Assembly: GCF_007954625.1 (NCBI RefSeq)
Contig: NZ_CP042420.1
Span: 1,571,645-1,635,644, forward strand
Direction: 5' to 3'
Length of the DNA: 64,000 nt
From: Leuconostoc lactis
GTDB taxonomy: Bacteria; Bacillota; Bacilli; Lactobacillales; Lactobacillaceae
Shown: positions 1 to 64,000 of the stretch, piece after piece
Layout: each line of letters starts with the position of its first letter
Position numbering within the stretch: position 1 is the stretch's first letter
Position numbers and translations under genes: made by a program
The notes under the pieces: model-generated
What the model was told of the DNA's origin: nothing
Database searches by the model: none
Seen by the model: the letters and a program-made list of their open reading frames with translations, nothing else

Positions 1-1
1 A

Positions 2-340
2 ACACAAAAACTATCGGAAGAAGACCAAGATAAACAAATACTTGCTGATTACACCACGAAAATACAGGTTCAAACGCCGAAGTCGATTGCTTCATACAAT
101 GAAAAAGCTAAGTCGAATCAAGATGGCATGGAGGGTCTGGCAAAACTAAGCAATGCTGAAGTTTCTGTACTTGCCAAAATTTCTAACGAAGGTATAGAAA
201 AAATGGCTAAAGTAATGATGACTACTGGTAACGGTAAACAAGATACCTATAACAGTTACGCAGCAAAGCTTCAAGATGTTTACATGGCTGAATCACAGAA
301 AATTATGGATAACTATACCAGTTCTGCAACAGGTCAATAA
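2..340 (+). CDS. C-terminal part of a hypothetical protein (5' end outside window)
   Basis: The reading frame is open from base 2 to a TAA at 338-340, giving 112 visible residues; the start lies to the left. The visible part is hydrophilic, rich in Lys, Gln, Ser and Asn, and probably helical, with no membrane segment. I do not recognise a family. The stop is followed within 6 bases by the GCCC-N4-GGGC-GTACATA hairpin that also follows the small surface-protein genes at 13-15 kb, so this gene probably belongs to the same group of accessory, possibly exported proteins. Confidence is for a real coding region, not for function. Confidence 0.6.
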   Translation, partial: TQKLSEEDQDKQILADYTTKIQVQTPKSIASYNEKAKSNQDGMEGLAKLSNAEVSVLAKISNEGIEKMAKVMMTTGNGKQDTYNSYAAKLQDVYMAESQKIMDNYTSSATGQ

Positions 341-345
341 CTAAT

Positions 346-364
346 GCCCTTATGGGCGTACATA
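346..364 (+). repeat. 3' hairpin repeat GCCC-TTAT-GGGC-GTACATA
   Basis: Four-base-pair hairpin followed by GTACATA, 6 bases after a stop codon. The same motif follows genes ending at 13024, 14109, 14560 and 15385. There is no U-run after it, so it is not an ordinary intrinsic terminator; an RNA stability or processing element is an inference. Confidence 0.55.
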
Positions 365-366
365 CA

Positions 367-398
367 CGTGCACTATCCACGCTAAAATGGTTTGGAGA
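367..398 (+). promoter_or_regulatory. Degenerate leader hairpin before the bPH gene
   Basis: CGTG (367-370) and CACG (378-381) can pair, and CTAAAATGG plus the Shine-Dalgarno TTTGGAG follow. This matches the better conserved leader hairpins upstream of 13421, 14226 and 14864 in stem, position and downstream A-run, but the loop has diverged. Confidence 0.4.
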
Positions 399-405
399 TT
401 TAATA

Positions 406-783
406 ATGGGAATGTTGAACGGATTGATTGGCAATGCTTCCGGTGTGTCAATTGAAAGTGTTAAAGAAGAAATATCACCGCTACTAATTGATGATGAAGT
501 AATTGAACATGCCTTTAAATTAGTACGTGACTTAGTTGTCTTTACTAATAAAAGATTGATTTTATCTGATAAACAAGGGTTAACTGCTAAAAAGGTTGAA
601 TACAAATCTATTGCCTATCGTTCTATTTCAAAATTTTCTACTGAAACAAGTGGTCACTTTGATCTTGACGGAGAAGTAAAAATATGGATATCTGGTCAAG
701 TTGAACCTTCTGAAAGAATAAATTTTAAAAAGGGTCAAGCCTTGACAGAAGTGCAACAAATTTTAGCAAGTAAAACATTGTAA
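406..783 (+). CDS. Bacterial PH domain (bPH_1) protein
   Basis: A 125-residue protein. The start at 406 is chosen because TTTGGAG sits just upstream; an earlier in-frame ATG at 352 lies inside the repeat hairpin and has no ribosome site. The sequence has the bPH_1 pattern: an N-terminal helix, then LVVFTNKRLILSD with the strand-forming FTNKRLI motif, then KKVEYKSIAYRSI and a C-terminal helix. Such soluble YokE/YvbH-like proteins have a pleckstrin-homology fold; their ligands are mostly unknown. It lies between a partial hypothetical gene and an integrase, so it is probably cargo of an integrated element. A terminator follows at 789-826. Confidence 0.75.
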   Translation: MGMLNGLIGNASGVSIESVKEEISPLLIDDEVIEHAFKLVRDLVVFTNKRLILSDKQGLTAKKVEYKSIAYRSISKFSTETSGHFDLDGEVKIWISGQVEPSERINFKKGQALTEVQQILASKTL

Positions 784-788
784 ATAAA

Positions 789-826
789 AAAAGCACACCC
801 CATCGGACTAAGAACAGGGTGTGCTA
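789..826 (+). terminator. Rho-independent terminator after bPH gene
   Basis: AGCACACCC pairs with GGGTGTGCT around a 15-base loop, with an A-run before it and an AT-rich tail after. It separates the bPH gene from the integrase. Confidence 0.6.
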
Positions 827-899
827 TATAACATAAACGCACGGGGCGTTCTATTAGATTATAACAGATATAAGCCCCCTTTTAAAGGAGGTTTTTTAT

Positions 900-1967
900 A
901 TGGCGTCAATATATAAACGTGGTAAGACTTGGACGGCGAACGTATCAATCATGAATGGTAAAACTCGTATCCGTAAAACGATGTCTGGTTTCACAACTAA
1001 ACGAGACGCTACCATTTGGGCAAATGATATTGAGTTTAAAAAACAAAATAAAGACCTAGTTGTCAAAGACCATCTATTTACTGAGGCATTTGAAGACTGG
1101 TACCACGTATTTAAAGAACCGCAATTGGAAACTGCTACAAAGCAGTGGTACAAAAGAACGCTATCATTATTAAAAGAAAAATGGGACGGAAAAAAGCTAT
1201 CTGAATTAACTTCCAAAGATTTTCAAAAATTAATTAATGATTATGGTTCTGATCACGTGCTGTCTTCTGTATCTCACATAAAAAATATCACAAGCGCGTT
1301 TATTAGATATGCTGTTGATGAAGATTTTATAAAGAAAGATTTTACTAGAAACGTCAAAACATATTCAGTAGTCAAAAGCAAAGATAAGCAATTAAAGTTT
1401 CTTGAAGCTGAAGAAATGGAAAACTTGATACTTTCAATAAAGGATAATGAAGCTGCGACGAGTAGAATGATATTAACAGCAATATATTCTGGAATGCGTT
1501 TTTCAGAGGTAGCCGGCTTGACGCTAGAAGATTTTGATTTTGAAAACAATGTGATAAACGTCAATAAATCGTGGCAGATACACGATAAAAAATTTAAAAA
1601 TACAAAAACGCAAACTTCAAACCGCATCATCGTAATGCCAAAGGTATTTATGGATATTGCAAAAAAATGGACGTTTGGGAATGAGTTTGCATTTGAGAGT
1701 GATAACGGTACTCCACCTACTGATAACGCTGCTAACAAACAGTTAAGACGCTATCTTGAAAAAATAAATAGCAAAATTATCACGTTCCACGGTCTTCGTC
1801 ACACCCATGCTAGTTACCTTTTGGCTAATGACCTAGCAATTCAATTTGTTAGTGAAAGGCTAGGTCATGCTGATGTTAACATTACATTAAGCACCTATGC
1901 CCACCTACTGAACAAAAAACGTACCGAAGAAACAAACAAGATGCTTGATTTGTTAAATAAGGTTTAA
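900..1967 (+). CDS. int: Tyrosine recombinase, phage-type integrase
   Basis: A 355-residue integrase that joins and excises an integrative element or prophage by site-specific recombination. The strong AAAGGAGG just before the ATG fixes the start. Order of domains: an AP2-like arm-binding N-terminus (MASIYKRGKTWTANVS), a SAM-like core-binding domain around residues 60-160, and the C-terminal catalytic domain. Catalytic residues are visible: Arg in YSGMRFSEVAGL, His-x-x-Arg in HGLRHTHASYLL, and the final His and nucleophile Tyr in LGHADVNITLSTYAHL. It looks intact. It would sit at the right end of an element whose other genes lie to the left of the window; I did not find a tRNA beside it. Confidence 0.95.
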   Translation: MASIYKRGKTWTANVSIMNGKTRIRKTMSGFTTKRDATIWANDIEFKKQNKDLVVKDHLFTEAFEDWYHVFKEPQLETATKQWYKRTLSLLKEKWDGKKLSELTSKDFQKLINDYGSDHVLSSVSHIKNITSAFIRYAVDEDFIKKDFTRNVKTYSVVKSKDKQLKFLEAEEMENLILSIKDNEAATSRMILTAIYSGMRFSEVAGLTLEDFDFENNVINVNKSWQIHDKKFKNTKTQTSNRIIVMPKVFMDIAKKWTFGNEFAFESDNGTPPTDNAANKQLRRYLEKINSKIITFHGLRHTHASYLLANDLAIQFVSERLGHADVNITLSTYAHLLNKKRTEETNKMLDLLNKV

Positions 1968-1969
1968 AG

Positions 1970-2162
1970 GGCTACATTTTGGCTACAATAGACATTAAAC
2001 CGTTGATATACCAGTGATTAACACTCCCCCCCAGCGCATTTTCACCGCTTTACCACAATTGTTGGTAGAGCGGTTTTTTGTTGCATAAACCCTTGATACG
2101 TAAGGTTTTTTGGTTGTTGTGAGTTCGCGTCGGTTTTTGTTATTTTTGCTACAATTTGCTAC
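1970..2162 (+). repeat. Paired short repeats after the integrase (putative arm-type sites) and terminator
   Basis: GGCTAC occurs twice at 1970-1975 and 1981-1986, and TTGCTAC twice at 2146-2152 and 2156-2162. Such doublets directly after integrase genes are typical of arm-type recombinase sites. A terminator hairpin (CCGCT..TACC / GGTA..AGCGG, then T6) lies at 2051-2082. The att core itself cannot be fixed from this window alone. Confidence 0.4.
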
Positions 2163-2173
2163 AAATTCTGATG

Positions 2174-2212
2174 TAAAAAACCAGCACATTTTATGCTGGT
2201 TTTTTCTATATA
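2174..2212 (+). terminator. Bidirectional terminator hairpin
   Basis: AAAAAACCAGCA and TGCTGGTTTTTT form a perfect stem around CATTTTA, with U-runs in both directions. It closes the integrase region. Confidence 0.65.
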
Positions 2213-2280
2213 AAGATGCGATTTTAGAAGCTACCTAAAACGACGGTTAACGTGACTCACTTTTTAATGAATTGATTACA

Positions 2281-2473
2281 AAAAAGCCATGATTTACATC
2301 AAAAGTAAATCATGGCTCGTCTCCCCTAACGTCCCAGCACTTACAATAATAATCTGGAGTATTTTTATAAAAATATATTATGTTAGCTTATAATTAAGAA
2401 TGCAAAGAAGGACGATGGTTATGGTTGTTATGACCATCATTAAATATTATGTATGTGCTGGGATAACGTTACT
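2281..2473 (-). ncRNA. Candidate small RNA, copy 1 of a four-copy family
   Basis: Minus-strand unit. The promoter has -35 TTGACA (plus 2503-2508) and a TAAATT-type -10 about 18 bases on, preceded by the family-conserved TTGATAAAGGT. The RNA would run from about 2473 to a terminator whose stem is CATGATTTAC/GTAAATCATG followed by a U-run at 2280. Long-range pairing: 5' CCCAGCAC (plus 2455-2462) with 3' GTGCTGGG (plus 2333-2340). Conserved CTTCTTTGCA (plus 2401-2410) and ACTCC motifs could bind ribosome sites. This copy lacks the second half of the 5' GTAAC..GTTAC hairpin seen in copies 2-4. There is no plausible reading frame. Not matched to a known family with certainty. Confidence 0.65.
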
Positions 2474-2569
2474 AAAATAATTTAGCATATCAATAACCGA
2501 ATTGTCAAACCTTTATCAAGAATAATCAGTGGTCAATTCAATCGAACTGTTAATGTTTTAAATGAAAAT

Positions 2570-2598
2570 AAAAAAAGCTCACCTTAGTGAGCTTTTTG
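2570..2598 (-). terminator. Terminator of the first cold shock gene
   Basis: AAAGCTCAC-CTTA-GTGAGCTTTTT hairpin directly downstream of the minus-strand csp gene, with A/T runs on both sides. Confidence 0.75.
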
Positions 2599-2603
2599 CC
2601 TTA

Positions 2604-2804
2604 TTAAGCTTTAACGATGTTTGCTGCTTGCAAACCGCGATCGCCACTTTCAACATCGAAAGTCACTGATTGACCTTCATCAAGTGTTTTGAAGCCATCG
2701 CTTTGAATAGCTGAGAAATGGGCGAAGACATCATCACCGTTTTCACGTGTGATAAATCCAAAACCCTTGTCGCCATTAAACCATTTTACTGTGCCTGTTT
2801 CCAT
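2604..2804 (-). CDS. csp: Cold shock protein (CspA family)
   Basis: A 66-residue single CSD protein that binds single-stranded nucleic acid and acts as an RNA chaperone. RNP1 is seen as KGFGFI and RNP2 as DVFAHF. The start [11 protein letters not shown] is preceded by AAAGGAG 8 bases upstream; an upstream in-frame extension is untranslated leader. It is nearly identical to the gene at 15736-15936 (differences near residues 55-57: SGD versus NSD), and the leaders also match, so the two are recent paralogues. A terminator follows at 2570-2598. Confidence 0.95.
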
Positions 2805-2955
2805 TATATGTTTCTCCTTTGGTGTACTCACCAATCTTTTTTGTAATTTAAATAATTGGTACTGAGTGTCCTTCAAGAAAAGAGAAATCAAAATCAAAAA
2901 CTTTATTACTCATTTACTATAACACGTATCACAATGGAATAGCAAGCAAATAAAC
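2805..2955 (-). promoter_or_regulatory. Long csp 5' leader and promoter
   Basis: On the minus strand TTGCTA and TATAGT (18-base spacing) make a promoter, followed by a leader of roughly 120 bases before the csp ATG. Nearly the same leader precedes the second csp gene (15937-16070). Long structured csp leaders are known to act as thermosensors in cspA genes; that role is inferred here. Confidence 0.55.
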
Positions 2956-3079
2956 AAATCAATATATTTTTGTCACTTCATCTTGATTATTTTAGCGCGG
3001 TTTTTGTTGTGTAAACGTTGTTATATTAATGTTTTAAGTTGGCAATTTTTTTAGCGCTTATCCCTAAAAAATGCCAACA

Positions 3080-3285
3080 AAAAAGCCATGATTGTCGTTT
3101 GATGGCAATCATAGCTCGCGTCTCCCAGCATCCCAGCATCCCAGCACCTATAATAATCAGGAGTATTATTTATAAAAAAATATATTATGTCAGTCTACGC
3201 TTAAATATGCAAAGAAGTACGCTGGTTGTTGTGAACAATGCAAATATTATAACGTGCTGGGATGACGTAACTGATACGTTACTAG
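3080..3285 (-). ncRNA. Candidate small RNA, copy 2 of a four-copy family
   Basis: Promoter on the minus strand: TTGACA (plus 3313-3318), then TAAATT about 18 bases on. The RNA starts near 3285 with hairpin GTAAC-GTATCA-GTTAC, then CCCAGCAC (plus 3254-3261), which can pair with GTGCTGGG (plus 3140-3147). It ends in a terminator (ATGATTGCC/GGCAATCAT, then U6) near 3080. The TGCTGGGA segment is tandemly repeated three times here (plus 3123-3147). The stretch opposite plus 3159-3171 is exactly complementary over 13 bases to the ribosome binding site of the Ltp gene at 14864. Confidence 0.7.
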
Positions 3286-3333
3286 AATAATTTATCATAT
3301 GCGTTATTGAATTGTCAAACCTTTATCAAAATA

Positions 3334-3362
3334 AAAAAAGACGTACTTATTCGCGTCTTTTA
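3334..3362 (-). terminator. Rho-independent terminator
   Basis: AAAAAGACG..CGTCTTTTA hairpin in the gap downstream of the coiled-coil protein gene on the minus strand. A second inverted repeat, TCGAGAAA..TTTCTCGA, lies at 3388-3412. Confidence 0.5.
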
Positions 3363-3433
3363 TCCCCGTTGTTAACCCCATATGTATCGAGAAACCATCG
3401 TGATTTCTCGATGCTGTGCGTGCAATCCCGCTA

Positions 3434-4012
3434 TTAGTTCTGGTGCTTGTTCAAAACGTTTTGCGCATACTGATCAAGTTGCTGCACATCTTGGATTGCG
3501 TTATCAAGTTGACCCTGTAACTGATTCCCCTTGGTATTTGCATCACGCAAATCGTTTTGTGCAGTTTGTAGTTGTGCCTGAGTTTGGTTCGCCTTCTGGT
3601 TAGCATCATTCAGCTGAGACTGAATACCATCTAATTCTTTTTGTTTATCCGCCACTCTCTGGTTGCCTTCCGCAATTTTTTGATTAATTTCGTCAATCTT
3701 TTGTTGAATTTCTCTTTGTTTATCATCATTTGCTCTTTGCAAGTCGCCTTGCAACTGCACCACTTGCGTTTTGTAATTTGACACATCGTTCTGAGCAGAC
3801 GTCAGTTGATTCTGGAATTCATTATTTTGGTGTGTCAAACTTGAGATTGCTTGAGATTGCACGGTTAACTTACTATCCAACTGATCAATAATGCCTTTGA
3901 TCTGATTCATCGAGGCGCTTCCTGTCCACCCCGCATAATCTGCCAATATTTTCCCACCCATAAGGGTCATTGCTGTAACTGCCAGGACAATCACTAATTT
4001 GTTGATTTTCAT
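3434..4012 (-). CDS. Secreted or membrane-anchored coiled-coil protein, unknown function
   Basis: 192 residues. Residues 1-25 (MKINKLVIVLAVTAMTLMGG) form a signal peptide or membrane anchor without a lipobox Cys. The rest, about residues 35-185, is a long coiled coil rich in Gln, Asn and Asp with heptad-like spacing (LQGDLQRANDDKQREIQQKI). There is no LPXTG sorting motif. The start is supported by AAGAAGG just upstream. I do not recognise a specific family; it resembles generic lactobacillus surface coiled-coil proteins. It stands alone between small RNA copy 2 and the D-lactate dehydrogenase gene. Confidence 0.7.
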   Translation of the reverse strand: MKINKLVIVLAVTAMTLMGGKILADYAGWTGSASMNQIKGIIDQLDSKLTVQSQAISSLTHQNNEFQNQLTSAQNDVSNYKTQVVQLQGDLQRANDDKQREIQQKIDEINQKIAEGNQRVADKQKELDGIQSQLNDANQKANQTQAQLQTAQNDLRDANTKGNQLQGQLDNAIQDVQQLDQYAQNVLNKHQN

Positions 4013-4388
4013 ATAACCTTCTTTTCTATTTTATGTTATTACATTCACACAGCTTTAATAATGTAGCGTCCTTTCCCTATATAGTCAATTGAATCTTATT
4101 CATTGCCAATAGGCATAAAATGACTTTCACTCACTTAATGTAAGTGTTAACAAATGGTGGTATACCAATATTTGTACGAATAAATTTCCAATTTTTATAA
4201 ATCAAACACAGATGAAATATCACAATAGAAATGTTTTTATATACTATTTTTTCTTGTGATTTTAAGTGTTAAGTATACCAATATTGACAAAATTAAACCC
4301 CACCATTGCAACTAATTTGACTAAGAAATAGTTGGATTATTTTGAGCTTTTATTATTTACCACACTTTTTACTAAAAAATAGACACCA
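4013..4388. other. AT-rich intergenic region with two operator-like direct repeats
   Basis: No gene is seen. TAAGTGTTAA followed by GTATACCAATATT occurs at 4141-4172 (9-base gap) and again at 4263-4285 (no gap). The copies lie about 130 and 250 bases upstream of the coiled-coil gene on the minus strand and could be regulator sites or tandem promoters for it. Confidence 0.4.
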
Positions 4389-4426
4389 AAAAAGCGCAAC
4401 CAGATTATCCAGTTGCGCCTTTTTAG
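4389..4426 (-). terminator. Terminator of dld
   Basis: GCGCAAC-N11-GTTGCGC hairpin with A and T runs, 6 bases past the dld stop on the minus strand. Confidence 0.75.
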
Positions 4427-4431
4427 CATTA

Positions 4432-6111
4432 TTAATATTCGCCCCAATACTTAGACATTGATTGTTGCCCAATGCCGGGATTAAAGCTGTTAGTTGGATC
4501 GTTTTTACGATAGTGATCCACCAATGCAGGTGCTGCGAGATACAAGTGGCCGACATTATGTTCGGCCGGATATACCGCATGGCGGGCATCCAAAATTTTT
4601 AACATGTCCTGTTTGAGTGCATGGGCATCGACCCCAGACTTCAAGATATAATCCTGATGCATCACATGATCGAGCAAGTGACCATAGTAGATTTTATAGG
4701 CAATTTTCTCTTCGATTTCAGCTGGTAACTGTTCAAACCAATGATATTCATTGCTGGCAAAAGCAATATCTAACGGCAAAATGTCGATCGCATCTTGCTT
4801 GAGTTCTTGATAGCGAATCGCCACGCCGGCCGTCACGTAGCGGTGCGTTTCTGCCTTACTGGTTTCATTCGCATCCGCTTCAAAATAATCCCCGTCCTGA
4901 GTTGGGAAGAATGACGCCAAATACTCACGTGCTTCAGCAATCCCATCCCCAGCCATTTTAAGTTGCAAATAGTGGTCATACTTATCATGGTACGCTTCTA
5001 ACCGTTCTGGTAACTGATTAGGGAAAAGATGACTCAAGGTTTGCAATAACCGATCTGGGAAATAAGGCTTGAAGAATGGGATATGCTTCAATAAACGTTC
5101 ACCCCAAGCCTTCATAGCAAACATCTGTGGTAAGTGGCCAGTCCCGATTTTTTCAATCACAATCAGCGAGTCTTTCCCGTATTGCTTCGCGAGTTCATAA
5201 GCCGTTTTATGCATATACTCACCAGACACTGGCAAAGACTTGAAGTGCGTCATAATGTGACGCCGAATATCTTCTAGTTCATCTGGGTTATTGGTCCCAA
5301 TGTAAAAGACCTGAGTGGTCTCATCTTTGGGAAAGGTATCTAGGCGCACCGCTAATGCGGCAACGTGACCGGCAGACCCAGAAACTTCAAATAATTCTTT
5401 TGGATTAGCATTGTAACGAATCGGTTGATCAGAATCGACATCACGAACGACCTGTTCATGATTGTGCATGGAGCCGTGGTGTTCAGTCGCTGGCACTTGG
5501 TTTAAATCGAAGTTACGATTTTCCAAATTGGTAATAATTTCTTCAGGTGTATCACCCAAATCAATACCAAGATGGTTCACTAAGTGCATCTCATCGTTTT
5601 CATCAATCCAGACATAAAGTGACAATTCAGTATAGGCTGGGCCACGACGAATCAGGGCACCACCAGAATTGTTGTTAATGCCGCCAATGACTGAGGCACC
5701 GAGATTTGATGAGCCGATAACCGAATGCGGTTCACGATCTAACGGCCGCAAGGCATTCTCTAACTGGAAAAGCGTTGTGCCTGGAAAGGCCAAAACTTGT
5801 TCCCCATGATTAATCAGTTCCAAATCCTTAATTTTCATGCCGTTGACAACCACAGCTGGGCGATCATAACCAGGTGCTGGTACCGATCCTTCGGTCAAAC
5901 TCGTATTGGCTGCTTGCATAATAATCACAATGTTATGCTCATGCAAAACATTCAATACACGCCACATGGCCATGAGACTGGTTGGGAAAACCACTGCTAT
6001 GGCATCACCATGTCCTGAACGATAGCCTTTGCGAAAACGTAACGTCTTCCCGGCATTCGTGATGACATTTTTCTTGCCAACAACCTCAACCAATTCATCA
6101 ACTAAACTCAT
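4432..6111 (-). CDS. dld: Quinone-dependent D-lactate dehydrogenase
   Basis: 559 residues, close to the 571 of E. coli Dld. This FAD enzyme of the inner membrane face oxidises D-lactate to pyruvate and passes electrons to quinone. An FAD-binding type 4 (PCMH) domain covers roughly residues 20-240, with GSSNLGASVIGGINNNSGG as the flavin-binding Gly-rich stretch; the lactate dehydrogenase membrane-binding domain follows. The start MSLVDELVEV is chosen because GGAGGATT lies just upstream; 19 residues of in-frame extension have no ribosome site. Single-gene unit with its own terminator. Consistent with D-lactate production and optional respiration in Leuconostocaceae. Confidence 0.95.
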   Translation of the reverse strand: MSLVDELVEVVGKKNVITNAGKTLRFRKGYRSGHGDAIAVVFPTSLMAMWRVLNVLHEHNIVIIMQAANTSLTEGSVPAPGYDRPAVVVNGMKIKDLELINHGEQVLAFPGTTLFQLENALRPLDREPHSVIGSSNLGASVIGGINNNSGGALIRRGPAYTELSLYVWIDENDEMHLVNHLGIDLGDTPEEIITNLENRNFDLNQVPATEHHGSMHNHEQVVRDVDSDQPIRYNANPKELFEVSGSAGHVAALAVRLDTFPKDETTQVFYIGTNNPDELEDIRRHIMTHFKSLPVSGEYMHKTAYELAKQYGKDSLIVIEKIGTGHLPQMFAMKAWGERLLKHIPFFKPYFPDRLLQTLSHLFPNQLPERLEAYHDKYDHYLQLKMAGDGIAEAREYLASFFPTQDGDYFEADANETSKAETHRYVTAGVAIRYQELKQDAIDILPLDIAFASNEYHWFEQLPAEIEEKIAYKIYYGHLLDHVMHQDYILKSGVDAHALKQDMLKILDARHAVYPAEHNVGHLYLAAPALVDHYRKNDPTNSFNPGIGQQSMSKYWGEY

Positions 6112-6407
6112 ACTTCTTGCAATCCTCCGAAATTCTGTAATATATAGACTAACATTCCCTTTCATCATACGCCCTTTTTAGTCAAATGGGCACATAAATG
6201 TCTATTTTTCAGGAAAATATTACCAATATGTTTTTGAAATTCCGAACAATTGTACTTATCAGGCTTTTTCATCTCAATTGCAATATAATTTGATGCATTA
6301 TTGGCCGATCAGAATCACCAACTCGCTCACTTTCCTACTGCGTTATCAGGTATAATGACTTAACCTGCTCACACCACTAATGGTCAATATAAGATATGGA
6401 AATTACA

Positions 6408-7028
6408 ATGATGAAAACAAAAGTTGTTATTGCTGGTGGCACAGGATTTGTCGGTCAAGGCATCATCCAACAACTTGATCCAACACAATATGACGTCCAT
6501 AGTTTGTCCCGCCATGTACACCAGTCCACTGCTGACGACAAAACAACTTATCACGTCATTGACTTGTCCGATACACCAAGCTTGTCAGTAATCATTCAAG
6601 ATGCTGATTGGGTGATTGATGCGGTCGGCATCTTGTTGCCCAACCCAATCAAAAAACAAAATTATCAAAACAGCAGTTATGCGCCAGCCAAATATCTCAT
6701 TGATGCATTGCTTACCGCACCAAACACGAAATTACTTTTTATCTCTGCAAATGGTGGGCCATTTTTCATGTCACCCTACCTCAATACAAAAAAAGCCGTC
6801 GAGGCACGGATGCGCACACTGTTACCCGAACGCACTTATATTGTTTATCCAGGGATTATTTTTGACAAAACGCGCTTGAGTTCATATTTCCCCGGACGCA
6901 TTTTGTCACGCTTAGGCGGCATTCAGTATTTTAAAAAATTACGACCAATCAGTCGACAAGCCTTTGCCATTGAGATTGCACAGATACTATCTGGCACAAG
7001 TAGTGCATTAGAAAAAAGACTAGATTGA
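6408..7028 (+). CDS. NAD(P)-binding Rossmann-fold protein (SDR/epimerase-like)
   Basis: About 207 residues with an N-terminal dinucleotide-binding motif GGTGFVGQG at residues 10-18, as in atypical short-chain dehydrogenases and NAD(P)H-binding (NmrA/YwnB-like) proteins. No YxxxK catalytic pair is obvious, so the substrate is unknown. The start is uncertain: ATG at 6396, 6408 and 6411 are in frame and the only ribosome site is a weak GGA; 6408 is chosen on spacing. A -10 like TATAAT lies at 6351. The gene ends inside its own terminator hairpin. Confidence 0.75.
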   Translation: MMKTKVVIAGGTGFVGQGIIQQLDPTQYDVHSLSRHVHQSTADDKTTYHVIDLSDTPSLSVIIQDADWVIDAVGILLPNPIKKQNYQNSSYAPAKYLIDALLTAPNTKLLFISANGGPFFMSPYLNTKKAVEARMRTLLPERTYIVYPGIIFDKTRLSSYFPGRILSRLGGIQYFKKLRPISRQAFAIEIAQILSGTSSALEKRLD

Positions 7029-7041
7029 ATCTAGTCTTTTT
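7013..7041 (+). terminator. Terminator overlapping the end of the SDR-like gene
   Basis: AAAAGACTAGATT-GAATCTAGTCTTTTT hairpin. The TGA stop codon at 7026-7028 lies inside the stem-loop. Confidence 0.75.
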
Positions 7042-7061
7042 AGTTTGAAATAGTGATTAAC

Positions 7062-7270
7062 AAAAAAGTCATGACCTACATGCGCTGTAAATCATGACTT
7101 GCCTTCTCTCCCTATCCCAACACTTACATTAATTTGGAGTATGCATTTTACAAAAAACATTATGTTAGTCTACGCTTAAATATTGCAAAGAAGTACGCTG
7201 GTTGTTTTCAACAATGATCAATAATAAATATTATGTATGTGTTGGGATACCGTAACTGATAAGTTACTAG
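7062..7270 (-). ncRNA. Candidate small RNA, copy 3 of a four-copy family
   Basis: Promoter TTGACA (plus 7299-7304) and TAAATT on the minus strand. The 5' hairpin is GTAAC-TTATCA-GTTAC. The long-range stem has changed to CCCAACAC (plus 7239-7246) with GTGTTGGG (plus 7116-7123), a compensatory double change relative to copies 1 and 2. It ends in terminator AAGTCATGA../..TCATGACTT plus U6. The CAGCGTACTTCTTTGCA segment in the middle is shared with copy 2. Confidence 0.7.
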
Positions 7271-7491
7271 AATAATTTATCATATCAACCCACAAATTGT
7301 CAAACCTTTATCAAAATTATAAAAAGATACCCTTATGTCAAGCTGGGTAAAGCTTTTCCCTGCAATTCAGCCGGATAAATGTTATGCTTTAATGACAACA
7401 TATCGGTTAAATGATCACGTGATTTCTCTCGACGTGTTTGTTGACGTCAACACAGCATGTTAACGCATGTGTCATCATTGAAAGGATGATT

Positions 7492-7617
7492 ATGAACTAC
7501 TTTTTCAAATACGGTGTCCACCAAGTCCAATGGCTATTTATGCTGATTTACGGGGTGGCAGCTGTTGTTGTTATTCTCGGGCTGCTGTATTTTTTATGGT
7601 TAAAGTTCTATAAATAA
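7492..7617 (+). CDS. Small membrane protein, 41 aa
   Basis: ATG preceded by GAAAGGATGATT. The product has one predicted membrane helix (LIYGVAAVVVILGLLYFLWL) near the C-terminus and an aromatic N-terminus (MNYFFKYGVHQ). Its length and composition resemble single-span small membrane proteins of Gram-positives, including toxin-like ones, but no family is recognised. The 170 bases upstream (7322-7491) contain short inverted repeats (AAGCTGGGTAAAGCTT) and no other gene. Confidence 0.6.
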   Translation: MNYFFKYGVHQVQWLFMLIYGVAAVVVILGLLYFLWLKFYK

Positions 7618-7667
7618 TACTAGTTTAATTCAAACCTATCGCGCTGCTAACTTCTGTTCCTTTAGCA

Positions 7668-7707
7668 ATGTTAAGCGTTTGACTAAAACGCTTAACATGA
7701 TTATACT
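7668..7707 (+). promoter_or_regulatory. Promoter overlapped by a perfect 13-bp inverted repeat
   Basis: ATGTTAAGCGTTT (7668-7680) and AAACGCTTAACAT (7686-7698) are exact reverse complements around GACTA. TTGACT (7679-7684) and TATACT (7702-7707) with 17-base spacing form a promoter inside and just after the repeat. A repressor operator covering the -35 is the simplest reading. Confidence 0.6.
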
Positions 7708-7732
7708 TTTAAATAAGTACTTAGGGGGAATT

Positions 7733-7954
7733 ATGTTAGAATTTACACTTGGTTTTATTAGCCTTGTCATTATCGTCAGTGCCATTGGGTCATTTATCAC
7801 CCTTCGGCCAATCTTTCATACGCTAACGCGTAAACAACAGACCTGGTTAACGATACTATTTGTAGCCATCGTGGTATCATTTTTATTCAATGAAATTCCG
7901 GATTTTATCCATGGCTTTAAAATCGGTGTCGAAACCGGTCATTCAGCCTTGTAG
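7733..7954 (+). CDS. Small two-span membrane protein, unknown function
   Basis: 73 residues; start chosen at MLEFTLGF because TAGGGGGAATT precedes it. Two hydrophobic helices, about residues 2-22 and 37-55, are separated by RPIFHTLTRKQQT. No family recognised. It is driven by the TTGACT/TATACT promoter at 7679-7707 with its overlapping palindrome and ends at a strong terminator (7961-7992), so it is a self-contained regulated unit. Confidence 0.7.
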   Translation: MLEFTLGFISLVIIVSAIGSFITLRPIFHTLTRKQQTWLTILFVAIVVSFLFNEIPDFIHGFKIGVETGHSAL

Positions 7955-7960
7955 GCTACA

Positions 7961-7992
7961 AGCATCATCAATTCAGATGATGCTTTTTTTAT
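7961..7992 (+). terminator. Rho-independent terminator
   Basis: GCATCATC-AATTCA-GATGATGC followed by seven T residues. Confidence 0.85.
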
Positions 7993-8049
7993 CGCAAAAT
8001 AAAAAGCGCTGAAATTTGCGCTATCATTTCAATACTGGTACACCCGTTC

Positions 8050-8325
8050 TCAACGTAAATTACCAAGCCACATCGACCACATCACCGCGTTGTCTCGAGC
8101 AAAATCAGGCTTTTGAAGTTCGGTGAAAAATGCCAGCCCTTGTTCTGACAGTTTTTTCTGTAATGCCAGTCCCCTAAAACCACTTTGTAACGATCCTAAC
8201 ACACGCGCTTCACTTTCATGAGTTGTTTTGAGCTGATTAATTGCACGGTCTACAACTACTTGTTCCGCTATATTAAGTGATAATTGTTCCAATACTGTTA
8301 GTAGATCATTCCTATTTTTTGCCAT
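8050..8325 (-). CDS. Small helical protein, possibly bacteriocin-immunity-like
   Basis: 91 residues, start at MAKNRNDLL after AGGGGGAG with 6-base spacing. Entirely helical and soluble by composition. The pattern (four amphipathic helices, GLALQKKLSEQGLAFFTELQ) is loosely like pediocin-type immunity proteins (EntA_Immun), but there is no adjacent bacteriocin precursor, so this is only a weak suggestion. It is bounded on the right by small RNA copy 4. Confidence 0.6.
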   Translation of the reverse strand: MAKNRNDLLTVLEQLSLNIAEQVVVDRAINQLKTTHESEARVLGSLQSGFRGLALQKKLSEQGLAFFTELQKPDFARDNAVMWSMWLGNLR

Positions 8326-8437
8326 TGTCATCTCCCCCTTCGCTCAAGTATACCACAGGCACAACGTCAACACGTAATATATGGCATTATGATGTGGGTT
8401 TCTAACTTACGCGCTTAAAATATCTCATAATTTTTAT

Positions 8438-8645
8438 AAAAAAAGCGCCGCAACTAGTATCATACTAATCACGGCGCTTTTTAATATGGAAAATAAAACC
8501 CAGCACACTATCCGAATTGAGTAGACTAAAAGTATAGCGTTTGTTCTCGGGAAAATATTGCTAATTTTATGTTAAAGTGTGTGTTATGTGTTTCAACAGA
8601 CGTGGACGTCATGTACTGGGCTAACGTAACCAATACGTTACAAGA
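8438..8645 (-). ncRNA. Candidate small RNA, copy 4 of a four-copy family (divergent)
   Basis: Promoter TTGACA (plus 8672-8677) with TAAATT on the minus strand and the conserved TTGATAAAGGT just upstream. 5' hairpin GTAAC-GTATTG-GTTAC; long-range stem CCCAGTAC (plus 8613-8620) with GTGCTGGG (plus 8499-8506), including a G-U pair; terminator AAGCGCCG..CGGCGCTT with a U-run near 8438. The middle part is not conserved with copies 1-3. Confidence 0.6.
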
Positions 8646-8730
8646 ATAATTTATCACATTTCCACTGAAATTGTCAAACCTTTATCAAAATTTTATATCA
8701 AATTGATATCAGTTTATCGTATGCCGACTT

Positions 8731-9240
8731 TTAATGATTTTCCAGCGTCACAATGTGTGATATTGGATGCGCCTGTTTCAACCTGTTAAACAGTTTTAAA
8801 GTGATCGGACGAACGATAAAAAAGTATAGCGGTATCGCAACAAAAAAGGTTTTGGCCCAATTCCCGACATAACCCGAAATGAAATGCGGGTATAATTGTC
8901 GATGTATTTCCGTAAACCACACCATCATAACCGAAACATTAAAAGTAATGACAAGTACCGTAACACTAACATGTTTTGGGACGTTTTTGGTCAGGATTGT
9001 TGGAAAATATTGATGTAACTTCATGGCAATTGGTAACGATACATAAGTCCGCAAACAGTAGATAAACATCACAACAAATGGATAAATAATCGCCACACGC
9101 AACAACATTTTTTCTGAAAAACCATAACGAATGATTGTATTATAACTGGACATCACTGCTACCATGATCCCGACAAACACCCACGGCAGGGTATTTGGAT
9201 GATGTAATAACTTGTGTAAAATCTGTTTGATTGGTAACAT
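8731..9240 (-). CDS. DUF2798-type membrane protein
   Basis: 169 residues with four predicted membrane helices in two similar halves, as in DUF2798 proteins: helices near residues 18-37, 45-63, 89-110 and 125-145. The function is unknown; the proteins are found in many Lactobacillales. The start MLPIKQILHK is preceded by AAAAAAGGCGG. A GC-rich, hairpin-prone leader lies upstream (9241-9345). Confidence 0.75.
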   Translation of the reverse strand: MLPIKQILHKLLHHPNTLPWVFVGIMVAVMSSYNTIIRYGFSEKMLLRVAIIYPFVVMFIYCLRTYVSLPIAMKLHQYFPTILTKNVPKHVSVTVLVITFNVSVMMVWFTEIHRQLYPHFISGYVGNWAKTFFVAIPLYFFIVRPITLKLFNRLKQAHPISHIVTLENH

Positions 9241-9345
9241 ATATCCGCCTTTTTTATTTTACCTATACTACACGCGTATAACGCCCCTCACGGGTGGCTA
9301 CCTGGCGATAGATTTGATAGGTGTTCCTACTAAATATTATGCATT
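9241..9345 (-). promoter_or_regulatory. Structured leader upstream of the DUF2798 gene
   Basis: On the minus strand CGCC..GGCG with inner CCACCCGTGAGGGG forms a GC-rich stem-loop between an AT-rich promoter-like region and the gene. I could not match it to a known riboswitch. Confidence 0.3.
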
Positions 9346-9439
9346 TTTATCATAATAAGCGCTATATCTATACTAGCCCTTTTTTCAATGAGATACAAGT
9401 CACTTGCGCCATGTCACCACGTCAGTTTCATCCCAAAAC

Positions 9440-9464
9440 AAAAAGCGCCGAACGGCGCTTTCAT
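9440..9464 (-). terminator. Terminator of the DUF805 gene
   Basis: AGCGCCG-AA-CGGCGCT with A and T runs on both sides, directly after the minus-strand stop. Confidence 0.8.
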
Positions 9465-9851
9465 TTAAACACGTGATTGATTAATGACCCAACGTGATTC
9501 TGGTGTCGTTGGTAACACCATGAGTACAAAGAACCAAATCGTGCCAATAATTGGTACGAACTGAATCAAAATCCACCCTGCGCTATGATTGGTATCGTGT
9601 AAACGACGAACCTTTAACGTTAATGTGGCGACCCAAACCAATAAATAGATGACTTGCGCGGTCGTATTTGTCGTTAAATCAGCAATATTATAAATATCGC
9701 CAAGCTCGTGACCTTGCAATTTTTCAATCACATTGACTAAAAGGCCACCCAAGAAATAGTTAATAATCACTGGGATCCAGTATTGTGCCCTGGTTGCCGT
9801 CGCATTCCAAGTCAAAATTTTCGTCCAAAACTCTTTATAACTCGTTAACAT
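9465..9851 (-). CDS. DUF805 family membrane protein
   Basis: 128 residues. The DUF805 signature is clear: N-terminal FWTKILTWNATATRAQYWIPV, the RRLHDTNHSAGW motif near residues 83-94, and helices at about 27-45, 66-82 and 92-112. Members are inner membrane proteins, some linked to phage-encoded or stress functions, with no defined activity. Start MLTSYKEF follows GGGAGGG. Monocistronic with its own terminator. Confidence 0.85.
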   Translation of the reverse strand: MLTSYKEFWTKILTWNATATRAQYWIPVIINYFLGGLLVNVIEKLQGHELGDIYNIADLTTNTTAQVIYLLVWVATLTLKVRRLHDTNHSAGWILIQFVPIIGTIWFFVLMVLPTTPESRWVINQSRV

Positions 9852-9949
9852 CGTCTTCCCTCCCGTTGCTTACTCTATATCTTGACACTGAATAAAATGA
9901 TTGTCAAACAAAATACAATGCCTATTTACCATCATGATACAATTAAAAC

Positions 9950-9982
9950 CACGATTTTGCGCAACGCGCATCGTGGTTTTTA
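9950..9982 (-). terminator. Terminator hairpin
   Basis: AAAACCACGAT..ATCGTGGTTTT stem directly downstream of the minus-strand gene ending at 9984. Confidence 0.75.
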
Positions 9983-9983
9983 G

Positions 9984-10613
9984 TTATGCTTGAAAGTCGA
10001 CCACTGTCGGACTAGTCTTGAATGATTCAACTAGTGCTGAGCGGAGCGTTAATTGAATAATGGCGTTATGATTGAAATCTTCAGATAACGCTTTAATTTC
10101 TGGATGGGCAGCAACCACCTGTTTAACATCTTCATCAGCAATCACCAACGCATCCACGGCATTTGAACTCACGCGAGTACCTGTTTGCTTGTCAAACCAT
10201 GTCGTGATAGCAGCTGTGTGCGTCGCTTTGATATTTTGCACACGTGCGGTTGTCTTATCCGTCACAATATAAAATACATTCTCAGCTGTGCTTGATTGCT
10301 TAAACGTAATCACACTAGCACTGATAGTCTTATCAGCCGAAACCGTTGATAAAACAAGAATATTGTCCAGCATGTTGAGCGCATTTTGAAACACATTGTC
10401 GGCTGTTGCATTAGTGTTCGTGCTAAACTTCTTGCGTTGCTTCATAATCGTTAATGCTGTGAGCGGAATCACCAAGATAATATAGCCCACAACTGTTAGC
10501 ACGAGTGCCTGCGCCAAATAACCTTGAATCCCAAAGAAAACAACAACAAACAGGGCGATAAATATTGCGACTAAAAACATCACAAAAAGTTGAATAAAGC
10601 GTTTTGCGTACAT
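9984..10613 (-). CDS. Membrane-anchored split-barrel (pyridoxamine oxidase-like) protein
   Basis: 209 residues. Two membrane helices occupy roughly residues 8-28 and 34-55. The soluble part looks like an FMN-binding split barrel of the PPOX type: SASVITFKQSS, VFYIVTDKTTARVQNI, AAITTWFDKQTGTRV. PPOX proteins of this size bind flavin or F420; binding here is inferred from fold-like patterns only. Start supported by GAAAGGAT upstream. Fusing two helices to such a domain is less common than the soluble form. Ends at a terminator (9950-9982). Confidence 0.6.
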   Translation of the reverse strand: MYAKRFIQLFVMFLVAIFIALFVVVFFGIQGYLAQALVLTVVGYIILVIPLTALTIMKQRKKFSTNTNATADNVFQNALNMLDNILVLSTVSADKTISASVITFKQSSTAENVFYIVTDKTTARVQNIKATHTAAITTWFDKQTGTRVSSNAVDALVIADEDVKQVVAAHPEIKALSEDFNHNAIIQLTLRSALVESFKTSPTVVDFQA

Positions 10614-10857
10614 AATGACGGTTAAAATCCTTTCAATTAAAAAAATTTTTTACAGCGTTATCGCTGTTTTTTACTAACGCCTCCATTATACTATTTTCTC
10701 ATTTAACTCGAAATAGATAAGTATTATTCAGCCCGATACTAGCAGAACATCATTTTAATGTTAGCCGTTGTGGCTTGTTGTACACATTGGAACGCCCCTT
10801 ATCGACTTATACAGATGTTTGTTGTGTGATATAATAGAAAAAAGGAGATAATATATT

Positions 10858-11238
10858 ATGTGGAAAGAATTTAAAGAGTTCGCTTTTAAAGGGAACGTTG
10901 TTGACCTTGCCGTTGCCGTTGTTATCGGTGGTGCTTTCGGTTTGATCGTGAAGTCACTGGTTAACGATATCATCATGCCCCTTGTTGGTATTTTGATTGG
11001 TGGGATTGATGTCTCAAATCTTGCGATTAAAGTTGGCACAGCAACTGTTGCTTATGGTTTGTTCTTGCAATCTATCATCAACTTCTTGATCATTGCAGCC
11101 GCAATCTTCATGATGGTTAAAGTCTTCAACACAATGAACAAGAAGTCTGCTAAAGAAGCAGAAGTTCTTGAAGTTGAAGATACAAAGACTGAAAAGTATT
11201 TACAAGACATCGTTAAGCTTTTGTCAGAAAAGAAGTAA
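10858..11238 (+). CDS. mscL: Large-conductance mechanosensitive channel
   Basis: 126 residues, the usual MscL length. It forms a homopentameric emergency release pore in the membrane during osmotic downshock. Visible: N-terminal amphipathic helix [23 protein letters not shown]1 with the Gly/Ala-rich pore face ([20 protein letters not shown]), TM2 around residues 65-90 and a charged C-terminal helix. AAAGGAG precedes the ATG, and a -10 (TGTGATATAAT) lies about 15 bases upstream of that. Monocistronic with terminator at 11274-11314. Confidence 0.97.
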
Positions 11239-11273
11239 TATCACGTCTTGGTTAAGCGATAGCTTAACTTGAG

Positions 11274-11314
11274 CTAAAAAAGCGTCGGCCTCTTATTGAG
11301 ACCAACGCTTTTTT
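11274..11314 (+). terminator. Terminator of mscL
   Basis: AAAAAAGCGT..GG.CTC-N5-GAG.CC.ACGCTTTTTT hairpin. A second hairpin (AACGCC..GGCGTT, 11350-11368) follows and would terminate transcription from the opposite strand. Confidence 0.8.
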
Positions 11315-11349
11315 GTTTGTTCACTTATTTTGCCATTATGGCAAAATAA

Positions 11350-11458
11350 AAACGCCAAAATCGGCGTTTAACTGTTGTATTACTATGTACATCAGCCCCT
11401 GGAATACATTTCAATCTAGATAAAAGAAATATGGTGATCGCAAAATCACTGAGCTAAC
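11350..11458 (-). ncRNA. Candidate small RNA of about 105 nt
   Basis: On the minus strand TTGCGT and TATTCT with 17-base spacing form a promoter. The transcript would contain hairpin GTGAT-TTTGCG-ATCAC and end at AACGCC-GATTTT-GGCGTTTTTAT. It contains no open reading frame. It lies in a 350-base gap between mscL and the next gene. Unrelated in sequence to the four-copy family. Confidence 0.35.
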
Positions 11459-11534
11459 TTAATAAGAATACCATAGTTAGCCAGACAACGCAAATAATAT
11501 ATGCCTTGTCAGGCGCCAAGTATCATCTTAATTC

Positions 11535-11575
11535 AAAAAGCGTCAATCTTACTAGTAAGATTGGCGCTTTTACTG
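11535..11575 (-). terminator. Terminator of the DUF4352-like gene
   Basis: AAAAAGCG.CAATCTTAC-TA-GTAAGATTG.CGCTTTT, a long near-perfect stem just past the minus-strand stop. Confidence 0.85.
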
Positions 11576-11594
11576 TTATCACGCTGCTATTTGA

Positions 11595-12212
11595 TTACTT
11601 GTTGAAGTAGAATGTGCCGCCAGTATAAGATTCGTTTTGTGACCCATCTTTAGCAACGTCTGGTAGTGCAATTTTAATGCCATCAGACTTGAAATCATCT
11701 TTGTCACTCAAAACGACAAATTTCACCTTTGTTTTTGACTTTGCTGGGAATAGTTCAATTGCTGCTGGTCGGACATTCGTATAGGAATCTAACGTTTCCC
11801 CTGCTGCTGATCTCGCATTCCCGTTACCGTCAATAAAAGTATACTTCCCATTTAATTGACTCCCATGGATATCTTGATCCGTTTTATTTTCTAGTGTTGC
11901 TTCAACTGTTGTCTTATAGAACTTTTCTGGCAACAAGTCTTTGATTGCAGAACTGACATCAAACATATCACGATCATATGCTGACCGCTTCACCTTTTCA
12001 GTCTTAACACGGTTAAGTGTGACATTCCAGTTGTCATTACTCTGTGTTTGGTTAATGTTTTTCACGACTGCCTTATCTGATCGACTAGCGTGTCTCACGA
12101 CGTGCTTGTCAGCATCGTTATCCAAACGATGTGTCATCATTTTTGCCCCGATAAACACACCGATTGCGAGTGATACAATCGCTGTTATGGCGATTACGAT
12201 AATCTTCTTCAT
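11595..12212 (-). CDS. Membrane-anchored extracellular protein, DUF4352-like
   Basis: 205 residues. MKKIIVIAITAIVSLAIGVF is a signal anchor without a lipobox. The extracytoplasmic part (about 70-205) has the immunoglobulin-like beta pattern of DUF4352/DUF5067 proteins: WNVTLNRVKTEKV, TVEATLENKTDQDIH, YTFIDGNG and KTKVKFVVLSDKDDF. Start chosen because GGGGAGAAG precedes it; a 24-residue in-frame extension lacks a ribosome site. Function unknown. Followed by a strong terminator. Confidence 0.7.
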   Translation of the reverse strand: MKKIIVIAITAIVSLAIGVFIGAKMMTHRLDNDADKHVVRHASRSDKAVVKNINQTQSNDNWNVTLNRVKTEKVKRSAYDRDMFDVSSAIKDLLPEKFYKTTVEATLENKTDQDIHGSQLNGKYTFIDGNGNARSAAGETLDSYTNVRPAAIELFPAKSKTKVKFVVLSDKDDFKSDGIKIALPDVAKDGSQNESYTGGTFYFNK

Positions 12213-12363
12213 AAAACTTCTCCCCATCGTTTTATTTACAAAAACGATAATATCATCAAATACGCTGTCTGACAATACATTCACGCATTAGAACAATGAT
12301 TTTCGGCTAAAATATTGACCGTTTTTTCAATAATTATAAAATTAATATGTGGCGAATAAAAAA

Positions 12364-12403
12364 GTGATATGATCAGCAATCACAATAAAAAAGCTTGGGG
12401 GAG
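12364..12403 (+). promoter_or_regulatory. Divergent leader hairpin before 12407
   Basis: GTGAT (12364-12368) and ATCAC (12379-12383) pair around ATGATCAGCA, followed by AATAAAAAAGCTTGGGGGAG. The segment TGATCAGCAATCACAATAAA aligns with the conserved CTGAGCAACCACATTAAAA leader found before 13421, 14226 and 14864, so it is probably a diverged member. Confidence 0.4.
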
Positions 12404-12406
12404 CAT

Positions 12407-13024
12407 ATGATTTCAACACTTTCAGGACTAATCTTTATTATTTCAGTTGTCGCCTTTATCGTTTTTCTGATTTGGGGATTCGTGAAAAACCAGCACATTA
12501 ATCAAAAAACGTGGCTTTGGTTGTTACTGGCAGTTGTCGCAATCGTTGTCTATGTGACAACCGCTAAAACACCAGAAACGGCTAATAGCGCGCAAAACGT
12601 GCATAAAACAGCAAAATCAAACACATCAAAGCAACCGGTTGACGACGCTGTCGTTGCAAAATTAAAAGCGGCGCTAAAGTCTGGTGATATGGTGACCTTT
12701 TTGAAAACGTTCTATGCGCAAGATAAACAAAAGCACTTAGCCTATTATCAAAAAGCCGACGTTGCGACAACAAAGACAACAATCAAGGGTCAAGTGATTG
12801 AACCAGTAGCTGAAGAAACAGACCTCTACCTGTATGTCCCAGTTGAGGAAATGCCAGCCAACGTTCGGAACACAAAGCAAAAAGCCTACGTTGTTGTCAT
12901 CAATGATCCAAACAATGATCTCAAGAATTATAGTGTTGGTCAAACTGCTGAAGTCACGGGCTACTTGGTCGGTCACGGCGACAAAAAGCACGGCTACAGT
13001 TGGGAATTAAACGTTGCGAAATAA
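12407..13024 (+). CDS. Two-span membrane protein with extracytoplasmic OB-like domain
   Basis: 205 residues, start at MISTLSGLIF after GGGGGAG (short spacing; an in-frame TTG at 12395 is unlikely). Helices at about residues 5-25 and 33-50, then a Ser/Asn/Lys linker, a helical stretch (VVAKLKAALKSGDMVTFLKTF) and a beta-rich C-terminus (TTIKGQVIEPV, AYVVVIND, AEVTGYLVG) like the OB-fold tail of several lactobacillus membrane proteins. Function unknown. First of four consecutive small surface genes sharing leader and 3' repeat elements. Confidence 0.7.
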   Translation: MISTLSGLIFIISVVAFIVFLIWGFVKNQHINQKTWLWLLLAVVAIVVYVTTAKTPETANSAQNVHKTAKSNTSKQPVDDAVVAKLKAALKSGDMVTFLKTFYAQDKQKHLAYYQKADVATTKTTIKGQVIEPVAEETDLYLYVPVEEMPANVRNTKQKAYVVVINDPNNDLKNYSVGQTAEVTGYLVGHGDKKHGYSWELNVAK

Positions 13025-13029
13025 TACAT

Positions 13030-13048
13030 GCCCGTTTGGGCGTACATA
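13030..13048 (+). repeat. 3' hairpin repeat GCCC-GTTT-GGGC-GTACATA
   Basis: Starts 5 bases after the stop of the preceding gene; same motif as at 346, 14126, 14565 and 15391, with a variable four-base loop. Confidence 0.6.
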
Positions 13049-13334
13049 TCAAACACCGTAATCTGTAAAATCAATATAGATTACACATATCCTCTTTCAT
13101 GTCAGTGTGCGTGTATAAAATAACTAGATATGTAAATTTTAACAATTTTTTCAATAAAGCTGTTGTGTGATACATATTTTGCAAATCATAATTTTAATAC
13201 ACAACGATAGAAAACCACTTTATGTTTTTTTGAAAGATTCATTCTTCATCTACTTGCTCATTTAGTAACATTTTGTCAAAAATTTGCTGACATGAGTATT
13301 CCCCTGCAGTATTGACTACTTTTTAACAGTAACG
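13049..13334 (+). other. Long intergenic leader with a block repeated at 14687
   Basis: No gene seen. The block at about 13227-13277 (TTTTTTGAAAGATTCA.., then CTACTTGCTCATTTAGTAAC) has a homologous copy at 14687-14735, also upstream of a tandem leader hairpin, so the whole leader has been duplicated. Confidence 0.45.
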
Positions 13335-13411
13335 CGTGCTGAGCAACACGTTAAAAGGCTCTTTGTAGACGAAATATGTGCTGAGTAACCACATTAAAAG
13401 GCTTTGGGAGA
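13335..13411 (+). promoter_or_regulatory. Tandem leader hairpins before 13421
   Basis: Hairpin 1: CGTG (13335-13338), loop CTGAGCAA, CACG (13347-13350), then TTAAAAGGCT. Hairpin 2: ATGTG (13376-13380), loop CTGAGTAAC, CACAT (13390-13394), then TAAAAGGCT and GGGAG. Loop and tail are conserved while the second stem pair changes from C-G to T-A, which supports an RNA structure next to the ribosome site. Confidence 0.6.
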
Positions 13412-13420
13412 ATACATGCA

Positions 13421-14109
13421 ATGAAAAACAAAAAGGTACGCCACAAACACGGAATTATCGTGATGGCTTTAATCTTACTGGCTTGATCATTTTTGTAAGT
13501 CTTGTTACAAAAAACTCATCTGATTACACGCCAGAAACAACTACTGAAGAGACTAGTTCGTCCGACAGTTATAATAGTTATGATGATTCCCCAAAAATTG
13601 CCTCATCTGGGGTATATTCATCATCATCATCGATTAGTAATTTTAGCACCGATAGTCAAACTTCGTTAGCTAATCTTAAAGCAGATGTTTCTACTATGCC
13701 GAAAGAAAATTATGAAAATATTGAAAATGAAGTTTTAAAAAAAGCTGATTTTGACCCAACAAGTAATAATCCAAGCGCCTCATATCAAATCGACGGAATA
13801 ATGAATGCGTTAAAAAACGTCCAAAAATTAGCTGATGATGCCAAACAGTTAGCTTACAAGCCAGATAGGGATTACACCAAAGAGGATAAAGACAAACTAG
13901 TAGTATACTCGAATGCTTTAAATAGTTACTTGATAGCTTTTAAAGACTATGCAACGACTATATATCATGATAAATATACATCAGAAGATCCTACTACATC
14001 AGAATCTGACAAACAACTTCTAATTGACGAAATGAATTCTGCCAAAAACACTTGGCTCGAAGAAAAAAGTAAATGGTTAGAGCAGTATAACACGATATTG
14101 ACACAATAA
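13421..14109 (+). pseudogene. Ser/Thr-rich membrane-anchored surface protein, frameshifted
   Basis: The ATG at 13421, after TTTGGGAG, opens a signal-anchor sequence (MKNKKVRHKHGIIVMALILL) that stops at TGA 13484. The next frame continues the helix as TGLIIFVSLVTKNSSDY and runs to 14109, giving a Ser/Thr-rich linker and a helical domain of about 150 residues. The two halves join through a -1 shift near 13475-13486, so one base appears missing. The long frame can also be read from GTG 13378, but that start lies in the leader hairpin and destroys the signal sequence. Either a broken gene, a sequencing error or recoding. Family not recognised. Confidence 0.6.
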
Positions 14110-14125
14110 AACTCATAATTATAAA

Positions 14126-14143
14126 CCCATTTGGGCGTACATA
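14126..14143 (+). repeat. 3' hairpin repeat CCC-ATTT-GGG-CGTACATA
   Basis: Weaker copy of the 3' repeat, 17 bases after the stop at 14109; the outer G-C pair is lost. Confidence 0.5.
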
Positions 14144-14182
14144 TATGCCAATCGCCCGTTAAAAAGCTTCAGCAAAAACAAC

Positions 14183-14221
14183 ATGTGCTGAACATCCACA
14201 TTAAAAGGTTCTTAGGGGAGT
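14183..14221 (+). promoter_or_regulatory. Leader hairpin before 14226
   Basis: ATGTG (14183-14187), loop CTGAACATC, CACAT (14197-14201), then TAAAAGGTT and GGGGAG. A degenerate first copy (CGCCCGTTAAAAAGCT) lies about 30 bases upstream. Confidence 0.55.
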
Positions 14222-14225
14222 TTTT

Positions 14226-14560
14226 ATGAAGTTAAAGAAATTAACGGAATTGTTGGTTTGGCCGGCGGTATCATCCTGCTATTGGGGGGCTGGATCGTTT
14301 TGAGCGCTTCGGCTATAAGTGATAATACGTTGAACGTTATGATTGCGCTATTTTTAGCTTTGAAGGTCGCAATTTTTGTGCTCGGTATTGTCGGATTGGT
14401 GCAATTCAACAATACACCAATCCTCACAAAATCACCCAGTGTTTTATTGATTGTTGGCGGTGCCATTGCCCTCGTCCCCTTCATGGGTTGGGTCGGCGGC
14501 ATTGTCGCGATCGTTGGTGGTTCATTATATCTAGCTGGATTAAAGAAGTTCCACGACTAA
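14226..14560 (+). pseudogene. DUF4064-like small membrane protein, frameshifted near the start
   Basis: GGGGAG and ATG 14226 give MKLKK and then run out of frame. The hydrophobic protein continues in the next frame (EINGIVGLAGGIILLLGGW onward) to 14560, with four helices and Gly-rich repeats as in DUF4064 proteins. A single missing base in the A-rich stretch around 14233-14240 would restore MKLKKINGIVGLAGG. A TTG at 14258 could start a shorter form of 100 residues but has no ribosome site. Either a pseudogene, a homopolymer sequencing error, or a slippage-controlled start. Confidence 0.55.
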
Positions 14561-14564
14561 AAAA

Positions 14565-14583
14565 GCCCGTTTGGGCGTACATA
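14565..14583 (+). repeat. 3' hairpin repeat GCCC-GTTT-GGGC-GTACATA
   Basis: Starts 4 bases after the stop of the DUF4064-like gene; identical to the copy at 13030. Confidence 0.6.
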
Positions 14584-14780
14584 TGGGTTGATAAAGACTC
14601 TAACATAACCTAACCGGAAATAACCATAGGATTATTTAAAAATAAACAACTAGCCGCAAGCAAAATCATTTAAAATAATCACTTTGCTTTTTTAAAGATT
14701 CAATATTTCCCTACTTGCTCACTTAATAACATTTAAGACAACAATTAAAACCACGACAACACACTACTATTTGAAATAGC

Positions 14781-14855
14781 ACGTGCTGGGTAACACGTTA
14801 AAAGGCCCTTTTAAACGAATATGTGCTGAGCAACCACATTAAAAGGCTAAGGAGT
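14781..14855 (+). promoter_or_regulatory. Tandem leader hairpins before the Ltp gene
   Basis: Hairpin 1: ACGTG (14781-14785), loop CTGGGTAA, CACGT (14794-14798), then TAAAAGGCC. Hairpin 2: ATGTG (14821-14825), loop CTGAGCAAC, CACAT (14835-14839), then TAAAAGGCT and AAGGAG. Same spacing logic as before 13421. The 200 bases upstream carry the repeated block at 14687-14735 and no gene. Confidence 0.6.
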
Positions 14856-14863
14856 ATTATTTT

Positions 14864-15385
14864 ATGGCAAAGAAGATTGTCGACGAGAACGGAAACACAT
14901 ACGTGCAAGTAAAGCCACTTTATAAACGCGTTTGGTTCTGGGGGATTGCTGCAGCAGTAATTATTTTTGCTGTTATCAGTGTATCTGATAGTAAGACTTC
15001 TGAATCAAATAACACTACTTCATCAACTTCAGTAGCTCAATCATCCACAAGTAGCAGCGTTGCCGAAAAACCAAAGGTATCAGCTGAATATTTAGCAGCC
15101 TTAGGTAGCGCTAAGACATACTCTGATTCGTTGCACATGTCTAAAGCTGGTATTTATGACCAATTAACTTCTGATGACGGCGAAAAATTCCCGGCAGATG
15201 CAGCTCAATATGCCGTTGATAACCTAAAGGCTGATTATAACAAAAACGCTTTAGAGACAGCAAAAAACTACCAAAAGAATCTGAACATGTCTACAGAAGC
15301 TATTAGAGACCAATTAACTTCTGATGACGGCGAAAAATTCACACCAGAAGAAGCAGACTACGCTGCACAACACTTGAATGACTAA
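14864..15385 (+). CDS. Ltp-family surface protein with two repeats, membrane anchored
   Basis: 173 residues. A cytoplasmic N-terminus of about 23 residues, a single helix (FWGIAAAVIIFAVISV), a Ser/Thr linker (residues 45-70) and two copies of the Ltp domain (PF07553 type): ALGSAKTYSDSLHMSKAGIY and ALETAKNYQKNLNMSTEAIR, each followed by DQLTSDDGEKF. The Ltp lipoprotein of phage TP-J34 blocks DNA injection by other phages; many hosts carry homologues of unknown role. Here a membrane helix replaces the lipobox. AAGGAG is placed 8 bases before ATG, and 13 bases covering it are complementary to small RNA copy 2. Confidence 0.85.
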   Translation: MAKKIVDENGNTYVQVKPLYKRVWFWGIAAAVIIFAVISVSDSKTSESNNTTSSTSVAQSSTSSSVAEKPKVSAEYLAALGSAKTYSDSLHMSKAGIYDQLTSDDGEKFPADAAQYAVDNLKADYNKNALETAKNYQKNLNMSTEAIRDQLTSDDGEKFTPEEADYAAQHLND

Positions 15386-15390
15386 TATAA

Positions 15391-15409
15391 GCCCTTTTGG
15401 GCGTACATA
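15391..15409 (+). repeat. 3' hairpin repeat GCCC-TTTT-GGGC-GTACATA
   Basis: Starts 5 bases after the Ltp stop codon; fifth copy of this motif. A partial copy (GGCGTACATA) follows at 15549-15558. Confidence 0.6.
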
Positions 15410-15506
15410 CTAGACAATGAAGTCTCCAAAATAAGACAAATAAAAAACACCCCTATCCCCTAACCCCTTGGTATACTTACACTTTTTACCCCTTAAAAAC
15501 ACTGCT

Positions 15507-15524
15507 GGCTCCTAACTTGGCTCC
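15507..15524 (+). repeat. GGCTCC doublet, possible relic of an integrase end
   Basis: GGCTCC at 15507-15512 and 15519-15524, spaced like the GGCTAC doublet after the intact integrase at 1970 and the GGCTCC doublet at 22338. No integrase is left here. Confidence 0.3.
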
Positions 15525-15561
15525 AGATAAAAAACTGCAAATCACATAGGCGTACATATAA

Positions 15562-15606
15562 AAAATAACTCGATAAATGTGTAACTAATCGAGTTATTTT
15601 TATTTT
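15562..15606 (+). terminator. Rho-independent terminator closing the surface-gene cluster
   Basis: AAATAACTCGAT..ATCGAGTTATTT stem followed by a T-rich tail. Confidence 0.75.
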
Positions 15607-15689
15607 TTCTTCCTATTATATAGATGTTTTTAGAAGCCAGTAAAACCGATAATAATATGGCCTATCTTTTACTTCACTATTTCCAACAA

Positions 15690-15724
15690 AAAAGACCGAC
15701 TAGAACCTAATCTAGTCGGTCTTT
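15690..15724 (-). terminator. Terminator of the second cold shock gene
   Basis: AAAGACCGACTAGA..TCTAGTCGGTCTTT hairpin just past the minus-strand csp stop. Confidence 0.8.
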
Positions 15725-15735
15725 ACTATCTATTA

Positions 15736-15936
15736 TTAAGCTTTAACGATGTTTGCAGCTTGCAAACCACGGTCGCTATTCTCAACATCAAAAGTCACTG
15801 ATTGACCTTCATCAAGTGTTTTGAAACCGTCGCTTTGAATAGCTGAAAAGTGAGCAAAGACATCATCACCATTTTCACGTGTGATAAATCCAAAACCCTT
15901 GTCGCCGTTAAACCACTTTACTGTGCCTGTTTCCAT
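15736..15936 (-). CDS. csp: Cold shock protein (CspA family), second copy
   Basis: 66 residues with RNP1 KGFGFI and RNP2 DVFAHF, nearly the same as the protein at 2604-2804. Start METGTVKW with AAAGGAG upstream. The leader (to about 16070) matches that of the first copy, including ATTGGTGAATGCACCAAAGG-like sequence and the promoter region, so the duplicated unit includes regulation. The two copies bracket the small-RNA and surface-protein region. Confidence 0.95.
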
Positions 15937-16082
15937 TATATGTTTCTCCTTTGGTGCATTCACCAATCTTTATTTGTAATTTAAATAATTGGTACTGAAT
16001 GTCCTTCAAGAAAAGAGAAATCAAAATCAAAAACTTTATTACTCATTAACTGTAACACGTATCACAGCGAATAGCAAATAAA

Positions 16083-16118
16083 AAAAGAATCCGATCAGAA
16101 TTTAATCAAGTCGGACTT
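16083..16118 (-). terminator. Terminator hairpin after the 16141 gene
   Basis: TCCGA../..TCGGA stem with a U-run on the minus strand. Its sequence resembles the hairpins at 15690 and 16828, as if one terminator had been copied. Confidence 0.6.
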
Positions 16119-16140
16119 TTTATCAGTCACTTACCAATTT

Positions 16141-16707
16141 TCAAAGTTCATGCGAGTTACTGTTCAGAATGCCAAACGCATCTAATACTAGCTCTGCACC
16201 ACTATGTTGATGTGTTTTATATTCCTCCGTGTGGAATTTGCTGTTGTCAATTGGAATAATAACAGCATAGGTTATTTTTTCATTCACATCAGAGACCAAT
16301 TCATTTTTTTCATCATAATGAGCAATAATTGCCTTTGCGGTAGGATTTGAATTTTTCGTTGAATAAGGTCTATATAAATCGCCTAAATTGTATTTTTCAG
16401 AGGAATCTATACTCCCCTCAACACGACGTGTGTCCCAAAATGATGTTTTCCCAACTACAGCAACTTTTCCATCTTCGATAATTGAAACAAAGACATATTG
16501 ATAGTTTAGCTGAGCTTCTGGAAATCCATCTCTATAAATGGTACCAAATCCATCAAATGGACCACCGATTTTCAAAAAGGATGCTTTTGTTTTTTCAATC
16601 TCGTCATTTGTAAATTTCTGTGACAATTCCTCTACTATAGGTGAATAATTTTTTTCTTTGAGAAGATATTTAATTTTCTCAGCTGTATCCTTATCAAGTA
16701 ATTCCAT
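16141..16707 (-). CDS. Hypothetical protein, 188 aa
   Basis: Soluble, acidic, no signal peptide. Starts MELLDKDTAEKIKYLLKEKN; the middle is beta-rich (YQYVFVSIIEDGKVAVVGKTSFWDT region). The gene has low-GC codon use unlike the core genes. I do not recognise a family. It lies between the second csp gene and terminase remnants and so is probably prophage or defence-island cargo. Confidence 0.6.
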   Translation of the reverse strand: MELLDKDTAEKIKYLLKEKNYSPIVEELSQKFTNDEIEKTKASFLKIGGPFDGFGTIYRDGFPEAQLNYQYVFVSIIEDGKVAVVGKTSFWDTRRVEGSIDSSEKYNLGDLYRPYSTKNSNPTAKAIIAHYDEKNELVSDVNEKITYAVIIPIDNSKFHTEEYKTHQHSGAELVLDAFGILNSNSHEL

Positions 16708-16823
16708 CTGATGCGCCTCTTATTTTCTAGTTTTGTCTTGAAACAAATCATATACCTTATTATTCAACATATCAATAAATTTTGTTCTACTCAGACATTT
16801 ACTGTAATCTTAGACCAGTCATA

Positions 16824-16861
16824 AAAAAACGACCAGAAATCAATCTGATCGGGTCTTTTAA
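16824..16861 (-). terminator. Terminator after the terminase remnants
   Basis: GACC.GATCAGA..TCTGGTC hairpin with a U-run on the minus strand. Confidence 0.55.
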
Positions 16862-16928
16862 TGAATTCAATTTTTAGTCTTACTATAGCCATTAGCAAAA
16901 CTATTAATAATGGCCGTGATTGACTTCG

Positions 16929-17098
16929 TTACTGCAACGTCTTAACCACAACCTTTTGCACAACACCGTGTGACTTGCCAGATGCAGCACTACCGTACCA
17001 TGATCAATACGCGAACCGTAGTCGGTCAAGTTATCAAATATCTGCTTATTGAACACCTTTTCTGTCTTTGGAAATTCTAACGTGACTGATTTATTCAT
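16929..17098 (-). pseudogene. Phage terminase large subunit, N-terminal remnant
   Basis: The ATG at 17098 overlaps the stop of the small-subunit gene, the usual terS-terL arrangement. The first frame reads MNKSVTLEFPKTEKVFNKQI and then shifts. In the next frame YGSAASGKSHGVVQKVVVK is plainly the Walker A region of a PBSX-type terminase ATPase, ending at a TAA after TLQ. Thus a frameshift near 17000 and an early stop; the remaining roughly 350 residues of the family are absent. A remnant of a DNA-packaging motor, not functional. Confidence 0.75.
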
Positions 17099-17582
17099 CG
17101 TTATACTCCCCGATCACAATCTTGGTTTCAAGCGATACGCGGTCATCATTCATCAGCTTAACCCTTGCTTCCGCCATGTCAGCATCAGCTTTCATCTTGC
17201 GTACTTGCTGTTCAACCAGCTTATCGTTGTCTGGATAACGTTTGAATATTTCTTTCAACGCTACAATGCGCGTCTTGATATCAGCTTCTTTTTTGACTGT
17301 TTCCGCGCCATTCATGGTGCCGACAACAACCGTTTCCATTAACTCACCTCTAGCTATACTAGTTAGCAGTTCAACAGCTTCTGCATATCCCATGACATGG
17401 TTTGATGCAATCCGTTCCATGTGTTCGGCTATGTACGATTTAATATTAAGTTTTATTAGGTTTTCAGCTGTAATAACCGCTGCTGTCTTCTTGCTATAAC
17501 CCGCTTCAATCACTGACTACGTTGCGTTTCCAGTCTTGATATACTCATCCGCAAACTTCTGCTATTTCGGTGTTAATTTCAT
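17091..17582 (-). pseudogene. Phage terminase small subunit, two amber codons
   Basis: From ATG 17582 (with AGGAGG upstream) the frame reads MKLTPK-stop-QKFADEYIKTGNAT-stop-SVIEAGYSKKTAAV and on to 17091. This is the Terminase_2 family pattern with its DNA-binding HTH. The two in-frame TAG codons (17562-17564 and 17517-17519) stand where the family normally has Gln, so both look like CAG-to-TAG changes. Without them the protein would be about 163 residues. The part after the second stop is open and could be misread as a 140-residue gene. Confidence 0.8.
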
Positions 17583-17651
17583 GTCGTTTCGGCACCTCCT
17601 TTCATGGGTTCAATGAAACCTCACATAACCATACTTTGATCAACATATAAT

Positions 17652-18407
17652 TCATGATTGTTTTTCTCTAATTTCCTCTTTTTCCAGATCGTTAAACACT
17701 ATCTCGAGAGGCTCCGGTTCATATGAATGCCAAACTTTATCTTTATCCATGAATAAATGAGAGACCGTATTGTTTCTAGCTTTGATTTTTACTACTCTAC
17801 CATCAATCAATCTTCCATAAAAGATTAATTCAACGAATTTGAAATCATCAGAATTTTCATCAAACATAAAAGTTACAGGTGTCCACTCCTCGATTCCTGG
17901 CATAATGTCTCCTAAATAAACACTGTCTTTAACACCAGGTTCTTTGTCTTCATCCGTATTCATATATATAAACGCTGTAACAGATCGTATTGGATAAAAA
18001 TTATTATATGCCGAAAATTTTATAAAATAAGGAATACGATATTGAAAAACTTTGTCTTGCTTAATACAATGAAACGTTTGTTCTATATGAAACATTAGAT
18101 ACGGTAAATTTTTTTGCTCAGCTTCAATTTTTTTATTGTCTTTCTCCGTTTCTATTTGATACCTAGAGACTGCATACGCTATCAATCCTGAAGGAATGAT
18201 ACCTAAATAACTCCCCCAAAATCCTAACCAATCGGAAGGAAAATAAAATTTCAAATCCGTATGTGAGTTCTCAAATATTTGATTCAGCACTTTAAATAAT
18301 ATTTGAATCAAAAAAGGGCCTAGAACAAAAAATAAAATAATTATAGTTTTATATTTACCCCACACATATTTCAGTTCTCGTGCTAAAAAGTCTTCGATTT
18401 TTTTCAT
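17652..18407 (-). CDS. Membrane protein of unknown function, 251 aa
   Basis: Two helices: about residues 20-42 (TIIILFFVLGPFLIQILF) and 62-82 (WLGFWGSYLGIIPSGLIAYA). The C-terminal 160 residues are cytoplasmic, beta-rich and have charged tail helices. The GSYLGIIPSGLIAY pattern occurs in unannotated Firmicutes proteins of phage or defence islands; I cannot name a family. Low-GC codon use, GGAGG upstream of ATG. Lies beside the Kiwa-type genes. Confidence 0.65.
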   Translation of the reverse strand: MKKIEDFLARELKYVWGKYKTIIILFFVLGPFLIQILFKVLNQIFENSHTDLKFYFPSDWLGFWGSYLGIIPSGLIAYAVSRYQIETEKDNKKIEAEQKNLPYLMFHIEQTFHCIKQDKVFQYRIPYFIKFSAYNNFYPIRSVTAFIYMNTDEDKEPGVKDSVYLGDIMPGIEEWTPVTFMFDENSDDFKFVELIFYGRLIDGRVVKIKARNNTVSHLFMDKDKVWHSYEPEPLEIVFNDLEKEEIREKQS

Positions 18408-18466
18408 CTTTTAATCCTCCAATAGCAACAATCATACCATCGAAAGAACGCAAGTTGGATTAGAAG

Positions 18467-18664
18467 TCACAAACCGATATGTTTACGATAATCAATATTC
18501 GTGTTCCCGTAAAACTCATCCTTAACTTTCTGACGTTAGCACTCATGCCATTCATTACGCCGTTGCTTTTGTTCTGCTAAATGTTGCTTATTAACTTTTA
18601 TCACATCTCGAATATGTTTTAGTGATATTTTAGTTTCTTCAACAATGATTTTGTCCAAATAAAA
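18467..18664 (-). pseudogene. Remnant of a phage-like gene with an in-frame stop
   Basis: On the minus strand the frame reads DKIIVEETKISLKHIRDVIK and on to RRNEWHEC, then TAA, then RQKVKDEFYGNTNIDYRKHI and TGA at 18467-18469. The coherent charged helical sequence on both sides of the TAA suggests one broken gene (a Gln codon to TAA). It has no start of its own and begins within the Kiwa terminator. Family not recognised; decayed prophage gene likely. Confidence 0.5.
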
Positions 18665-18680
18665 AGCACCCGAAGGTGTT
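18656..18680 (-). terminator. Terminator of the Kiwa-type operon
   Basis: CACC-TTCG-GGTG with a UUUUUAUUU tail on the minus strand, downstream of the gene ending at 18744. TTCG is a stable tetraloop. Confidence 0.65.
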
Positions 18681-18743
18681 GTTACTTACACTAAAAACCG
18701 AAAGATGTTACTGTTGTCAGTTTCACTTGCGATTATAAGACAT

Positions 18744-19349
18744 TTATTCATCATTTTCAAATTCTTGATTAACTATTTCTTTGATGATATTAATTTCTGA
18801 GGAACCTAGGATCGAAACTGTAATTTGATTCAAATTACTCTTCCCTGCTTCATGTAATTGACTTATTGAATACTTGCTTAGCATAATTTTCTTTGTGTTT
18901 TTATCTCTAAGAATATGAAAACCAAATATCGTGAACACTGGGTTTAAATATAAAAGGTCTCCCATAGTATAAAGTTTCCCCAACAATATGAATAAAAAAA
19001 GATTTGCAATCATGGTATTGCCATCATTTATTTTCAACGAGATAAGCGGCACGATAAACGTAGCCAGATAATTTAAGGTCCCTTCACCCGCATCTTCATA
19101 AGTACCAATTTTGGTATTCCTAGAAACTTTATTCGAATATATATTTTTCCACGTGATCAGTGCCCAAAGTACCAAAATAATAATAAACCAAAATACAAAA
19201 AATTCGAGCGCATTATCATGAAATGAATACTTAGACTGGCTTATATTTTTTAGCATGTTGATAAAATCAGTCATATTTTGTAAAAGAATTAGTATGTACA
19301 ATGGTAAATATGACATCACATACATCGACCATTTCATCCAACCACTCAT
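18744..19349 (-). CDS. kwaA: KwaA-like membrane protein of a Kiwa-type antiphage system
   Basis: 201 residues with four predicted helices: about 8-25 (YVMSYLPLYILILLQNM), 50-66, 90-120 and 125-146. Kiwa is a two-gene defence system in which the membrane protein KwaA senses infection at the membrane and works with the DUF4868 protein KwaB. The assignment rests on the adjacent DUF4868 gene, the size, the four-helix layout and the N-terminal SYLPLYILILLQN pattern; the sequence itself is divergent from E. coli KwaA. Start follows AAAGAGGG. Lies 19 bases after kwaB, same strand. Confidence 0.65.
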   Translation of the reverse strand: MSGWMKWSMYVMSYLPLYILILLQNMTDFINMLKNISQSKYSFHDNALEFFVFWFIIILVLWALITWKNIYSNKVSRNTKIGTYEDAGEGTLNYLATFIVPLISLKINDGNTMIANLFLFILLGKLYTMGDLLYLNPVFTIFGFHILRDKNTKKIMLSKYSISQLHEAGKSNLNQITVSILGSSEINIIKEIVNQEFENDE

Positions 19350-19368
19350 CGTGAACCCTCTTTTTCAA

Positions 19369-20364
19369 TTAAAAATTTTCACTACTTGTTTGCTTTGAGG
19401 CTATACCCCTTTTAGCTGTATCCGCAATAAAGTTGAGATACTCATGAATATTTTTTAAATCAGAATTATCAACCATTGTCAGTTTACCATTCTCATACTT
19501 GACTAATTCGTATTTATCTTTCAAGACAGAATCATTTGTAATTTCATCAAAAATATCTTGATTTAAGTTTTCGTAAATACTCTTAATTCGGTCTTCTCTA
19601 AACTTAAGTTTCATTACTTTTTTAGCTATTCTGGAATCATCTTTACATTTATTATTAATGGCAATGATATCATCATCCATAACGCAATCAGATTTCACAA
19701 TTGTATTTAATACTTCTTCTGCTTTTTCCTTATAATAACGAGACATTTGGAATACAGATTCAAATTTATTTGCGTTTGCTATATACAAATCATTATCGTA
19801 CCAAAACATATTTACGTAAAAATCAAAACCTATGGTATCATTCATATCAAACTTTTTTAATTTACTTTTATTTATTGATTTGTGAAGCACAACACTTTTC
19901 TTTTGTAACTGTGAATAATTTTTAATGCTTCCAAAAAAATACAAATCGTCATCATTGCCAAACGATAGTCTAACAATATATGCCTTGATTCTTGCCAAAT
20001 TAAGTTGAGACATATCATCCAAAACATTGGATCCTTGTTTTAAATCTCCTATAAATTTTGTAACATTTTCGAAATCATTCTCATGTACAACAGCGACACC
20101 GTCCTCTTGAGACCCGTTCACACTATAATCATATGTTAAATCAGAGTAGTATGAGCTGGAATTTAGAAATAATTTAACAAATTCTTCCTGCAAATCATTG
20201 TCTAACTTCGCATCGTAAAAAGACGGAAATGTAATAACTTTGCTATTTTTCTCTGCTTTAATTGTCTTTTGTCTATAACGCATTAAGTAGAGTGTGACAT
20301 TCCCATGACTTTTTGATCCAGAAATTGCCTGTGTTTTATCAAATATATCCTTAACTATTGCCAT
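19369..20364 (-). CDS. kwaB: KwaB-like DUF4868 protein of a Kiwa-type antiphage system
   Basis: 331 residues, close to the 315 of E. coli KwaB. Residues about 120-260 carry the DUF4868 pattern: ARIKAYIVRLSFGNDDDLYF, FGSIKNYSQLQKKSVVL, FDFYVNMFWYDNDLYIANAN followed by KFESVFQMSRYY. In Kiwa, KwaB binds DNA and halts late phage transcription and replication together with KwaA. Here kwaB precedes the membrane gene, the reverse of the E. coli order. AGAAAAGAGA upstream gives a weak ribosome site. AT-rich codon use points to transfer. Nearest neighbour on the right is an IS3-type element. Confidence 0.75.
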   Translation of the reverse strand: MAIVKDIFDKTQAISGSKSHGNVTLYLMRYRQKTIKAEKNSKVITFPSFYDAKLDNDLQEEFVKLFLNSSSYYSDLTYDYSVNGSQEDGVAVVHENDFENVTKFIGDLKQGSNVLDDMSQLNLARIKAYIVRLSFGNDDDLYFFGSIKNYSQLQKKSVVLHKSINKSKLKKFDMNDTIGFDFYVNMFWYDNDLYIANANKFESVFQMSRYYKEKAEEVLNTIVKSDCVMDDDIIAINNKCKDDSRIAKKVMKLKFREDRIKSIYENLNQDIFDEITNDSVLKDKYELVKYENGKLTMVDNSDLKNIHEYLNFIADTAKRGIASKQTSSENF

Positions 20365-20470
20365 ACTAGTCTCTTTTCTCTTTTATATGTATGGTGCTTA
20401 TGCTAGTTTCATGGAGTGGTTTTTAGAACCATTTCCTGTAAAATGAAACCAGCAGGAGCGTCTTTTTATT

Positions 20471-20776
20471 ATGACTACACGAAATTATTATTCCCCTGAA
20501 CAGAAGGCAGCTATCGCTGCCCTACATTGGGATGAAAAACAAACATTAAGCCAAATTTCACGTGAAAATAAAATCTCAATAAGCGCCGTTCGGCGCTGGG
20601 TCCGTGAGTATTCACCTGCGGTGAGTGACAATGGCGAAAAAATTACCAAGAAAACAGTCTCTGAACTTGAAGCGAGAATTGCCGAACTCGAACAAGATAA
20701 CCAAATTTTGCGTGAAGCAGTCACTTTAATGGACAAATACTCACGTGAACAGATAAAAAAATCCAACCGACGATGA
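20471..20776 (+). CDS. IS3-family transposase OrfA (helix-turn-helix)
   Basis: 101 residues: an HTH_Tnp domain (YYSPEQKAAIAALHWDEKQT, LSQISRENKISISAVRRWV) and a C-terminal leucine zipper (SELEARIAELEQDNQILREA). It binds the terminal repeats. OrfA and OrfB overlap by four bases (ATGA at 20773), and an A7 run at about 20755-20761 upstream of the overlap could allow the -1 frameshift that makes the OrfAB transposase in this family. Confidence 0.9.
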   Translation: MTTRNYYSPEQKAAIAALHWDEKQTLSQISRENKISISAVRRWVREYSPAVSDNGEKITKKTVSELEARIAELEQDNQILREAVTLMDKYSREQIKKSNRR

Positions 20777-21650
20777 GTTTAGCGGAGCGCGCCGTCGTCG
20801 ATATGTCTGAAAATGCGAAATATTCTCAAACCAAGTTGCTTGCGGTCATGAATGTGCCCTCAAGCACTTTTTATTCGCACAAAGCTCCAAAATCGCCCAC
20901 AGAACACGATTTACAAGACGCTCTGATAATCGAGAAAATTCAAGAAATCGTTGACGCGCACGAGTTCAATAATTCCTACGGAATTAAGCGTATGGTGCAG
21001 GAATTGGCCGATCAATATGACATACATACCGGTGAACACCGTGTTCATCGCTTGATGCAGAAGATTGAATATAAGTCTGTTATCACTCAGTCTTATAAAG
21101 GAAATCGCGGCCGTCCAGTTGTTGAACGCGACAATCTGGTTAAAGACATTATCATTGAACGACCATACCAAGTTCTCACAACTGATGTAACTTACCTGGT
21201 GATGCCAGATAAGCAGAAACTCTATAAAGCCAGCGTTCTAGACTGGTTTACCGGTGATGTCATTGGTGCCGTCGTTGGCTATGATATGACATCTGATTTA
21301 ACTAAACGAGCACTTCAAACAGCTATGCGTCAAATTCCTAAATCGATTCTCAACGCCGAAACATCAATCATTTTGCACTCAGATAACGGTTCCCACTTCA
21401 TCAGTGAGGAATACGAAGATACCGTCTCATTTTATGGCCTCATGCACTCATTCAGCTCACCGGGCATCCCGAGCACAACACAATCATCGAAAACTATCAC
21501 TCATTTTTCAAATCAGAATTCTTCAACCCACGTCGCTTAAGTTGGTCAATCAATGCGATTATTGCAGGAGCGCACCGCTATGACTACTGGTGGAACACCA
21601 CCAGAATATCTACAAAGACCCGTCCGGCAGCTATACCACTTGCTGCTTAA
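20773..21650 (+). pseudogene. IS3-family transposase OrfB (DDE), frameshifted
   Basis: The first frame (20773-21540) has the rve integrase core with catalytic Asp in LTTDVTYL and HSDNGSHF, then reads SFSSPGIPST. From about 21462 the next frame continues as HPEHNTIIENYHSFFKSEFF, with the catalytic Glu, and on to WWNTTRISTKTRPAAIPLAA and TAA at 21648-21650. One G is missing in the CCGGG stretch where SPGHPEHN is expected, so this copy cannot make an intact DDE enzyme unless the deletion is a sequencing error. Confidence 0.8.
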
Positions 21651-21892
21651 CATAATGCCGGTTATCGGCACTAGCCGGTACGACGCCGTTTATAAGCCGT
21701 CACTTGTGAATTTCAAAAATTCGCCTTGTGAAGGCTTATTTGTTGCACGATACAACTTGTGAAATCCGGCTGGTTCACAATCTATACCACCTGTTTTCTC
21801 TCACTGGTAGGGCTCGGCCCTGTTCCACCTACAAAAACACCCAGAAATCACGCCGTTTTAAGCTGAAATCCGGGTTTTGAAAAATTTTCGGA

Positions 21893-22114
21893 GTGCGGTA
21901 CCTCTCGGTGCCAAAAAAGCCTGTCCATAATCTTGACATCAGCGCCGTGTTCGAAGACGACCCGACTACCATTCCAGCCCGTAAAGACATTCTAGGCGAA
22001 GCAATTAATACGCTTAACGAAAAGGTAAAAGAAATTGTTGATGCCCGTGATTATTTACAGTGGAAAATTGACAACTATGATTCTTACATGATTGAATCCG
22101 AAAATAAATTATAG
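21893..22114 (+). pseudogene. C-terminal fragment of a MerR-type regulator (tentative)
   Basis: An open frame of up to 73 residues whose end (ILGEAINTLNEKVKEIVDAR, then DYLQWKIDNYDSYM) has the antiparallel coiled-coil and KIxxY pattern of the effector-side helix of MerR proteins. The N-terminal winged helix is absent and the GTG start has no proper ribosome site, so this is probably a truncated gene. A good terminator follows. It sits inside the terminal repeats of the IS3-type element. Confidence 0.45.
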
Positions 22115-22165
22115 AAAACAAACGAGGTCCGGGCGATGATTGCCTGGACCTCGTTTATTCTTTTT
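22115..22165 (+). terminator. Rho-independent terminator inside the IS region
   Basis: AACGAGGTCC.GGC..GCC.GGACCTCGTT stem followed by TATTCTTTTT. Confidence 0.8.
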
Positions 22166-22221
22166 GATTAAACTTTCGGGGTAGCTCCGGCCCCTCGCGG
22201 GGCTATCTAAAAACCACTCCA

Positions 22222-22393
22222 AAGTATTGACATTATTCCCAAGTATCACTTCAAGAAGCAGACAAAGTTAAGAGTATTTGGGGCTAATTCCTAGCACCAT
22301 AAAAGGTTGAGCGATTAGGTTAAGAAAATTTGAACGCGGCTCCAATTTGGCTCCGCGTGAGATGTTTTCTTCCGTTATTTAACGTAATGGAAA
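22222..22393. other. Scar between IS element and tRNA-Ser with GGCTCC doublet
   Basis: No intact gene. GGCTCC occurs at 22338-22343 and 22349-22354, the same arrangement that follows the integrase at 1970. Short open stretches before it (ending at 22288 or 22293) may be the tail of a lost integrase, but this cannot be proven from the sequence. The site next to the tRNA 3' end is a typical integration target. Confidence 0.35.
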
Positions 22394-22395
22394 AT

Positions 22396-22428
22396 AAAAA
22401 AAACGTTGATATATCAACGTTTTTTTAT
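22396..22428 (-). terminator. Terminator downstream of tRNA-Ser
   Basis: AACGTTGATATATCAACGTT perfect palindrome with A and T runs on both sides; works in both directions. Confidence 0.8.
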
Positions 22429-22456
22429 ATTCTGACGGTATATGGCATACCCTTAA

Positions 22457-22544
22457 GGAGATAGCGGGATTTGAACCCGCACACCGCGAAACGCGGCTCG
22501 ACGGATTTCGAGTCCGTTGCAGTACCAGATTGTGCCATATCTCC
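22457..22544 (-). tRNA. tRNA-Ser (anticodon CGA)
   Basis: 88 bases, minus strand. Acceptor stem GGAGATA/TATCTCC, anticodon stem ACGGA/TCCGT with loop CTCGAAA (anticodon CGA, reading UCG), a long variable arm (CGAGCCGCGTTTCGCGGTGT) and T-arm GCGGGTTCAAATCCCGC. The long variable arm identifies a class II serine tRNA. CCA is not encoded. Probably cotranscribed with typA, from which it is separated by a hairpin at 22547-22571. Confidence 0.95.
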
Positions 22545-22581
22545 ATGAACAAGAACCACAAGTGGTTCTTAATCAATTAAA

Positions 22582-24420
22582 TTACTTTGACGCCTTACGA
22601 CGCTTAGCAGCCTTTTCACGTTCAGCCGTATTCAAGATTGCCTTACGGATACGAACGTTTTCAGGTGTTACTTCAACGTATTCATCATCGTTCAAGAATT
22701 CCAAGCTAGCTTCCAAGTTCATGACACGTGGTGTCTTGATTGAGGCTGTTTGGTCCTTGTTTGATGAACGGACGTTTGATTGTGGCTTCAACTTTGTCAC
22801 GTTGACAGAAATATCGTTGTCACGTGAGTTCATACCAACGATCATACCTTCATAAACGTCAACACCGGCACCAACGAACATTTGGCCACGGTCTTCAACA
22901 CCCATGATGGCATAGTTAGAAGTTGTGCCTTGTGTGATTGAAACCAAGGCACCGTTACGACGGCCTGGTTCCCAGTTACGAACTACTGGACGGTATTCAG
23001 CATATGTGTGGTTGAAGATACCGTAACCACGTGTTGCTGACATGAATTCAGTTGAGTAACCAATCAAACCACGTGAAGGTGCCATATAAGTCAAACGTGT
23101 TTGACCGTTACCAACAGATTCCATGTTGATCATTTCACCCTTACGTTGGTTCAATGCATCGATAACTGCTGAGGCATATTCATCAGGTGTGTCAATTTGA
23201 ACTGATTCGTATGGTTCTGATTGCACGCCATCAATGTCACGATAGATAACTTGTGGACGTGAAGCTTGCAATTCGAAGCCTTCACGACGCATTGTTTCGA
23301 TCAAGATTGCCAAATGCAATTCACCACGTCCTGAAACTAACCATGCACCAGCTTGGTCAGTATCTTCAACACGCAAAGAAACGTCAGTGTGCAATTCGCG
23401 ACGCAAACGGTCTTCGATTTGACGTGCTGTCACGAACTTACCTTCACGACCAGCAAATGGGCTGTCGTTTTGACGGAAAGTCATTTGCAAAGTTGGTTCA
23501 TCAATACGCAAGATTGGCAAAGCTTCTGGGTGAGCAGGATCAGCAACAGTTTCACCAACTGAGATGTCTTCCATACCTGAAACCGCGATCAAATCACCGG
23601 CCTTAGCTTCTTCGATTTCAACTTGGTCAAGACCAATGAAACCAGCAAGCTTTGTGACACGGAATGATTGTTTTGAACCGTCAAGCTTCAACACTTCAAC
23701 GTTATCACCCATCTTGATCGTACCGCGCTTAACACGGCCGATACCAATACGACCAACGAAGTCGTTATAATCCAACATCGCAACTTGGAATTGCAAAGGT
23801 TCGTCAGAGTTATCAACAGGTGCTGGAATTGTTTCAAACACCTTGTCAAAGATTGGCTTCATTGTGTGTTCTTGATCAGCGACATCTGGTGACAATGATG
23901 ATGTCCCGTTCATTGCTGAAGCAAAGATCACTGGGAAGTCCAAATCTTCTTCGTCGGCACCAAGTTCAATGAACAAATCCAACACTTCATCAACAACTTC
24001 TTCTGGACGTGCGCCTGGACGATCAACCTTGTTGACAACAACGATTGGTGTCAAGTTTTGTTCGAAGGCCTTCTTCAACACGAAACGTGTTTGTGGCATT
24101 GTGCCTTCAAAGGCATCAACAACCAACAAAACGCCATCAACCATACCCATGATACGTTCAACTTCACCACCGAAGTCCGCGTGTCCTGGTGTATCCAAGA
24201 TGTTGATCTGCTTGTCCCCAACCTTAACGGCTGTGTTCTTTGACAAGATCGTGATCCCACGTTCCTTTTCGATGTCGTTTGTATCCATTGCACGATCACC
24301 CAATTCCTTGCGTGAGTCCAATGTATCTGATTGCTTCAAAAGTTCGTTAACCAACGTCGTCTTTCCGTGATCGACGTGGGCGATGATAGCGATGTTACGA
24401 ATATCTTCGCGATTTGCCAA
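22582..24420 (-). CDS. typA: Translational GTPase TypA/BipA
   Basis: 612 residues. Ribosome-associated GTPase needed for growth in cold and stress and for 50S assembly. P-loop [10 protein letters not shown] (about residues 15-24), switch II DTPGHADF, NKVDRPGA (G4), then EF-Tu domain II, EF-G domain III/V-like regions and the BipA-specific C-terminal domain. The start is TTG at 24420, 10 bases after AAAGGAG. Downstream of the UPF0223-suhB pair as in Bacillus (yktA-yktC-bipA region). Confidence 0.97.
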   Translation of the reverse strand: MANREDIRNIAIIAHVDHGKTTLVNELLKQSDTLDSRKELGDRAMDTNDIEKERGITILSKNTAVKVGDKQINILDTPGHADFGGEVERIMGMVDGVLLVVDAFEGTMPQTRFVLKKAFEQNLTPIVVVNKVDRPGARPEEVVDEVLDLFIELGADEEDLDFPVIFASAMNGTSSLSPDVADQEHTMKPIFDKVFETIPAPVDNSDEPLQFQVAMLDYNDFVGRIGIGRVKRGTIKMGDNVEVLKLDGSKQSFRVTKLAGFIGLDQVEIEEAKAGDLIAVSGMEDISVGETVADPAHPEALPILRIDEPTLQMTFRQNDSPFAGREGKFVTARQIEDRLRRELHTDVSLRVEDTDQAGAWLVSGRGELHLAILIETMRREGFELQASRPQVIYRDIDGVQSEPYESVQIDTPDEYASAVIDALNQRKGEMINMESVGNGQTRLTYMAPSRGLIGYSTEFMSATRGYGIFNHTYAEYRPVVRNWEPGRRNGALVSITQGTTSNYAIMGVEDRGQMFVGAGVDVYEGMIVGMNSRDNDISVNVTKLKPQSNVRSSNKDQTASIKTPRVMNLEASLEFLNDDEYVEVTPENVRIRKAILNTAEREKAAKRRKASK

Positions 24421-24485
24421 TTTCCTAGTGCTCCTTTAATTTAAATGCTACTCTTCTCATAGTAAAAGCTAGGGACTGGTGTGCC

Positions 24486-25271
24486 CTAGCTTTGATGCAA
24501 CGCTAAAATATCACGATGCGCACGATTTGTAGCCACTAATACTATGTTAGATGATAACATATCGAGGGGCTTACCGTCAATATCTGAAACTGACAATCCA
24601 AGTGTTTGTGCCAAAACTTGGCCAGCCGCAAAGTCCCATGGCATCATTTTAGAGGAATAACCGACCGCCTGACCTAAAATAACGCGAATAAATGATGGCC
24701 CGGCAGCCCCGATAATCCGAAAGCCTAGGGCTGCTTTGGCAATGTCATCATAACCAAACATGCCATACAGTAAGCGCGCACCACTTAATAGGACTAGGCC
24801 TTCAGATAAAGGCTCATTTTTAGGGGCGCTAACGCGTAATTGATTAGCATAGACCCCAATTTCCGGTCCGCCGTGATAAACAACATTATTCATCACATCA
24901 AGAATCCACCCCAAAACGGGCTGATTATCGATATAGAGACCAATCATAATCGCAAAGTCCGATTTTTCTTTGATGAAGTTCATCGTGCCATCAATGGGAT
25001 CCACAAACCACACATGCCCTTGCATATCCAGTTGCTGATCGCCAAAGCCCTCTTCACTGACAATATGCGCTTCCGGATCAAAGGCGCGAATTTTAGTATT
25101 TAAAAACGTTTCATTTGCTCGGTCAACATTGGTCACCAAATCACGTGGATTATTTTTGGTGCCGACGTTTAATTCTTGTGTCATTGCCGCTAAGGTTTGT
25201 TGACGCACGTCATCGAGCCATAACAGGACAGTTTGGTCAATTTCTTGAATTTCGAATTGGCTCAGTGTCAT
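24486..25271 (-). CDS. suhB: Inositol monophosphatase family protein
   Basis: 261 residues with the metal-binding motifs of the family: EEGFG (E-E loop), VDPIDGTMNF (residues about 91-100, DxxDGT) and PWDFAAGQVL near residue 213. It hydrolyses inositol 1-phosphate or related sugar phosphates with Mg2+; in Gram-positives the true substrate is often unknown. The ATG overlaps the stop of the UPF0223 gene (ATGA), so translation is coupled. The symbol follows the E. coli and yktC-type homologues and is approximate. Confidence 0.9.
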   Translation of the reverse strand: MTLSQFEIQEIDQTVLLWLDDVRQQTLAAMTQELNVGTKNNPRDLVTNVDRANETFLNTKIRAFDPEAHIVSEEGFGDQQLDMQGHVWFVDPIDGTMNFIKEKSDFAIMIGLYIDNQPVLGWILDVMNNVVYHGGPEIGVYANQLRVSAPKNEPLSEGLVLLSGARLLYGMFGYDDIAKAALGFRIIGAAGPSFIRVILGQAVGYSSKMMPWDFAAGQVLAQTLGLSVSDIDGKPLDMLSSNIVLVATNRAHRDILALHQS

Positions 25272-25540
25272 CCGCGTACCCGATCTTTGGTCGTGTTTTG
25301 CGCCAGTTTCATGGTTTGATAAATGCTGTGACCTGTTTGGCGTTCAAAATCACGATCGAACCGCTTTTGTTCACTTTTCGCTGGCATCACCTCACGAAAT
25401 GCGTCATAACGTGCCAGTAACGTGGCTTTAGCGACACCCGTTTCATAAACAGCTAACACGCTGTCAATAAAATGAGATACCGCCACAATATCTTCAACTG
25501 TCCAACTACCATCGATTGGTAACGTATAATTTTCACTCAT
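25268..25540 (-). CDS. UPF0223 family protein
   Basis: 90 residues; typical YktA/UPF0223 sequence (YTLPIDGSWTVEDIVAVSHF, FREVMPAKSEQKRFDRDFER). Small helical cytosolic protein of unknown function, almost always encoded next to an inositol monophosphatase gene in Bacilli, as here with a four-base overlap. Confidence 0.9.
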   Translation of the reverse strand: MSENYTLPIDGSWTVEDIVAVSHFIDSVLAVYETGVAKATLLARYDAFREVMPAKSEQKRFDRDFERQTGHSIYQTMKLAQNTTKDRVRG

Positions 25541-25812
25541 TACTCTATTTTCTACAATCTTTCAAATTTTTCATCAATTATCTCTATTTTACCGCTTCAG
25601 CCACTATTTTAGCGATCCTTAGCTAAAATTATTGTAACATACATCCCCTTGCAATCGATTTACCGGCTAACCAATTAGTGGCGTCGCGACCGAGTATCGT
25701 CGTGTGAAAACCTATGAAATCAATGCGCTTCTTTGTATAATGATTTGGAGGTGTTGAACGACACGATGACAAGTTTTAACACCTAGTCAAATTAATCATG
25801 AGGGCACAACAG

Positions 25813-26766
25813 ATGATACAAGGTCTTTTAAATATTTTGAATTGGCATCCACTATACTTGGCGGGTCTCACATTTGGACTTGTGATGTTGCTTGTTTTTG
25901 GGTTAGCTTACTTGCGACATCGTCCTAAAAAACAATACTTGCGGTGGTTTTATCAAGCACTCATGATGGCGAGTTTGGTCACCAGCATCACCTTGGGGCT
26001 AGACTATCTCTACCAAAATAATGTTGGCCAATTCAAAGACCACACGCTCAATACGCTCCAAAAACAGCGGCAAAAGGCACAAGCGCGCCAAGCAAAAAAC
26101 GATGCGACTTCGCGCGATCAGATTGCCAAAATGGTCATGCGCCAAGCACAAAAGGGCTTAGAAAAACAAGGTTTTGTCGCCATCCCCAGCCGCTTTATTC
26201 TCCTCCCTATTTATAACGATGCCTATTCAAATAAAGGTTTAGATGCTGGTGCCAATTACGCCAATCGGTCAGCAGTCGATCCGCTCGGTACCCAAAAACC
26301 TATTATGGGTCAAGGTAACTACGGCTTGGCTGGCCATAATTTCAACGATGGCCAATCTGGCTTTAGTGCTTTGCAAGAATCTAATAATCACGATTGGCCC
26401 TACGTTCAAAACGGCCAATTGAAGGGATCCAACTGGTTGAATGGTGAGCCGGTTATTTTAGCTAATGCAACAGGCCTCTTTGTTTATGAGATTACAGGCC
26501 AAACTACCGTGAATAAAAATGACATTGCGGTCCTTAATCCAACCAAAGCGCCAACACTCACGATTATTAGTTGTCTCTTTCCATCAACACAATACCGCAT
26601 TATCACCCACGCAACATTGAAAACCCACTACACTTGGCAACAAGCACCGCAACGGCTCGTTGATTTGTTTAATTTACGTACCCAACGTACCAACGCCCAC
26701 GTTGATTGGTGGAATCCAGGTACCGAAGAAGGCGTTAACGGCGACGCTGGTGGCACGAAAAAATAA
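25813..26766 (+). CDS. srtA: Class A sortase
   Basis: 317 residues. A membrane transpeptidase that cleaves LPXTG signals and links proteins to the cell wall. Two N-terminal helices (about residues 10-32 and 45-62) precede the sortase domain. Catalytic His in GLAGHNF, Cys in TIISCLF and Arg in STQYRIIT are all present. It is longer than usual (about 200-250 aa) because of a second N-terminal helix and a C-terminal tail. ATG 25813 is preferred over in-frame ATG 25798 because TGAGGG sits 8 bases before it. No LPXTG substrate is encoded in this window. Confidence 0.9.
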   Translation: MIQGLLNILNWHPLYLAGLTFGLVMLLVFGLAYLRHRPKKQYLRWFYQALMMASLVTSITLGLDYLYQNNVGQFKDHTLNTLQKQRQKAQARQAKNDATSRDQIAKMVMRQAQKGLEKQGFVAIPSRFILLPIYNDAYSNKGLDAGANYANRSAVDPLGTQKPIMGQGNYGLAGHNFNDGQSGFSALQESNNHDWPYVQNGQLKGSNWLNGEPVILANATGLFVYEITGQTTVNKNDIAVLNPTKAPTLTIISCLFPSTQYRIITHATLKTHYTWQQAPQRLVDLFNLRTQRTNAHVDWWNPGTEEGVNGDAGGTKK

Positions 26767-26853
26767 AAATAGGTATAAAACTGCGCTGCCTAACGCGTTT
26801 AGGAGTTTTAACCTGTTGGCCAGTTTGATATACTATTATGGAGGTGAAAAGAC

Positions 26854-27432
26854 ATGACAATTCGATTTACAATGGATAAAATCACACGTGATGGGGAGCC
26901 GGTTCTCAGACAAGTCGCTGAGAAAGTACCTTTCCCACTCAGTGAAGAACACGCGCAACTAGCGGAAGATATGATGACCTACTTGGTGATCTCACAAGAT
27001 GAGGAGCAAAACGAAAAATACGGTTTGCGTCCAGGGGTTGGTTTAGCCGCCCCACAAGTTGGCGAATCACTCCAAATGGCGGCCGTGCTGATCCCATCAC
27101 AGGATCCCCATGAACGCGATGCGGAACCTTATTTCAAAGGCACGATCTTCAATCCCGTCATTATTTCAGAATCTGTTAAGCGGGCTGCCCTAGATGTTGG
27201 TGAAGGCTGCTTATCTGTTGATGAAGATGTCCCTGGTTTCGTCCCCCGCGCTAACCGTATCACGGTCCGCTATCAAAACGAACAAGGTGAAACCAAGACG
27301 CTTAAGTTGCGTGATTATCCCGCTATCGTTTTCCAACATGAAATCGATCACTTACATGGTCACTTATACTACGACCATATTAATATGACAGCCCCTTGGG
27401 AAGTCAATGACGACACAAAATATGTTGATTAA
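26854..27432 (+). CDS. def: Peptide deformylase
   Basis: 192 residues. Removes the formyl group from nascent chain N-termini with Fe2+ or Zn2+. The three signature motifs are intact: GVGLAAPQVG, EGCLSV and HEIDHLHG. The 12-residue insertions place it in the Gram-positive type 2 group. GGAGGTG precedes the ATG and a TATACT -10 lies just upstream. Ends at a terminator (27434-27472). Confidence 0.97.
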   Translation: MTIRFTMDKITRDGEPVLRQVAEKVPFPLSEEHAQLAEDMMTYLVISQDEEQNEKYGLRPGVGLAAPQVGESLQMAAVLIPSQDPHERDAEPYFKGTIFNPVIISESVKRAALDVGEGCLSVDEDVPGFVPRANRITVRYQNEQGETKTLKLRDYPAIVFQHEIDHLHGHLYYDHINMTAPWEVNDDTKYVD

Positions 27433-27433
27433 C

Positions 27434-27472
27434 CAAAAAAAGCCAGTCCGCATCGGGACTGGCTTTTTTTTA
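27434..27472 (+). terminator. Bidirectional terminator between def and the acetyltransferase
   Basis: AAAGCCAGTCC-GCATC-GGGACTGGCTTTTTTTT; A and T runs on both sides serve both converging genes. Confidence 0.85.
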
Positions 27473-28030
27473 ATGTTGTTGGGTTCGGTACTGTTCATCT
27501 GTGATGCCATATCTCACCATGTCAACGGCCTCGCCTTTGATAATTTGTGCTTTTAAGGCAACGCCTTCTTTGTGCATGCCAATTTTTGCCATCACGCGCC
27601 CCGATTTCGGATTACGGGTGTCATGCTCAGAAAAGATACGAACCAAGTGTAACTGGTCAAACCCAATCGCTAAAAGAGCGGCCGCTGCTTCCGGCATGAT
27701 GCCTTGTCCCCAATAGTTTTTATTCAAGACATAACCAATTTCTGCTTGTTGATGCGCTTCGTTTAAACGTAAATCAATGGTCCCCACCATTTTTTTGTTA
27801 TAGACAATTGCCCATTTCCCAATCGGATCCAGCATGAAATAACTTTGAATGCTGTTTTCAATGACTTCCTTGAGTGTTTTCACGGGTGGTATCGAAATAT
27901 AGCGCATCGTGTCGGCATCTTGTAAATAATCAAACATAGCTGGGGCATCCGCCAGCTGAACCGGCCGCAACAGCAAACGGTCGGTATGAATAGTTGTAAA
28001 CTGTGCCAATTGTGCTTTTAATGACATCAT
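27470..28030 (-). CDS. GNAT acetyltransferase, RimJ/RimL type
   Basis: 186 residues. GNAT fold with motif QGIMPEAAAALLAIGFDQL for acetyl-CoA binding and the RimJ/RimL hallmarks TDRLLLRP near the start and NPKSGRVMAKIGM. Members acetylate protein N-termini or small molecules; the substrate is unknown here. GAGGTGAGC precedes the ATG. Confidence 0.85.
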   Translation of the reverse strand: MMSLKAQLAQFTTIHTDRLLLRPVQLADAPAMFDYLQDADTMRYISIPPVKTLKEVIENSIQSYFMLDPIGKWAIVYNKKMVGTIDLRLNEAHQQAEIGYVLNKNYWGQGIMPEAAAALLAIGFDQLHLVRIFSEHDTRNPKSGRVMAKIGMHKEGVALKAQIIKGEAVDMVRYGITDEQYRTQQH

Positions 28031-28091
28031 ATGCTCACCTCGTTAATTTTGTCATCTATTTTAACATAAAACCTCATTTTTTTATCATCAA

Positions 28092-28122
28092 TAAAAAACG
28101 CACGTGTTCACCCGTGCGTTTT
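28092..28122 (-). terminator. Terminator of the hrcA-dnaJ operon
   Basis: AAAACGCACG..CGTGCGTTTT hairpin just past the dnaJ stop. Confidence 0.8.
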
Positions 28123-28129
28123 ATCGTCT

Positions 28130-29041
28130 TCATTCTGTTAATTCTTCTAACTTATCAAAGAAACTTTTCTTCTTTTTACCAGTCATGGCTTCTTGGAAGG
28201 CTTCCAAGGCCTTCTTTTGATCCTTAGTCATTGACGTTGGCACTTCAACAAAGATTGTGACATATTGGTCACCATTGCCTGTACCACGTAGACGCGGCGC
28301 ACCCTTACCGCGCAAACGGAATTGCTTACCTGTTTGCGTACCAGCAGGAATCTTCAACTTCACGTCACCTTGCACTGTCTTAACTTGGATTTCATCCCCT
28401 AAGGCAGCACTCGTGAAACTAATCTTTTGTTCAAGGAAGACATCAGCACCATCACGTTCAAATCCGTCCTTTGAAGGCGCAACTTGGAAGACCACGAACA
28501 AATCACCACGTGGGCCACCGTTAACGCCTTCTTCACCTTGGCCAGCCAGACGCATTTGTTGCCCAGTTTCGACACCAGCTGGAACCGTCACCTTAATTTC
28601 ATGAGGGCCATCACCACGATTAAACTTGATGATTTCTTCCTTACCAGTAATGGCTTCTTCGAAGCTTAAGCGCATCCGGTATTGCAAATCTTGTCCCTTG
28701 CGTGGTCGGTTCGGATCAAAGCCGCCGCCAAACATTTGACTGAAAATATCACCCAAATCAGAGAAGTCGCCGAAACCACCTTGTTGGTAACCACCAAAGC
28801 CTTGGCCACCAAAGCCACCATTGGCGCCAGCTGGACCAAATTGGTCGTATTGGGCACGCTTTTGGGGATCGCCTAACGTTTCAAAGGCTTCTTGAACCTC
28901 TTTGTACTTTTCTTCGGCACCTGGTTCTTGGTTTAAGTCAGGATGATACTTTTTTGATAACTTTCGGTATGCTTTTTTAATATCATCTTGGCTAGCATTC
29001 TTATCAACGCCAAGACGGTCATAGTATTCTGTATTATTCAA
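28130..29041 (-). CDS. dnaJ: DnaJ-type co-chaperone without zinc finger
   Basis: 303 residues versus about 375-385 for canonical DnaJ. J domain at residues 1-65 with HPD in KKYHPDLN, then a Gly/Phe-rich linker ([19 protein letters not shown]) and two beta-barrel client domains. The four CxxCxGxG repeats are absent: the sequence passes from [20 protein letters not shown] straight to domain II, so it is a class B (CbpA-like) DnaJ although it sits at the dnaK locus. Start is TTG 29041, 7 bases after AAAGGAG. Stimulates DnaK ATPase. Confidence 0.93.
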
Positions 29042-29071
29042 CAGCCCGCTCCTTTTCCATATTATGTACAC

Positions 29072-29101
29072 GAACCGCATCCAACTGGATGCGGTTCGTT
29101 T
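29072..29101 (-). terminator. Hairpin between dnaK and dnaJ
   Basis: AACCGCATCCA..TGGATGCGGTT perfect stem with only a short T-stretch; may partly terminate or protect the dnaK message. Confidence 0.55.
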
Positions 29102-29142
29102 ATGATTAAGTGATTGTCACGAATTGATTTGTCGTCAAAGGA

Positions 29143-30984
29143 TTACTTCTTTGATGGGTCAACTTCTTCGAAGTCACCATCAACTGTGTTATCATCCTTT
29201 GGCTTTGCTTCACCTTCAGCACCTTCTTGTGGCGCAGCTTGTTGGTAAAGCTTCATTGCTAATTCTTGTGCAGCCTTAGCCAATGCTTCTGACTTTTCCT
29301 TCAATTCAGTCAAGTCAGCTTCAACATCATCGCCGACCTTTTCCTTAGCTTGCTTCAATGCTTCAAGGGCATCCTTTGTTGCCTTCTTAGCATCTTCTTC
29401 CAACTTGTCACCCACTTCTTCAAGTGTCGCTTCTGTTGAGAAGATCAATTGGTCAGCTTCGTTGCGTGTATCAACGGCTGCCTTCTTCTTTGCATCGGCT
29501 TCTTCGTTAGCCTTTGCATCATTCATCATTTGTTCGATTTCTTCATCAGTCAAACCACCAGCGGCTTGGATCGTAATCTTTTGTTCCTTTTGCGTACCCA
29601 AATCCTTGGCAGATACAGAAACGATACCGTTACGGTCAATGTCAAATGTCACTTCGATTTGTGGCACACCACGCTTTGCAGCAGGAATGTCTGACAATTG
29701 GAAACGACCCAAAGTCTTGTTGTCAGCCGCCATTGAGCGTTCACCTTGCAAGACATGGATGTCAACAGCTGGTTGGTTGTCGGCAGCTGTTGAGAAGACT
29801 TGTGACTTTGATGTTGGGATTGTCGTGTTACGATCGATCAACTTTGTGAAGACACCACCCATTGTTTCGATACCCAATGACAAAGGTGTCACGTCCAACA
29901 AGACAACGTCCTTCACGTCACCAGTAATCACACCACCTTGAACAGCTGCACCAAGAGCAACCGCTTCATCAGGGTTGATTGAGTGGTTAGGTTCCTTACC
30001 AGTCAACTTCTTAACAGATTCTTGTACGGCAGGAATACGTGTCGAACCACCGTTCAAGATCACTTCATCGATGTCTGAGAATGACAAACCGGCATCCTTC
30101 AAGGCGTTCAAAACTGGTTGTTCAGCCTTCTTAATCAAGTCGGCTGTCAATTCGTTGAACTTTGCACGTGTCAATGATGTTTGCAAGTGCAATGGGCCTT
30201 GGTCACCTGAAGCAATAAATGGCAAGTCGATTTGTGCTTCAGTTGCTGAAGACAATGTCTTCTTAGCTGATTCTGCGGCATCCTTCAAACGTTGCAAAGC
30301 TAACTTGTCTTCCTTCAAATCAATGCCATTTTCAGCCTTGAATTGTTCAGCTAAGTAATCGATGATCTTGTTATCGAAGTCATCACCACCAAGGTGTGTG
30401 TCACCGTTTGTTGACAAAACTTCAAAGACACCATCACCTAATTCAAGGATAGACACATCGAATGTACCACCACCCAAGTCGTAGACAAGGATCTTTTCAT
30501 CCTTATCCAACTTGTCCAAACCATATGCCAACGCTGCGGCTGTTGGTTCGTTAATGATACGTTCAACTTCAAGACCGGCAATCTTACCAGCATCCTTAGT
30601 TGCTTGACGTTGTGCATCGTTGAAGTAAGCAGGTACTGTGATAACAGCCTTTTCAACCTTTTCACCCAAGTAATCTTCAGCATAACCCTTGATGTATTGC
30701 AAAATCATGGCTGAGATTTCTTGTGGTGTGTAGTCCTTACCGTCAACGTTAACCTTGTAGCCAGCTTCACCCATGTGTGACTTAATTGAGATAATTGTAT
30801 CAGGGTTTGTGATGGCTTGACGCTTAGCCACGTCACCAACTTGTGTTTCGCCATTCTTAAATGACACAACAGATGGTGTTGTACGACCACCGTCTGGGTT
30901 TGTGATGATCTTTGGTTCGCCACCTTCAAGGACGGCAACTGCTGAGTTTGTTGTTCCTAAATCAATACCGATAATCTTTGACAT
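29143..30984 (-). CDS. dnaK: Hsp70 chaperone DnaK
   Basis: 613 residues, full length. ATPase domain with [17 protein letters not shown] and [17 protein letters not shown], linker [18 protein letters not shown], substrate-binding domain and a C-terminal lid ending in [12 protein letters not shown]. It folds and protects proteins with GrpE and DnaJ. Third gene of hrcA-grpE-dnaK-dnaJ; regulated by HrcA at the CIRCE sites upstream of hrcA. Confidence 0.98.
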
Positions 30985-31073
30985 GAATTAATTCTTCCTT
31001 TACTTTTTTAATCTTTTTATTTTTTAACTTTTTAAGGTGTGGTGCACACGCTGAATCACCATGACAATCGTCG

Positions 31074-31670
31074 TTATTTCGCCACGGCAACCATTGCTGG
31101 TCGAAGGACGCGATCTTGAATCATATAGCCTTTTTGCAAAACAGCGGCAATTTCATCAGACGCAACATCCTCTGACTCAACACTTTGAATGGCTTGGTGC
31201 TTCGTTGGGTCAAATGCTTCTCCGACTTCACCTGTTGCTGAAATACCATTATCAGCTAAGGCTTGCACCAATGTCTTCAGTGTCATTTCAACACCTGTTT
31301 TAATTTGCTTTGTTACTGCATCATCTGCTTTTACTTGCAATGCGCGTTCAAGATTGTCAACCGCTGGCAAAACTGCGCCGGCCAATTTCTGACCATCATA
31401 TTTGCGCACATTTTGTACTTCGCGGGCATGACGTTGTTGAATATTTTGAATTTCCGCTTGTGAACGCAACAGCTTGTCTTCTAATTCTGCAACCTTAGCT
31501 TCAAGGTCTGCAATCTGACTCGCTTCTGAGTTTTCTACTGGTGCCTCATCTTCTTGCAAAACATCAGTTTCTGCTTCGATTTGTTCCGTTACAGCTTCAT
31601 CATCAACTGCGACGTCTTCTACAACGATTTCTTCGTCGTTCTTCATTGCTTCTTTCGCTTCATCTGCCAC
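31074..31670 (-). CDS. grpE: Nucleotide exchange factor GrpE
   Basis: 198 residues: an acidic, disordered N-terminus, a long coiled coil (about residues 50-110) and the beta-wing with KTLVQALADNGISATGEVGE, then VLQKGYMIQDRVLRPAMVAV. Drives ADP release from DnaK and acts as a thermosensor. GGAGGTCACTTACGTG is the ribosome site region before the start. Confidence 0.97.
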   Translation of the reverse strand: MADEAKEAMKNDEEIVVEDVAVDDEAVTEQIEAETDVLQEDEAPVENSEASQIADLEAKVAELEDKLLRSQAEIQNIQQRHAREVQNVRKYDGQKLAGAVLPAVDNLERALQVKADDAVTKQIKTGVEMTLKTLVQALADNGISATGEVGEAFDPTKHQAIQSVESEDVASDEIAAVLQKGYMIQDRVLRPAMVAVAK

Positions 31671-31687
31671 GTAAGTGACCTCCTAAT

Positions 31688-32716
31688 TTATGTATATTCG
31701 AGCATCTTTTGGCTTAGCGCTTCACCAAAGGCATCCATCAACAAAACGTTGCGCGCATAAGGCATCCGAATTGGTCCAAGCAATGCAATCACCCCATCTC
31801 CCTGATTTGGTACCTGAAAGGCACTCGTAATCAAACTAAAGGATTGTAATAAGGGTTCATCGATTTCTTGCCCAATCTTAACTGTCACCTGATGTGGGAC
31901 AGCCGTCGCCACACGTCGGATATCAGGTGCTGATGACAGAAATTCTAGCAAATGCTTTACTTTCTGTGTTTCATCAACATTTTCACCAAAATCCAACACG
32001 TTCAGTCGACCACCAATATGCACATTATCGCCAATCGATCGCGCTAAGACGTCGCCAAACAATTGCAAGAAGGCAGCTGATGTCTTAATCACCCGATTCA
32101 TTTGCGTTGGCAACTCATCTGATTGCATGAGTTGCAACACTTCCAGAATCGGATGGCCAATCATCTGATCATTGATATACTTGACCATACTATCTAACGA
32201 TGATATCGCTAACTCGCGTGGTAATTTGAATGTCTGACTTGTCACCTTACCGTCACTGGTTACCAGCACGGCAATTAATTGATGATTCTCCAACGGCACC
32301 AAACGGAACCCCGACACTTTGATGTTTAACCCTTTTGGCTTCAAAATCAAAGCGGTTGCGCCGGTTAATTCTGATAGTGTCCGCGCAGCTTCATCAAGCA
32401 AGTCATCAATTTCATGAAAAATCCCACGAAATGAATGCATCACCATCGCCACATCTTGCTGTGTTGCGGGGCGTGTCGCCATGAGATGATCGAGATAATA
32501 ACGATAGCCAGCACTTGACGGTATCCGTCCCGCTGAAGTATGCAGTTTTTTAATCAGATCAGCTGACTCTAATGCAGCCATTTCATTACGAATTGTTGCG
32601 GAACTTACTTTAATATCAAGCTGTTCCTGCAAACTTTTCGACCCGACTGCTCGCGCAGTGTGTGTGTACTCGTAAATGATGGCGCTTAAAATTAATTTTT
32701 GTCTTTCCGTTAGCAT
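31688..32716 (-). CDS. hrcA: Heat-inducible transcription repressor HrcA
   Basis: 342 residues with an N-terminal winged helix ([20 protein letters not shown]) and the GAF-like dimer domain. Binds CIRCE operators and is stabilised by GroEL. First gene of the operon; two CIRCE elements flank its promoter, so it represses itself and grpE-dnaK-dnaJ. GGAGGTGATGGC precedes the ATG. Confidence 0.97.
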
Positions 32717-32731
32717 GCCATCACCTCCGTT

Positions 32732-32758
32732 TTAGCACTCATAGATACCAACTGCTAA
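32732..32758 (-). promoter_or_regulatory. CIRCE element 1 (degenerate)
   Basis: TTAGCACTC-N9-AACTGCTAA: left half perfect, right half with two mismatches to GAGTGCTAA. Lies between the hrcA promoter and its start codon. Confidence 0.7.
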
Positions 32759-32763
32759 CATCT

Positions 32764-32799
32764 ATTATAATACACCCTTTTCGAAAAAAATGCAAGCAT
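32764..32799 (-). promoter_or_regulatory. hrcA operon promoter
   Basis: On the minus strand TTGCAT, 17 bases, then TATTAT (or the overlapping TATAAT). It is framed by the two CIRCE elements. Confidence 0.6.
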
Positions 32800-32800
32800 T

Positions 32801-32827
32801 TTAGCACTCTTTTTATTCGAGTGCCAA
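32801..32827 (-). promoter_or_regulatory. CIRCE element 2
   Basis: TTAGCACTC-TTTTTATTC-GAGTGCCAA, one mismatch to the consensus. Lies upstream of the -35 of the hrcA promoter. It also overlaps the region just after ribF. Confidence 0.85.
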
Positions 32828-32838
32828 ATAAAAAGCAC

Positions 32839-33789
32839 TTAACCTTTGTTAAGTGCTTTAAAATACTGTCGTGTCGCTTGTTCATCGTGTTGTAACTGCG
32901 TGATTAAGTCAGGTACCGACGTGAATTTGACTTCGCCGCGTAAGTAATGGTACCAAGCAACCGTCACCGCTTCACCATAGATTTGTTGCTTGAAATCTAA
33001 AATATTGATTTCAACAGTGATTGGTCGGGCATCACCAAATGTGACGTTTCGGCCGATACTTGCCATTCCTTGATACCACTGGCCAGCAATTTCAATCCCA
33101 ACCACATAAACGCCAATACCAGGCAGCCATTCTAATTCCGGCGTTTGAATATTGGCTGTAGGGAAACCTAATTCACGTCCTCGCGCTTCACCATGGACTA
33201 CCGTGCCAGTCGTTTGATAAACACGACCTAACTGATGATTAACCGTTTGCATATCACCAGCGTCTAATGCGCGTCGAATCGCCGAAGAGCCCACTTTTTG
33301 GTTTGCCTCTTCAAAAGGCGGTACCGTAATCACGTCAAAGCGATTAGCAGCGTATTGATCTAATACCTGCATATTGGCCGTCTGTCGATCACCACCATAG
33401 AGATGATCAAACCCTGCAACCACAGTCGTTGGCTGTAAAGGCAATAGGACTTCATCAACGAACTGTTGGGGCGCAAGTTGTGCCAATTGCGAGGTAAAGC
33501 GCATCACATACACGCGATCAACACCCAGTGCTTCAAATAACGCCACCTTTTGGTCAAGCGGCGTTAAATAATGCAAGGGATGCGTCAGTGTCTTAAACAC
33601 CACAACCGGATGCGGGTCATAGGTCAGGACTGCTAGTGGCACCCCTAATCGATCAGCTTCGGCTTTGGCTGCTTGTATCACTGCTTGATGTCCCAAATGG
33701 ACCCCATCAAAAAAGCCCATCGTCACCACTTGGGGTTGCGATGATTGAAAGTTTTGCATTGGATAATGTAACTGAACAGTTTCTATCAT
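32839..33789 (-). CDS. ribF: Bifunctional riboflavin kinase/FAD synthetase
   Basis: 316 residues. The N-terminal FMN adenylyltransferase domain has GFFDGVHLGHQ; the C-terminal flavokinase domain has GRELGFPTAN. Converts riboflavin to FMN and FAD. Start MIETVQLHYP is chosen by homology and because truB ends 3 bases upstream; a longer in-frame extension would overlap truB. Classic truB-ribF pair. Confidence 0.95.
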   Translation of the reverse strand: MIETVQLHYPMQNFQSSQPQVVTMGFFDGVHLGHQAVIQAAKAEADRLGVPLAVLTYDPHPVVVFKTLTHPLHYLTPLDQKVALFEALGVDRVYVMRFTSQLAQLAPQQFVDEVLLPLQPTTVVAGFDHLYGGDRQTANMQVLDQYAANRFDVITVPPFEEANQKVGSSAIRRALDAGDMQTVNHQLGRVYQTTGTVVHGEARGRELGFPTANIQTPELEWLPGIGVYVVGIEIAGQWYQGMASIGRNVTFGDARPITVEINILDFKQQIYGEAVTVAWYHYLRGEVKFTSVPDLITQLQHDEQATRQYFKALNKG

Positions 33790-33791
33790 AT

Positions 33792-34700
33792 TTATTCGTT
33801 TGTAAACACATAGCGTGATTGCCAGTGGTGTTCGGCAGCTTGATATGCATAGACTGCCTTTAATTCCCCTTGATAAGTTAACTGCAAATAAGTGTCGGCC
33901 GCTGGCCAGGTGGTGATTTTTTGCCCATTTTTGACCGCAAACCACTCGTCATCCGTCAAAGCTTTCACCGGCCATGTCAACACCGTTTGAATGGGGACGA
34001 CTAGCTTTAAGACATCTTCTCGTGGTAACGATGTGATTGTTTCTAATGGCGTTGCCGCCGACAAAGGCATTCCGCTTCCCATCGTTCGCGTTAAGCTGGT
34101 CATGGTTGCTGGGACTTCTAATTGTTTGCCAGTGTCAACGGCCAGTGTTCGAATATACGTGCCTTTTGACACAGTTGCTTCAAAGTTAAATTTTTGTTGT
34201 TGTTGCTGATAACGCACCGCAGATGTGCGATGAAAATCATAAATCATCGCATCACGAACTGGTCGCGTTACAGTTTCACCGGCACGCGCGTATTCATATA
34301 AGCGCTTACCGGCGACTTTAACAGCCGAAAACATCGGTGGCACTTGTTGAATCGGCCCGTTCAATTGCTGGATGGCCTGATCAATTGCCGTGTCGGTATA
34401 AGGCGTTGTAATCGGTTGTTCGGCTACCACGGCCCCGTCAAGATCTTCGGTTTCCGTTGCAAAACCTAACGTGATTTCACCGATATAACGTTTTGGTCGT
34501 GCTTGTAATTCATCGATTAATTTTGTTGCTTTTCCCAAAGCGACGACTAAGACACCATCAACATTAGGATCTAAAGTCCCGGCATGGCCGACCTTTTTTT
34601 GACCTACTGCTCGCCGTACCTTGGCCACGACATCAAATGACGTGACCCCTTTTGGTTTATTGACGACCAAGATGCCGTCAACTGGATTATTCTTTTGCAT
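33792..34700 (-). CDS. truB: tRNA pseudouridine(55) synthase TruB
   Basis: 302 residues. Catalytic Asp in GHAGTLDPNVDGVL; KGVTSFDVV and YARAGETV are other family motifs. Makes pseudouridine 55 in the tRNA T-loop. Start at ATG 34700 after AGAGGAAATCG; it overlaps the upstream EIIA-like gene by 14 bases. Confidence 0.95.
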   Translation of the reverse strand: MQKNNPVDGILVVNKPKGVTSFDVVAKVRRAVGQKKVGHAGTLDPNVDGVLVVALGKATKLIDELQARPKRYIGEITLGFATETEDLDGAVVAEQPITTPYTDTAIDQAIQQLNGPIQQVPPMFSAVKVAGKRLYEYARAGETVTRPVRDAMIYDFHRTSAVRYQQQQQKFNFEATVSKGTYIRTLAVDTGKQLEVPATMTSLTRTMGSGMPLSAATPLETITSLPREDVLKLVVPIQTVLTWPVKALTDDEWFAVKNGQKITTWPAADTYLQLTYQGELKAVYAYQAAEHHWQSRYVFTNE

Positions 34701-35202
34701 CGATTTCCTCTTGCGGCCGCCAGATATTTTGTCCAGCATAAACTGCACCATAGCTGACAAATGGCGTCGCCTGCGCTTCAAATAAGACATACACGCGAAC
34801 AGACTGATCATGCTGACGAACTGAACCAATCAAATCGCCTGCGTGTAATTGTTGTCCAGTACGATAAGATGCCAATCTGACATCCTGATCCTTTTCACAC
34901 ATCACTTGCACCGTGACAGTCCCATAGCGTTCACTGCGAATTGTGATTGCCTGTGGTACCGCATCTGTGACAATCCCTGCCACTGGTGACATGATATCAC
35001 GTCCGTTTGGAATCATCATAAAGCCATGACGACTACTTAACTGATCATTGTCGAGCGTAATTCTCTGTAACTGTCCTGTGACTGGTGCCACAATGACAGG
35101 TAATTCAGATTTACGCGAAATCTGAGTCGCATTTAACTGTCCGGTTGATGCCACTGTTGTGTGCTTGCTAGATGATATGAATAAATTTTGCCACCAGTTC
35201 AT
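34687..35202 (-). CDS. PTS EIIA (glucose-type)-like protein lacking the active histidines
   Basis: 171 residues with the EIIA-Glc barrel pattern: PVIVAPVTGQLQRITLDNDQ, GFMMIPNGRDIMSPVAGIV and a C-terminal AGDLIGSVRQHDQSVRVYVL stretch. In active EIIA the phospho-acceptor lies in HIGIDTV and a helper His in HAIGL. Here the matching stretches read QAITIRSERYG and VTVQVMCEKD, so both histidines appear absent. It may be a regulatory or structural relic. Between the aminotransferase and truB, overlapping truB by 14 bases. Confidence 0.7.
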   Translation of the reverse strand: MNWWQNLFISSSKHTTVASTGQLNATQISRKSELPVIVAPVTGQLQRITLDNDQLSSRHGFMMIPNGRDIMSPVAGIVTDAVPQAITIRSERYGTVTVQVMCEKDQDVRLASYRTGQQLHAGDLIGSVRQHDQSVRVYVLFEAQATPFVSYGAVYAGQNIWRPQEEIDAKE

Positions 35203-35216
35203 AGACTACCTCTCAC

Positions 35217-36395
35217 TTACTTTCCGCGACGTTGATTAATATAAGCTGTCAGCCGTCGCATACCCTCATCCAAATCTTCATCGGATGCTGCATAAGAGAT
35301 CCGGATATAAGCTTTGGCCGCCGCACTAAAACCAGACCCTGGAATCACGGCAACTTTACCTTCTTGTGCTAATCGTAATGCAAATTCATCGCCATCATCG
35401 CCTAAATCAGCTGGTAACTTGGCAAACAAATAAAACGCGCCTTCTGGTGACACCACATCAAAGCCCAACGCGATTAACTGTGGCAAAATACGATCACGTC
35501 GCTTTTTGTATACATCACGCATTTCTTGTGGCGCTGTAGTCACATCGCGCAAAGCAACTAATGCGGCATCTTGAATAAACGTGGGGATCGCAAACGTCAA
35601 TGCCCCGTGGACTTTTTGCATTTGCGCAATCACTTCTGCTGCGCCCAAGATAAAGCCGACACGATAACCTGTCATCGCATGTGACTTTGATAAACCATTA
35701 ATATAGATGGTTTGATCGGGAATAATTTCCGCAAATGACACGTGTTCTTGATCGTAAGTCAGCACCGCATAAATTTCATCAGAAATCACCCAAATCCCAT
35801 GCTTTTTGAACGTGGCTGCCAATGCCATAATCTCATCCCGTGAATAAGTTACGCCTGTTGGATTTGTCGGGTAATTCATCAAAATAGCCCGTACTGGCAC
35901 CGTTGCCTTTGCAATAGCCGCTTCAACCATTTCTGGCGTTAGTTTAAAGCGATTAGCCGTGGTGTCAATGGTAATACGTGTCCCACGCGCCAATTCCAAT
36001 GATGTAAAGTATGGCCCGTAAGCTGGTTCAGGCATTAGTAACCCGTCGCCATCTGCCAACAAGGTATGAAAAACCACGTTGATTGCCTCACTGACACCCA
36101 GTGTGACAATCACATTTTCTTCACCAGCATAATTTAAATGATAGGCTTGATTAAAATAATCGACCGCTGCCAAGCGCAATGCCCGTTCACCTTGGCTCTC
36201 GGCGTAATGTGAACGGTCACCCTCAATTGCCGCAACCGCTGCCTGTTTGATGCGATCATCAACAGCAAAACCAGGCTCACCAAACGTCAGCTTTAACACA
36301 CCTGGAATATCACGCACTTTCTCTTGAAAGCCCAATAACCGATCAGGTGCCATATCGGCAATGATTGGGTTTAAAGATTGTGGCAAGCTTGTCAT
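35217..36395 (-). CDS. Pyridoxal phosphate aminotransferase, class I/II
   Basis: 392 residues, fold type I. PLP Lys in NGLSKSHAMTGYRVGF; MNYPTNPTGVTYS and ISDEIYAVLTYD are typical of the aspartate/aromatic aminotransferase (AraT/PatA) group. Start MTSLPQSLNP after TGAGGA with 9-base spacing. Substrate choice (aromatic, aspartate or N-acetyl-diaminopimelate type) cannot be set from sequence alone. Confidence 0.9.
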   Translation of the reverse strand: MTSLPQSLNPIIADMAPDRLLGFQEKVRDIPGVLKLTFGEPGFAVDDRIKQAAVAAIEGDRSHYAESQGERALRLAAVDYFNQAYHLNYAGEENVIVTLGVSEAINVVFHTLLADGDGLLMPEPAYGPYFTSLELARGTRITIDTTANRFKLTPEMVEAAIAKATVPVRAILMNYPTNPTGVTYSRDEIMALAATFKKHGIWVISDEIYAVLTYDQEHVSFAEIIPDQTIYINGLSKSHAMTGYRVGFILGAAEVIAQMQKVHGALTFAIPTFIQDAALVALRDVTTAPQEMRDVYKKRRDRILPQLIALGFDVVSPEGAFYLFAKLPADLGDDGDEFALRLAQEGKVAVIPGSGFSAAAKAYIRISYAASDEDLDEGMRRLTAYINQRRGK

Positions 36396-36447
36396 TTTCG
36401 AAGTCCTCATTTTTTAGTCAAATTAATATAAGTCTATTCTAACACAA

Positions 36448-36479
36448 AAAACGCTACCCCTTTTAGAGTAGCGTTGAGA
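36448..36479 (-). terminator. Terminator of the rimP-rbfA operon
   Basis: AACGCTAC..GTAGCGTT stem with a U-run on the minus strand, just past the rbfA stop. Confidence 0.8.
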
Positions 36480-36491
36480 TGTTATCATTTA

Positions 36492-36845
36492 TTAATTTTC
36501 AGCATGTAGCTTGCGAATCAAATCTTCAATATGATTACCATATTGAACAGATTGATCACGAACAAAGCGTAATTCAGGTGTCTTGTAAACCGTCAAGCGT
36601 GCCCCTAATTCCTTACGGATCAAGCCACTTGCTGCTTCCAAGCCAGCTTGCGCTTTTTGCCCATCACTTGCCAAATCAGACAAGATTGAATAATAAATTG
36701 TTGCAATTTGCAAATCACCAGACAATTCAACACTCGTTACCGTCACGTCTTTTACGCGTGGATCATTGATCCGCTTAAGCAAAAGATCCGTCACGTCACG
36801 TTGGATTTCTTGTGCGAGGCGACCTGCACGTTGTGGATTAGCCAT
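36492..36845 (-). CDS. rbfA: Ribosome-binding factor A
   Basis: 117 residues, KH-like RbfA fold (RAGRLAQEIQRDVTDLLLKR, RVKDVTVTSVELSGDLQIAT). Needed for 16S rRNA 5' processing and 30S maturation. Last gene of the rimP-nusA-ylxR-ylxQ-infB-rbfA operon. Confidence 0.96.
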   Translation of the reverse strand: MANPQRAGRLAQEIQRDVTDLLLKRINDPRVKDVTVTSVELSGDLQIATIYYSILSDLASDGQKAQAGLEAASGLIRKELGARLTVYKTPELRFVRDQSVQYGNHIEDLIRKLHAEN

Positions 36846-36895
36846 AACTTGTGCCCCCTTTTTCTTTTAATACAAGCGATAAAGTGCTAGTTGGC

Positions 36896-39382
36896 TTACT
36901 TTATCTTAACTTCTTCCATGATATATGATTCAACAACATCACCGACGCGAATATCGTTGAACTTTGATACTGTAAATCCGAACTCGTAGCCCATCTTCAC
37001 TTCGTTCACAGCGTCTTTACCACGTTGCAACGAGGCCACTTCGCCATCATAAACAACAACGCTATCACGCATGATACGAACCTTTGAATCCTTGGTAATC
37101 TTACCTTCTTCAACCATCGCACCGGCAATAATACCAACCTTAGAGAACTTGAACAGTTCTTTAACGAGAACAGTTCCAATAACCTTCTCTTCATAAACAG
37201 GTTCAAGTTGACCCTTCATGGCTGCTTCAACATCATCAATTGCATTATAGATGACGTTGTAGAAGCGAATGTCAACCTTATCAGAGTCAGCTTGCGCCTT
37301 GGCCAATGGTGTTGCACGAACGTTAAAGCCAATAATAATAGCACCTGATGCTGATGCCAAAGTGACATCAGATTCATTAATCGCACCAGCAGCCGTATGG
37401 ATGATATCCACACGTACGCCATCGACTTCAATCTTCTTCAATGAACCAGAAAGTGCTTCAACAGAACCTTGCACATCCGCCTTCACGATAACCGGCACTG
37501 TCTTCATCGCCTTTTCAGACATTGTACTAAACAATGTATCCAAAGTCACGACAGAACCCGAGTTACGGACTGCTTCTTGCGCACGCTTGGCACGTTCTTC
37601 ACCTGCGGCACGCGCTGTCTTTTCATCCGCCATGACGATGAAACGATCACCAGCTTGTGGCACATCATTCAACCCAGTAATTTGTACTGGTGTGGCTGGC
37701 AAAGCTTCTTCAAGTTCAACGCCACGTTCGTTGGTCATTGTCCGGACACGACCGTAAGTGTTACCCACAACAATTGGGTCACCAACACGCATTGTACCTT
37801 GTTGTACCAAGACTGTAGCCACTGGACCACGACCCTTGTCCAAACGTGCTTCAACAACTGAACCACGGGCTGGCATATCAGGATCAGCCTTTAATTCAAG
37901 CACTTCAGCTTGCAACAAGATCATTTCCAACAATTCATCAACGTTTTGACCAAACTTTGCTGAAATCTTAACAAAGATTGTGTCACCACCATATTCTTCA
38001 GGGATCAAATCATAGGCCATCAATTGGTTCATGACATCATCAGGGTTAGCACCTGGCTTATCAATCTTGTTAACGGCAACGATGATTGGTGTTTCAGCCG
38101 CCTTGGCGTGGTTGATCGCTTCAATTGTTTGTGGCATCACGCCGTCATCGGCAGCCACAACCAAAATTGTCAAATCAGTTACGTTAGCACCACGGGCACG
38201 CATTTCCGTAAAGGCCGCGTGACCAGGTGTATCCAAGAAGGTAATTGTCTTACCATTAAGTTGTGTCTGGTAAGCACCAATATGTTGTGTGATACCGCCG
38301 GCTTCGCCTTCCGTCACGTTTGAGTTACGCAAGTAATCCAACAAAGTTGTCTTACCATGATCGACGTGTCCCATGATTGTGACAACTGGCGGACGTGGTA
38401 CCAACTTATCTTCATCGATGTTGTCTTCATCAAAGAACTTATCGATATCAGCAACGTCTTCTTCTTCTTTAACTTTGGCATCAATACCATAATCGGCTGC
38501 CAAAATTTCGATCGTGTCTGAATCCAATGATTGGTTTTGGTTCGTCACAATACCCAAAAGGAACAACTTCTTGATGATTTCGGCCGCATCACGATGCAAC
38601 AACTTTGACAAGTCTTGCACGTTCATGCCAATACGGTATTCCAATACTTGTGGTAGTGGCTGTTCCTTACGTTCAGTAACTGGTGTTACTGGCCCCTTCT
38701 TGGCGGCAATACGACGTGACTTCTTTGAGCCACGTGGCTTATCGTTACGACGTGGTGTTTGTTGCCCAGTACCCGTAATGTTACGCTTACGTGAGTTGTT
38801 ACGTGCTGAATTGTTGCCTGATGCCAAAGCACCACCAAACTTACCTGCGCCCGCAGCTGGTGCGGCTGGTGTTGTTGCTGCCTTAGCAGCCGGCTTCTTA
38901 GCATCAGTTGGCTTTGCAGCAGCCTTTGCTGGTGCGGCTGGCTTCTTAGGCGCCTTGGCCGCAGCGGCAGCTTGCTTACGCTTTTCGTTTTCACTCACGT
39001 ATTGCTTCAAGCTGTTATCTGTTTGCTTTGAGTAATCCACTTGGCCTTCACGTGGCTTAGTTGACCAGTTCTTCTTTTCGCGAATTTCTGGGCGACCACC
39101 AGTTGGTTGTAAGCGTGAGCCAGGACGACTATTACGGTTACCACCATTGTTAGGACGACTAGCTGCTGCACCATTTGGGCGTGCGGCGTTGCGTGTTTGT
39201 CCTTGACCATTATTTGGCCGTGCAGGACGACTTGACCGTGAACCAGCACCTGCTTGTGATGCTGATCCTTCTGTCAATTTTGCCGCATGGCGACGTTGTG
39301 ATGCGGGCAATTCCTTACGTTCTGGGACTGCCTGTTTTCGTGCAGGACGGTTTGAGCCTGAGAATTTCTTTTCTTCTGCCAT
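36896..39382 (-). CDS. infB: Translation initiation factor IF-2
   Basis: 828 residues. Residues 1-240 are low-complexity, Ala/Lys/Arg/Asn-rich and disordered. GTPase domain from about residue 330 with [23 protein letters not shown] and NKIDKPGA, then domains II-IV. Places initiator tRNA on the 30S subunit and promotes subunit joining. The core is full length. Confidence 0.98.
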
Positions 39383-39703
39383 TTAGTTCCGCTCCTTTTC
39401 TGAAATTAATTGTTTAATTTTGCGACTAAAACCGCGATCCGCAATCGCAAATACACTGCGATTTACGCCGATAGCATCGGTTAATTGCGCTTTGGTATAG
39501 TCTTGAATCAGTGTGACATGATAAAACGCTGCTTTATCAGCGAATTTTTTTGCTTGACTTTGGCCACCATCACTTGGAAAAAAGGCCAGTTGTACTTTAT
39601 TACCACGAATGGCGGTTAACGTGGGATCAGAACCCAACACTAACTTACCGGCACGCATGGCTAAGCCAAGGAGATTTAAAATTTGGTCGTCTTTACTTAT
39701 CAC
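39383..39703 (-). CDS. ylxQ: YlxQ/L7Ae-type RNA-binding protein
   Basis: 106 residues with an L7Ae fold (NLLGLAMRAGKLVLGSDPTL). Ribosomal protein L7Ae-like RNA binder of the nusA-infB operon. The start is taken as GTG 39703, 7 bases after GGGAG; it overlaps the end of ylxR. A longer frame upstream would lie inside ylxR. Confidence 0.9.
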   Translation of the reverse strand: MISKDDQILNLLGLAMRAGKLVLGSDPTLTAIRGNKVQLAFFPSDGGQSQAKKFADKAAFYHVTLIQDYTKAQLTDAIGVNRSVFAIADRGFSRKIKQLISEKERN

Positions 39704-39989
39704 CAAACAACTCCCGTCGCGCTTGTTGATGGTCAACATAAGCGATAAGTTCGTCATAAAACTCATCGGGAATCTTCACCTCAAATGCTCTATCAAAAAT
39801 GCGCTTCTTCTTTGCAATGGCTGCAATCTCACGATCTAAACCAATATAAGCACCGCGACCATTGGCTTTTGATGTGGGGTCTAAGCTCACATGTCCTTCT
39901 TTGTCGCGCACAACACGAACAAGTTCTTTTTTAGGAAACATTTCACCGGTAACGATGTCTTTTCGCATAGGTATTTTTCTAGGTTTCAT
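39693..39989 (-). CDS. ylxR: YlxR family RNA-binding protein
   Basis: 98 residues (RKIPMRKDIVTGEMFPKKEL, GRGAYIGLD), the DUF448/YlxR pattern. The family normally reads RTCVACR near the start; here the Cys residues are replaced (RKIPMRKD). Reported as a regulator or RNase P-associated protein in some species. Between nusA and ylxQ. Confidence 0.92.
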   Translation of the reverse strand: MKPRKIPMRKDIVTGEMFPKKELVRVVRDKEGHVSLDPTSKANGRGAYIGLDREIAAIAKKKRIFDRAFEVKIPDEFYDELIAYVDHQQARRELFGDK

Positions 39990-40046
39990 AATATCTAGCG
40001 TGTCTTTGTGCTCGTTTGAGCAGAAACACGTTTCCTTTCTATCAGA

Positions 40047-41144
40047 TTACTCGTTTGTTTCGTCTTCGACAACAACTGGTGCTTCCGCAACAAGACTGTT
40101 AGCGGCTTCAGATTCAGATTTGATATCAATCTTAAAGCCAGTCAAGCGGGCTGCCAAACGGGCATTTTGGCCCTTCTTACCAATTGCTAATGACAATTGG
40201 TTGTCTGGTACAATGACCGTTACGGCACGGTCGTTTTCTGGATCAAAAATCACATCTGTGACTTCTGATGGGTTCAAGGCGTTAGCAATGTATTGCGCTT
40301 CGTCTTCCACCCATTCCACAATGTCCATGTTTTCGCCGCCAAGTTCGTTAACAACGGCTTGTACACGGGCACCACGTTGACCAACCATGGCCCCAACTGG
40401 GTCAAGGTCAGCATCATGCGTATAAACCGCAATCTTTGAGCGATCGCCCGCTTCACGTGAAATGCTCATGATTTCAACCGTACCGTCATACACTTCTGGT
40501 ACTTCTTGTTCAAACAAACGCTTAACCAAGTCAGGCGCTGTCCGTGACACAAAGATTTGTGGTCCCTTGGCATTATTTTCAACCTTGTTGACCAAAACCT
40601 TGATACGATCACCCATTCGGTAATGTTCGTTTGGCATTTGATCAGCTGGTGCCATGGCTGCTTCTTGATTACCTGGCAAAGTCAAGTACAAGAAACGTGT
40701 GTCTTGACGATCAACTTCACCCGTGATGATTTCATCTTGATAGTCCGCAAACTTATTATAAATCGCTTCGCGGCTAGCTTCACGCATTTTTTGCACAATC
40801 ACTTGTTTTGCTGCTTGTGCGGCCATCCGACCAAAGTCTTTTGGTGTGACATCAAAACGAATTTCATCGCCTGGTTCATAAGCACGATTAATTGCCAAAG
40901 CATCTTCCAAAGGAATTTCCGTGTCTTCGTTTTCAAAATCTTCGTCTAAGACAACGACTTTGACTTGCTTAATGGCAACATTCCCTTTTTTAGTATCAAA
41001 AACGGCTTCAACGTTCTGTTCTGCATTGTATTGCTTCTTGTAAGCCGCTCTTAAGGCGTCTTCCAAGGCTTCAATCACAACCGCGCGTTCAATCCCGCGT
41101 TCAGCTTCAAGGGCATCGAGCGCGTCGACTAATTCTTTACTCAT
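40047..41144 (-). CDS. nusA: Transcription termination/antitermination protein NusA
   Basis: 365 residues: N-terminal RNA polymerase-binding domain, S1 domain (GEVDRQDTRFLYLTL), and two KH domains (VGQRGARVQAVVNELGGENM, AIGKKGQNARLAARLTG), without the extra C-terminal acidic repeats of E. coli. Promotes pausing and intrinsic termination. Confidence 0.97.
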   Translation of the reverse strand: MSKELVDALDALEAERGIERAVVIEALEDALRAAYKKQYNAEQNVEAVFDTKKGNVAIKQVKVVVLDEDFENEDTEIPLEDALAINRAYEPGDEIRFDVTPKDFGRMAAQAAKQVIVQKMREASREAIYNKFADYQDEIITGEVDRQDTRFLYLTLPGNQEAAMAPADQMPNEHYRMGDRIKVLVNKVENNAKGPQIFVSRTAPDLVKRLFEQEVPEVYDGTVEIMSISREAGDRSKIAVYTHDADLDPVGAMVGQRGARVQAVVNELGGENMDIVEWVEDEAQYIANALNPSEVTDVIFDPENDRAVTVIVPDNQLSLAIGKKGQNARLAARLTGFKIDIKSESEAANSLVAEAPVVVEDETNE

Positions 41145-41251
41145 TCGCCTATCCTCATTTAATTAATAGTGTGCTTTCTTCCGGCAACGATTGCCAGTTT
41201 TGTATTGATACAATAATCAAAACCATTTAACAACAGGACTAACCTGTTGCG

Positions 41252-41728
41252 TTAAAACTGGATATCCAGCACTGCTTTAGCAATTTCATCAAATTGAAGT
41301 GATAAGTCACCCTGCGCTGTTGACAAAACAATGCCATCATCCGTCACGGATTTCACTTTCCCTTGCCACTTCTTTTGACCTTCTTTGGCCGCAAAGAGCG
41401 CAACTAGGATTGTTTCGTCAGCTTCCTGAGCCCACTTATAATGCCATGGTTGCTTTAATGGCCGGTCGGCACCAGGTGATGAAATATCCAATAAATATGC
41501 TTCTGGAATTGGATCTGGCTCAACCGTATCCAAAAGGTCGTTAACAGCTTGGGTAAAGTCCGTAATATCCGCCATGGTGATAAAGGCATGATCAGGTTTA
41601 TCAACCATGATCCGCAAAACCTTTTGGCCACCTTCTTTTGTATAGGTTAAATCCCACAATAAATCGTTTTGTTCAACTAAGATCGGTGTGATCAATGCCG
41701 TGATTTCTTGTTCGACTTTATTTGCCAT
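41252..41728 (-). CDS. rimP: Ribosome maturation factor RimP
   Basis: 158 residues (LLDISSPGADRPLK motif). Needed for 30S maturation. First gene of the operon; AGGAGGGTAGGTAA precedes the ATG. A leader with its own terminator-like hairpin lies upstream (41791-41882). Confidence 0.96.
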   Translation of the reverse strand: MANKVEQEITALITPILVEQNDLLWDLTYTKEGGQKVLRIMVDKPDHAFITMADITDFTQAVNDLLDTVEPDPIPEAYLLDISSPGADRPLKQPWHYKWAQEADETILVALFAAKEGQKKWQGKVKSVTDDGIVLSTAQGDLSLQFDEIAKAVLDIQF

Positions 41729-41784
41729 TTACCTACCCTCCTTTGATGAATTTGTATCTGTATTGCAAGCAAGTGCCAATTTCA

Positions 41785-41882
41785 TAAAAAATGAGCCGGC
41801 CCCATATACTGTGACCCGCTCATTTACAATATCTATGTAAATTAACACTCTCTAGTATAGCGCAATTTTTAAGAAAGTGCAA
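41785..41882 (-). promoter_or_regulatory. rimP operon promoter and leader with attenuator-like hairpin
   Basis: On the minus strand TTGCAC (plus 41877-41882), 17 bases, TATACT (plus 41854-41859). About 25 bases after the expected start comes ATGAGC-G-GGTC..GGCC-G-GCTCAT followed by six T residues, an intrinsic terminator located before rimP. So the operon probably is attenuated in its leader; a rimP-leader RNA motif is known in Firmicutes and this may be such a case. Confidence 0.55.
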
Positions 41883-42074
41883 ACAACATGCTATTTTTGA
41901 CCAAACAAAAAACCACATTGCTGTGGTTTTACTTGTGTGTGAACCTTTATGACCCCATTCGCTATGCTCATTGAGGCAGTCACTGTATTTAGCTGATGCT
42001 ATAATAATTGACTTTTAACGCGCCCACGTAATGCTTACCGGTGTAAGTTACGCAATTTCAACGAAAACTTGATC
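41883..42074. other. Gap between rpsN and rimP with one terminator
   Basis: AAAACCACA..TGTGGTTTT hairpin at 41909-41935 terminates the rpmG-rpsN transcript on the minus strand. No other gene is seen in this gap. Confidence 0.6.
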
Positions 42075-42344
42075 TTACCAAGAAGCCTTACGCACACCAG
42101 GAATTTGACCCTTGTGTGCCAATTGACGGAAGTTCAAACGTGACATACCGAATTCACGCATGTAAGCGTGTGGACGACCATCAATCAAATCGCGGTTGTG
42201 TACGCGTACTGGAGATGAATCCTTTGGCAATGCAGCCAAACCGATGTAATCGCCAGCCGCCTTCAATGCTGCACGCTTTTCAGCATACTTTGCAACCAAA
42301 GCTTCACGCTTTTGTGCCTTAGCAATCTTTGACTTCTTTGCCAT
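42075..42344 (-). CDS. rpsN: 30S ribosomal protein S14 (zinc-free form)
   Basis: 89 residues, the long S14 form without the CxxC zinc ribbon of the 61-residue type ([21 protein letters not shown]-terminal [11 protein letters not shown]). This C-minus paralogue usually supports translation when zinc is scarce and may be Zur-regulated, though no Zur box was seen here. Follows rpmG at one base distance. Confidence 0.96.
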
Positions 42345-42345
42345 A

Positions 42346-42495
42346 TTACTTAATCTCCTTAAATGTTACAACTTTGCGAAGTTTTGGTGAGTACTTCTTC
42401 AACTCAAGACGATCTGGTGTATTACGACGGTTTTTAGACGTCAAGTAAATACGTTCACCAGTTTCATCATTTCCTAGAATCACGTGAATACGCAT
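42346..42495 (-). CDS. rpmG: 50S ribosomal protein L33 (zinc-free form)
   Basis: 49 residues ([20 protein letters not shown], then [20 protein letters not shown]), without the two CxxC pairs. AAGGAGTAAGGATATG is the start region. Cotranscribed with the zinc-free S14, so this is a paired C-minus module. Confidence 0.95.
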
Positions 42496-42657
42496 ATCCT
42501 TACTCCTTAATGTGGTTTGTTAAAATTATTTGCTTGTCAATACAATTAGTTATTATACATGAACCGCCCATCAGTGTAAAGCGTTTTTATCAATTTTGAC
42601 GAAAACCTGTTCGTCAAAATTAAATAATCCCTACCCAACAACTCACGGTATCACGAC

Positions 42658-43563
42658 TTAAAATTGTGCTTCAAGTGGTGGGACAACTTGCTTCTTACGT
42701 GAGACAACACCTGGCAAGTCGATCACATTGTCAACCAATTGACCATCAAACGCAGCTTCTACAGCGGCAGTTGCTTCACCCAAGAAAATCGCCTTTGAAT
42801 TTGAATTCAAAATATCTGTAATCACAAACAAGAAGTTGTCATAGCCTTCTTCAGTCATCGCCGCTTCAATACCAGCTTGACGTGACAACACATCTTCAAT
42901 GGCTACTGTGTTAACTTGACCAATGCGGAATTGGTGACCACCCATGTCAAATGACTTGGCGTCGCCATCAATCAATTCCTTATCTGTGCGTGATGACAAA
43001 TCTGTCCCCGCCTTCAACAAGGCCAAACCATAAGCTTCGTAGTCTTCAAGACCAGCAATGTCAGCCAAATCCTTCAAAGCTGTGACATCAAAGTCCGTCG
43101 TTGTTGGACTCTTTAACAACAATGTATCTGAAATAATCGCTGAAGCTAACAAACCAGCAACGTCTGCCGGAATAGCCATTTGCGCTTGCTTAAATTCGTA
43201 GTACAAGATTGTTGCGACTGAGCCCCATGGCTTAGCAATGATATAAAGTGGTGTTGCATTTGTAAAGGCAAACTTATGATGGTCATAAATACCAGTCACA
43301 GTCACATCTGCCAAGTTATCCACTGATTGCGCCGCTTCGTTATGATCAACCAAAACGACTGTGTCTGTATCAGCTGACGTCACTACGCGTGGTGCAGCAA
43401 CCTTGAAGTAGTCCAAAGCAAATTGCGTTTCCGCATTAGGTGTGCCTTGCGCAACTGCTTCTGTTTCTTCACCAATTTGGTTTAAGAAGTAACTGGCAGC
43501 AATTGCTGAAGCGATTGTATCTGTATCTGGATTTTTATGTCCGAAAACTAAAGTTTTAGCCAT
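42658..43563 (-). CDS. ppaC: Manganese-dependent inorganic pyrophosphatase
   Basis: 301 residues, family II DHH-type. Metal ligands in GHKNPDTDTI, DHNEAAQS and YDHHKFAF (DHH); C-terminal DHHA2 domain with SRKKQ. Hydrolyses pyrophosphate from biosynthesis. ATG with AGGAGAC upstream. Confidence 0.97.
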   Translation of the reverse strand: MAKTLVFGHKNPDTDTIASAIAASYFLNQIGEETEAVAQGTPNAETQFALDYFKVAAPRVVTSADTDTVVLVDHNEAAQSVDNLADVTVTGIYDHHKFAFTNATPLYIIAKPWGSVATILYYEFKQAQMAIPADVAGLLASAIISDTLLLKSPTTTDFDVTALKDLADIAGLEDYEAYGLALLKAGTDLSSRTDKELIDGDAKSFDMGGHQFRIGQVNTVAIEDVLSRQAGIEAAMTEEGYDNFLFVITDILNSNSKAIFLGEATAAVEAAFDGQLVDNVIDLPGVVSRKKQVVPPLEAQF

Positions 43564-43611
43564 GCGTGAATGTCTCCTCGTTCAATATACGTTTATTTTA
43601 GCAGAAAAAAA

Positions 43612-46050
43612 TTATTTTGTCCCAGCAATCGCCAAAGGCCGAACCAGCCAAGGCGTGCCGTTTTTCTTCACGTCCACAACATATTGGCCGTTACCAACAC
43701 GTTGTGAAGGACTATAATCACTCAACTGCAAATCTTGTACTTGCCAACGACTTGTCAAAATCTCCAATGCAGTCACATCTTGATCAAACAATGTCGCAGC
43801 AGCCACATGATAAGGCACCGTCTTCTTTTGCGTAAAGATCAACAAGCCTTTATTGGCACGCTTTGAATGATTAATTTCAGCGACTGGCATGTATTTGAAG
43901 GCGCCGTTTTCTGCCACAATGGCAACCTGTTGGTCTGGTGACGTTACCATTAAGGCAGCCTGAATGGTATCATCCCCGCGAAGATCCATCGCCTTGACAC
44001 CCGCCGTACGGGCACCAATTTCTGGCACATCACTTAGGCCAAAGCGCAACCCAACACCATTGTGTGACAGCAAGAGTACATCTTGATCCGTGACAGTTGG
44101 CGTATAAGCCACATTGACAACCTGGCTATCATCAGTCTTGAGCTTAATGGCCATTGAGGTCTTCTTCTTATAAGCTTTAGGTACCATATCAGCTAAGGCC
44201 GTTTGCTTGATGAAACCGTCATTTGTCACGATGGTGAACGCCCCACCTTGTGCCAAATTATCAACCGCCACTACTTGGATTACATATTCGTCTGGTCGCC
44301 AGTTAGCTAACTGCTGTGAGAAATGTTCCCCAGTGTCTTTCCACTTGAAATCTGGTAATTCATGTACTGGACGGTAAATGACACTCCCCTTATTCGTAAA
44401 CATAAACAAATGCTGGGTGGTATTTAACTGACCAACAAAGACTGGCAAATCATCGTCAGCCAACCCGTTATCAGCATCTGATGCCTTATAAGAACGCAAT
44501 GATGCCCGCTTATAATACCCATTACGAGAAACCAACACTTGGACATCTTCTTCGGCAATCGTCACAGCCGTATCAATGACCAAATCTTCCACTTCAGCTT
44601 CAATTTGTGAGCGACGTGGGGTGGTATACGTTTTCGTAATGGCTGTCAATTCATCACGAATCACATCTTTTAAGGCTGATTCTTCCGTTAGAATCAAATT
44701 CAAATGATTAATCTTAGCTGTTAATGTCGCAAATTCGGCTTCTAATTGCGTAACGTCTGTATTAGTCAAACGATAAAGCTGCAAAGTCACAATCGCTTCT
44801 GCTTGTGGTTGTGTAAATTGGAACTGGTCAATCAAGTTTTGCGTGGCATCCTTACGGTTCTGAGAAGCGCGAATAGTGGCCACGACCTCATCCAAAATTG
44901 ACAACATTCGAATTAAGCCTTCAACAATGTGTTGCCGAGCTTGTGCCTTCGCTAATTCGAAGGCTGAACGCTTCAACACGACTTCTTTTCGAAAATCCAA
45001 AAATGCTTGTAGGCCTTGCTTTAAATTAACCGTGACTGGCCGTTGGTTGTGAATGGCCACCATGTTGAAGTTGTAAGAAATTTGAAGATCTGTCTTCTTG
45101 AACAAATAAGTCAGAATACCTTCGGCATTCGTTCCCTTATTGAGTTCAATGACAATTGACATCCCCTCACGGTCCGATTCATCACGGACTTCCGCAATGC
45201 CCGCAACTTCCTTATTCAAACGAATGGCATCAATTTTTGACACCAAGTTTGACTTGACAACTTCATAAGGTAATTCGGTAATTTCAATCTTTTTCTTCCC
45301 ACCTTTAAGGTCAGAAATTTCCGTTTTTGCACGGACGACAATCTTACCACGCCCTGTCTTATACGCTTTTTTAATCCCATCAAGGCCTTGAATAATCCCA
45401 CCAGTTGGGAAATCAGGCCCTTTGATATAGCGCATCAACGCTGATAACGGTGCTTCAGGATGGTCCAACAAGTAAATTAATGCGGCATTGATTTCTTTTA
45501 AGTTATGCGGTGGAATTTCGGTCGCGTAACCCGCAGAAATCCCCGTTGCCCCATTAATAAACAAACTTGGGATTCGTGATGGCAAAACGGTCGGTTCATA
45601 GGTCGTATCATCAAAGTTCAACACCATATCAACCGTTTCTTGTCCTAAATCAGCCATCATTTCGCCAGCAATCTTTGACAAGCGCGCTTCGGTATAACGC
45701 ATTGCCGCCGCTGGATCATTATCGACCGACCCGTTGTTCCCGTTCATGTCAATTAACGGTTCGCGTACTTTCCAGTCCTGTGATAGTCGCACCATCGCTT
45801 CATAGATCGATGAATCACCATGCGGATGGAAGTTACCCATGACGTTTCCAACAGATTTAGCTGATTTACGATAAGGATGGTCATACGTATTACCATCTTG
45901 GTCCATCGCAAAAAGAATCCGTCGTTGCACAGGCTTAAGCCCATCCCGAATATCCGGTAACGCACGTTCTTGAATAATATATTTTGAGTAGCGCCCAAAG
46001 CGCTCCCCCATCACTGCTTCCAGTGAGAGTTCAGTTATACGATCTGCCAT
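43612..46050 (-). CDS. parC: DNA topoisomerase IV subunit A
   Basis: 812 residues. Catalytic Tyr in PAAAMRYTEARLSK near residue 120, QRRILFAM and HPHGDSSIYEA of the quinolone-resistance region, and a C-terminal beta-pinwheel. Decatenates sister chromosomes with ParE. The QRDR segment reads HPHGDSSIYEAMV, the usual susceptible type. Confidence 0.97.
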   Translation of the reverse strand: MADRITELSLEAVMGERFGRYSKYIIQERALPDIRDGLKPVQRRILFAMDQDGNTYDHPYRKSAKSVGNVMGNFHPHGDSSIYEAMVRLSQDWKVREPLIDMNGNNGSVDNDPAAAMRYTEARLSKIAGEMMADLGQETVDMVLNFDDTTYEPTVLPSRIPSLFINGATGISAGYATEIPPHNLKEINAALIYLLDHPEAPLSALMRYIKGPDFPTGGIIQGLDGIKKAYKTGRGKIVVRAKTEISDLKGGKKKIEITELPYEVVKSNLVSKIDAIRLNKEVAGIAEVRDESDREGMSIVIELNKGTNAEGILTYLFKKTDLQISYNFNMVAIHNQRPVTVNLKQGLQAFLDFRKEVVLKRSAFELAKAQARQHIVEGLIRMLSILDEVVATIRASQNRKDATQNLIDQFQFTQPQAEAIVTLQLYRLTNTDVTQLEAEFATLTAKINHLNLILTEESALKDVIRDELTAITKTYTTPRRSQIEAEVEDLVIDTAVTIAEEDVQVLVSRNGYYKRASLRSYKASDADNGLADDDLPVFVGQLNTTQHLFMFTNKGSVIYRPVHELPDFKWKDTGEHFSQQLANWRPDEYVIQVVAVDNLAQGGAFTIVTNDGFIKQTALADMVPKAYKKKTSMAIKLKTDDSQVVNVAYTPTVTDQDVLLLSHNGVGLRFGLSDVPEIGARTAGVKAMDLRGDDTIQAALMVTSPDQQVAIVAENGAFKYMPVAEINHSKRANKGLLIFTQKKTVPYHVAAATLFDQDVTALEILTSRWQVQDLQLSDYSPSQRVGNGQYVVDVKKNGTPWLVRPLAIAGTK

Positions 46051-46191
46051 ATATACGAGTGTCTAACAGACGTCACACGGTTAGACACATTTCCTTTCAA
46101 ATAGAATGCATGCAAAGTCAGATGTAAAGGCCGCGCACAAACGTACGCGGCGACTAAGACTTTCGTCAAATTAATACTAACAACGCAAAAA

Positions 46192-48273
46192 TCAAGCGCC
46201 GTTGTCTTGTCCATTTTGCCAGTTCGTAATCACTGGTCCCGCTGATGTTGCTGACTTCGTCGCGACGACTGGTTTATTTTCATGCTGACGGGCTTTTTCA
46301 AACACGTCGCTCGCATTGATCGGGTCACCATCAACCGTATCCAAAATTGAACCCGCTTCATCTAATGTAAAGTGAACATTGGCTTCAATCCAGTCACGAC
46401 GTGGTTCAACCTTATCGCCCATCAATGTTGTCACGCGCTTTTCAGCCAACACAGCATCATCGATTTTCACACGAATCAAAGTCCGTGTTTCAGGATTCAT
46501 GGTCGTTTCCCAAAGGAGAGGTGCATTCATTTCACCCAGACCCTTAAAGCGTGTTAATTCATAACGCGCGTCACTTTGGCTCGTAATTGCTTCCAATTCG
46601 TCATTCGTCCAAGCAAATTTGTCAGCCATTTTCTTTGACGCATATTTCACACGGTAGAGCGGTGGTAAGGCAATATAAACCCGACCAGCCTCAATCAATG
46701 GCCGCATATACTTATAAAAGAACGTCAACAAGAGTGTCTGGATGTGCGCCCCATCATCATCGGCATCCGTCATGATGATGATTTTATCAAAGGCTGTATC
46801 AGATACTTTAAAGTCATTCCCAACGCCGCCACCAATGGCGTAGATCAACGTTGAAATTTCTTCATTCTTTAAAATGTCGACCAGCTTGGCCTTTTCGGTA
46901 TTCAACACCTTACCACGCAAAGGCAAAATCGCTTGGAACTTTCGATCACGGCCTTGCTTAGCGGAACCACCGGCTGAATCACCCTCGACCAAAAATAGTT
47001 CATTGCGCGTCGCATCTTTTGACTGCGCAGGGGCTAACTTACCGGATAGTAACCGTTCTTTTTGCCCCTTTGACTTCCCTGTTCGGCTTTCATCACGGGC
47101 TTTACGCGCTGCTTCACGCGCTTCTCGTGCCCGAATGGCTTTACGAATCAAGTTTTGACCAAAATCACCGTTTTCCATCAAGAAACGCCCAAGCGTTTCA
47201 TTGACGATTGACTCCACAATCCCACGGGCTTCTGGTGTGCCTAACTTATCTTTGGTTTGGCCTTCAAACTGTAAGAATTGTTCCGGCACACGTAACGAAA
47301 TAACGGCAGCCAAGCCTTCACGCACGTCAGTCCCTTCGAGATTTTTATCTTTATCTTTTAACAAATTGACCTTACGGGCATATTCGTTAAAGGCTTTTGT
47401 CCAAGCCGTCCGGAAGCCTACTTCATGCGTTCCCCCGTCTTGCGTCCGCACATTGTTAACAAATGATAGGAGCGTTTCAGAATAGCCATCATTGTATTGC
47501 GCCGCCACTTCAACCACAATCCCTGATTGTTCGCCCTCAAATGTCATAACTGGGCCAATTGTGGCCTTATCTTCATTCAAGAAACCAACAAATGATTCTA
47601 ACCCTTTTTCATAATGGTACGTTTCTACCCGTGCAGGTTGCACGCGTTCGTCCGTTAAAGTAAACTTCACACCTGACATCAAAAAGGCTGATTCACGCAA
47701 GCGCTCAGATAACGTGTCGTACTTATAGACTGTCGCACTAAATAATGATGGATCTGGCTTGAATTTGACCGTTGTCCCTGAATGCTCAGTCGTTGGTCCA
47801 AGATCACGCAGCGTATCAACGGGATGTCCCCCGTTCACAAAGTCTTCTTGCCATTTGTGACCATCACGCACAATCGTCACTTGCAAACTTTCGGATAAGG
47901 CGTTAACAACCGATGATCCCACGCCGTGGAGGCCACCAGAAGTGGCATAGCCGCCTTGACCAAACTTTCCACCAGCATGTAACACTGTTAAAATAACTTC
48001 AGGCGTTGGTTTACCTGATTCGTGCATGCCAACTGGCATACCACGGCCAAAATCCTGCACTGTTATGGCATTATTTTCATGGATTGTGACCCGAATATCA
48101 TTACCAAAGCCACCTAAGGCTTCATCCACTGCATTATCAACAATTTCATAAACTAAATGATGCAAACCACGGCCGTCAGTTGAACCAATGTACATCCCTG
48201 GACGCTTACGAACCGCCTCTAAACCTTCAAGAATTTTTATTGAATCTGAATCATAGTGATTTTTTTCTGCCAT
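46192..48273 (-). CDS. parE: DNA topoisomerase IV subunit B
   Basis: 693 residues. GHKL ATPase with DEALGGFGNDI, DFGRGMPVG and GGLHGVGSSVVNALS; Toprim with EGDSAGGSAKQGRDR and DADDDGAHI. Shares the 140-base gap with parC downstream; the pair runs parE-parC. Confidence 0.97.
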   Translation of the reverse strand: MAEKNHYDSDSIKILEGLEAVRKRPGMYIGSTDGRGLHHLVYEIVDNAVDEALGGFGNDIRVTIHENNAITVQDFGRGMPVGMHESGKPTPEVILTVLHAGGKFGQGGYATSGGLHGVGSSVVNALSESLQVTIVRDGHKWQEDFVNGGHPVDTLRDLGPTTEHSGTTVKFKPDPSLFSATVYKYDTLSERLRESAFLMSGVKFTLTDERVQPARVETYHYEKGLESFVGFLNEDKATIGPVMTFEGEQSGIVVEVAAQYNDGYSETLLSFVNNVRTQDGGTHEVGFRTAWTKAFNEYARKVNLLKDKDKNLEGTDVREGLAAVISLRVPEQFLQFEGQTKDKLGTPEARGIVESIVNETLGRFLMENGDFGQNLIRKAIRAREAREAARKARDESRTGKSKGQKERLLSGKLAPAQSKDATRNELFLVEGDSAGGSAKQGRDRKFQAILPLRGKVLNTEKAKLVDILKNEEISTLIYAIGGGVGNDFKVSDTAFDKIIIMTDADDDGAHIQTLLLTFFYKYMRPLIEAGRVYIALPPLYRVKYASKKMADKFAWTNDELEAITSQSDARYELTRFKGLGEMNAPLLWETTMNPETRTLIRVKIDDAVLAEKRVTTLMGDKVEPRRDWIEANVHFTLDEAGSILDTVDGDPINASDVFEKARQHENKPVVATKSATSAGPVITNWQNGQDNGA

Positions 48274-48475
48274 GAATACTCATATCTTTCTTATTTTAAA
48301 ACATTGTCATGATTGAACAACTGTTCGTGATCATGCGTCAATCTATATTATCATAGATTAAAAAACTTATTCTGACAAGACTCAAAATAACATTTTCAAT
48401 ATGTCTCCCCCTTTACGATGACTTTTTATGATAGAATTAACTTTGTGTTTATTCACAATATTGAGGAGTTAAACT

Positions 48476-49093
48476 ATGTTTTCAACCATACTAATGTTCG
48501 TCTGTGCCTACTTTCTCGGGTCATTACTACCGGGATATTGGATTGGCCTCATTTTTTATCACAAGGATATTCGTGATGAAGGTTCCGGTAATATCGGCAC
48601 GACCAACTCCTTTCGCGTCCTTGGTCCAGTCGCCGGTACTGTCACGCTCGTCCTTGATCTCTTAAAAGGGACAGCCGCAGGCTTGTTACCCCATCTTTTC
48701 CACAGTTCAATCAACCCCATGTTGGTTGGTATTGCAGCCATCATTGGGCATACCTTCTCAATTTGGATTAAATTCAAGGGGGGTAAAGCGGTGGCTACCT
48801 CAGCTGGTGTCTTACTCGCCTACAACCCACAATTTTTCATCCTAGTCTCGGCAGTCTTTATTATCATGTTACTGCTCACGTCAATGGTGTCATTGAGTTC
48901 AATGGTTGGCTTCAGTTTTGCCCTGATCACGTCATTTTTCTATCACGATCTCATTTTGACCTTAGTAGCGGCCGCGTTAACTTGCTTCGTCTTTTACCGT
49001 CACCGCTCAAATATCCAACGTATTAAAAACGGGACTGAAAGTCTGGTACCCTTTGGTTGGTACTATCACTATCGACAAACACATCAAAAATAA
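48476..49093 (+). CDS. plsY: Glycerol-3-phosphate acyltransferase PlsY
   Basis: 205 residues with about six membrane helices. Active motifs GSGNIGTTNSFRVLG, KFKGGKAVATSAG and a third Gly-rich loop. Transfers acyl from acyl phosphate to glycerol 3-phosphate. TTGAGGAG precedes the ATG; divergent to parE, as usual in Firmicutes. Terminator at 49092-49124. Confidence 0.97.
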   Translation: MFSTILMFVCAYFLGSLLPGYWIGLIFYHKDIRDEGSGNIGTTNSFRVLGPVAGTVTLVLDLLKGTAAGLLPHLFHSSINPMLVGIAAIIGHTFSIWIKFKGGKAVATSAGVLLAYNPQFFILVSAVFIIMLLLTSMVSLSSMVGFSFALITSFFYHDLILTLVAAALTCFVFYRHRSNIQRIKNGTESLVPFGWYYHYRQTHQK

Positions 49094-49124
49094 AAAGGTT
49101 CGGCTAAGCCGAACCTTTTTTAGT
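49092..49124 (+). terminator. Terminator of plsY
   Basis: AAAAAGGTTCGGC-TAA-GCCGAACCTTTTTT, bidirectional; also serves dtd. Confidence 0.85.
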
Positions 49125-49566
49125 TGTCTTTTGTATCAAATAGAATGGTTACTGGCCCATCATTTACCAATGACACTGCCATATCGGCACCAAATTGTCC
49201 CGTTTCGACCGGTAACCCGGTACGCCGTAGCGCAGCATTAAACTGGTCATACATCATGCTGGCAAAGGCGGGTTGACCAGCTTTGGTAAAGCTTGGCCGA
49301 TTGCCCTTCTTGGTATCCGCAAACAATGTAAATTGCGAGATAGACAAAATTTCACCAGCAATCGCTTGGATGCTTAAATTCATCCGCCCGTCCGCATCTT
49401 CAAAGACCCGTAACTGACTAATCTTTCGGACCAGATAATCAATATCAGCCGTTGTGTCATCATCAGCAACACCCACTAATAACACAAAGCCAGCTTTAAT
49501 TTGCCCAACAACTTGGTCATCAATCGTAACTTGTGCCGATTTGACACGTTGTAACACAACTTTCAT
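49120..49566 (-). CDS. dtd: D-aminoacyl-tRNA deacylase
   Basis: 148 residues from MKVVLQRV. Motifs [17 protein letters not shown] and [11 protein letters not shown] (NxGPVT) are intact. Removes D-amino acids from charged tRNA. GAGGAG lies 8 bases before ATG 49566; a GTG 9 bases upstream is in frame but inside the ribosome site. Usual rel-dtd neighbourhood. Confidence 0.95.
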
Positions 49567-50147
49567 TTTCTCCACTCCTCAATATCACGTTTAGATACCA
49601 TAATACGAGAAAAGGCGTGCGGAATCAAACGCCGCATAAATAGTGTCGCATGAACCGTAATCAATAAAGCATCTAATGGATCACGTTTAATCATATAAAG
49701 TACTAAAAACAAGACAGATGTCGGTGGTAACAACAACAAGACTGTCGCTACCCATAACCGTTCAAACCACCAGTATTTTAGCGCTTGGTCTAAGGTACCT
49801 TGATCCACGGCTAAGGGTTGCACTTGCTGAAAGTCATAGTGGACCTTTTGCCGACCCACATACCAAGCGATAATTGGAATGCCTAGTGTGATAACTAAGA
49901 CAACCCACCACATGATGGGCTGGTTAATTGGAAAATGTGGTAAGTGCAGCAACTTATCAAACAACCAATAAGGTGTCACTAAGACACTACTAATAATCAG
50001 TAGCCAGAGTAACCATTTTTGGGACTTGGGTTCCGGTAATTGTTGTGCCGTAAAGTACACTTTTTTTGCCTGTTTATCGACTAGCAACATCCCTGATTGC
50101 TGTGCCTGGGTAATGGGGGCAATGGCCATTAAAATTGGGGTCTTCAT
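49563..50147 (-). CDS. Membrane protein of unknown function
   Basis: 194 residues with about four helices (45-62, 79-96, 131-152 and a re-entrant segment near 160-175). The N-terminus ([20 protein letters not shown]) and the VYFTAQQL strand precede the helices. No family recognised. It overlaps dtd by four bases and lies between rel and dtd, so it is probably cotranscribed. Confidence 0.7.
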
Positions 50148-50239
50148 TTTGCGCTCATTTCAAATTAAAAAGTAATACTTAAAAATATAGCATGAAAAGA
50201 CGCCTAATCGTTTGATAAAAAAATCACGTTGCCCGTTTT

Positions 50240-52477
50240 TTAATGGAATGTGCGCTCAACATCATAGACGGCTGGGAGATTATTAAGGGCATCCATAATA
50301 TTGCCAAGCTGTTCACTATTTTTCACACCAATCGATAATGACACTTGGGCCATCCCGTTTTTGGTCACATGGCCGTTCACTGAGTTGACAAACTTTGTCC
50401 GACCGTTGACAGCCCGTAAGACATCATTCAATAACCCATTACGATTTTCACCATGAACCGTTAAATCAGCGTCATAGTTAGGCTTGAGCCCCTTTTCGTC
50501 TTCCCACTGCACATCCACCAAACGTTGGCCTTGTGTCTCGGCCGCGCGGATGTTTGGGCACCCGACACGATGCACCGAAATACCACGACCTTTGGTAATG
50601 TAGCCAGTGACGTCATCTCCTGGCACTGGTGTACAACAACGACCTAAACGCACCAGCAAATTATCAACACCGGCAATCACAATATCATCGGCAGTCGCCT
50701 TTTGTCGTTGGGTGAGCGCTGTTTCAACCCGTTTAATTTCGTGACCTTCTTCAAGCAGTTCCCGTTGTAATTCCGCCGTTTCCGCTGCTTGCTGGGCTTC
50801 ACGAATGGCTTCAGTTAATTTGTTAGCCACACCTGGTACGGCAACGTCACCATAACCAAGCGCTGCCAACATATCTTCATACGTATGATAATGGAGGGCT
50901 TCAGCCGCTTTAGCCAACCGATCCGCTGTTAAAATAACTGCCGGATCAAAACCAGTGTCTTGTAAGAGCCGGGCTAACAAGTCACGACCCGCTTCGATGT
51001 TATCCTCGCGATCGAGTTGCTTAAAATATTGCTTAATTTTATTGCGTGCCCGACGGGTTGAGACAATATCTAACCAGTCGCGACTTGGCTTAGCCGTTGA
51101 GCTCGTGATAATTTCAATAATATCACCAGTTTTGATTTTATAATCGAGTGGCACAATGCGGCCGTTGACTTTGGCCCCCGTTGTTTTAATCCCCACATTG
51201 GTATGAATAGAGAAAGCCATGTCAAGCGGTCCAGCACCTTTTGCCAATTCAAAGACATCCCCACGCGGCGTGAATGCATAAACACGATCACTAAAGAGGT
51301 CCCCTTGTACGCCAGCCATGAAATCTTCGGCGTTTTTGGCATCTTCCTGTAATTCTAAAATCCCTTGAATGACAGTCAATGCTTGTTGGTTTTGGTCATT
51401 GACTTTTGCTTCTTTGTTTGAGCCCTTATTTTTCTTATAGGCCCAGTGTGCTGCCACACCAAATTCGGCGACTTCATGCATAGTATGGGTGCGAATCTGC
51501 ACTTCCAAAGGTCGACCACTTGGGCCAATCACTGTGGTATGCAAACTTTGATACCCATTGGCTTTGGGTAACGCAATATAATCTTTGAAACGACCAGGTA
51601 ATGGCATCCACTTAGAATGAATGGCACCCAGAACCGCATACGTATCTGGAATCGTGTCAGTGAGGACACGAACTGCTGACAAATCATAAATTTCTTCAAA
51701 AGCCTTATGCTTGTCCGTCATCTTGCGATAAATAGAATAGATATGCTTTGGTCGCCCGTAAACACTCACATTTTCCAATTCAAGATCTTGAATTGCTTGC
51801 GTAATCTCCGTCACCGCTTCTTGGACATATTGAATCCGTTCGTCACGCTTCATGTTCATTTGCGACGCGATCATGTAGTATTTTTCGGGATCTAAATAGC
51901 TCAAAGCTAAGTCTTCAAGCTCCCATTTAATCGTACTGATTCCTAAGCGATCGGCCAATGGTGCATAAATATCCAATGTTTCACTCGCAATACGGCGCTG
52001 CTTTTCTTCCCGTAACGCGCCTAACGTGCGCATATTGTGCAAACGATCGGCGAGTTTGACAATAATCACACGAATATCTTTGGACATTGCTAAAAGCAGC
52101 TTTCGGTGGTTTTCCGCAAGCTGTTCTCGTGAGTTTTTGTATTCGATTTTACTAATCTTTGTGACACCGTCAATAATTTGGGCAATCGTTGCACCAAACT
52201 TCTCTTCGATGTCTTGGATGCTGGCTGGTGTATCTTCCACCACATCATGCAAGTAGCCGGAAATAACCGTTGCCGTATCCATCTTAAGTTCGGCTAAAAT
52301 CCCTGCCACCTGAATGGGGTGAATAATGTAAGGTTCACCAGATTTTCTGAACTGATTGTGGTGGAGCTCTGACGCCCAGTCATAAGCCAATTTGACTTTT
52401 TCGGCATCTGCTGGCGCCATATATTGCCCAACCATATCAAGGACTTCCTGCCCTGAATAACTCTTAGTTCTTGCCAT
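50240..52477 (-). CDS. rel: Bifunctional (p)ppGpp synthetase/hydrolase
   Basis: 745 residues. HD hydrolase domain with HHNQFRKSGEPYIIHP and HDVVEDT; synthetase with GRPKHIYSIYRKM and YQSLHTTVIGP; then TGS (VYAFTPRGDVFELAKGAGPL), zinc-finger-like (GRCCTPVPGDDV) and ACT domains. Central enzyme of the stringent response. The exact start is uncertain: ATG 52477 (MARTKSYSGQ) is chosen; GTG 52501 is in frame, neither has a good ribosome site. Confidence 0.96.
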   Translation of the reverse strand: MARTKSYSGQEVLDMVGQYMAPADAEKVKLAYDWASELHHNQFRKSGEPYIIHPIQVAGILAELKMDTATVISGYLHDVVEDTPASIQDIEEKFGATIAQIIDGVTKISKIEYKNSREQLAENHRKLLLAMSKDIRVIIVKLADRLHNMRTLGALREEKQRRIASETLDIYAPLADRLGISTIKWELEDLALSYLDPEKYYMIASQMNMKRDERIQYVQEAVTEITQAIQDLELENVSVYGRPKHIYSIYRKMTDKHKAFEEIYDLSAVRVLTDTIPDTYAVLGAIHSKWMPLPGRFKDYIALPKANGYQSLHTTVIGPSGRPLEVQIRTHTMHEVAEFGVAAHWAYKKNKGSNKEAKVNDQNQQALTVIQGILELQEDAKNAEDFMAGVQGDLFSDRVYAFTPRGDVFELAKGAGPLDMAFSIHTNVGIKTTGAKVNGRIVPLDYKIKTGDIIEIITSSTAKPSRDWLDIVSTRRARNKIKQYFKQLDREDNIEAGRDLLARLLQDTGFDPAVILTADRLAKAAEALHYHTYEDMLAALGYGDVAVPGVANKLTEAIREAQQAAETAELQRELLEEGHEIKRVETALTQRQKATADDIVIAGVDNLLVRLGRCCTPVPGDDVTGYITKGRGISVHRVGCPNIRAAETQGQRLVDVQWEDEKGLKPNYDADLTVHGENRNGLLNDVLRAVNGRTKFVNSVNGHVTKNGMAQVSLSIGVKNSEQLGNIMDALNNLPAVYDVERTFH

Positions 52478-52754
52478 ATTGTTTTGCGCGCTACTAGACA
52501 CACAGTCGTTTGATCGATCACCAAATCTGGTCGATGTACTTCAAACAAGTGTATGCAAGAAAGCACATTCCCTTCATTTAATTCCGGAAGACACATCACT
52601 ATTTTAAAAACCGCAACATGCCTTGATACGTTTTCAAACGTAGTTTCATTATAATAAAAATTTAATACATTCACAAGCTAAGTCTTATAACGTGCATATT
52701 TTGACAAAGAAGCATACACTAAGACTATCAATTTTTTCTCGGAGGAAGATCTAT

Positions 52755-53999
52755 ATGCCTGAAAACACGCAAGAATCTCAGTCGGATGGCGAGCCATTGT
52801 GGCAAAGAAATGTCTTTGTCCTCTGGTTTGGCGTCTTTATGACTGGGGTTGCATTGAGTGAGGTCATGCCGTTCTTGTCCCTTTACATTGACACATTAGG
52901 GACATTTAATAAAGACCAATTAAGTTTTTATTCTGGTGCTGTCTTTGCGGTTTCCTTTTTGGTAACAGCGATTGTGTCACCATTTTGGGGTAAACTAGCC
53001 GACCGCAAAGGTCGCAAGCTCATGTTGTTACGTGCCGCCTTTGGTATGTCAATTGTCTTATTTTTAATGGGTAATGTGACCAATGTGTGGCAATTATTTA
53101 TCCTACGCGCACTGCAAGGTGCTATGGGTGGGTTCATTTCAAATGCGAATGCCTTAGTGGCGACCCAAACACCGAAAAAACATGCCGGAAAAGCCCTGGG
53201 TATTTTAGTGACGGGGATGACTGCTGGTAATTTAGTTGGGCCACTGTTTGGTGGTATCTTGGCAACTTTTTTCAGTTACCGCACCTCATTTCATATTACC
53301 GGCATCATCCTGTTTCTCGTGTTTATATTAACGTTGTTCCTGGTCAAGGAATCACCCCGGCCCGCTGCCCTACGCGTGTCACGTGTTTCCACCAAAACAC
53401 TTTGGCAAAATATCCCCAATAAACCACTCATTGTCGGCTTGTTTGTGACCACCATGCTAGTCCAAACCGTTAACACCGCGATTAATCCGATTGTGAGTTT
53501 ATTTGTTCGAGAAATCTTACATCATGGTGCCGACACCACGTTTATCGCCGGTATTGTAGCTGCCATGCCAGGTATCGCAACCGTGATTGCGGCCCCACGT
53601 TTTGGCCGAATTGGTGATCGCGTCGGGACTCATCGCATGATTAAAATTGGTTTTATGATTGGCGTCATTGCTTTTATTCCCACCGCTTTTGTGACCAGTA
53701 TCAGTATGTTAATGTTCTTTAGATTCTTGGTCGGCATTAGTGATGCGACCATGTTACCAGCCGTTCAAACCTTACTCTCTAAAAACTCACCCACTGAAAT
53801 GACCAGTCGTATTTTCAGTTATAATCAAAGTTTTCAGTCATTAGGTTCTGTGATTGGCCCCATGATGGGAGCCATTGTCGCTAGCCTATATGATTATCGG
53901 GCCATTTTCATTTTCAGCGGACTCATTATTATCCTCAATGCCACGCTCTTTCACTTTACAAGCAAGCATATTAAACCAGCCCCCATACAAAAAACCTGA
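52755..53999 (+). CDS. MFS multidrug-type exporter (DHA1 family)
   Basis: 414 residues with 12 predicted helices. Motif A GKLADRKGRKLML between helices 2 and 3, and motif C-like GNLVGPLFGGILATFFSYR in helix 5, the antiporter signature. Resembles MdtG/TetA-type proton-coupled drug exporters. Start at MPENTQES after GGAGGAAGATC. Ends inside a terminator hairpin. Confidence 0.9.
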   Translation: MPENTQESQSDGEPLWQRNVFVLWFGVFMTGVALSEVMPFLSLYIDTLGTFNKDQLSFYSGAVFAVSFLVTAIVSPFWGKLADRKGRKLMLLRAAFGMSIVLFLMGNVTNVWQLFILRALQGAMGGFISNANALVATQTPKKHAGKALGILVTGMTAGNLVGPLFGGILATFFSYRTSFHITGIILFLVFILTLFLVKESPRPAALRVSRVSTKTLWQNIPNKPLIVGLFVTTMLVQTVNTAINPIVSLFVREILHHGADTTFIAGIVAAMPGIATVIAAPRFGRIGDRVGTHRMIKIGFMIGVIAFIPTAFVTSISMLMFFRFLVGISDATMLPAVQTLLSKNSPTEMTSRIFSYNQSFQSLGSVIGPMMGAIVASLYDYRAIFIFSGLIIILNATLFHFTSKHIKPAPIQKT

Positions 54000-54022
54000 A
54001 CATGATGTTCAGGTTTTTTTAT
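53991..54022 (+). terminator. Terminator of the MFS gene
   Basis: AACCTGAACAT-GATGTTCAGGTTTTTTT; the TGA stop is inside the hairpin. Also works on the opposite strand for the gene ending at 54019. Confidence 0.85.
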
Positions 54023-54312
54023 AACCACTTGGTCAATAAGTCAAGTGGTACATATTCTGAGGTCCACCGTTGTAAGGGTGTAAAATCGTGGCGCTGATTA
54101 AAAGCTAATTTATCCTGCTGTAACACCGCCACTGATTGGCCATTCTCTGTTAAGAAAATTTGCCCAATTTGTTTAAATTGCCCCTTGGTGTGTTTTCCCG
54201 TACGCCACAAATGCGGCACCGCATCAGCTTTTGGTTCAAAGCGTCCCGATGCGTTTTGCGTCACGAGAATCCCCTTAAAGAGATGCGTCTCATACTTCTT
54301 CCGATCGCCCAT
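54019..54312 (-). CDS. Hypothetical protein, 97 aa, last gene of the pyrR-carAB-like operon
   Basis: Short basic protein (MGDRKKYETHLFKGILVTQN, GKHTKGQFKQIGQIFLTENG) with a beta-rich pattern and no membrane segment. It overlaps the 3' end of the CarB-like gene by 23 bases, so it is translationally coupled. ATG 54312 is chosen; an in-frame GTG lies 6 bases upstream. No family recognised. Its tight coupling to the degenerate CarA/CarB pair makes a joint role likely. Confidence 0.65.
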   Translation of the reverse strand: MGDRKKYETHLFKGILVTQNASGRFEPKADAVPHLWRTGKHTKGQFKQIGQIFLTENGQSVAVLQQDKLAFNQRHDFTPLQRWTSEYVPLDLLTKWL

Positions 54313-56824
54313 AATCACTCACGCCAACTCCCATTTCAAATCTTGTGCCATCAATCACTTCACTCGGTTGCAAATGCAAACGATAATTCACGTCAGCGGC
54401 CACCAATGCCAACGGTTGTGACTTGGCATGATGCGCAATATCAGCTAGTAGTCGCAAATCTAGTTCAGTCATTTCATGTAAAGCGGCCCGAATGGTCAAG
54501 CGTAACCATTCGATCTGCGTCACTTTGGTCAAGAAAGCGATTTGCCCAAATGGCATTGGCCGTAACCAAGTGCCATCATCAATCGGTGCTAAATCAACTG
54601 CTCGACGCCACTGAACCGTTTTCTCATACCAAATTACTTGGTAAACACCAGGATTTTCTAGTGTTTTTGTTGTTGTCAGTAAACGACTTGGGACATCGTC
54701 AGCAGGTGCAATAACTCGCATCTCGCCAGCCATATGTTGCGTAACATTGATTGGATAAACTTTTTCACCATCAAAAAAGACGTTTAGCGCAAATTCCGAC
54801 TCATTTTCATCTGGACCGCTAGGGGTATGCTTTTCTTTTGGTAAAATAATCACCCGCTGTCCTAATTCACGTAAAGCACGAATCAACTTGCGTCGGTTAC
54901 CAGGAATAATAATCGCCTTTGGCTGTTCTAGTTCAACAACCTGCATGACGTCAGAAATTTCTAACGGTTCCAAATACTGTTTATCCGCTAAATGTGGTAA
55001 CAAGGTCGCATCACTAGGATTATTATTCATAATAATGGTTGCATGCTGCAACCGCCGCAACTCCGATAGCGTAATTGTCGTGGCATAACCAGCAGATGCT
55101 GCATCCCCCATCCGAAAAGCCCCAGAACCAATGACCAAAATAGCGTCTTCTGACACCTGCGTGGATTCATTCTCTGATTCAAAAGTCGCATAATACTGCC
55201 GCGCATTTTCTGGGAATTCACCAGCAGATGGTTCAACCGCCTTATAAGTCACATCAATATGATGTTCCTGGGCTAAGGTCCGAATAATATTGAAATCCGT
55301 ATGCCAAAAACGGGCAATCAAACCATCTGAGAGACCATACCTTTTCCCCCGTCTCAACGCGGTAATACTATCCACATCAGCTTCAATTTCTGTTTCTAAC
55401 TGATGTAAATGTTGCAGCTGATGGAAGAAAAATTCATCAATTGCCGTTAATTCAGCCAGTTCATCAATTTCATACCCGCGTTTAATCGCTTCAATCAGCA
55501 AGAGCACACGGTTATCTTGTGGATGAATCAGTTGTTGAATCAATTCATCATCGTTAATGTGGGCCATGTTCGTTGGTGAGAAACTGGCATTGTTAAAGTG
55601 CGCCGAACGAATCGCCTTTTCCAAGGATTCAATAAACGTCCGCCCAAAACCAAGGGTTGTTCCCACGGACTTTTGCACACTATTAAGTTGGCGTTTCACA
55701 TGCACCCCAGCTTCAGCCAATTCACCAAATGGAAAGACCGGTAATTTAACCACCACATGGTCCATCATCGGTTCCATCATCGCTGTTTGTGGGCCAAAAT
55801 TGTGCGGTAACACAATTTCTTCCAACGGAATACCCATTGCTAAATTAATCGCGACAAGCATTGTTGGGTAGCCCGTGGCTAAGGCCATACGGGTCGCCAT
55901 TTGGTCAATATAAGGCGACACTTTAATCACATAGATTTTATCCGTATCGTCATCGACTGCAAATTGGACATGCATAATCCCCTGTAATTGCAAGATATCA
56001 GCAATCCGAAAGGCATAGTCTCGCATGCGACTAATCAACTGATCTTGAATCGTCAAAATTGGTGACACACTGAGGGAATCAGCCGTATGAATCCCAATCG
56101 GATCCATATCTTCACTGGCCCCAATTTGCATTTTATTGCCGCGCGCATCACGTAAAATCTCTAAACTCACTTCTTTGAGACCGTTGATGGCGCGCGAAAT
56201 AATGACTTCTTGCGTCACTGATTGGGATTTAGCCAGGTTAATGGCATCTTCAAAATCATCTAACCGTTCAACGATATGACGCGTATTCGTTTGATTCGGA
56301 TGCAAAGCCCGCACCATAAGTGGTAAATGTAATTCACGCAATAACTCATTGGCTTCGTCTTGTGCTTTTAGCACATAGTTGGTAATAACAGGCAAGCCAT
56401 TGTCGGCCATAAATCGTGTCAGTGCCGGTATATTATTCACTTTCAGTAACATCTCAATACTGAGGCCAAGTGTCTGCGGTAATGCGCCGTCACCGTGCGA
56501 CCAACTTTGGACAACTTCGGCCCAGATTCGCAACGATGCTTCGCCACCAAACAATGGCATCACCGTATCAATTTGATTGTCTTTGATGATGGCTTTAATA
56601 TTGGCGACTGTCAGCGGTTGCCAATAGGCCGTCGCCGCCAAACTCTCCAAAGACAGCGCATATGGATTTTCATCAATGACAAAAACATCAATGCCGTGCC
56701 CGCAAAGTTCTGGCATCACCTGATAAATTGCCGCATCATGTTCTGCCTCGCGACCAAAATCATTGGCACCCGCACCGATAAAGAGCAGCTTTTTTATATT
56801 AGTATTGATTGAAATGTTCAACAT
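54290..56824 (-). CDS. Degenerate carbamoyl-phosphate synthase large-subunit homologue
   Basis: 844 residues versus about 1060 for CarB. The fold is recognisable: first preATP/ATP-grasp unit at 1-400, oligomerisation region at 400-480 (RGYEIDELAELTAIDEFFFH) and second preATP unit at 490-660. The second ATP-grasp is shortened and scrambled and the C-terminal allosteric (MGS) domain is missing. Active-site residues are replaced: IEMNPR is IKVSPY (Lys301, Ser303, Tyr305), GSGPIVIGQAAEFD is GAGANDFGREAEHD, GGQTALN is GGEASLR, and RPSFTLGG is RALHPNQT. It should not make carbamoyl phosphate. Starts 26 bases inside the CarA-like gene. Confidence 0.85.
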   Translation of the reverse strand: MLNISINTNIKKLLFIGAGANDFGREAEHDAAIYQVMPELCGHGIDVFVIDENPYALSLESLAATAYWQPLTVANIKAIIKDNQIDTVMPLFGGEASLRIWAEVVQSWSHGDGALPQTLGLSIEMLLKVNNIPALTRFMADNGLPVITNYVLKAQDEANELLRELHLPLMVRALHPNQTNTRHIVERLDDFEDAINLAKSQSVTQEVIISRAINGLKEVSLEILRDARGNKMQIGASEDMDPIGIHTADSLSVSPILTIQDQLISRMRDYAFRIADILQLQGIMHVQFAVDDDTDKIYVIKVSPYIDQMATRMALATGYPTMLVAINLAMGIPLEEIVLPHNFGPQTAMMEPMMDHVVVKLPVFPFGELAEAGVHVKRQLNSVQKSVGTTLGFGRTFIESLEKAIRSAHFNNASFSPTNMAHINDDELIQQLIHPQDNRVLLLIEAIKRGYEIDELAELTAIDEFFFHQLQHLHQLETEIEADVDSITALRRGKRYGLSDGLIARFWHTDFNIIRTLAQEHHIDVTYKAVEPSAGEFPENARQYYATFESENESTQVSEDAILVIGSGAFRMGDAASAGYATTITLSELRRLQHATIIMNNNPSDATLLPHLADKQYLEPLEISDVMQVVELEQPKAIIIPGNRRKLIRALRELGQRVIILPKEKHTPSGPDENESEFALNVFFDGEKVYPINVTQHMAGEMRVIAPADDVPSRLLTTTKTLENPGVYQVIWYEKTVQWRRAVDLAPIDDGTWLRPMPFGQIAFLTKVTQIEWLRLTIRAALHEMTELDLRLLADIAHHAKSQPLALVAADVNYRLHLQPSEVIDGTRFEMGVGVSDYGRSEEV

Positions 56825-57884
56825 AATCTTCTACCGTTTCAAAGAAATCTGCAAATACAGCGGTGGCTTCTAATGGCCCTGGGGCAGCATCAGGGAAAAA
56901 CTGTACACTAAAAGCGGGAAATTCACGGTGACGCAACCCTTGGACAGCACCATCCACTAAATCACGATACGTCACAATCATTTTCTTGCGATTGATGGTT
57001 GCTTCATCGACCGCATAACCTTGACCCTGCATCGCATAAAAAATTTGTTGTGAAATAATTTCTTGAATAGGATGGTTCATGCCGTGATGTTCAGACTGCA
57101 GTGGCTTGAGTTCCGCATCATTTGCCATCGCAAATAATTCATGTCCCAGGCCAATTCCAAGCATTGGGACTTTGGTTTGCAAAACCCGAATCAAGGTTAG
57201 CACACTTTCTGGTAGTGTACGCGGATCTCCTGGTCCAGTTGATAGCACAATACCATCTGGATCAAGCGTGAGCACTTCTTCAACAGTTGTCGTATAGGGT
57301 AAAACCGAAACGTTAGCATCAAAGTCGCCCAGCATCCGTAAAATGCCATGTTTTAAACCAAAATCAATCACGACAATATGACGACCCCGTCCTGGATTAG
57401 CATAAGGCTTTGGCGTTGCGGTGTTTTGCACCTGTTTATTCGTTAACACCGTAGCCACTAATTGATCCACTGCATGTTCATCAGCATAATCCACGATGGT
57501 CGCTTTTTGTGGCCCGGTCTCGCGCAAATGCCGGATAAGTTGCCGTGTATCCACTTGGTATAAACCAGGAATATTATTTTGCTTTAAAAAGCGGTCTAAA
57601 TTCATCCGACGTTGCCGGTTAACAGAGACTTCCGCCAGATCATGCACAATCATGCCACGAATCGTTGGTTTCACCGATTCATACGCCTCTGCATGAATCC
57701 CAGCGGCGCCGACAACTGGCATCGCAAAAACAATCATCTGCCCATCATAAATCGGGTCGGTGATGATTTCTTGATAACCAGTCATGGCTGTATGAAAAAT
57801 AATTTCGCCAAATGTCGTTGCCGGTGCACCAAAGCCTAAGCCTTGAAATACCGTGCCATCCTCAAGAATTAAGTGCCGTTTCAT
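56799..57884 (-). CDS. Degenerate carbamoyl-phosphate synthase small-subunit homologue
   Basis: 361 residues, normal CarA length. The N-terminal CarA domain is well kept (GEIIFHTAMTGYQEIITDP). The class I glutaminase half has lost its triad: the nucleophile loop GICLGHQ reads GIGLGHE (Gly245 for Cys), and HPE reads FPD (Phe330, Asp332). It can therefore not hydrolyse glutamine. It lies 56 bases after pyrR and overlaps the CarB-like gene. Normal annotation as carA would be wrong in function; a regulatory or scaffolding role is an inference. Confidence 0.88.
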   Translation of the reverse strand: MKRHLILEDGTVFQGLGFGAPATTFGEIIFHTAMTGYQEIITDPIYDGQMIVFAMPVVGAAGIHAEAYESVKPTIRGMIVHDLAEVSVNRQRRMNLDRFLKQNNIPGLYQVDTRQLIRHLRETGPQKATIVDYADEHAVDQLVATVLTNKQVQNTATPKPYANPGRGRHIVVIDFGLKHGILRMLGDFDANVSVLPYTTTVEEVLTLDPDGIVLSTGPGDPRTLPESVLTLIRVLQTKVPMLGIGLGHELFAMANDAELKPLQSEHHGMNHPIQEIISQQIFYAMQGQGYAVDEATINRKKMIVTYRDLVDGAVQGLRHREFPAFSVQFFPDAAPGPLEATAVFADFFETVEDYVEHFNQY

Positions 57885-57940
57885 ATCTATTACTCACAAT
57901 AGGTCACAAAATTGCCAAATAACCTACTTTATATCTCCTA

Positions 57941-58468
57941 TTAATGGACAATTTCAACGGCGTCACGACCGTCAATTTCTTGGACCAAGACCTTGATCTT
58001 TTCATTTTGCGCCGTTGGAATATTCTTCCCAACAAAATCTGCGCGAATTGGTAGTTCTCGATGACCACGATCAACCAATACCGCCAAAGCAATGGTATTT
58101 GGTCGACCAATGTGGATCAAAGCATCCAACGCTGCGCGGATTGTGCGACCTGTAAACAACACATCGTCAATCAACACAATATTTTTATCCGAAATGTTGG
58201 TTTTTTCTTCAGCATTTAGACCTAAACTATCATCGCGATTCAAAACGTCATCACGAAAATTAGTGATGTCAATGGCCATCACTGGGATTTTAACCCCTTC
58301 TAATTGTTCTAGACGATTCGCAATCCGATGGGCTAAGAATTCACCACGCGTCTTAATGCCGACCAGGACAAGATCTTGTCCGCCCTTGTTACGTTCAATA
58401 ATTTCATAAGTAATACGGGTCAACGCACGTTGTAATGATGCGTTATCTAACACTTCTTTATTTGCCAT
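57941..58468 (-). CDS. pyrR: PyrR: pyr mRNA-binding attenuator and uracil phosphoribosyltransferase
   Basis: 175 residues. PRPP-binding loop [17 protein letters not shown]; residues for RNA binding and UPRT fold as in the family. In Bacilli it binds pyr leader RNA in response to UMP. I could not find a clear PyrR binding loop and antiterminator in the short gaps on either side (58469-58517, 57885-57940). Confidence 0.96.
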
Positions 58469-58517
58469 ATTCTCGTTATGCGGTTACACAACCACACAGC
58501 TCCTTTCTTATCTGTTA

Positions 58518-59444
58518 TTAATCATGTTGTGGATTAATTGGGGTCAAAGTTGCTAAAGCCTGTTCAAAATATGCGGGTAATTCACTATCAAATATGAGGT
58601 TCTCACCAGTTGTTGGTTGGGTTAGCGATAGTGTCTTGGCATGTAATAATTGACCGGCTAAATTCACCCCAGATAGCTTTTGTGCACCACCATAAACCGG
58701 ATCCCCAACAATCGGATGGCCAATGTAAGTTAAATGGACACGAATTTGGTGTGTACGACCAGTTTCTAAGCGCACCTTAAGTAACGTATAACCAACATAA
58801 CGCGCGAGGACTTCAAAATGCGTTACCGCTTCACGCCCACCTTCTTGTACCGCTTGCTTTTTACGGTCAATGGCGTGACGGGCGATTGGGGCATTGATTG
58901 TCCCAGTATTTTCTTCAAACTCACCACGAACGAGTGCATAGTAAATACGGTCGTTCTTATGCGCCTTCAATTGTGCAGAGAGCGCTTGATGGGCTTGATC
59001 GTTTTTAGCAACCATTAATAATCCACTGGTGTCACGGTCAATGCGATGGACAATCCCTGGTCGGAATTCGCCATTAATCGTCGATAATGGTGCATGGTGT
59101 AACAAACCATTCACTAATGTGCCAGACGTATGCCCTGCTGCTGGGTGTACAACCATCCCTTGCGGCTTATTGACGACCAGTAAATCTGCATCTTCATACA
59201 CAATATCTAATGGCATCGCTTCGGCGACAATTTCGGTTGGTTGTACGGCCGGTGGTTGGATGCTAATCACATCGCCGGCAGCGACTTTGTACGAGCGCTT
59301 CACCCGTTGTCCGTTAACGAGTACTTCGCCTGATTGCACCCAGTTTGCTAAAACTGTACGAGAATACGGTAAGTTTTGATTTGCCAAAATGGCATCAATT
59401 CGGCCCGTTTGATCTGTGATATTAATTGTGATTTTGTCCGTCAT
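58518..59444 (-). CDS. rluD: RluA-family 23S rRNA pseudouridine synthase
   Basis: 308 residues: an N-terminal S4 domain (SRTVLANWVQSGEVLVNGQR) and the catalytic domain with HRIDRDTSGLLMV (catalytic Asp). Targets helix 69 or related sites of 23S rRNA. Its start lies inside the end of the ebsA gene (23-base overlap). Confidence 0.93.
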   Translation of the reverse strand: MTDKITINITDQTGRIDAILANQNLPYSRTVLANWVQSGEVLVNGQRVKRSYKVAAGDVISIQPPAVQPTEIVAEAMPLDIVYEDADLLVVNKPQGMVVHPAAGHTSGTLVNGLLHHAPLSTINGEFRPGIVHRIDRDTSGLLMVAKNDQAHQALSAQLKAHKNDRIYYALVRGEFEENTGTINAPIARHAIDRKKQAVQEGGREAVTHFEVLARYVGYTLLKVRLETGRTHQIRVHLTYIGHPIVGDPVYGGAQKLSGVNLAGQLLHAKTLSLTQPTTGENLIFDSELPAYFEQALATLTPINPQHD

Positions 59445-59823
59445 GGGTATTCATATAATCCTTAATTTGTTGTGTGATATTTTTACTCAACCAATATTTC
59501 CGATCACGGCCGGCACGTGTTAATTGTAATACGTGCCCATTTAATTGCCAATTCTCAACTTTCACAAGTGAAATTTCTTCATATTCTGATGTTAAGACAT
59601 GCCCTAAAAATAGTCGTGGGCCCACGATATACACGCGTCGACGTAAAACCAGAATCAAGCCTAACAAGAGGACGATGATGAGGTAGCCAATCACTGGTAG
59701 TACGAGTTGGAACGACAATTCACTCCAAGTAATGAGGCCAGCCAACAGCGCAATTCCCCACCATAACCAACCAATTTGTCCCGTTATTTCTAAGGGTTGA
59801 AAGAACCCACGCTTTGGAATCAT
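59422..59823 (-). CDS. EbsA-like membrane protein
   Basis: 133 residues from MIPKRGFFQPLEITGQIGWL, the N-terminal pattern of EbsA-family proteins of Lactobacillales. Two adjacent helices (about residues 17-33 and 37-58) and a cytosolic domain. EbsA was linked to pore formation and adhesion in Enterococcus; the precise role is not known. GGGAGG precedes the chosen ATG. Confidence 0.8.
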   Translation of the reverse strand: MIPKRGFFQPLEITGQIGWLWWGIALLAGLITWSELSFQLVLPVIGYLIIVLLLGLILVLRRRVYIVGPRLFLGHVLTSEYEEISLVKVENWQLNGHVLQLTRAGRDRKYWLSKNITQQIKDYMNTHDGQNHN

Positions 59824-60063
59824 GTGTCTACCTCCCATCCAATGAAAAGACACGCATTACTGCGATGTCTGACATGCATTTGCCACTATTTTTCAAGTTT
59901 TTTTGTCATATTTCTTAAATTTTTATCGGAAATTAGCTAGAACTATTGTACCACAAATAGCTATCATCCGTTGGTGCCGGTCTGTTAGTCCAACCTACAA
60001 CGCGACGTATTTTTGCTGATGTCACCTTGTCAAATTTAAGACCAATTTCAAAATTGGTATATA

Positions 60064-60091
60064 TTGATTTATTTTTTTGACACGGTATAAT
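60064..60091 (+). promoter_or_regulatory. Promoter upstream of fba
   Basis: TTGATT (60064-60069), 16 bases, TATAAT (60086-60091). An overlapping TTGACA at 60078 could pair with a weak TAACGA further on. Confidence 0.6.
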
Positions 60092-60108
60092 GTTTTCTAT
60101 AACGAAAA

Positions 60109-60122
60109 TGTAAGCGTTTCCA
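60109..60122 (+). promoter_or_regulatory. Catabolite responsive element (cre)
   Basis: TGTAAGCGTTTCCA fits the CcpA operator consensus. It lies about 10 bases after the expected transcription start, a position where CcpA normally blocks elongation. Confidence 0.75.
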
Positions 60123-60126
60123 AAAA

Positions 60127-60157
60127 AGGAGGTTTATCCGCTGTGGCCAAATATTGA
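60127..60157 (+). promoter_or_regulatory. Strong Shine-Dalgarno followed by a four-codon frame
   Basis: AAGGAGG followed 10 bases later by GTG-GCC-AAA-TAT-TGA. It is the best ribosome site in the leader yet opens only a tetrapeptide (MAKY), 190 bases ahead of fba, whose own ribosome site is weak. Confidence 0.35.
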
Positions 60158-60346
60158 CGCGTATAACACCTGGCATTCTACGGACTAGAACACATGCTTT
60201 GTTGAGTAAAAATGATAAATTGGTCTAGTCTCAAAAACGCCAACTAACCTTTCAAATAGCCAAATTTCAACAGCATTATGACGCACCACATCCTATATTT
60301 TCGTGAAACCAACCAAATTTAAACCAAAGAAAGTTGAGAATAAATT

Positions 60347-61228
60347 ATGACAATTGTTTCTGGTAAAGCTATTGTACAAGCAGCCCGTGATCACGGCTAC
60401 GCCGTGGGTGCTTTTAATACCAATAATCTAGAATGGACACAAGCAATTCTACGAGTCGCACAAGCTAAACAAGCCCCAACGATGATTGCCATTTCAATGG
60501 GCGCCATCAACTATATGGGTGGCTTTAAAACTGTTGCGCAGCTGATTCGCAATCTTGACGACGCCTTGAATATTACCGTCCCTATTGCCATTCACCTCGA
60601 CCATGGTGACTATGAAGCAGCCAAATCCGCTATCCAAGCAGGTTTTACATCGGTCATGTTTGATGGTTCGCATTTACCATTGGCGGAAAATTTAGCCAAA
60701 ACCCGTGAAATCGTCGCTTTAGCCCATGCACAAGATATTTCAGTGGAAGCTGAAGTTGGTAGTATCGGCGGCGAAGAAGATGGCATCATTGGCACTGGTG
60801 AAATTGCCCCGATTGCTGATGCCATTGCGATGATTGAAACCCAAATTGATTTCATTGCTGCAGGTATTGGCAATATTCATGGTCGCTATCCCGCTAATTG
60901 GCAAGGGCTGAATCTGCCCCATCTTCAAAAATTAACGACCACACTGGACGACATCACCAAGCACCAGGTGCCGTTTGTTTTGCATGGCGGATCGGGCATC
61001 CCAGATGATCAAATCAAAACAGCAATTGACATGGGTGTTGCCAAAGTTAATGTGAATACTGAAGCACAATTAGCCTTTCATCAAGCATTACGCGATTTTA
61101 TTTTAACCGATCAAGATTTAATTGGTAAAAACTATGACCCAAGAAAATTATTGGCGCCAGGTGTCACTGCCATTGAAGCAAGTTTAGCTGATCGCTTAGC
61201 TGTTTTCGGCGCCCCTTTTAAAAACTAA
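60347..61228 (+). CDS. fba: Class II fructose-bisphosphate aldolase
   Basis: 293 residues. Zinc ligands in HLDHGDYEA and HGGSGIPDD; GAFNTNNLEWTQAIL and NVNTEAQLAF are other family motifs. Cleaves fructose 1,6-bisphosphate; also fits tagatose-bisphosphate aldolase-like members. Preceded by a cre site, so probably carbon-catabolite controlled. Monocistronic. Confidence 0.92.
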   Translation: MTIVSGKAIVQAARDHGYAVGAFNTNNLEWTQAILRVAQAKQAPTMIAISMGAINYMGGFKTVAQLIRNLDDALNITVPIAIHLDHGDYEAAKSAIQAGFTSVMFDGSHLPLAENLAKTREIVALAHAQDISVEAEVGSIGGEEDGIIGTGEIAPIADAIAMIETQIDFIAAGIGNIHGRYPANWQGLNLPHLQKLTTTLDDITKHQVPFVLHGGSGIPDDQIKTAIDMGVAKVNVNTEAQLAFHQALRDFILTDQDLIGKNYDPRKLLAPGVTAIEASLADRLAVFGAPFKN

Positions 61229-61353
61229 CGTGCCTCAACCACAGACTTAAAAATAGTACATTTTTGGTTAAAAACCCGCTATAATAGGAAACAATATGAC
61301 AGTATCACACGATCAGATTTGTCTTAAAAAAACTATTTGTCGAGGAAAAACCA

Positions 61354-61743
61354 TTGCTTACCCTTTACGTCGATGCCGCACGTGAGCCCCACACTGGCCT
61401 CAGCGCTGCCGGTGCCGTACTGATTCAACAAAAACAGCAGCAACAATTTAAGTCGCCCCTATTTGAATCTTTGGATAACCACGCGGCGGAGTTTCAAGCC
61501 TTGATTTGGGCGTTAAAGCAATTACCTCCTAACACGGATATTCTAACCATTTATAGTGATTCTAAATTATTAGTCGAGGCGTTACACAAACAATATGCCA
61601 AACATTATCAACCCGAAGTCGATGACATTTTGGCATTGCTAGCGTCTCGTACCCTCGTCCTTAGTCAATGGTTGCCAGAAAAAGACAATCTTGGCGCCCA
61701 CAACTTAGCCTTACAGGCACTAAAAAACCGACAAACCAATTAA
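61354..61743 (+). CDS. Ribonuclease HI-like protein
   Basis: 129 residues. RNase H fold with catalytic carboxylates in LYVDAA, AEFQAL and YSDSKLL, and a final Asp/His region (GAHNLALQAL). Lacks the basic protrusion of E. coli RNase HI. Start is TTG 61354 after CGAGGAA. Acts on RNA-DNA hybrids; the exact role is unknown. Confidence 0.88.
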   Translation: MLTLYVDAAREPHTGLSAAGAVLIQQKQQQQFKSPLFESLDNHAAEFQALIWALKQLPPNTDILTIYSDSKLLVEALHKQYAKHYQPEVDDILALLASRTLVLSQWLPEKDNLGAHNLALQALKNRQTN

Positions 61744-61766
61744 TGGCTTGTCGGTTTTATTTTTTA
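61725..61766 (+). terminator. Bidirectional terminator between the RNase H-like gene and scrK
   Basis: AAAACCGACAA..TTGTCGGTTTT with T-rich tails on both sides. Confidence 0.8.
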
Positions 61767-62630
61767 TAGTAATGTTTTCGCCAAGTAGAAGCAACCAAGG
61801 ATGCCGGCATTGTCCCCGTTGGCCACTGGCACAATATAGTCATCCAATGGTGGCACTGCCAAATAATCGCTCATTTGTTCCGCAAAGCTTTCCCGAATTA
61901 AGGGGAAAAGAATCTCACGATGTGGCACGCCGCCACCGAGTACAACCTTTTCTGGGCGCAAGATCATCGTATAATCCAATATCGCTTGTGCCAAGTAGAA
62001 GGCTTCCATCCGCCATGCCAAATGATCATCAGGAATTTCCTTAGCACTCATGCCCCAGCGTTCTTCGATGGCTGGTCCAGCTGCCAAGCCTTCCAAACAG
62101 TTAGCACCGTGGAATGGGCAGTGCCCTGCATACGTGTCTTCTGGATGCTTTTGTAAGAAGATGTGACCAGCTTCTGGGTGGCCATAACCACTGACAAGTT
62201 GTCCGCCAGAAACAATACCGGCACCAACACCCGTACCAACTGTCAAATACACCATATTGTCAACGTCTTTGGCAGCCCCTGTGGTAAACTCAGCCCAACC
62301 AGCACCATTAACATCCGTTGTCCAGTAATAAGGGATATCACGCCAAGCCTTCATACGACCTAAGAAATCATACCCTGACCAGCCGTGTTTTGGCGTGTCG
62401 AGCACATAACCGTAAGTCTTTGATTCAGGCACAATATCAATTGGCCCAAAGGCGGCAATCCCAATGGCATCGATGTTATCATACTGATCAAAGAACGCAA
62501 TCACCTGATCTAACGTCTTTTCGCCATCTAACGTTGGGAATGCTGTTCGATCGATAATGTTAAAGTCTTCATCCGCAACAGCCACCACAAACTTTGTCCC
62601 ACCTGCTTCAATTGCACCTAATAGTCCCAT
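61764..62630 (-). CDS. scrK: Fructokinase, ROK family
   Basis: 288 residues. ATP motif GAIEAGGTKF, sugar-binding and zinc motif region GHCPFHGANCLEGLAAG, and VLGGGVPH. Phosphorylates fructose released by the neighbouring sucrose-6-phosphate hydrolase. Expressed downstream of scrB with an inverted repeat in between. Confidence 0.93.
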   Translation of the reverse strand: MGLLGAIEAGGTKFVVAVADEDFNIIDRTAFPTLDGEKTLDQVIAFFDQYDNIDAIGIAAFGPIDIVPESKTYGYVLDTPKHGWSGYDFLGRMKAWRDIPYYWTTDVNGAGWAEFTTGAAKDVDNMVYLTVGTGVGAGIVSGGQLVSGYGHPEAGHIFLQKHPEDTYAGHCPFHGANCLEGLAAGPAIEERWGMSAKEIPDDHLAWRMEAFYLAQAILDYTMILRPEKVVLGGGVPHREILFPLIRESFAEQMSDYLAVPPLDDYIVPVANGDNAGILGCFYLAKTLL

Positions 62631-62648
62631 TCTTTTACCTCTTTATGC

Positions 62649-62675
62649 GGTGTTAACGACATTTTAGTTAACACC
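62649..62675 (-). repeat. Inverted repeat between scrB and scrK
   Basis: GGTGTTAAC-N9-GTTAACACC, a perfect 9-base stem in the 81-base gap. No U-run, so an mRNA-processing or operator site rather than a terminator. Confidence 0.5.
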
Positions 62676-62711
62676 TTTACGTACTAGCGTCTTCAATATC
62701 ACAATAGCTGC

Positions 62712-63983
62712 CTAGAAATAACGTCCCGTCATGACCTGCAAACCATCTTCAGTATAAACTTCAATCACATCATTGTCTACAATCAGCAAGAGCTCGTCGA
62801 GGTTTCCGGTCATTTGACGCGTATCCAGACGCTGATTTTCCCACTGTTGCCGTTCAAAATACAGTGTTTGGCCCACACGTTTTAACGTCGCATGATCACC
62901 AAGGGCCACCGACCAATCAGCATCAGTCTGGACACGATATTGCCCAACCGTCAGGTGATCAATCGACTGAACGGCCAGCGCTGTCGGTGTCAAGATTTCT
63001 TGGATTGGCTGTTGGACTAATTGATTGTTGGCATTGATATGCAGTTCACGAGGCACGGTTAACACATGTACCCAATTTGCCGAAGCAATTGTTGGCACAG
63101 CCGCTTCCCGTTCGGGTGTCATCATGCCAGCCCATCCCCACATGATGCGTCGACCGTCAGGCGCGTTCATAGTTTGTGGGGCATAGAATTCAAACCCTTG
63201 ATCAACTTCTTCAAAGCCTGTTTCCACCTGGAAGCGCGCCGTTGTTTCATCAAAAGTACCAATCACATAACCCGTGTTATGAATATTCTCATAACGATGA
63301 TTGACATGATCTGGTGCTAATCCTTGCGGGGAAAACATCAAAATTTGCTTGCCATCGACAGTGATCAATCCTGGACATTCCAGCATATAACCACGAACGT
63401 CACGTAATTGATCGCCTAGTAATGAGCCTTTAAATGTCCAGTTCTTAAAATCAACCGATTCATAAATGATAATATCGCCAACTTGATTATCGTGTTGCGC
63501 ACCTAAAATCAAGAAATAATGCCCATTATCACCCTGCCAAACCATTGGATCTCGCACATCTTTGGTAAATCCTGCCGGATGAGGAAATAATTCACCGAGT
63601 TTTTCAAAATGAATCCCATCATCACTCACCGCCCACATTTGTGATGATTTCACACTGTGACCAGCCGCATCTCGAACGTTGCCAGTATAGAAGACATAGA
63701 GTCGATCATCTTTGACAAAAGCGGCTCCCGAGTAGATGCCGGCTGAATCCAAATTTTCCAGTGATGGCTTTAAAGCAGATTCAACCCGACGCCACGTCTT
63801 CAAATCATCTGATATAAAATGGCCCCACTCTTTATACTTATGGTCGCAAGCCTTTGGATTCCACTGGTAAAAAACGTGGTATTGGCCTTTAAAAAATACG
63901 AGGCCATTAGGATCATTGAGCAACCCTTTGGTTGGATATAAGTGATATTTCTCAAAAGCAATCGTATCATTGGTAACTAACAT
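62712..63983 (-). CDS. scrB: Glycoside hydrolase family 32, sucrose-6-phosphate hydrolase type
   Basis: 423 residues, somewhat shorter than the usual 450-480. Nucleophile Asp in LLNDPNGLVFF, transition-state Asp in VRDPMVW, acid-base Glu in LECPGLI. Cleaves sucrose 6-phosphate (or sucrose) into glucose and fructose units. The C-terminal beta-sandwich is partly shortened. Followed by scrK. Start ATG 63983 with AAGGAGTTTAA. No sucrose transporter is visible within the window. Confidence 0.92.
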   Translation of the reverse strand: MLVTNDTIAFEKYHLYPTKGLLNDPNGLVFFKGQYHVFYQWNPKACDHKYKEWGHFISDDLKTWRRVESALKPSLENLDSAGIYSGAAFVKDDRLYVFYTGNVRDAAGHSVKSSQMWAVSDDGIHFEKLGELFPHPAGFTKDVRDPMVWQGDNGHYFLILGAQHDNQVGDIIIYESVDFKNWTFKGSLLGDQLRDVRGYMLECPGLITVDGKQILMFSPQGLAPDHVNHRYENIHNTGYVIGTFDETTARFQVETGFEEVDQGFEFYAPQTMNAPDGRRIMWGWAGMMTPEREAAVPTIASANWVHVLTVPRELHINANNQLVQQPIQEILTPTALAVQSIDHLTVGQYRVQTDADWSVALGDHATLKRVGQTLYFERQQWENQRLDTRQMTGNLDELLLIVDNDVIEVYTEDGLQVMTGRYF

Positions 63984-64000
63984 TTAAACTCCTTAAACTG

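What the first reader, a model, noticed from the sequence alone, without database searches (positions are those of the whole stretch)
2281..8645. Four dispersed copies of a ~200-nt small RNA gene on the minus strand
Seen: at 2281-2473, 3080-3285, 7062-7270 and 8438-8645. Each unit has TTGATAAAGG-TTTGACA with a TAAATT -10, a 5' GTAAC-N6-GTTAC hairpin (half lost in copy 1), a long-range 8-bp pairing and a terminator hairpin. The pairing strands are CCCAGCAC/GTGCTGGG, CCCAACAC/GTGTTGGG and CCCAGTAC/GTGCTGGG, so base changes keep pairing. Terminator stems differ in sequence but persist. No reading frame is shared. This is a multi-copy sRNA family; which family is not known to me.
Basis: partly seen in the sequence, partly recalled or inferred. 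Interest (0 to 1): 0.85.

Follow-up and report, generated by a model that had tools for sequence, protein, structure and literature searches.

The report
Multi-copy small RNA family in Leuconostoc
A food-fermenting Leuconostoc bacterium carries eight scattered genes for structurally alike small RNAs, absent from the RNA library searched, that look like regulators switched on together but each holding its own well-preserved central stretch.

Summary
Four minus-strand units share a 17-bp promoter box with a perfect -35 and an extended -10, a 5' hairpin (half lost in one), a long-range closing stem and a terminator. The genome has eight such units; Leuconostoc lactis JCM 6123 has seven. In seven paralogues 95.6% of cells pair and 17 of 30 pairs change on both sides, reached by 0 of 500 shuffles. 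Six RNA bodies compared between the two genomes are 91-100% identical; 10 of 14 flanking non-coding segments are 70-85%. No Rfam family matched. No credible copy turned up in 17 other Leuconostoc genomes or in other genera of the family.

Best reading: a new, lineage-restricted family of trans-acting regulatory RNAs, co-controlled through the shared box, each showing its own single-stranded loop on a common scaffold. It works like the multicopy families LhrC and csRNA, but homology to them is not shown. Regulator, targets and transcription itself remain untested; target tests here were weak or negative. Four of nine distinct loci lie beside tRNA or guaA integration sites.

The parts
2277..2475 (-). 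sRNA copy c1 (5' hairpin half lost; closing stem CCCAGCAC/GTGCTGGG; terminator at the 2284-2318 end)
   Evidence: R2 151.5 bits; terminator scan; alignment
2479..2519 (-). c1 promoter: box TTGATAAAGGTTTGACA 2503-2519 (-35 TTGACA 2503-2508), -10 TAAATT 2479-2484
3076..3285 (-). sRNA copy c2 (8-nt unit ATGCTGGG repeated next to the closing stem)
   Evidence: R2 182.3 bits
3289..3329 (-). c2 promoter: box 3313-3329, -10 TAAATT 3289-3294
7059..7270 (-). sRNA copy c3 (closing stem CCCAACAC/GTGTTGGG)
   Evidence: R2 186.5 bits; terminator 7066-7100
7274..7314 (-). c3 promoter: box 7298-7314, -10 TAAATT 7274-7279
8438..8644 (-). sRNA copy c4 (closing stem CCCAGTAC/GTGCTGGG with a wobble; RNA body identical over 163 nt in L. 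lactis JCM 6123)
   Evidence: R2 139 bits; identity
8648..8688 (-). c4 promoter: box 8672-8688, -10 TAAATT 8648-8653
2607..2801 (-). cold-shock (CSD) gene between c2 and c1; neighbour, not part of the RNA
   Evidence: PF00313

Best explanation
The units are genes of a family of independently transcribed, non-coding regulatory RNAs of about 155-220 nt. Shown: each has a sigma-A type promoter (in four copies scanned), a terminator, and a conserved scaffold: a hairpin at the very 5' end, an 8-16 bp closing stem with the core CCCARYAY/RYRYTGGG, and a terminator hairpin, enclosing a 58-123 nt, A/U-rich, G-poor loop. Shown: the loop differs between most paralogues but is nearly unchanged between orthologues, so it is under selection for its sequence. 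Inferred: seven of the eight promoters are co-controlled by one regulator that binds the invariant TTGATAAAGGTTTGACA (TTTGAYA-N4-TTTGAYA, an 11-bp-period direct repeat of the sort that OmpR/PhoB-type response regulators bind, recalled), with the eighth under other control. Inferred: the 5' hairpin and terminator protect the RNA, the closing stem displays the loop, and pyrimidine stretches of the loop pair with the ribosome-binding regions of target mRNAs, mostly to block translation, each member having partly its own targets.
For: Seven exact boxes in the genome, all at sRNA units; spacers between -35 and -10 vary while the box does not. Covariation 95.6% paired, 17 of 30 pairs changed on both sides, 0 of 500 shuffles, slid controls 32-40% paired; 21 distinct rows: 95.1%, 18 of 30. 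R2, trained on seven copies, finds the untrained copy 8 of this genome and the untrained 7 of G008. Six RNA bodies 90.9-100% identical between genomes, against 70.5-84.6% in 10 of 14 flanking non-coding segments. No SD-supported ORF in loops. Over nine loops, summed complementarity to the anti-SD partner P = 0.022 and summed longest pyrimidine run P = 0.006 against 500 dinucleotide shuffles.
Against: No expression data. The SD and pyrimidine signals are weak: only 1 of 9 loops (c1, 0.042) is below 0.05 for SD pairing, none for the pyrimidine run, and c1-c3 and own_5 are related, so the sums are not independent. The neighbouring csp mRNA is no better a target than for shuffled loops in 8 of 9 loops (c3 P = 0.04). 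A wider target scan did not finish. No regulator identified: of 22 TTTGAYA-N4-TTTGAYA places (up to 1 mismatch) 7 are the sRNAs, and none of 13 of the other 15 that I read pointed to a clear regulon. Four of 14 flanking segments are as conserved as the RNAs (90-99%). Copy 8 and two of seven G008 copies lack the box.
Confidence: 0.6

Rival explanations
1. Transposable or otherwise parasitic repeats (MITE-like) whose promoter and hairpins are incidental.
For: Copies are dispersed, lineage-restricted, and polymorphic (c1 absent at the same place in JCM 6123; own_6 absent beside guaA in other species); 4 of 9 distinct loci lie next to tRNA or guaA integration sites.
Against: Pairing is kept through two-sided changes in all three helices; loops diverge between paralogues but stay 91-100% identical between orthologues; no terminal inverted repeats longer than the RNA's own hairpins were reported around the units. 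For c1 the mapped prophage att repeat (2023-2078) puts the unit outside the prophage.
Confidence: 0.1
2. 6S-like decoys that bind RNA polymerase, replacing a canonical 6S RNA.
For: Similar size, long closing stem and large internal loop; RF00013 finds no 6S in this genome although it finds it in 5 of 14 control genomes; a LAB survey marks Leuconostocaceae 6S as structurally non-canonical (PMC8414754, passages seen).
Against: No Rfam 6S match to any copy; eight copies with divergent loops, a separate 5' hairpin and terminator; PMC8414754 describes one syntenic locus near rarA. None of the ten neighbouring genes tested is named as rarA or uspA by Pfam, though not every neighbour was tested.
Confidence: 0.07
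3. Sponge or sequestering RNAs: the conserved closing-stem core and hairpin bind a protein (or another RNA), and the loops are spacers.
For: Parts of the closing stem are invariant in sequence as well as pairing (columns 26, 28, 29, 32 in A3); several copies would add dosage.
Against: Spacer loops would not be expected to stay 91-100% identical between species while flanks change.
Confidence: 0.15
4. Messengers for very small peptides, for example type I toxins.
For: c1 contains a short hydrophobic frame by eye.
Against: That frame has no SD and is not shared; the only SD-scored frames lie in terminators; paralogue alignments carry frame-breaking indels.
Confidence: 0.04

Closest known systems
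LhrC1-5 of Listeria monocytogenes (PMC4132741: abstract and passages seen)
   Same: Several dispersed paralogous sRNAs whose promoters share a response-regulator-responsive element (LisR); CU-rich unpaired sites that bind target mRNA.
   Different: No sequence or Rfam match; here the loops differ among paralogues, the scaffold has a long closing stem, and no regulator or target is known.
csRNAs (CiaR-controlled sRNAs) of streptococci (recalled; only search listing seen)
   Same: Multi-copy sRNAs with an 11-bp-period direct repeat at the promoter (recalled).
   Different: Box and RNA structure differ (recalled comparison); no Rfam match.
6S RNA, RF00013
   Same: Size class, long closing stem around a large loop.
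   Different: No model match; multi-copy; extra 5' hairpin; divergent loops.
lacto-usp RNA and other Rfam Lactobacillales RNAs
   Same: Same order of bacteria.
   Different: No match in any Rfam search here.

Membership tests
Independently transcribed bacterial sRNA gene (general kind) | Own promoter and terminator around a non-coding unit | tested here: met
   Promoters at 4 of 4 window copies, terminator-like sites at c1 and c3 by the scan, terminator helix paired in 97.1% of cells across seven copies; no SD-supported ORF in loops
Independently transcribed bacterial sRNA gene (general kind) | Stable transcript observed | not testable with these tools
   no expression data
Independently transcribed bacterial sRNA gene (general kind) | Conserved secondary structure with compensatory change | tested here: met
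   (structure derived from the same alignment; A5 fitted to the model)
LhrC / csRNA | Match to the Rfam models of known sRNA families | tested here: not met
   no such family among 16 relaxed matches or 8; that models for both are in the library was not checked
LhrC / csRNA | Paralogues share the same unpaired target-binding sites | tested here: inconclusive
   c1-c3 and own_5 share one stretch, the others do not; pyrimidine-run signal weak
LhrC / csRNA | Control by a known response regulator | tested here: inconclusive
   shared 11-bp-period repeat box; regulator unknown; pstS promoters carry TTTACA-type repeats instead (by eye)
6S RNA | RF00013 model match | tested here: not met
6S RNA | RNA polymerase binding and product RNA | not testable with these tools
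   needs biochemistry
Transposable repeat | Mobility signatures instead of structural constraint | tested here: not met
   covariation and orthologous conservation; no longer flanking inverted repeats reported

The most novel reading that the evidence does not exclude
A modular regulatory RNA system private to the Leuconostoc lactis lineage: one promoter box and one RNA scaffold reused at eight loci, each carrying a different conserved single-stranded payload, so that one signal fires several distinct antisense regulators at once; the modules spread by way of tRNA and guaA integration sites.
Probability: 0.35. Interest if true: 0.68.

Novelty: new variant of a known kind. Interest (0 to 1): 0.52.

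Why it matters
Multicopy sRNA families in Gram-positive bacteria are mostly known from pathogens (recalled); three searches for sRNA work that names Leuconostoc listed no report of this family. If the loops are separate payloads on one scaffold under one switch, the family would show how new sRNA regulators arise and diversify in a short time, with two close genomes giving orthologous pairs for every step. A covariance model and an exact box make it directly testable.

Tried and rejected
PhoP control: weak R1 matches in three other Leuconostoc genomes (G013, G016, G017) proved to be the promoter of an ABC-transporter binding-protein gene with TTTGACA-like repeats and a similar 5' hairpin; but in this genome the same gene and two pstS-like genes show TTTACA-type repeats by eye, so the idea was not supported.

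LacI-type operator: TTGATAAACGTTTGACA (one mismatch) occurs in five relatives. In four of the five the downstream frame looks like a PTS permease by eye, one of them tested by Pfam, and in one like an alcohol dehydrogenase. This is a different, palindromic box.

CtsR control: compared from memory only; spacing and half-sites differ.

csp as target: 1 of 9 loops at P = 0.04, the others 0.21 or more, 100 shuffles. A wider scan of translation starts timed out without output and was not repeated at that scale.

csp linkage: 2 of 6 csp genes of this genome have sRNA units beside them; judged too few to mean much.

Phages and plasmids: no blastn match to c2. In viral contigs the exact box occurs in 14 stretches; R2 finds the RNA in 4 of these 14 (L121, L122, L128, L133), which by their csp and integrase neighbours are host flanks of L. 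lactis-like prophages; the other ten have the box only.

Weak R2 matches in 11 other Leuconostoc genomes (22 places, 26-34 bits, E 0.011-0.29): I read 8 of 22; all 8 were terminator hairpins without the closing stem; the other 14 were not read. Sensitivity limit: searches used stricter filters; one search lists only 7 of the 8 copies of this genome, and G008 is not among its genomes with a match, so it was apparently not drawn.

Mis-steps: one search failed (assembly of two pieces); one search's csp look-up failed and its first part is meaningless (repeated); the 'body' slice of own_8 is wrong; one of 19 guaA loci (L168) was mis-anchored and is dropped; alignment A4 misaligned own_7 and was not used.
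Full report
What was checked. The four units were read on the minus strand and aligned. Each has TTGATAAAGGTTTGACA with a perfect -35 inside it, an 18-nt spacer with TG, and TAAATT. Downstream come a GTAAC/GTTAC hairpin (half lost in c1), CCCARYAC, a loop of about 106-115 nt, the complementary strand, and a terminator hairpin with a T run. The whole 17-bp box occurs seven times exactly in the genome, four times in the window and at C1:1075634, 1110938 and 1338376, where the same anatomy follows.

More copies. Model R1 (promoter, hairpin and first stem strand, sequence only) and model R2 (RNA only, 30 pairs) each find eight units in this genome and seven in G008 among 19 Leuconostoc genomes. 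G008 is Leuconostoc lactis KCTC 3528 = JCM 6123 by identical contig coordinates. The eighth unit (C1:39176-39345, 42.9 bits) and two of G008's were not in R2's training set; they lack the TTGATAAAGG box but keep -35, TGnTAAATT, 5' hairpin, CCCARYAY stem (14-16 bp, by eye) and terminator.

Distribution. In the other 17 Leuconostoc genomes R1 gave 7 matches in 6 genomes at E up to 0.01. Three of these are one transporter promoter with a similar hairpin; the other four looked unrelated by eye. R2 gave 22 weak matches; 8 were read and all 8 were terminators only. In 397 family genomes R1 matched only this genus; in 301, R2 matched only this genome. Both used stricter filters. Exact promoter hits among 84,980 named species genomes were all on L. 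lactis JCM 6123 (three stretches); the tool warns that this genome or a very near one may be left out there.

Structure. On the sequence-based alignment of seven paralogues the three helices have 95.6% of cells paired, 17 of 30 pairs with a two-sided change, and covariation score 0.571 against 0.255 in shuffles, with no shuffle of 500 reaching any of the five measures; sliding the partners drops pairing to 32-40%. The structure came from the same alignment, which favours it. With 21 distinct rows, fitted to the model and including a cut-off duplicate row of G008 c3 and allelic copies, the values are 95.1% and 18 of 30. Nine copies fold 3.2 to 9.1 sd below dinucleotide shuffles.

Selection on the loop. 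Between the two genomes, six RNA bodies are 100, 97.0, 90.9, 95.9, 95.9 and 93.7% identical. Of 14 flanking non-coding segments, ten are 70.5-84.6% and four are 90.0-99.1%. Coding segments in the compared stretch range from 79.4% to 96.0%, and guaA and the next ORF at own_6 are 97-98%. The body of c4 is identical over 163 nt while its terminator arm changes and still pairs. Yet own_6, own_7, own_8 and c4 share little loop sequence with the others. Paralogue divergence with orthologue conservation points to member-specific sequence function.

How it may work. The loops are G-poor (7-15% G, 12-23% C) and held open by the closing stem, the usual look of an antisense display (inference). Summed over nine loops, complementarity to the SD region (P = 0.022) and longest pyrimidine run (P = 0.006) exceed shuffles, but single loops mostly do not, and four loops are related. 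The csp message, suggested by linkage, is not a favoured target. So base-pairing is the most likely mechanism on general grounds, not a demonstrated one.

Control. The box reads TTTGAYA-N4-TTTGAYA with an 11-bp period, a form bound by OmpR/PhoB-type regulators (recalled). Its invariance next to variable spacers argues for a bound protein. A search for the repeat with one mismatch gave 22 places; seven are the sRNAs and 13 of the remaining 15 were read without revealing a regulon. The regulator is unknown.

Origin. c1 lies about 200 bp outside a prophage whose att repeat (56 bp, window 2023-2078 = C1:1545494-1545549) is the 3' end of tRNA-Arg(TCT), with a Phage_integrase gene at 900-1967. At the same place JCM 6123 has csp and the tRNA but no c1. 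own_5 lies beside tRNA-Leu and the ninth, JCM 6123-only unit beside tRNA-Arg(CCG). own_6 follows guaA: among 18 readable loci of 19, the box is seen in the 260 nt after guaA only in this genome and JCM 6123, and another species has an integrase gene there. Integration sites may have helped the units spread; this is a correlation in 4 of 9 distinct loci.

Known families. Rfam: nothing over the window at gathering score apart from a tRNA, nothing credible at relaxed thresholds. 6S is not found in this genome by RF00013, and PMC8414754 (passages) flags Leuconostocaceae 6S as non-canonical, so 6S kinship is unlikely but not fully closed. LhrC (PMC4132741, abstract and passages) is the best functional analogue. 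Literature searches listing nothing on this family; a search for the box letters gave 38 papers with at least one of three strings, and the eight listed are unrelated by title.

Verdict. Real, and more extensive than reported: a new lineage-restricted sRNA family. The mechanism is inferred.

Noticed in passing
window 2023-2078 and G000:C1:1545494-1545549: 56-bp direct repeat at the 3' end of tRNA-Arg(TCT): attR/attL of a prophage of about 28 kb whose integrase gene is at 900-1967.
   Followed up: partly
L070-L074 upstream of the 348-aa ABC-transporter binding protein (G017, G013, G016, G014, G001): mRNA leaders of a transporter gene in other Leuconostoc start with a GTAAC..GTTAC-like hairpin; in G013, G016 and G017 three TTTGACA-like repeats at 11-bp period precede it.
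   Followed up: partly
window 3100-3150 (c2): 8-nt unit ATGCTGGG/GTGCTGGG stands three times in this genome and twice in JCM 6123 beside the closing stem, allowing alternative registers.
   Followed up: no
G000:C1 13773, 392888, 835808, 1338123, 1574254, 1587386: Six csp (PF00313) genes here against three in G008 and two in G002.
   Followed up: no
window 2569-2927 (-) and L003 4618-4977 (+): csp leaders score 63.9 and 73 bits for the cspA thermoregulator RF01766, just under its gathering score of 78.
   Followed up: no
L165 281-1435 (G007): Integrase gene directly after guaA, in the place where own_6 sits in this genome.
   Followed up: partly
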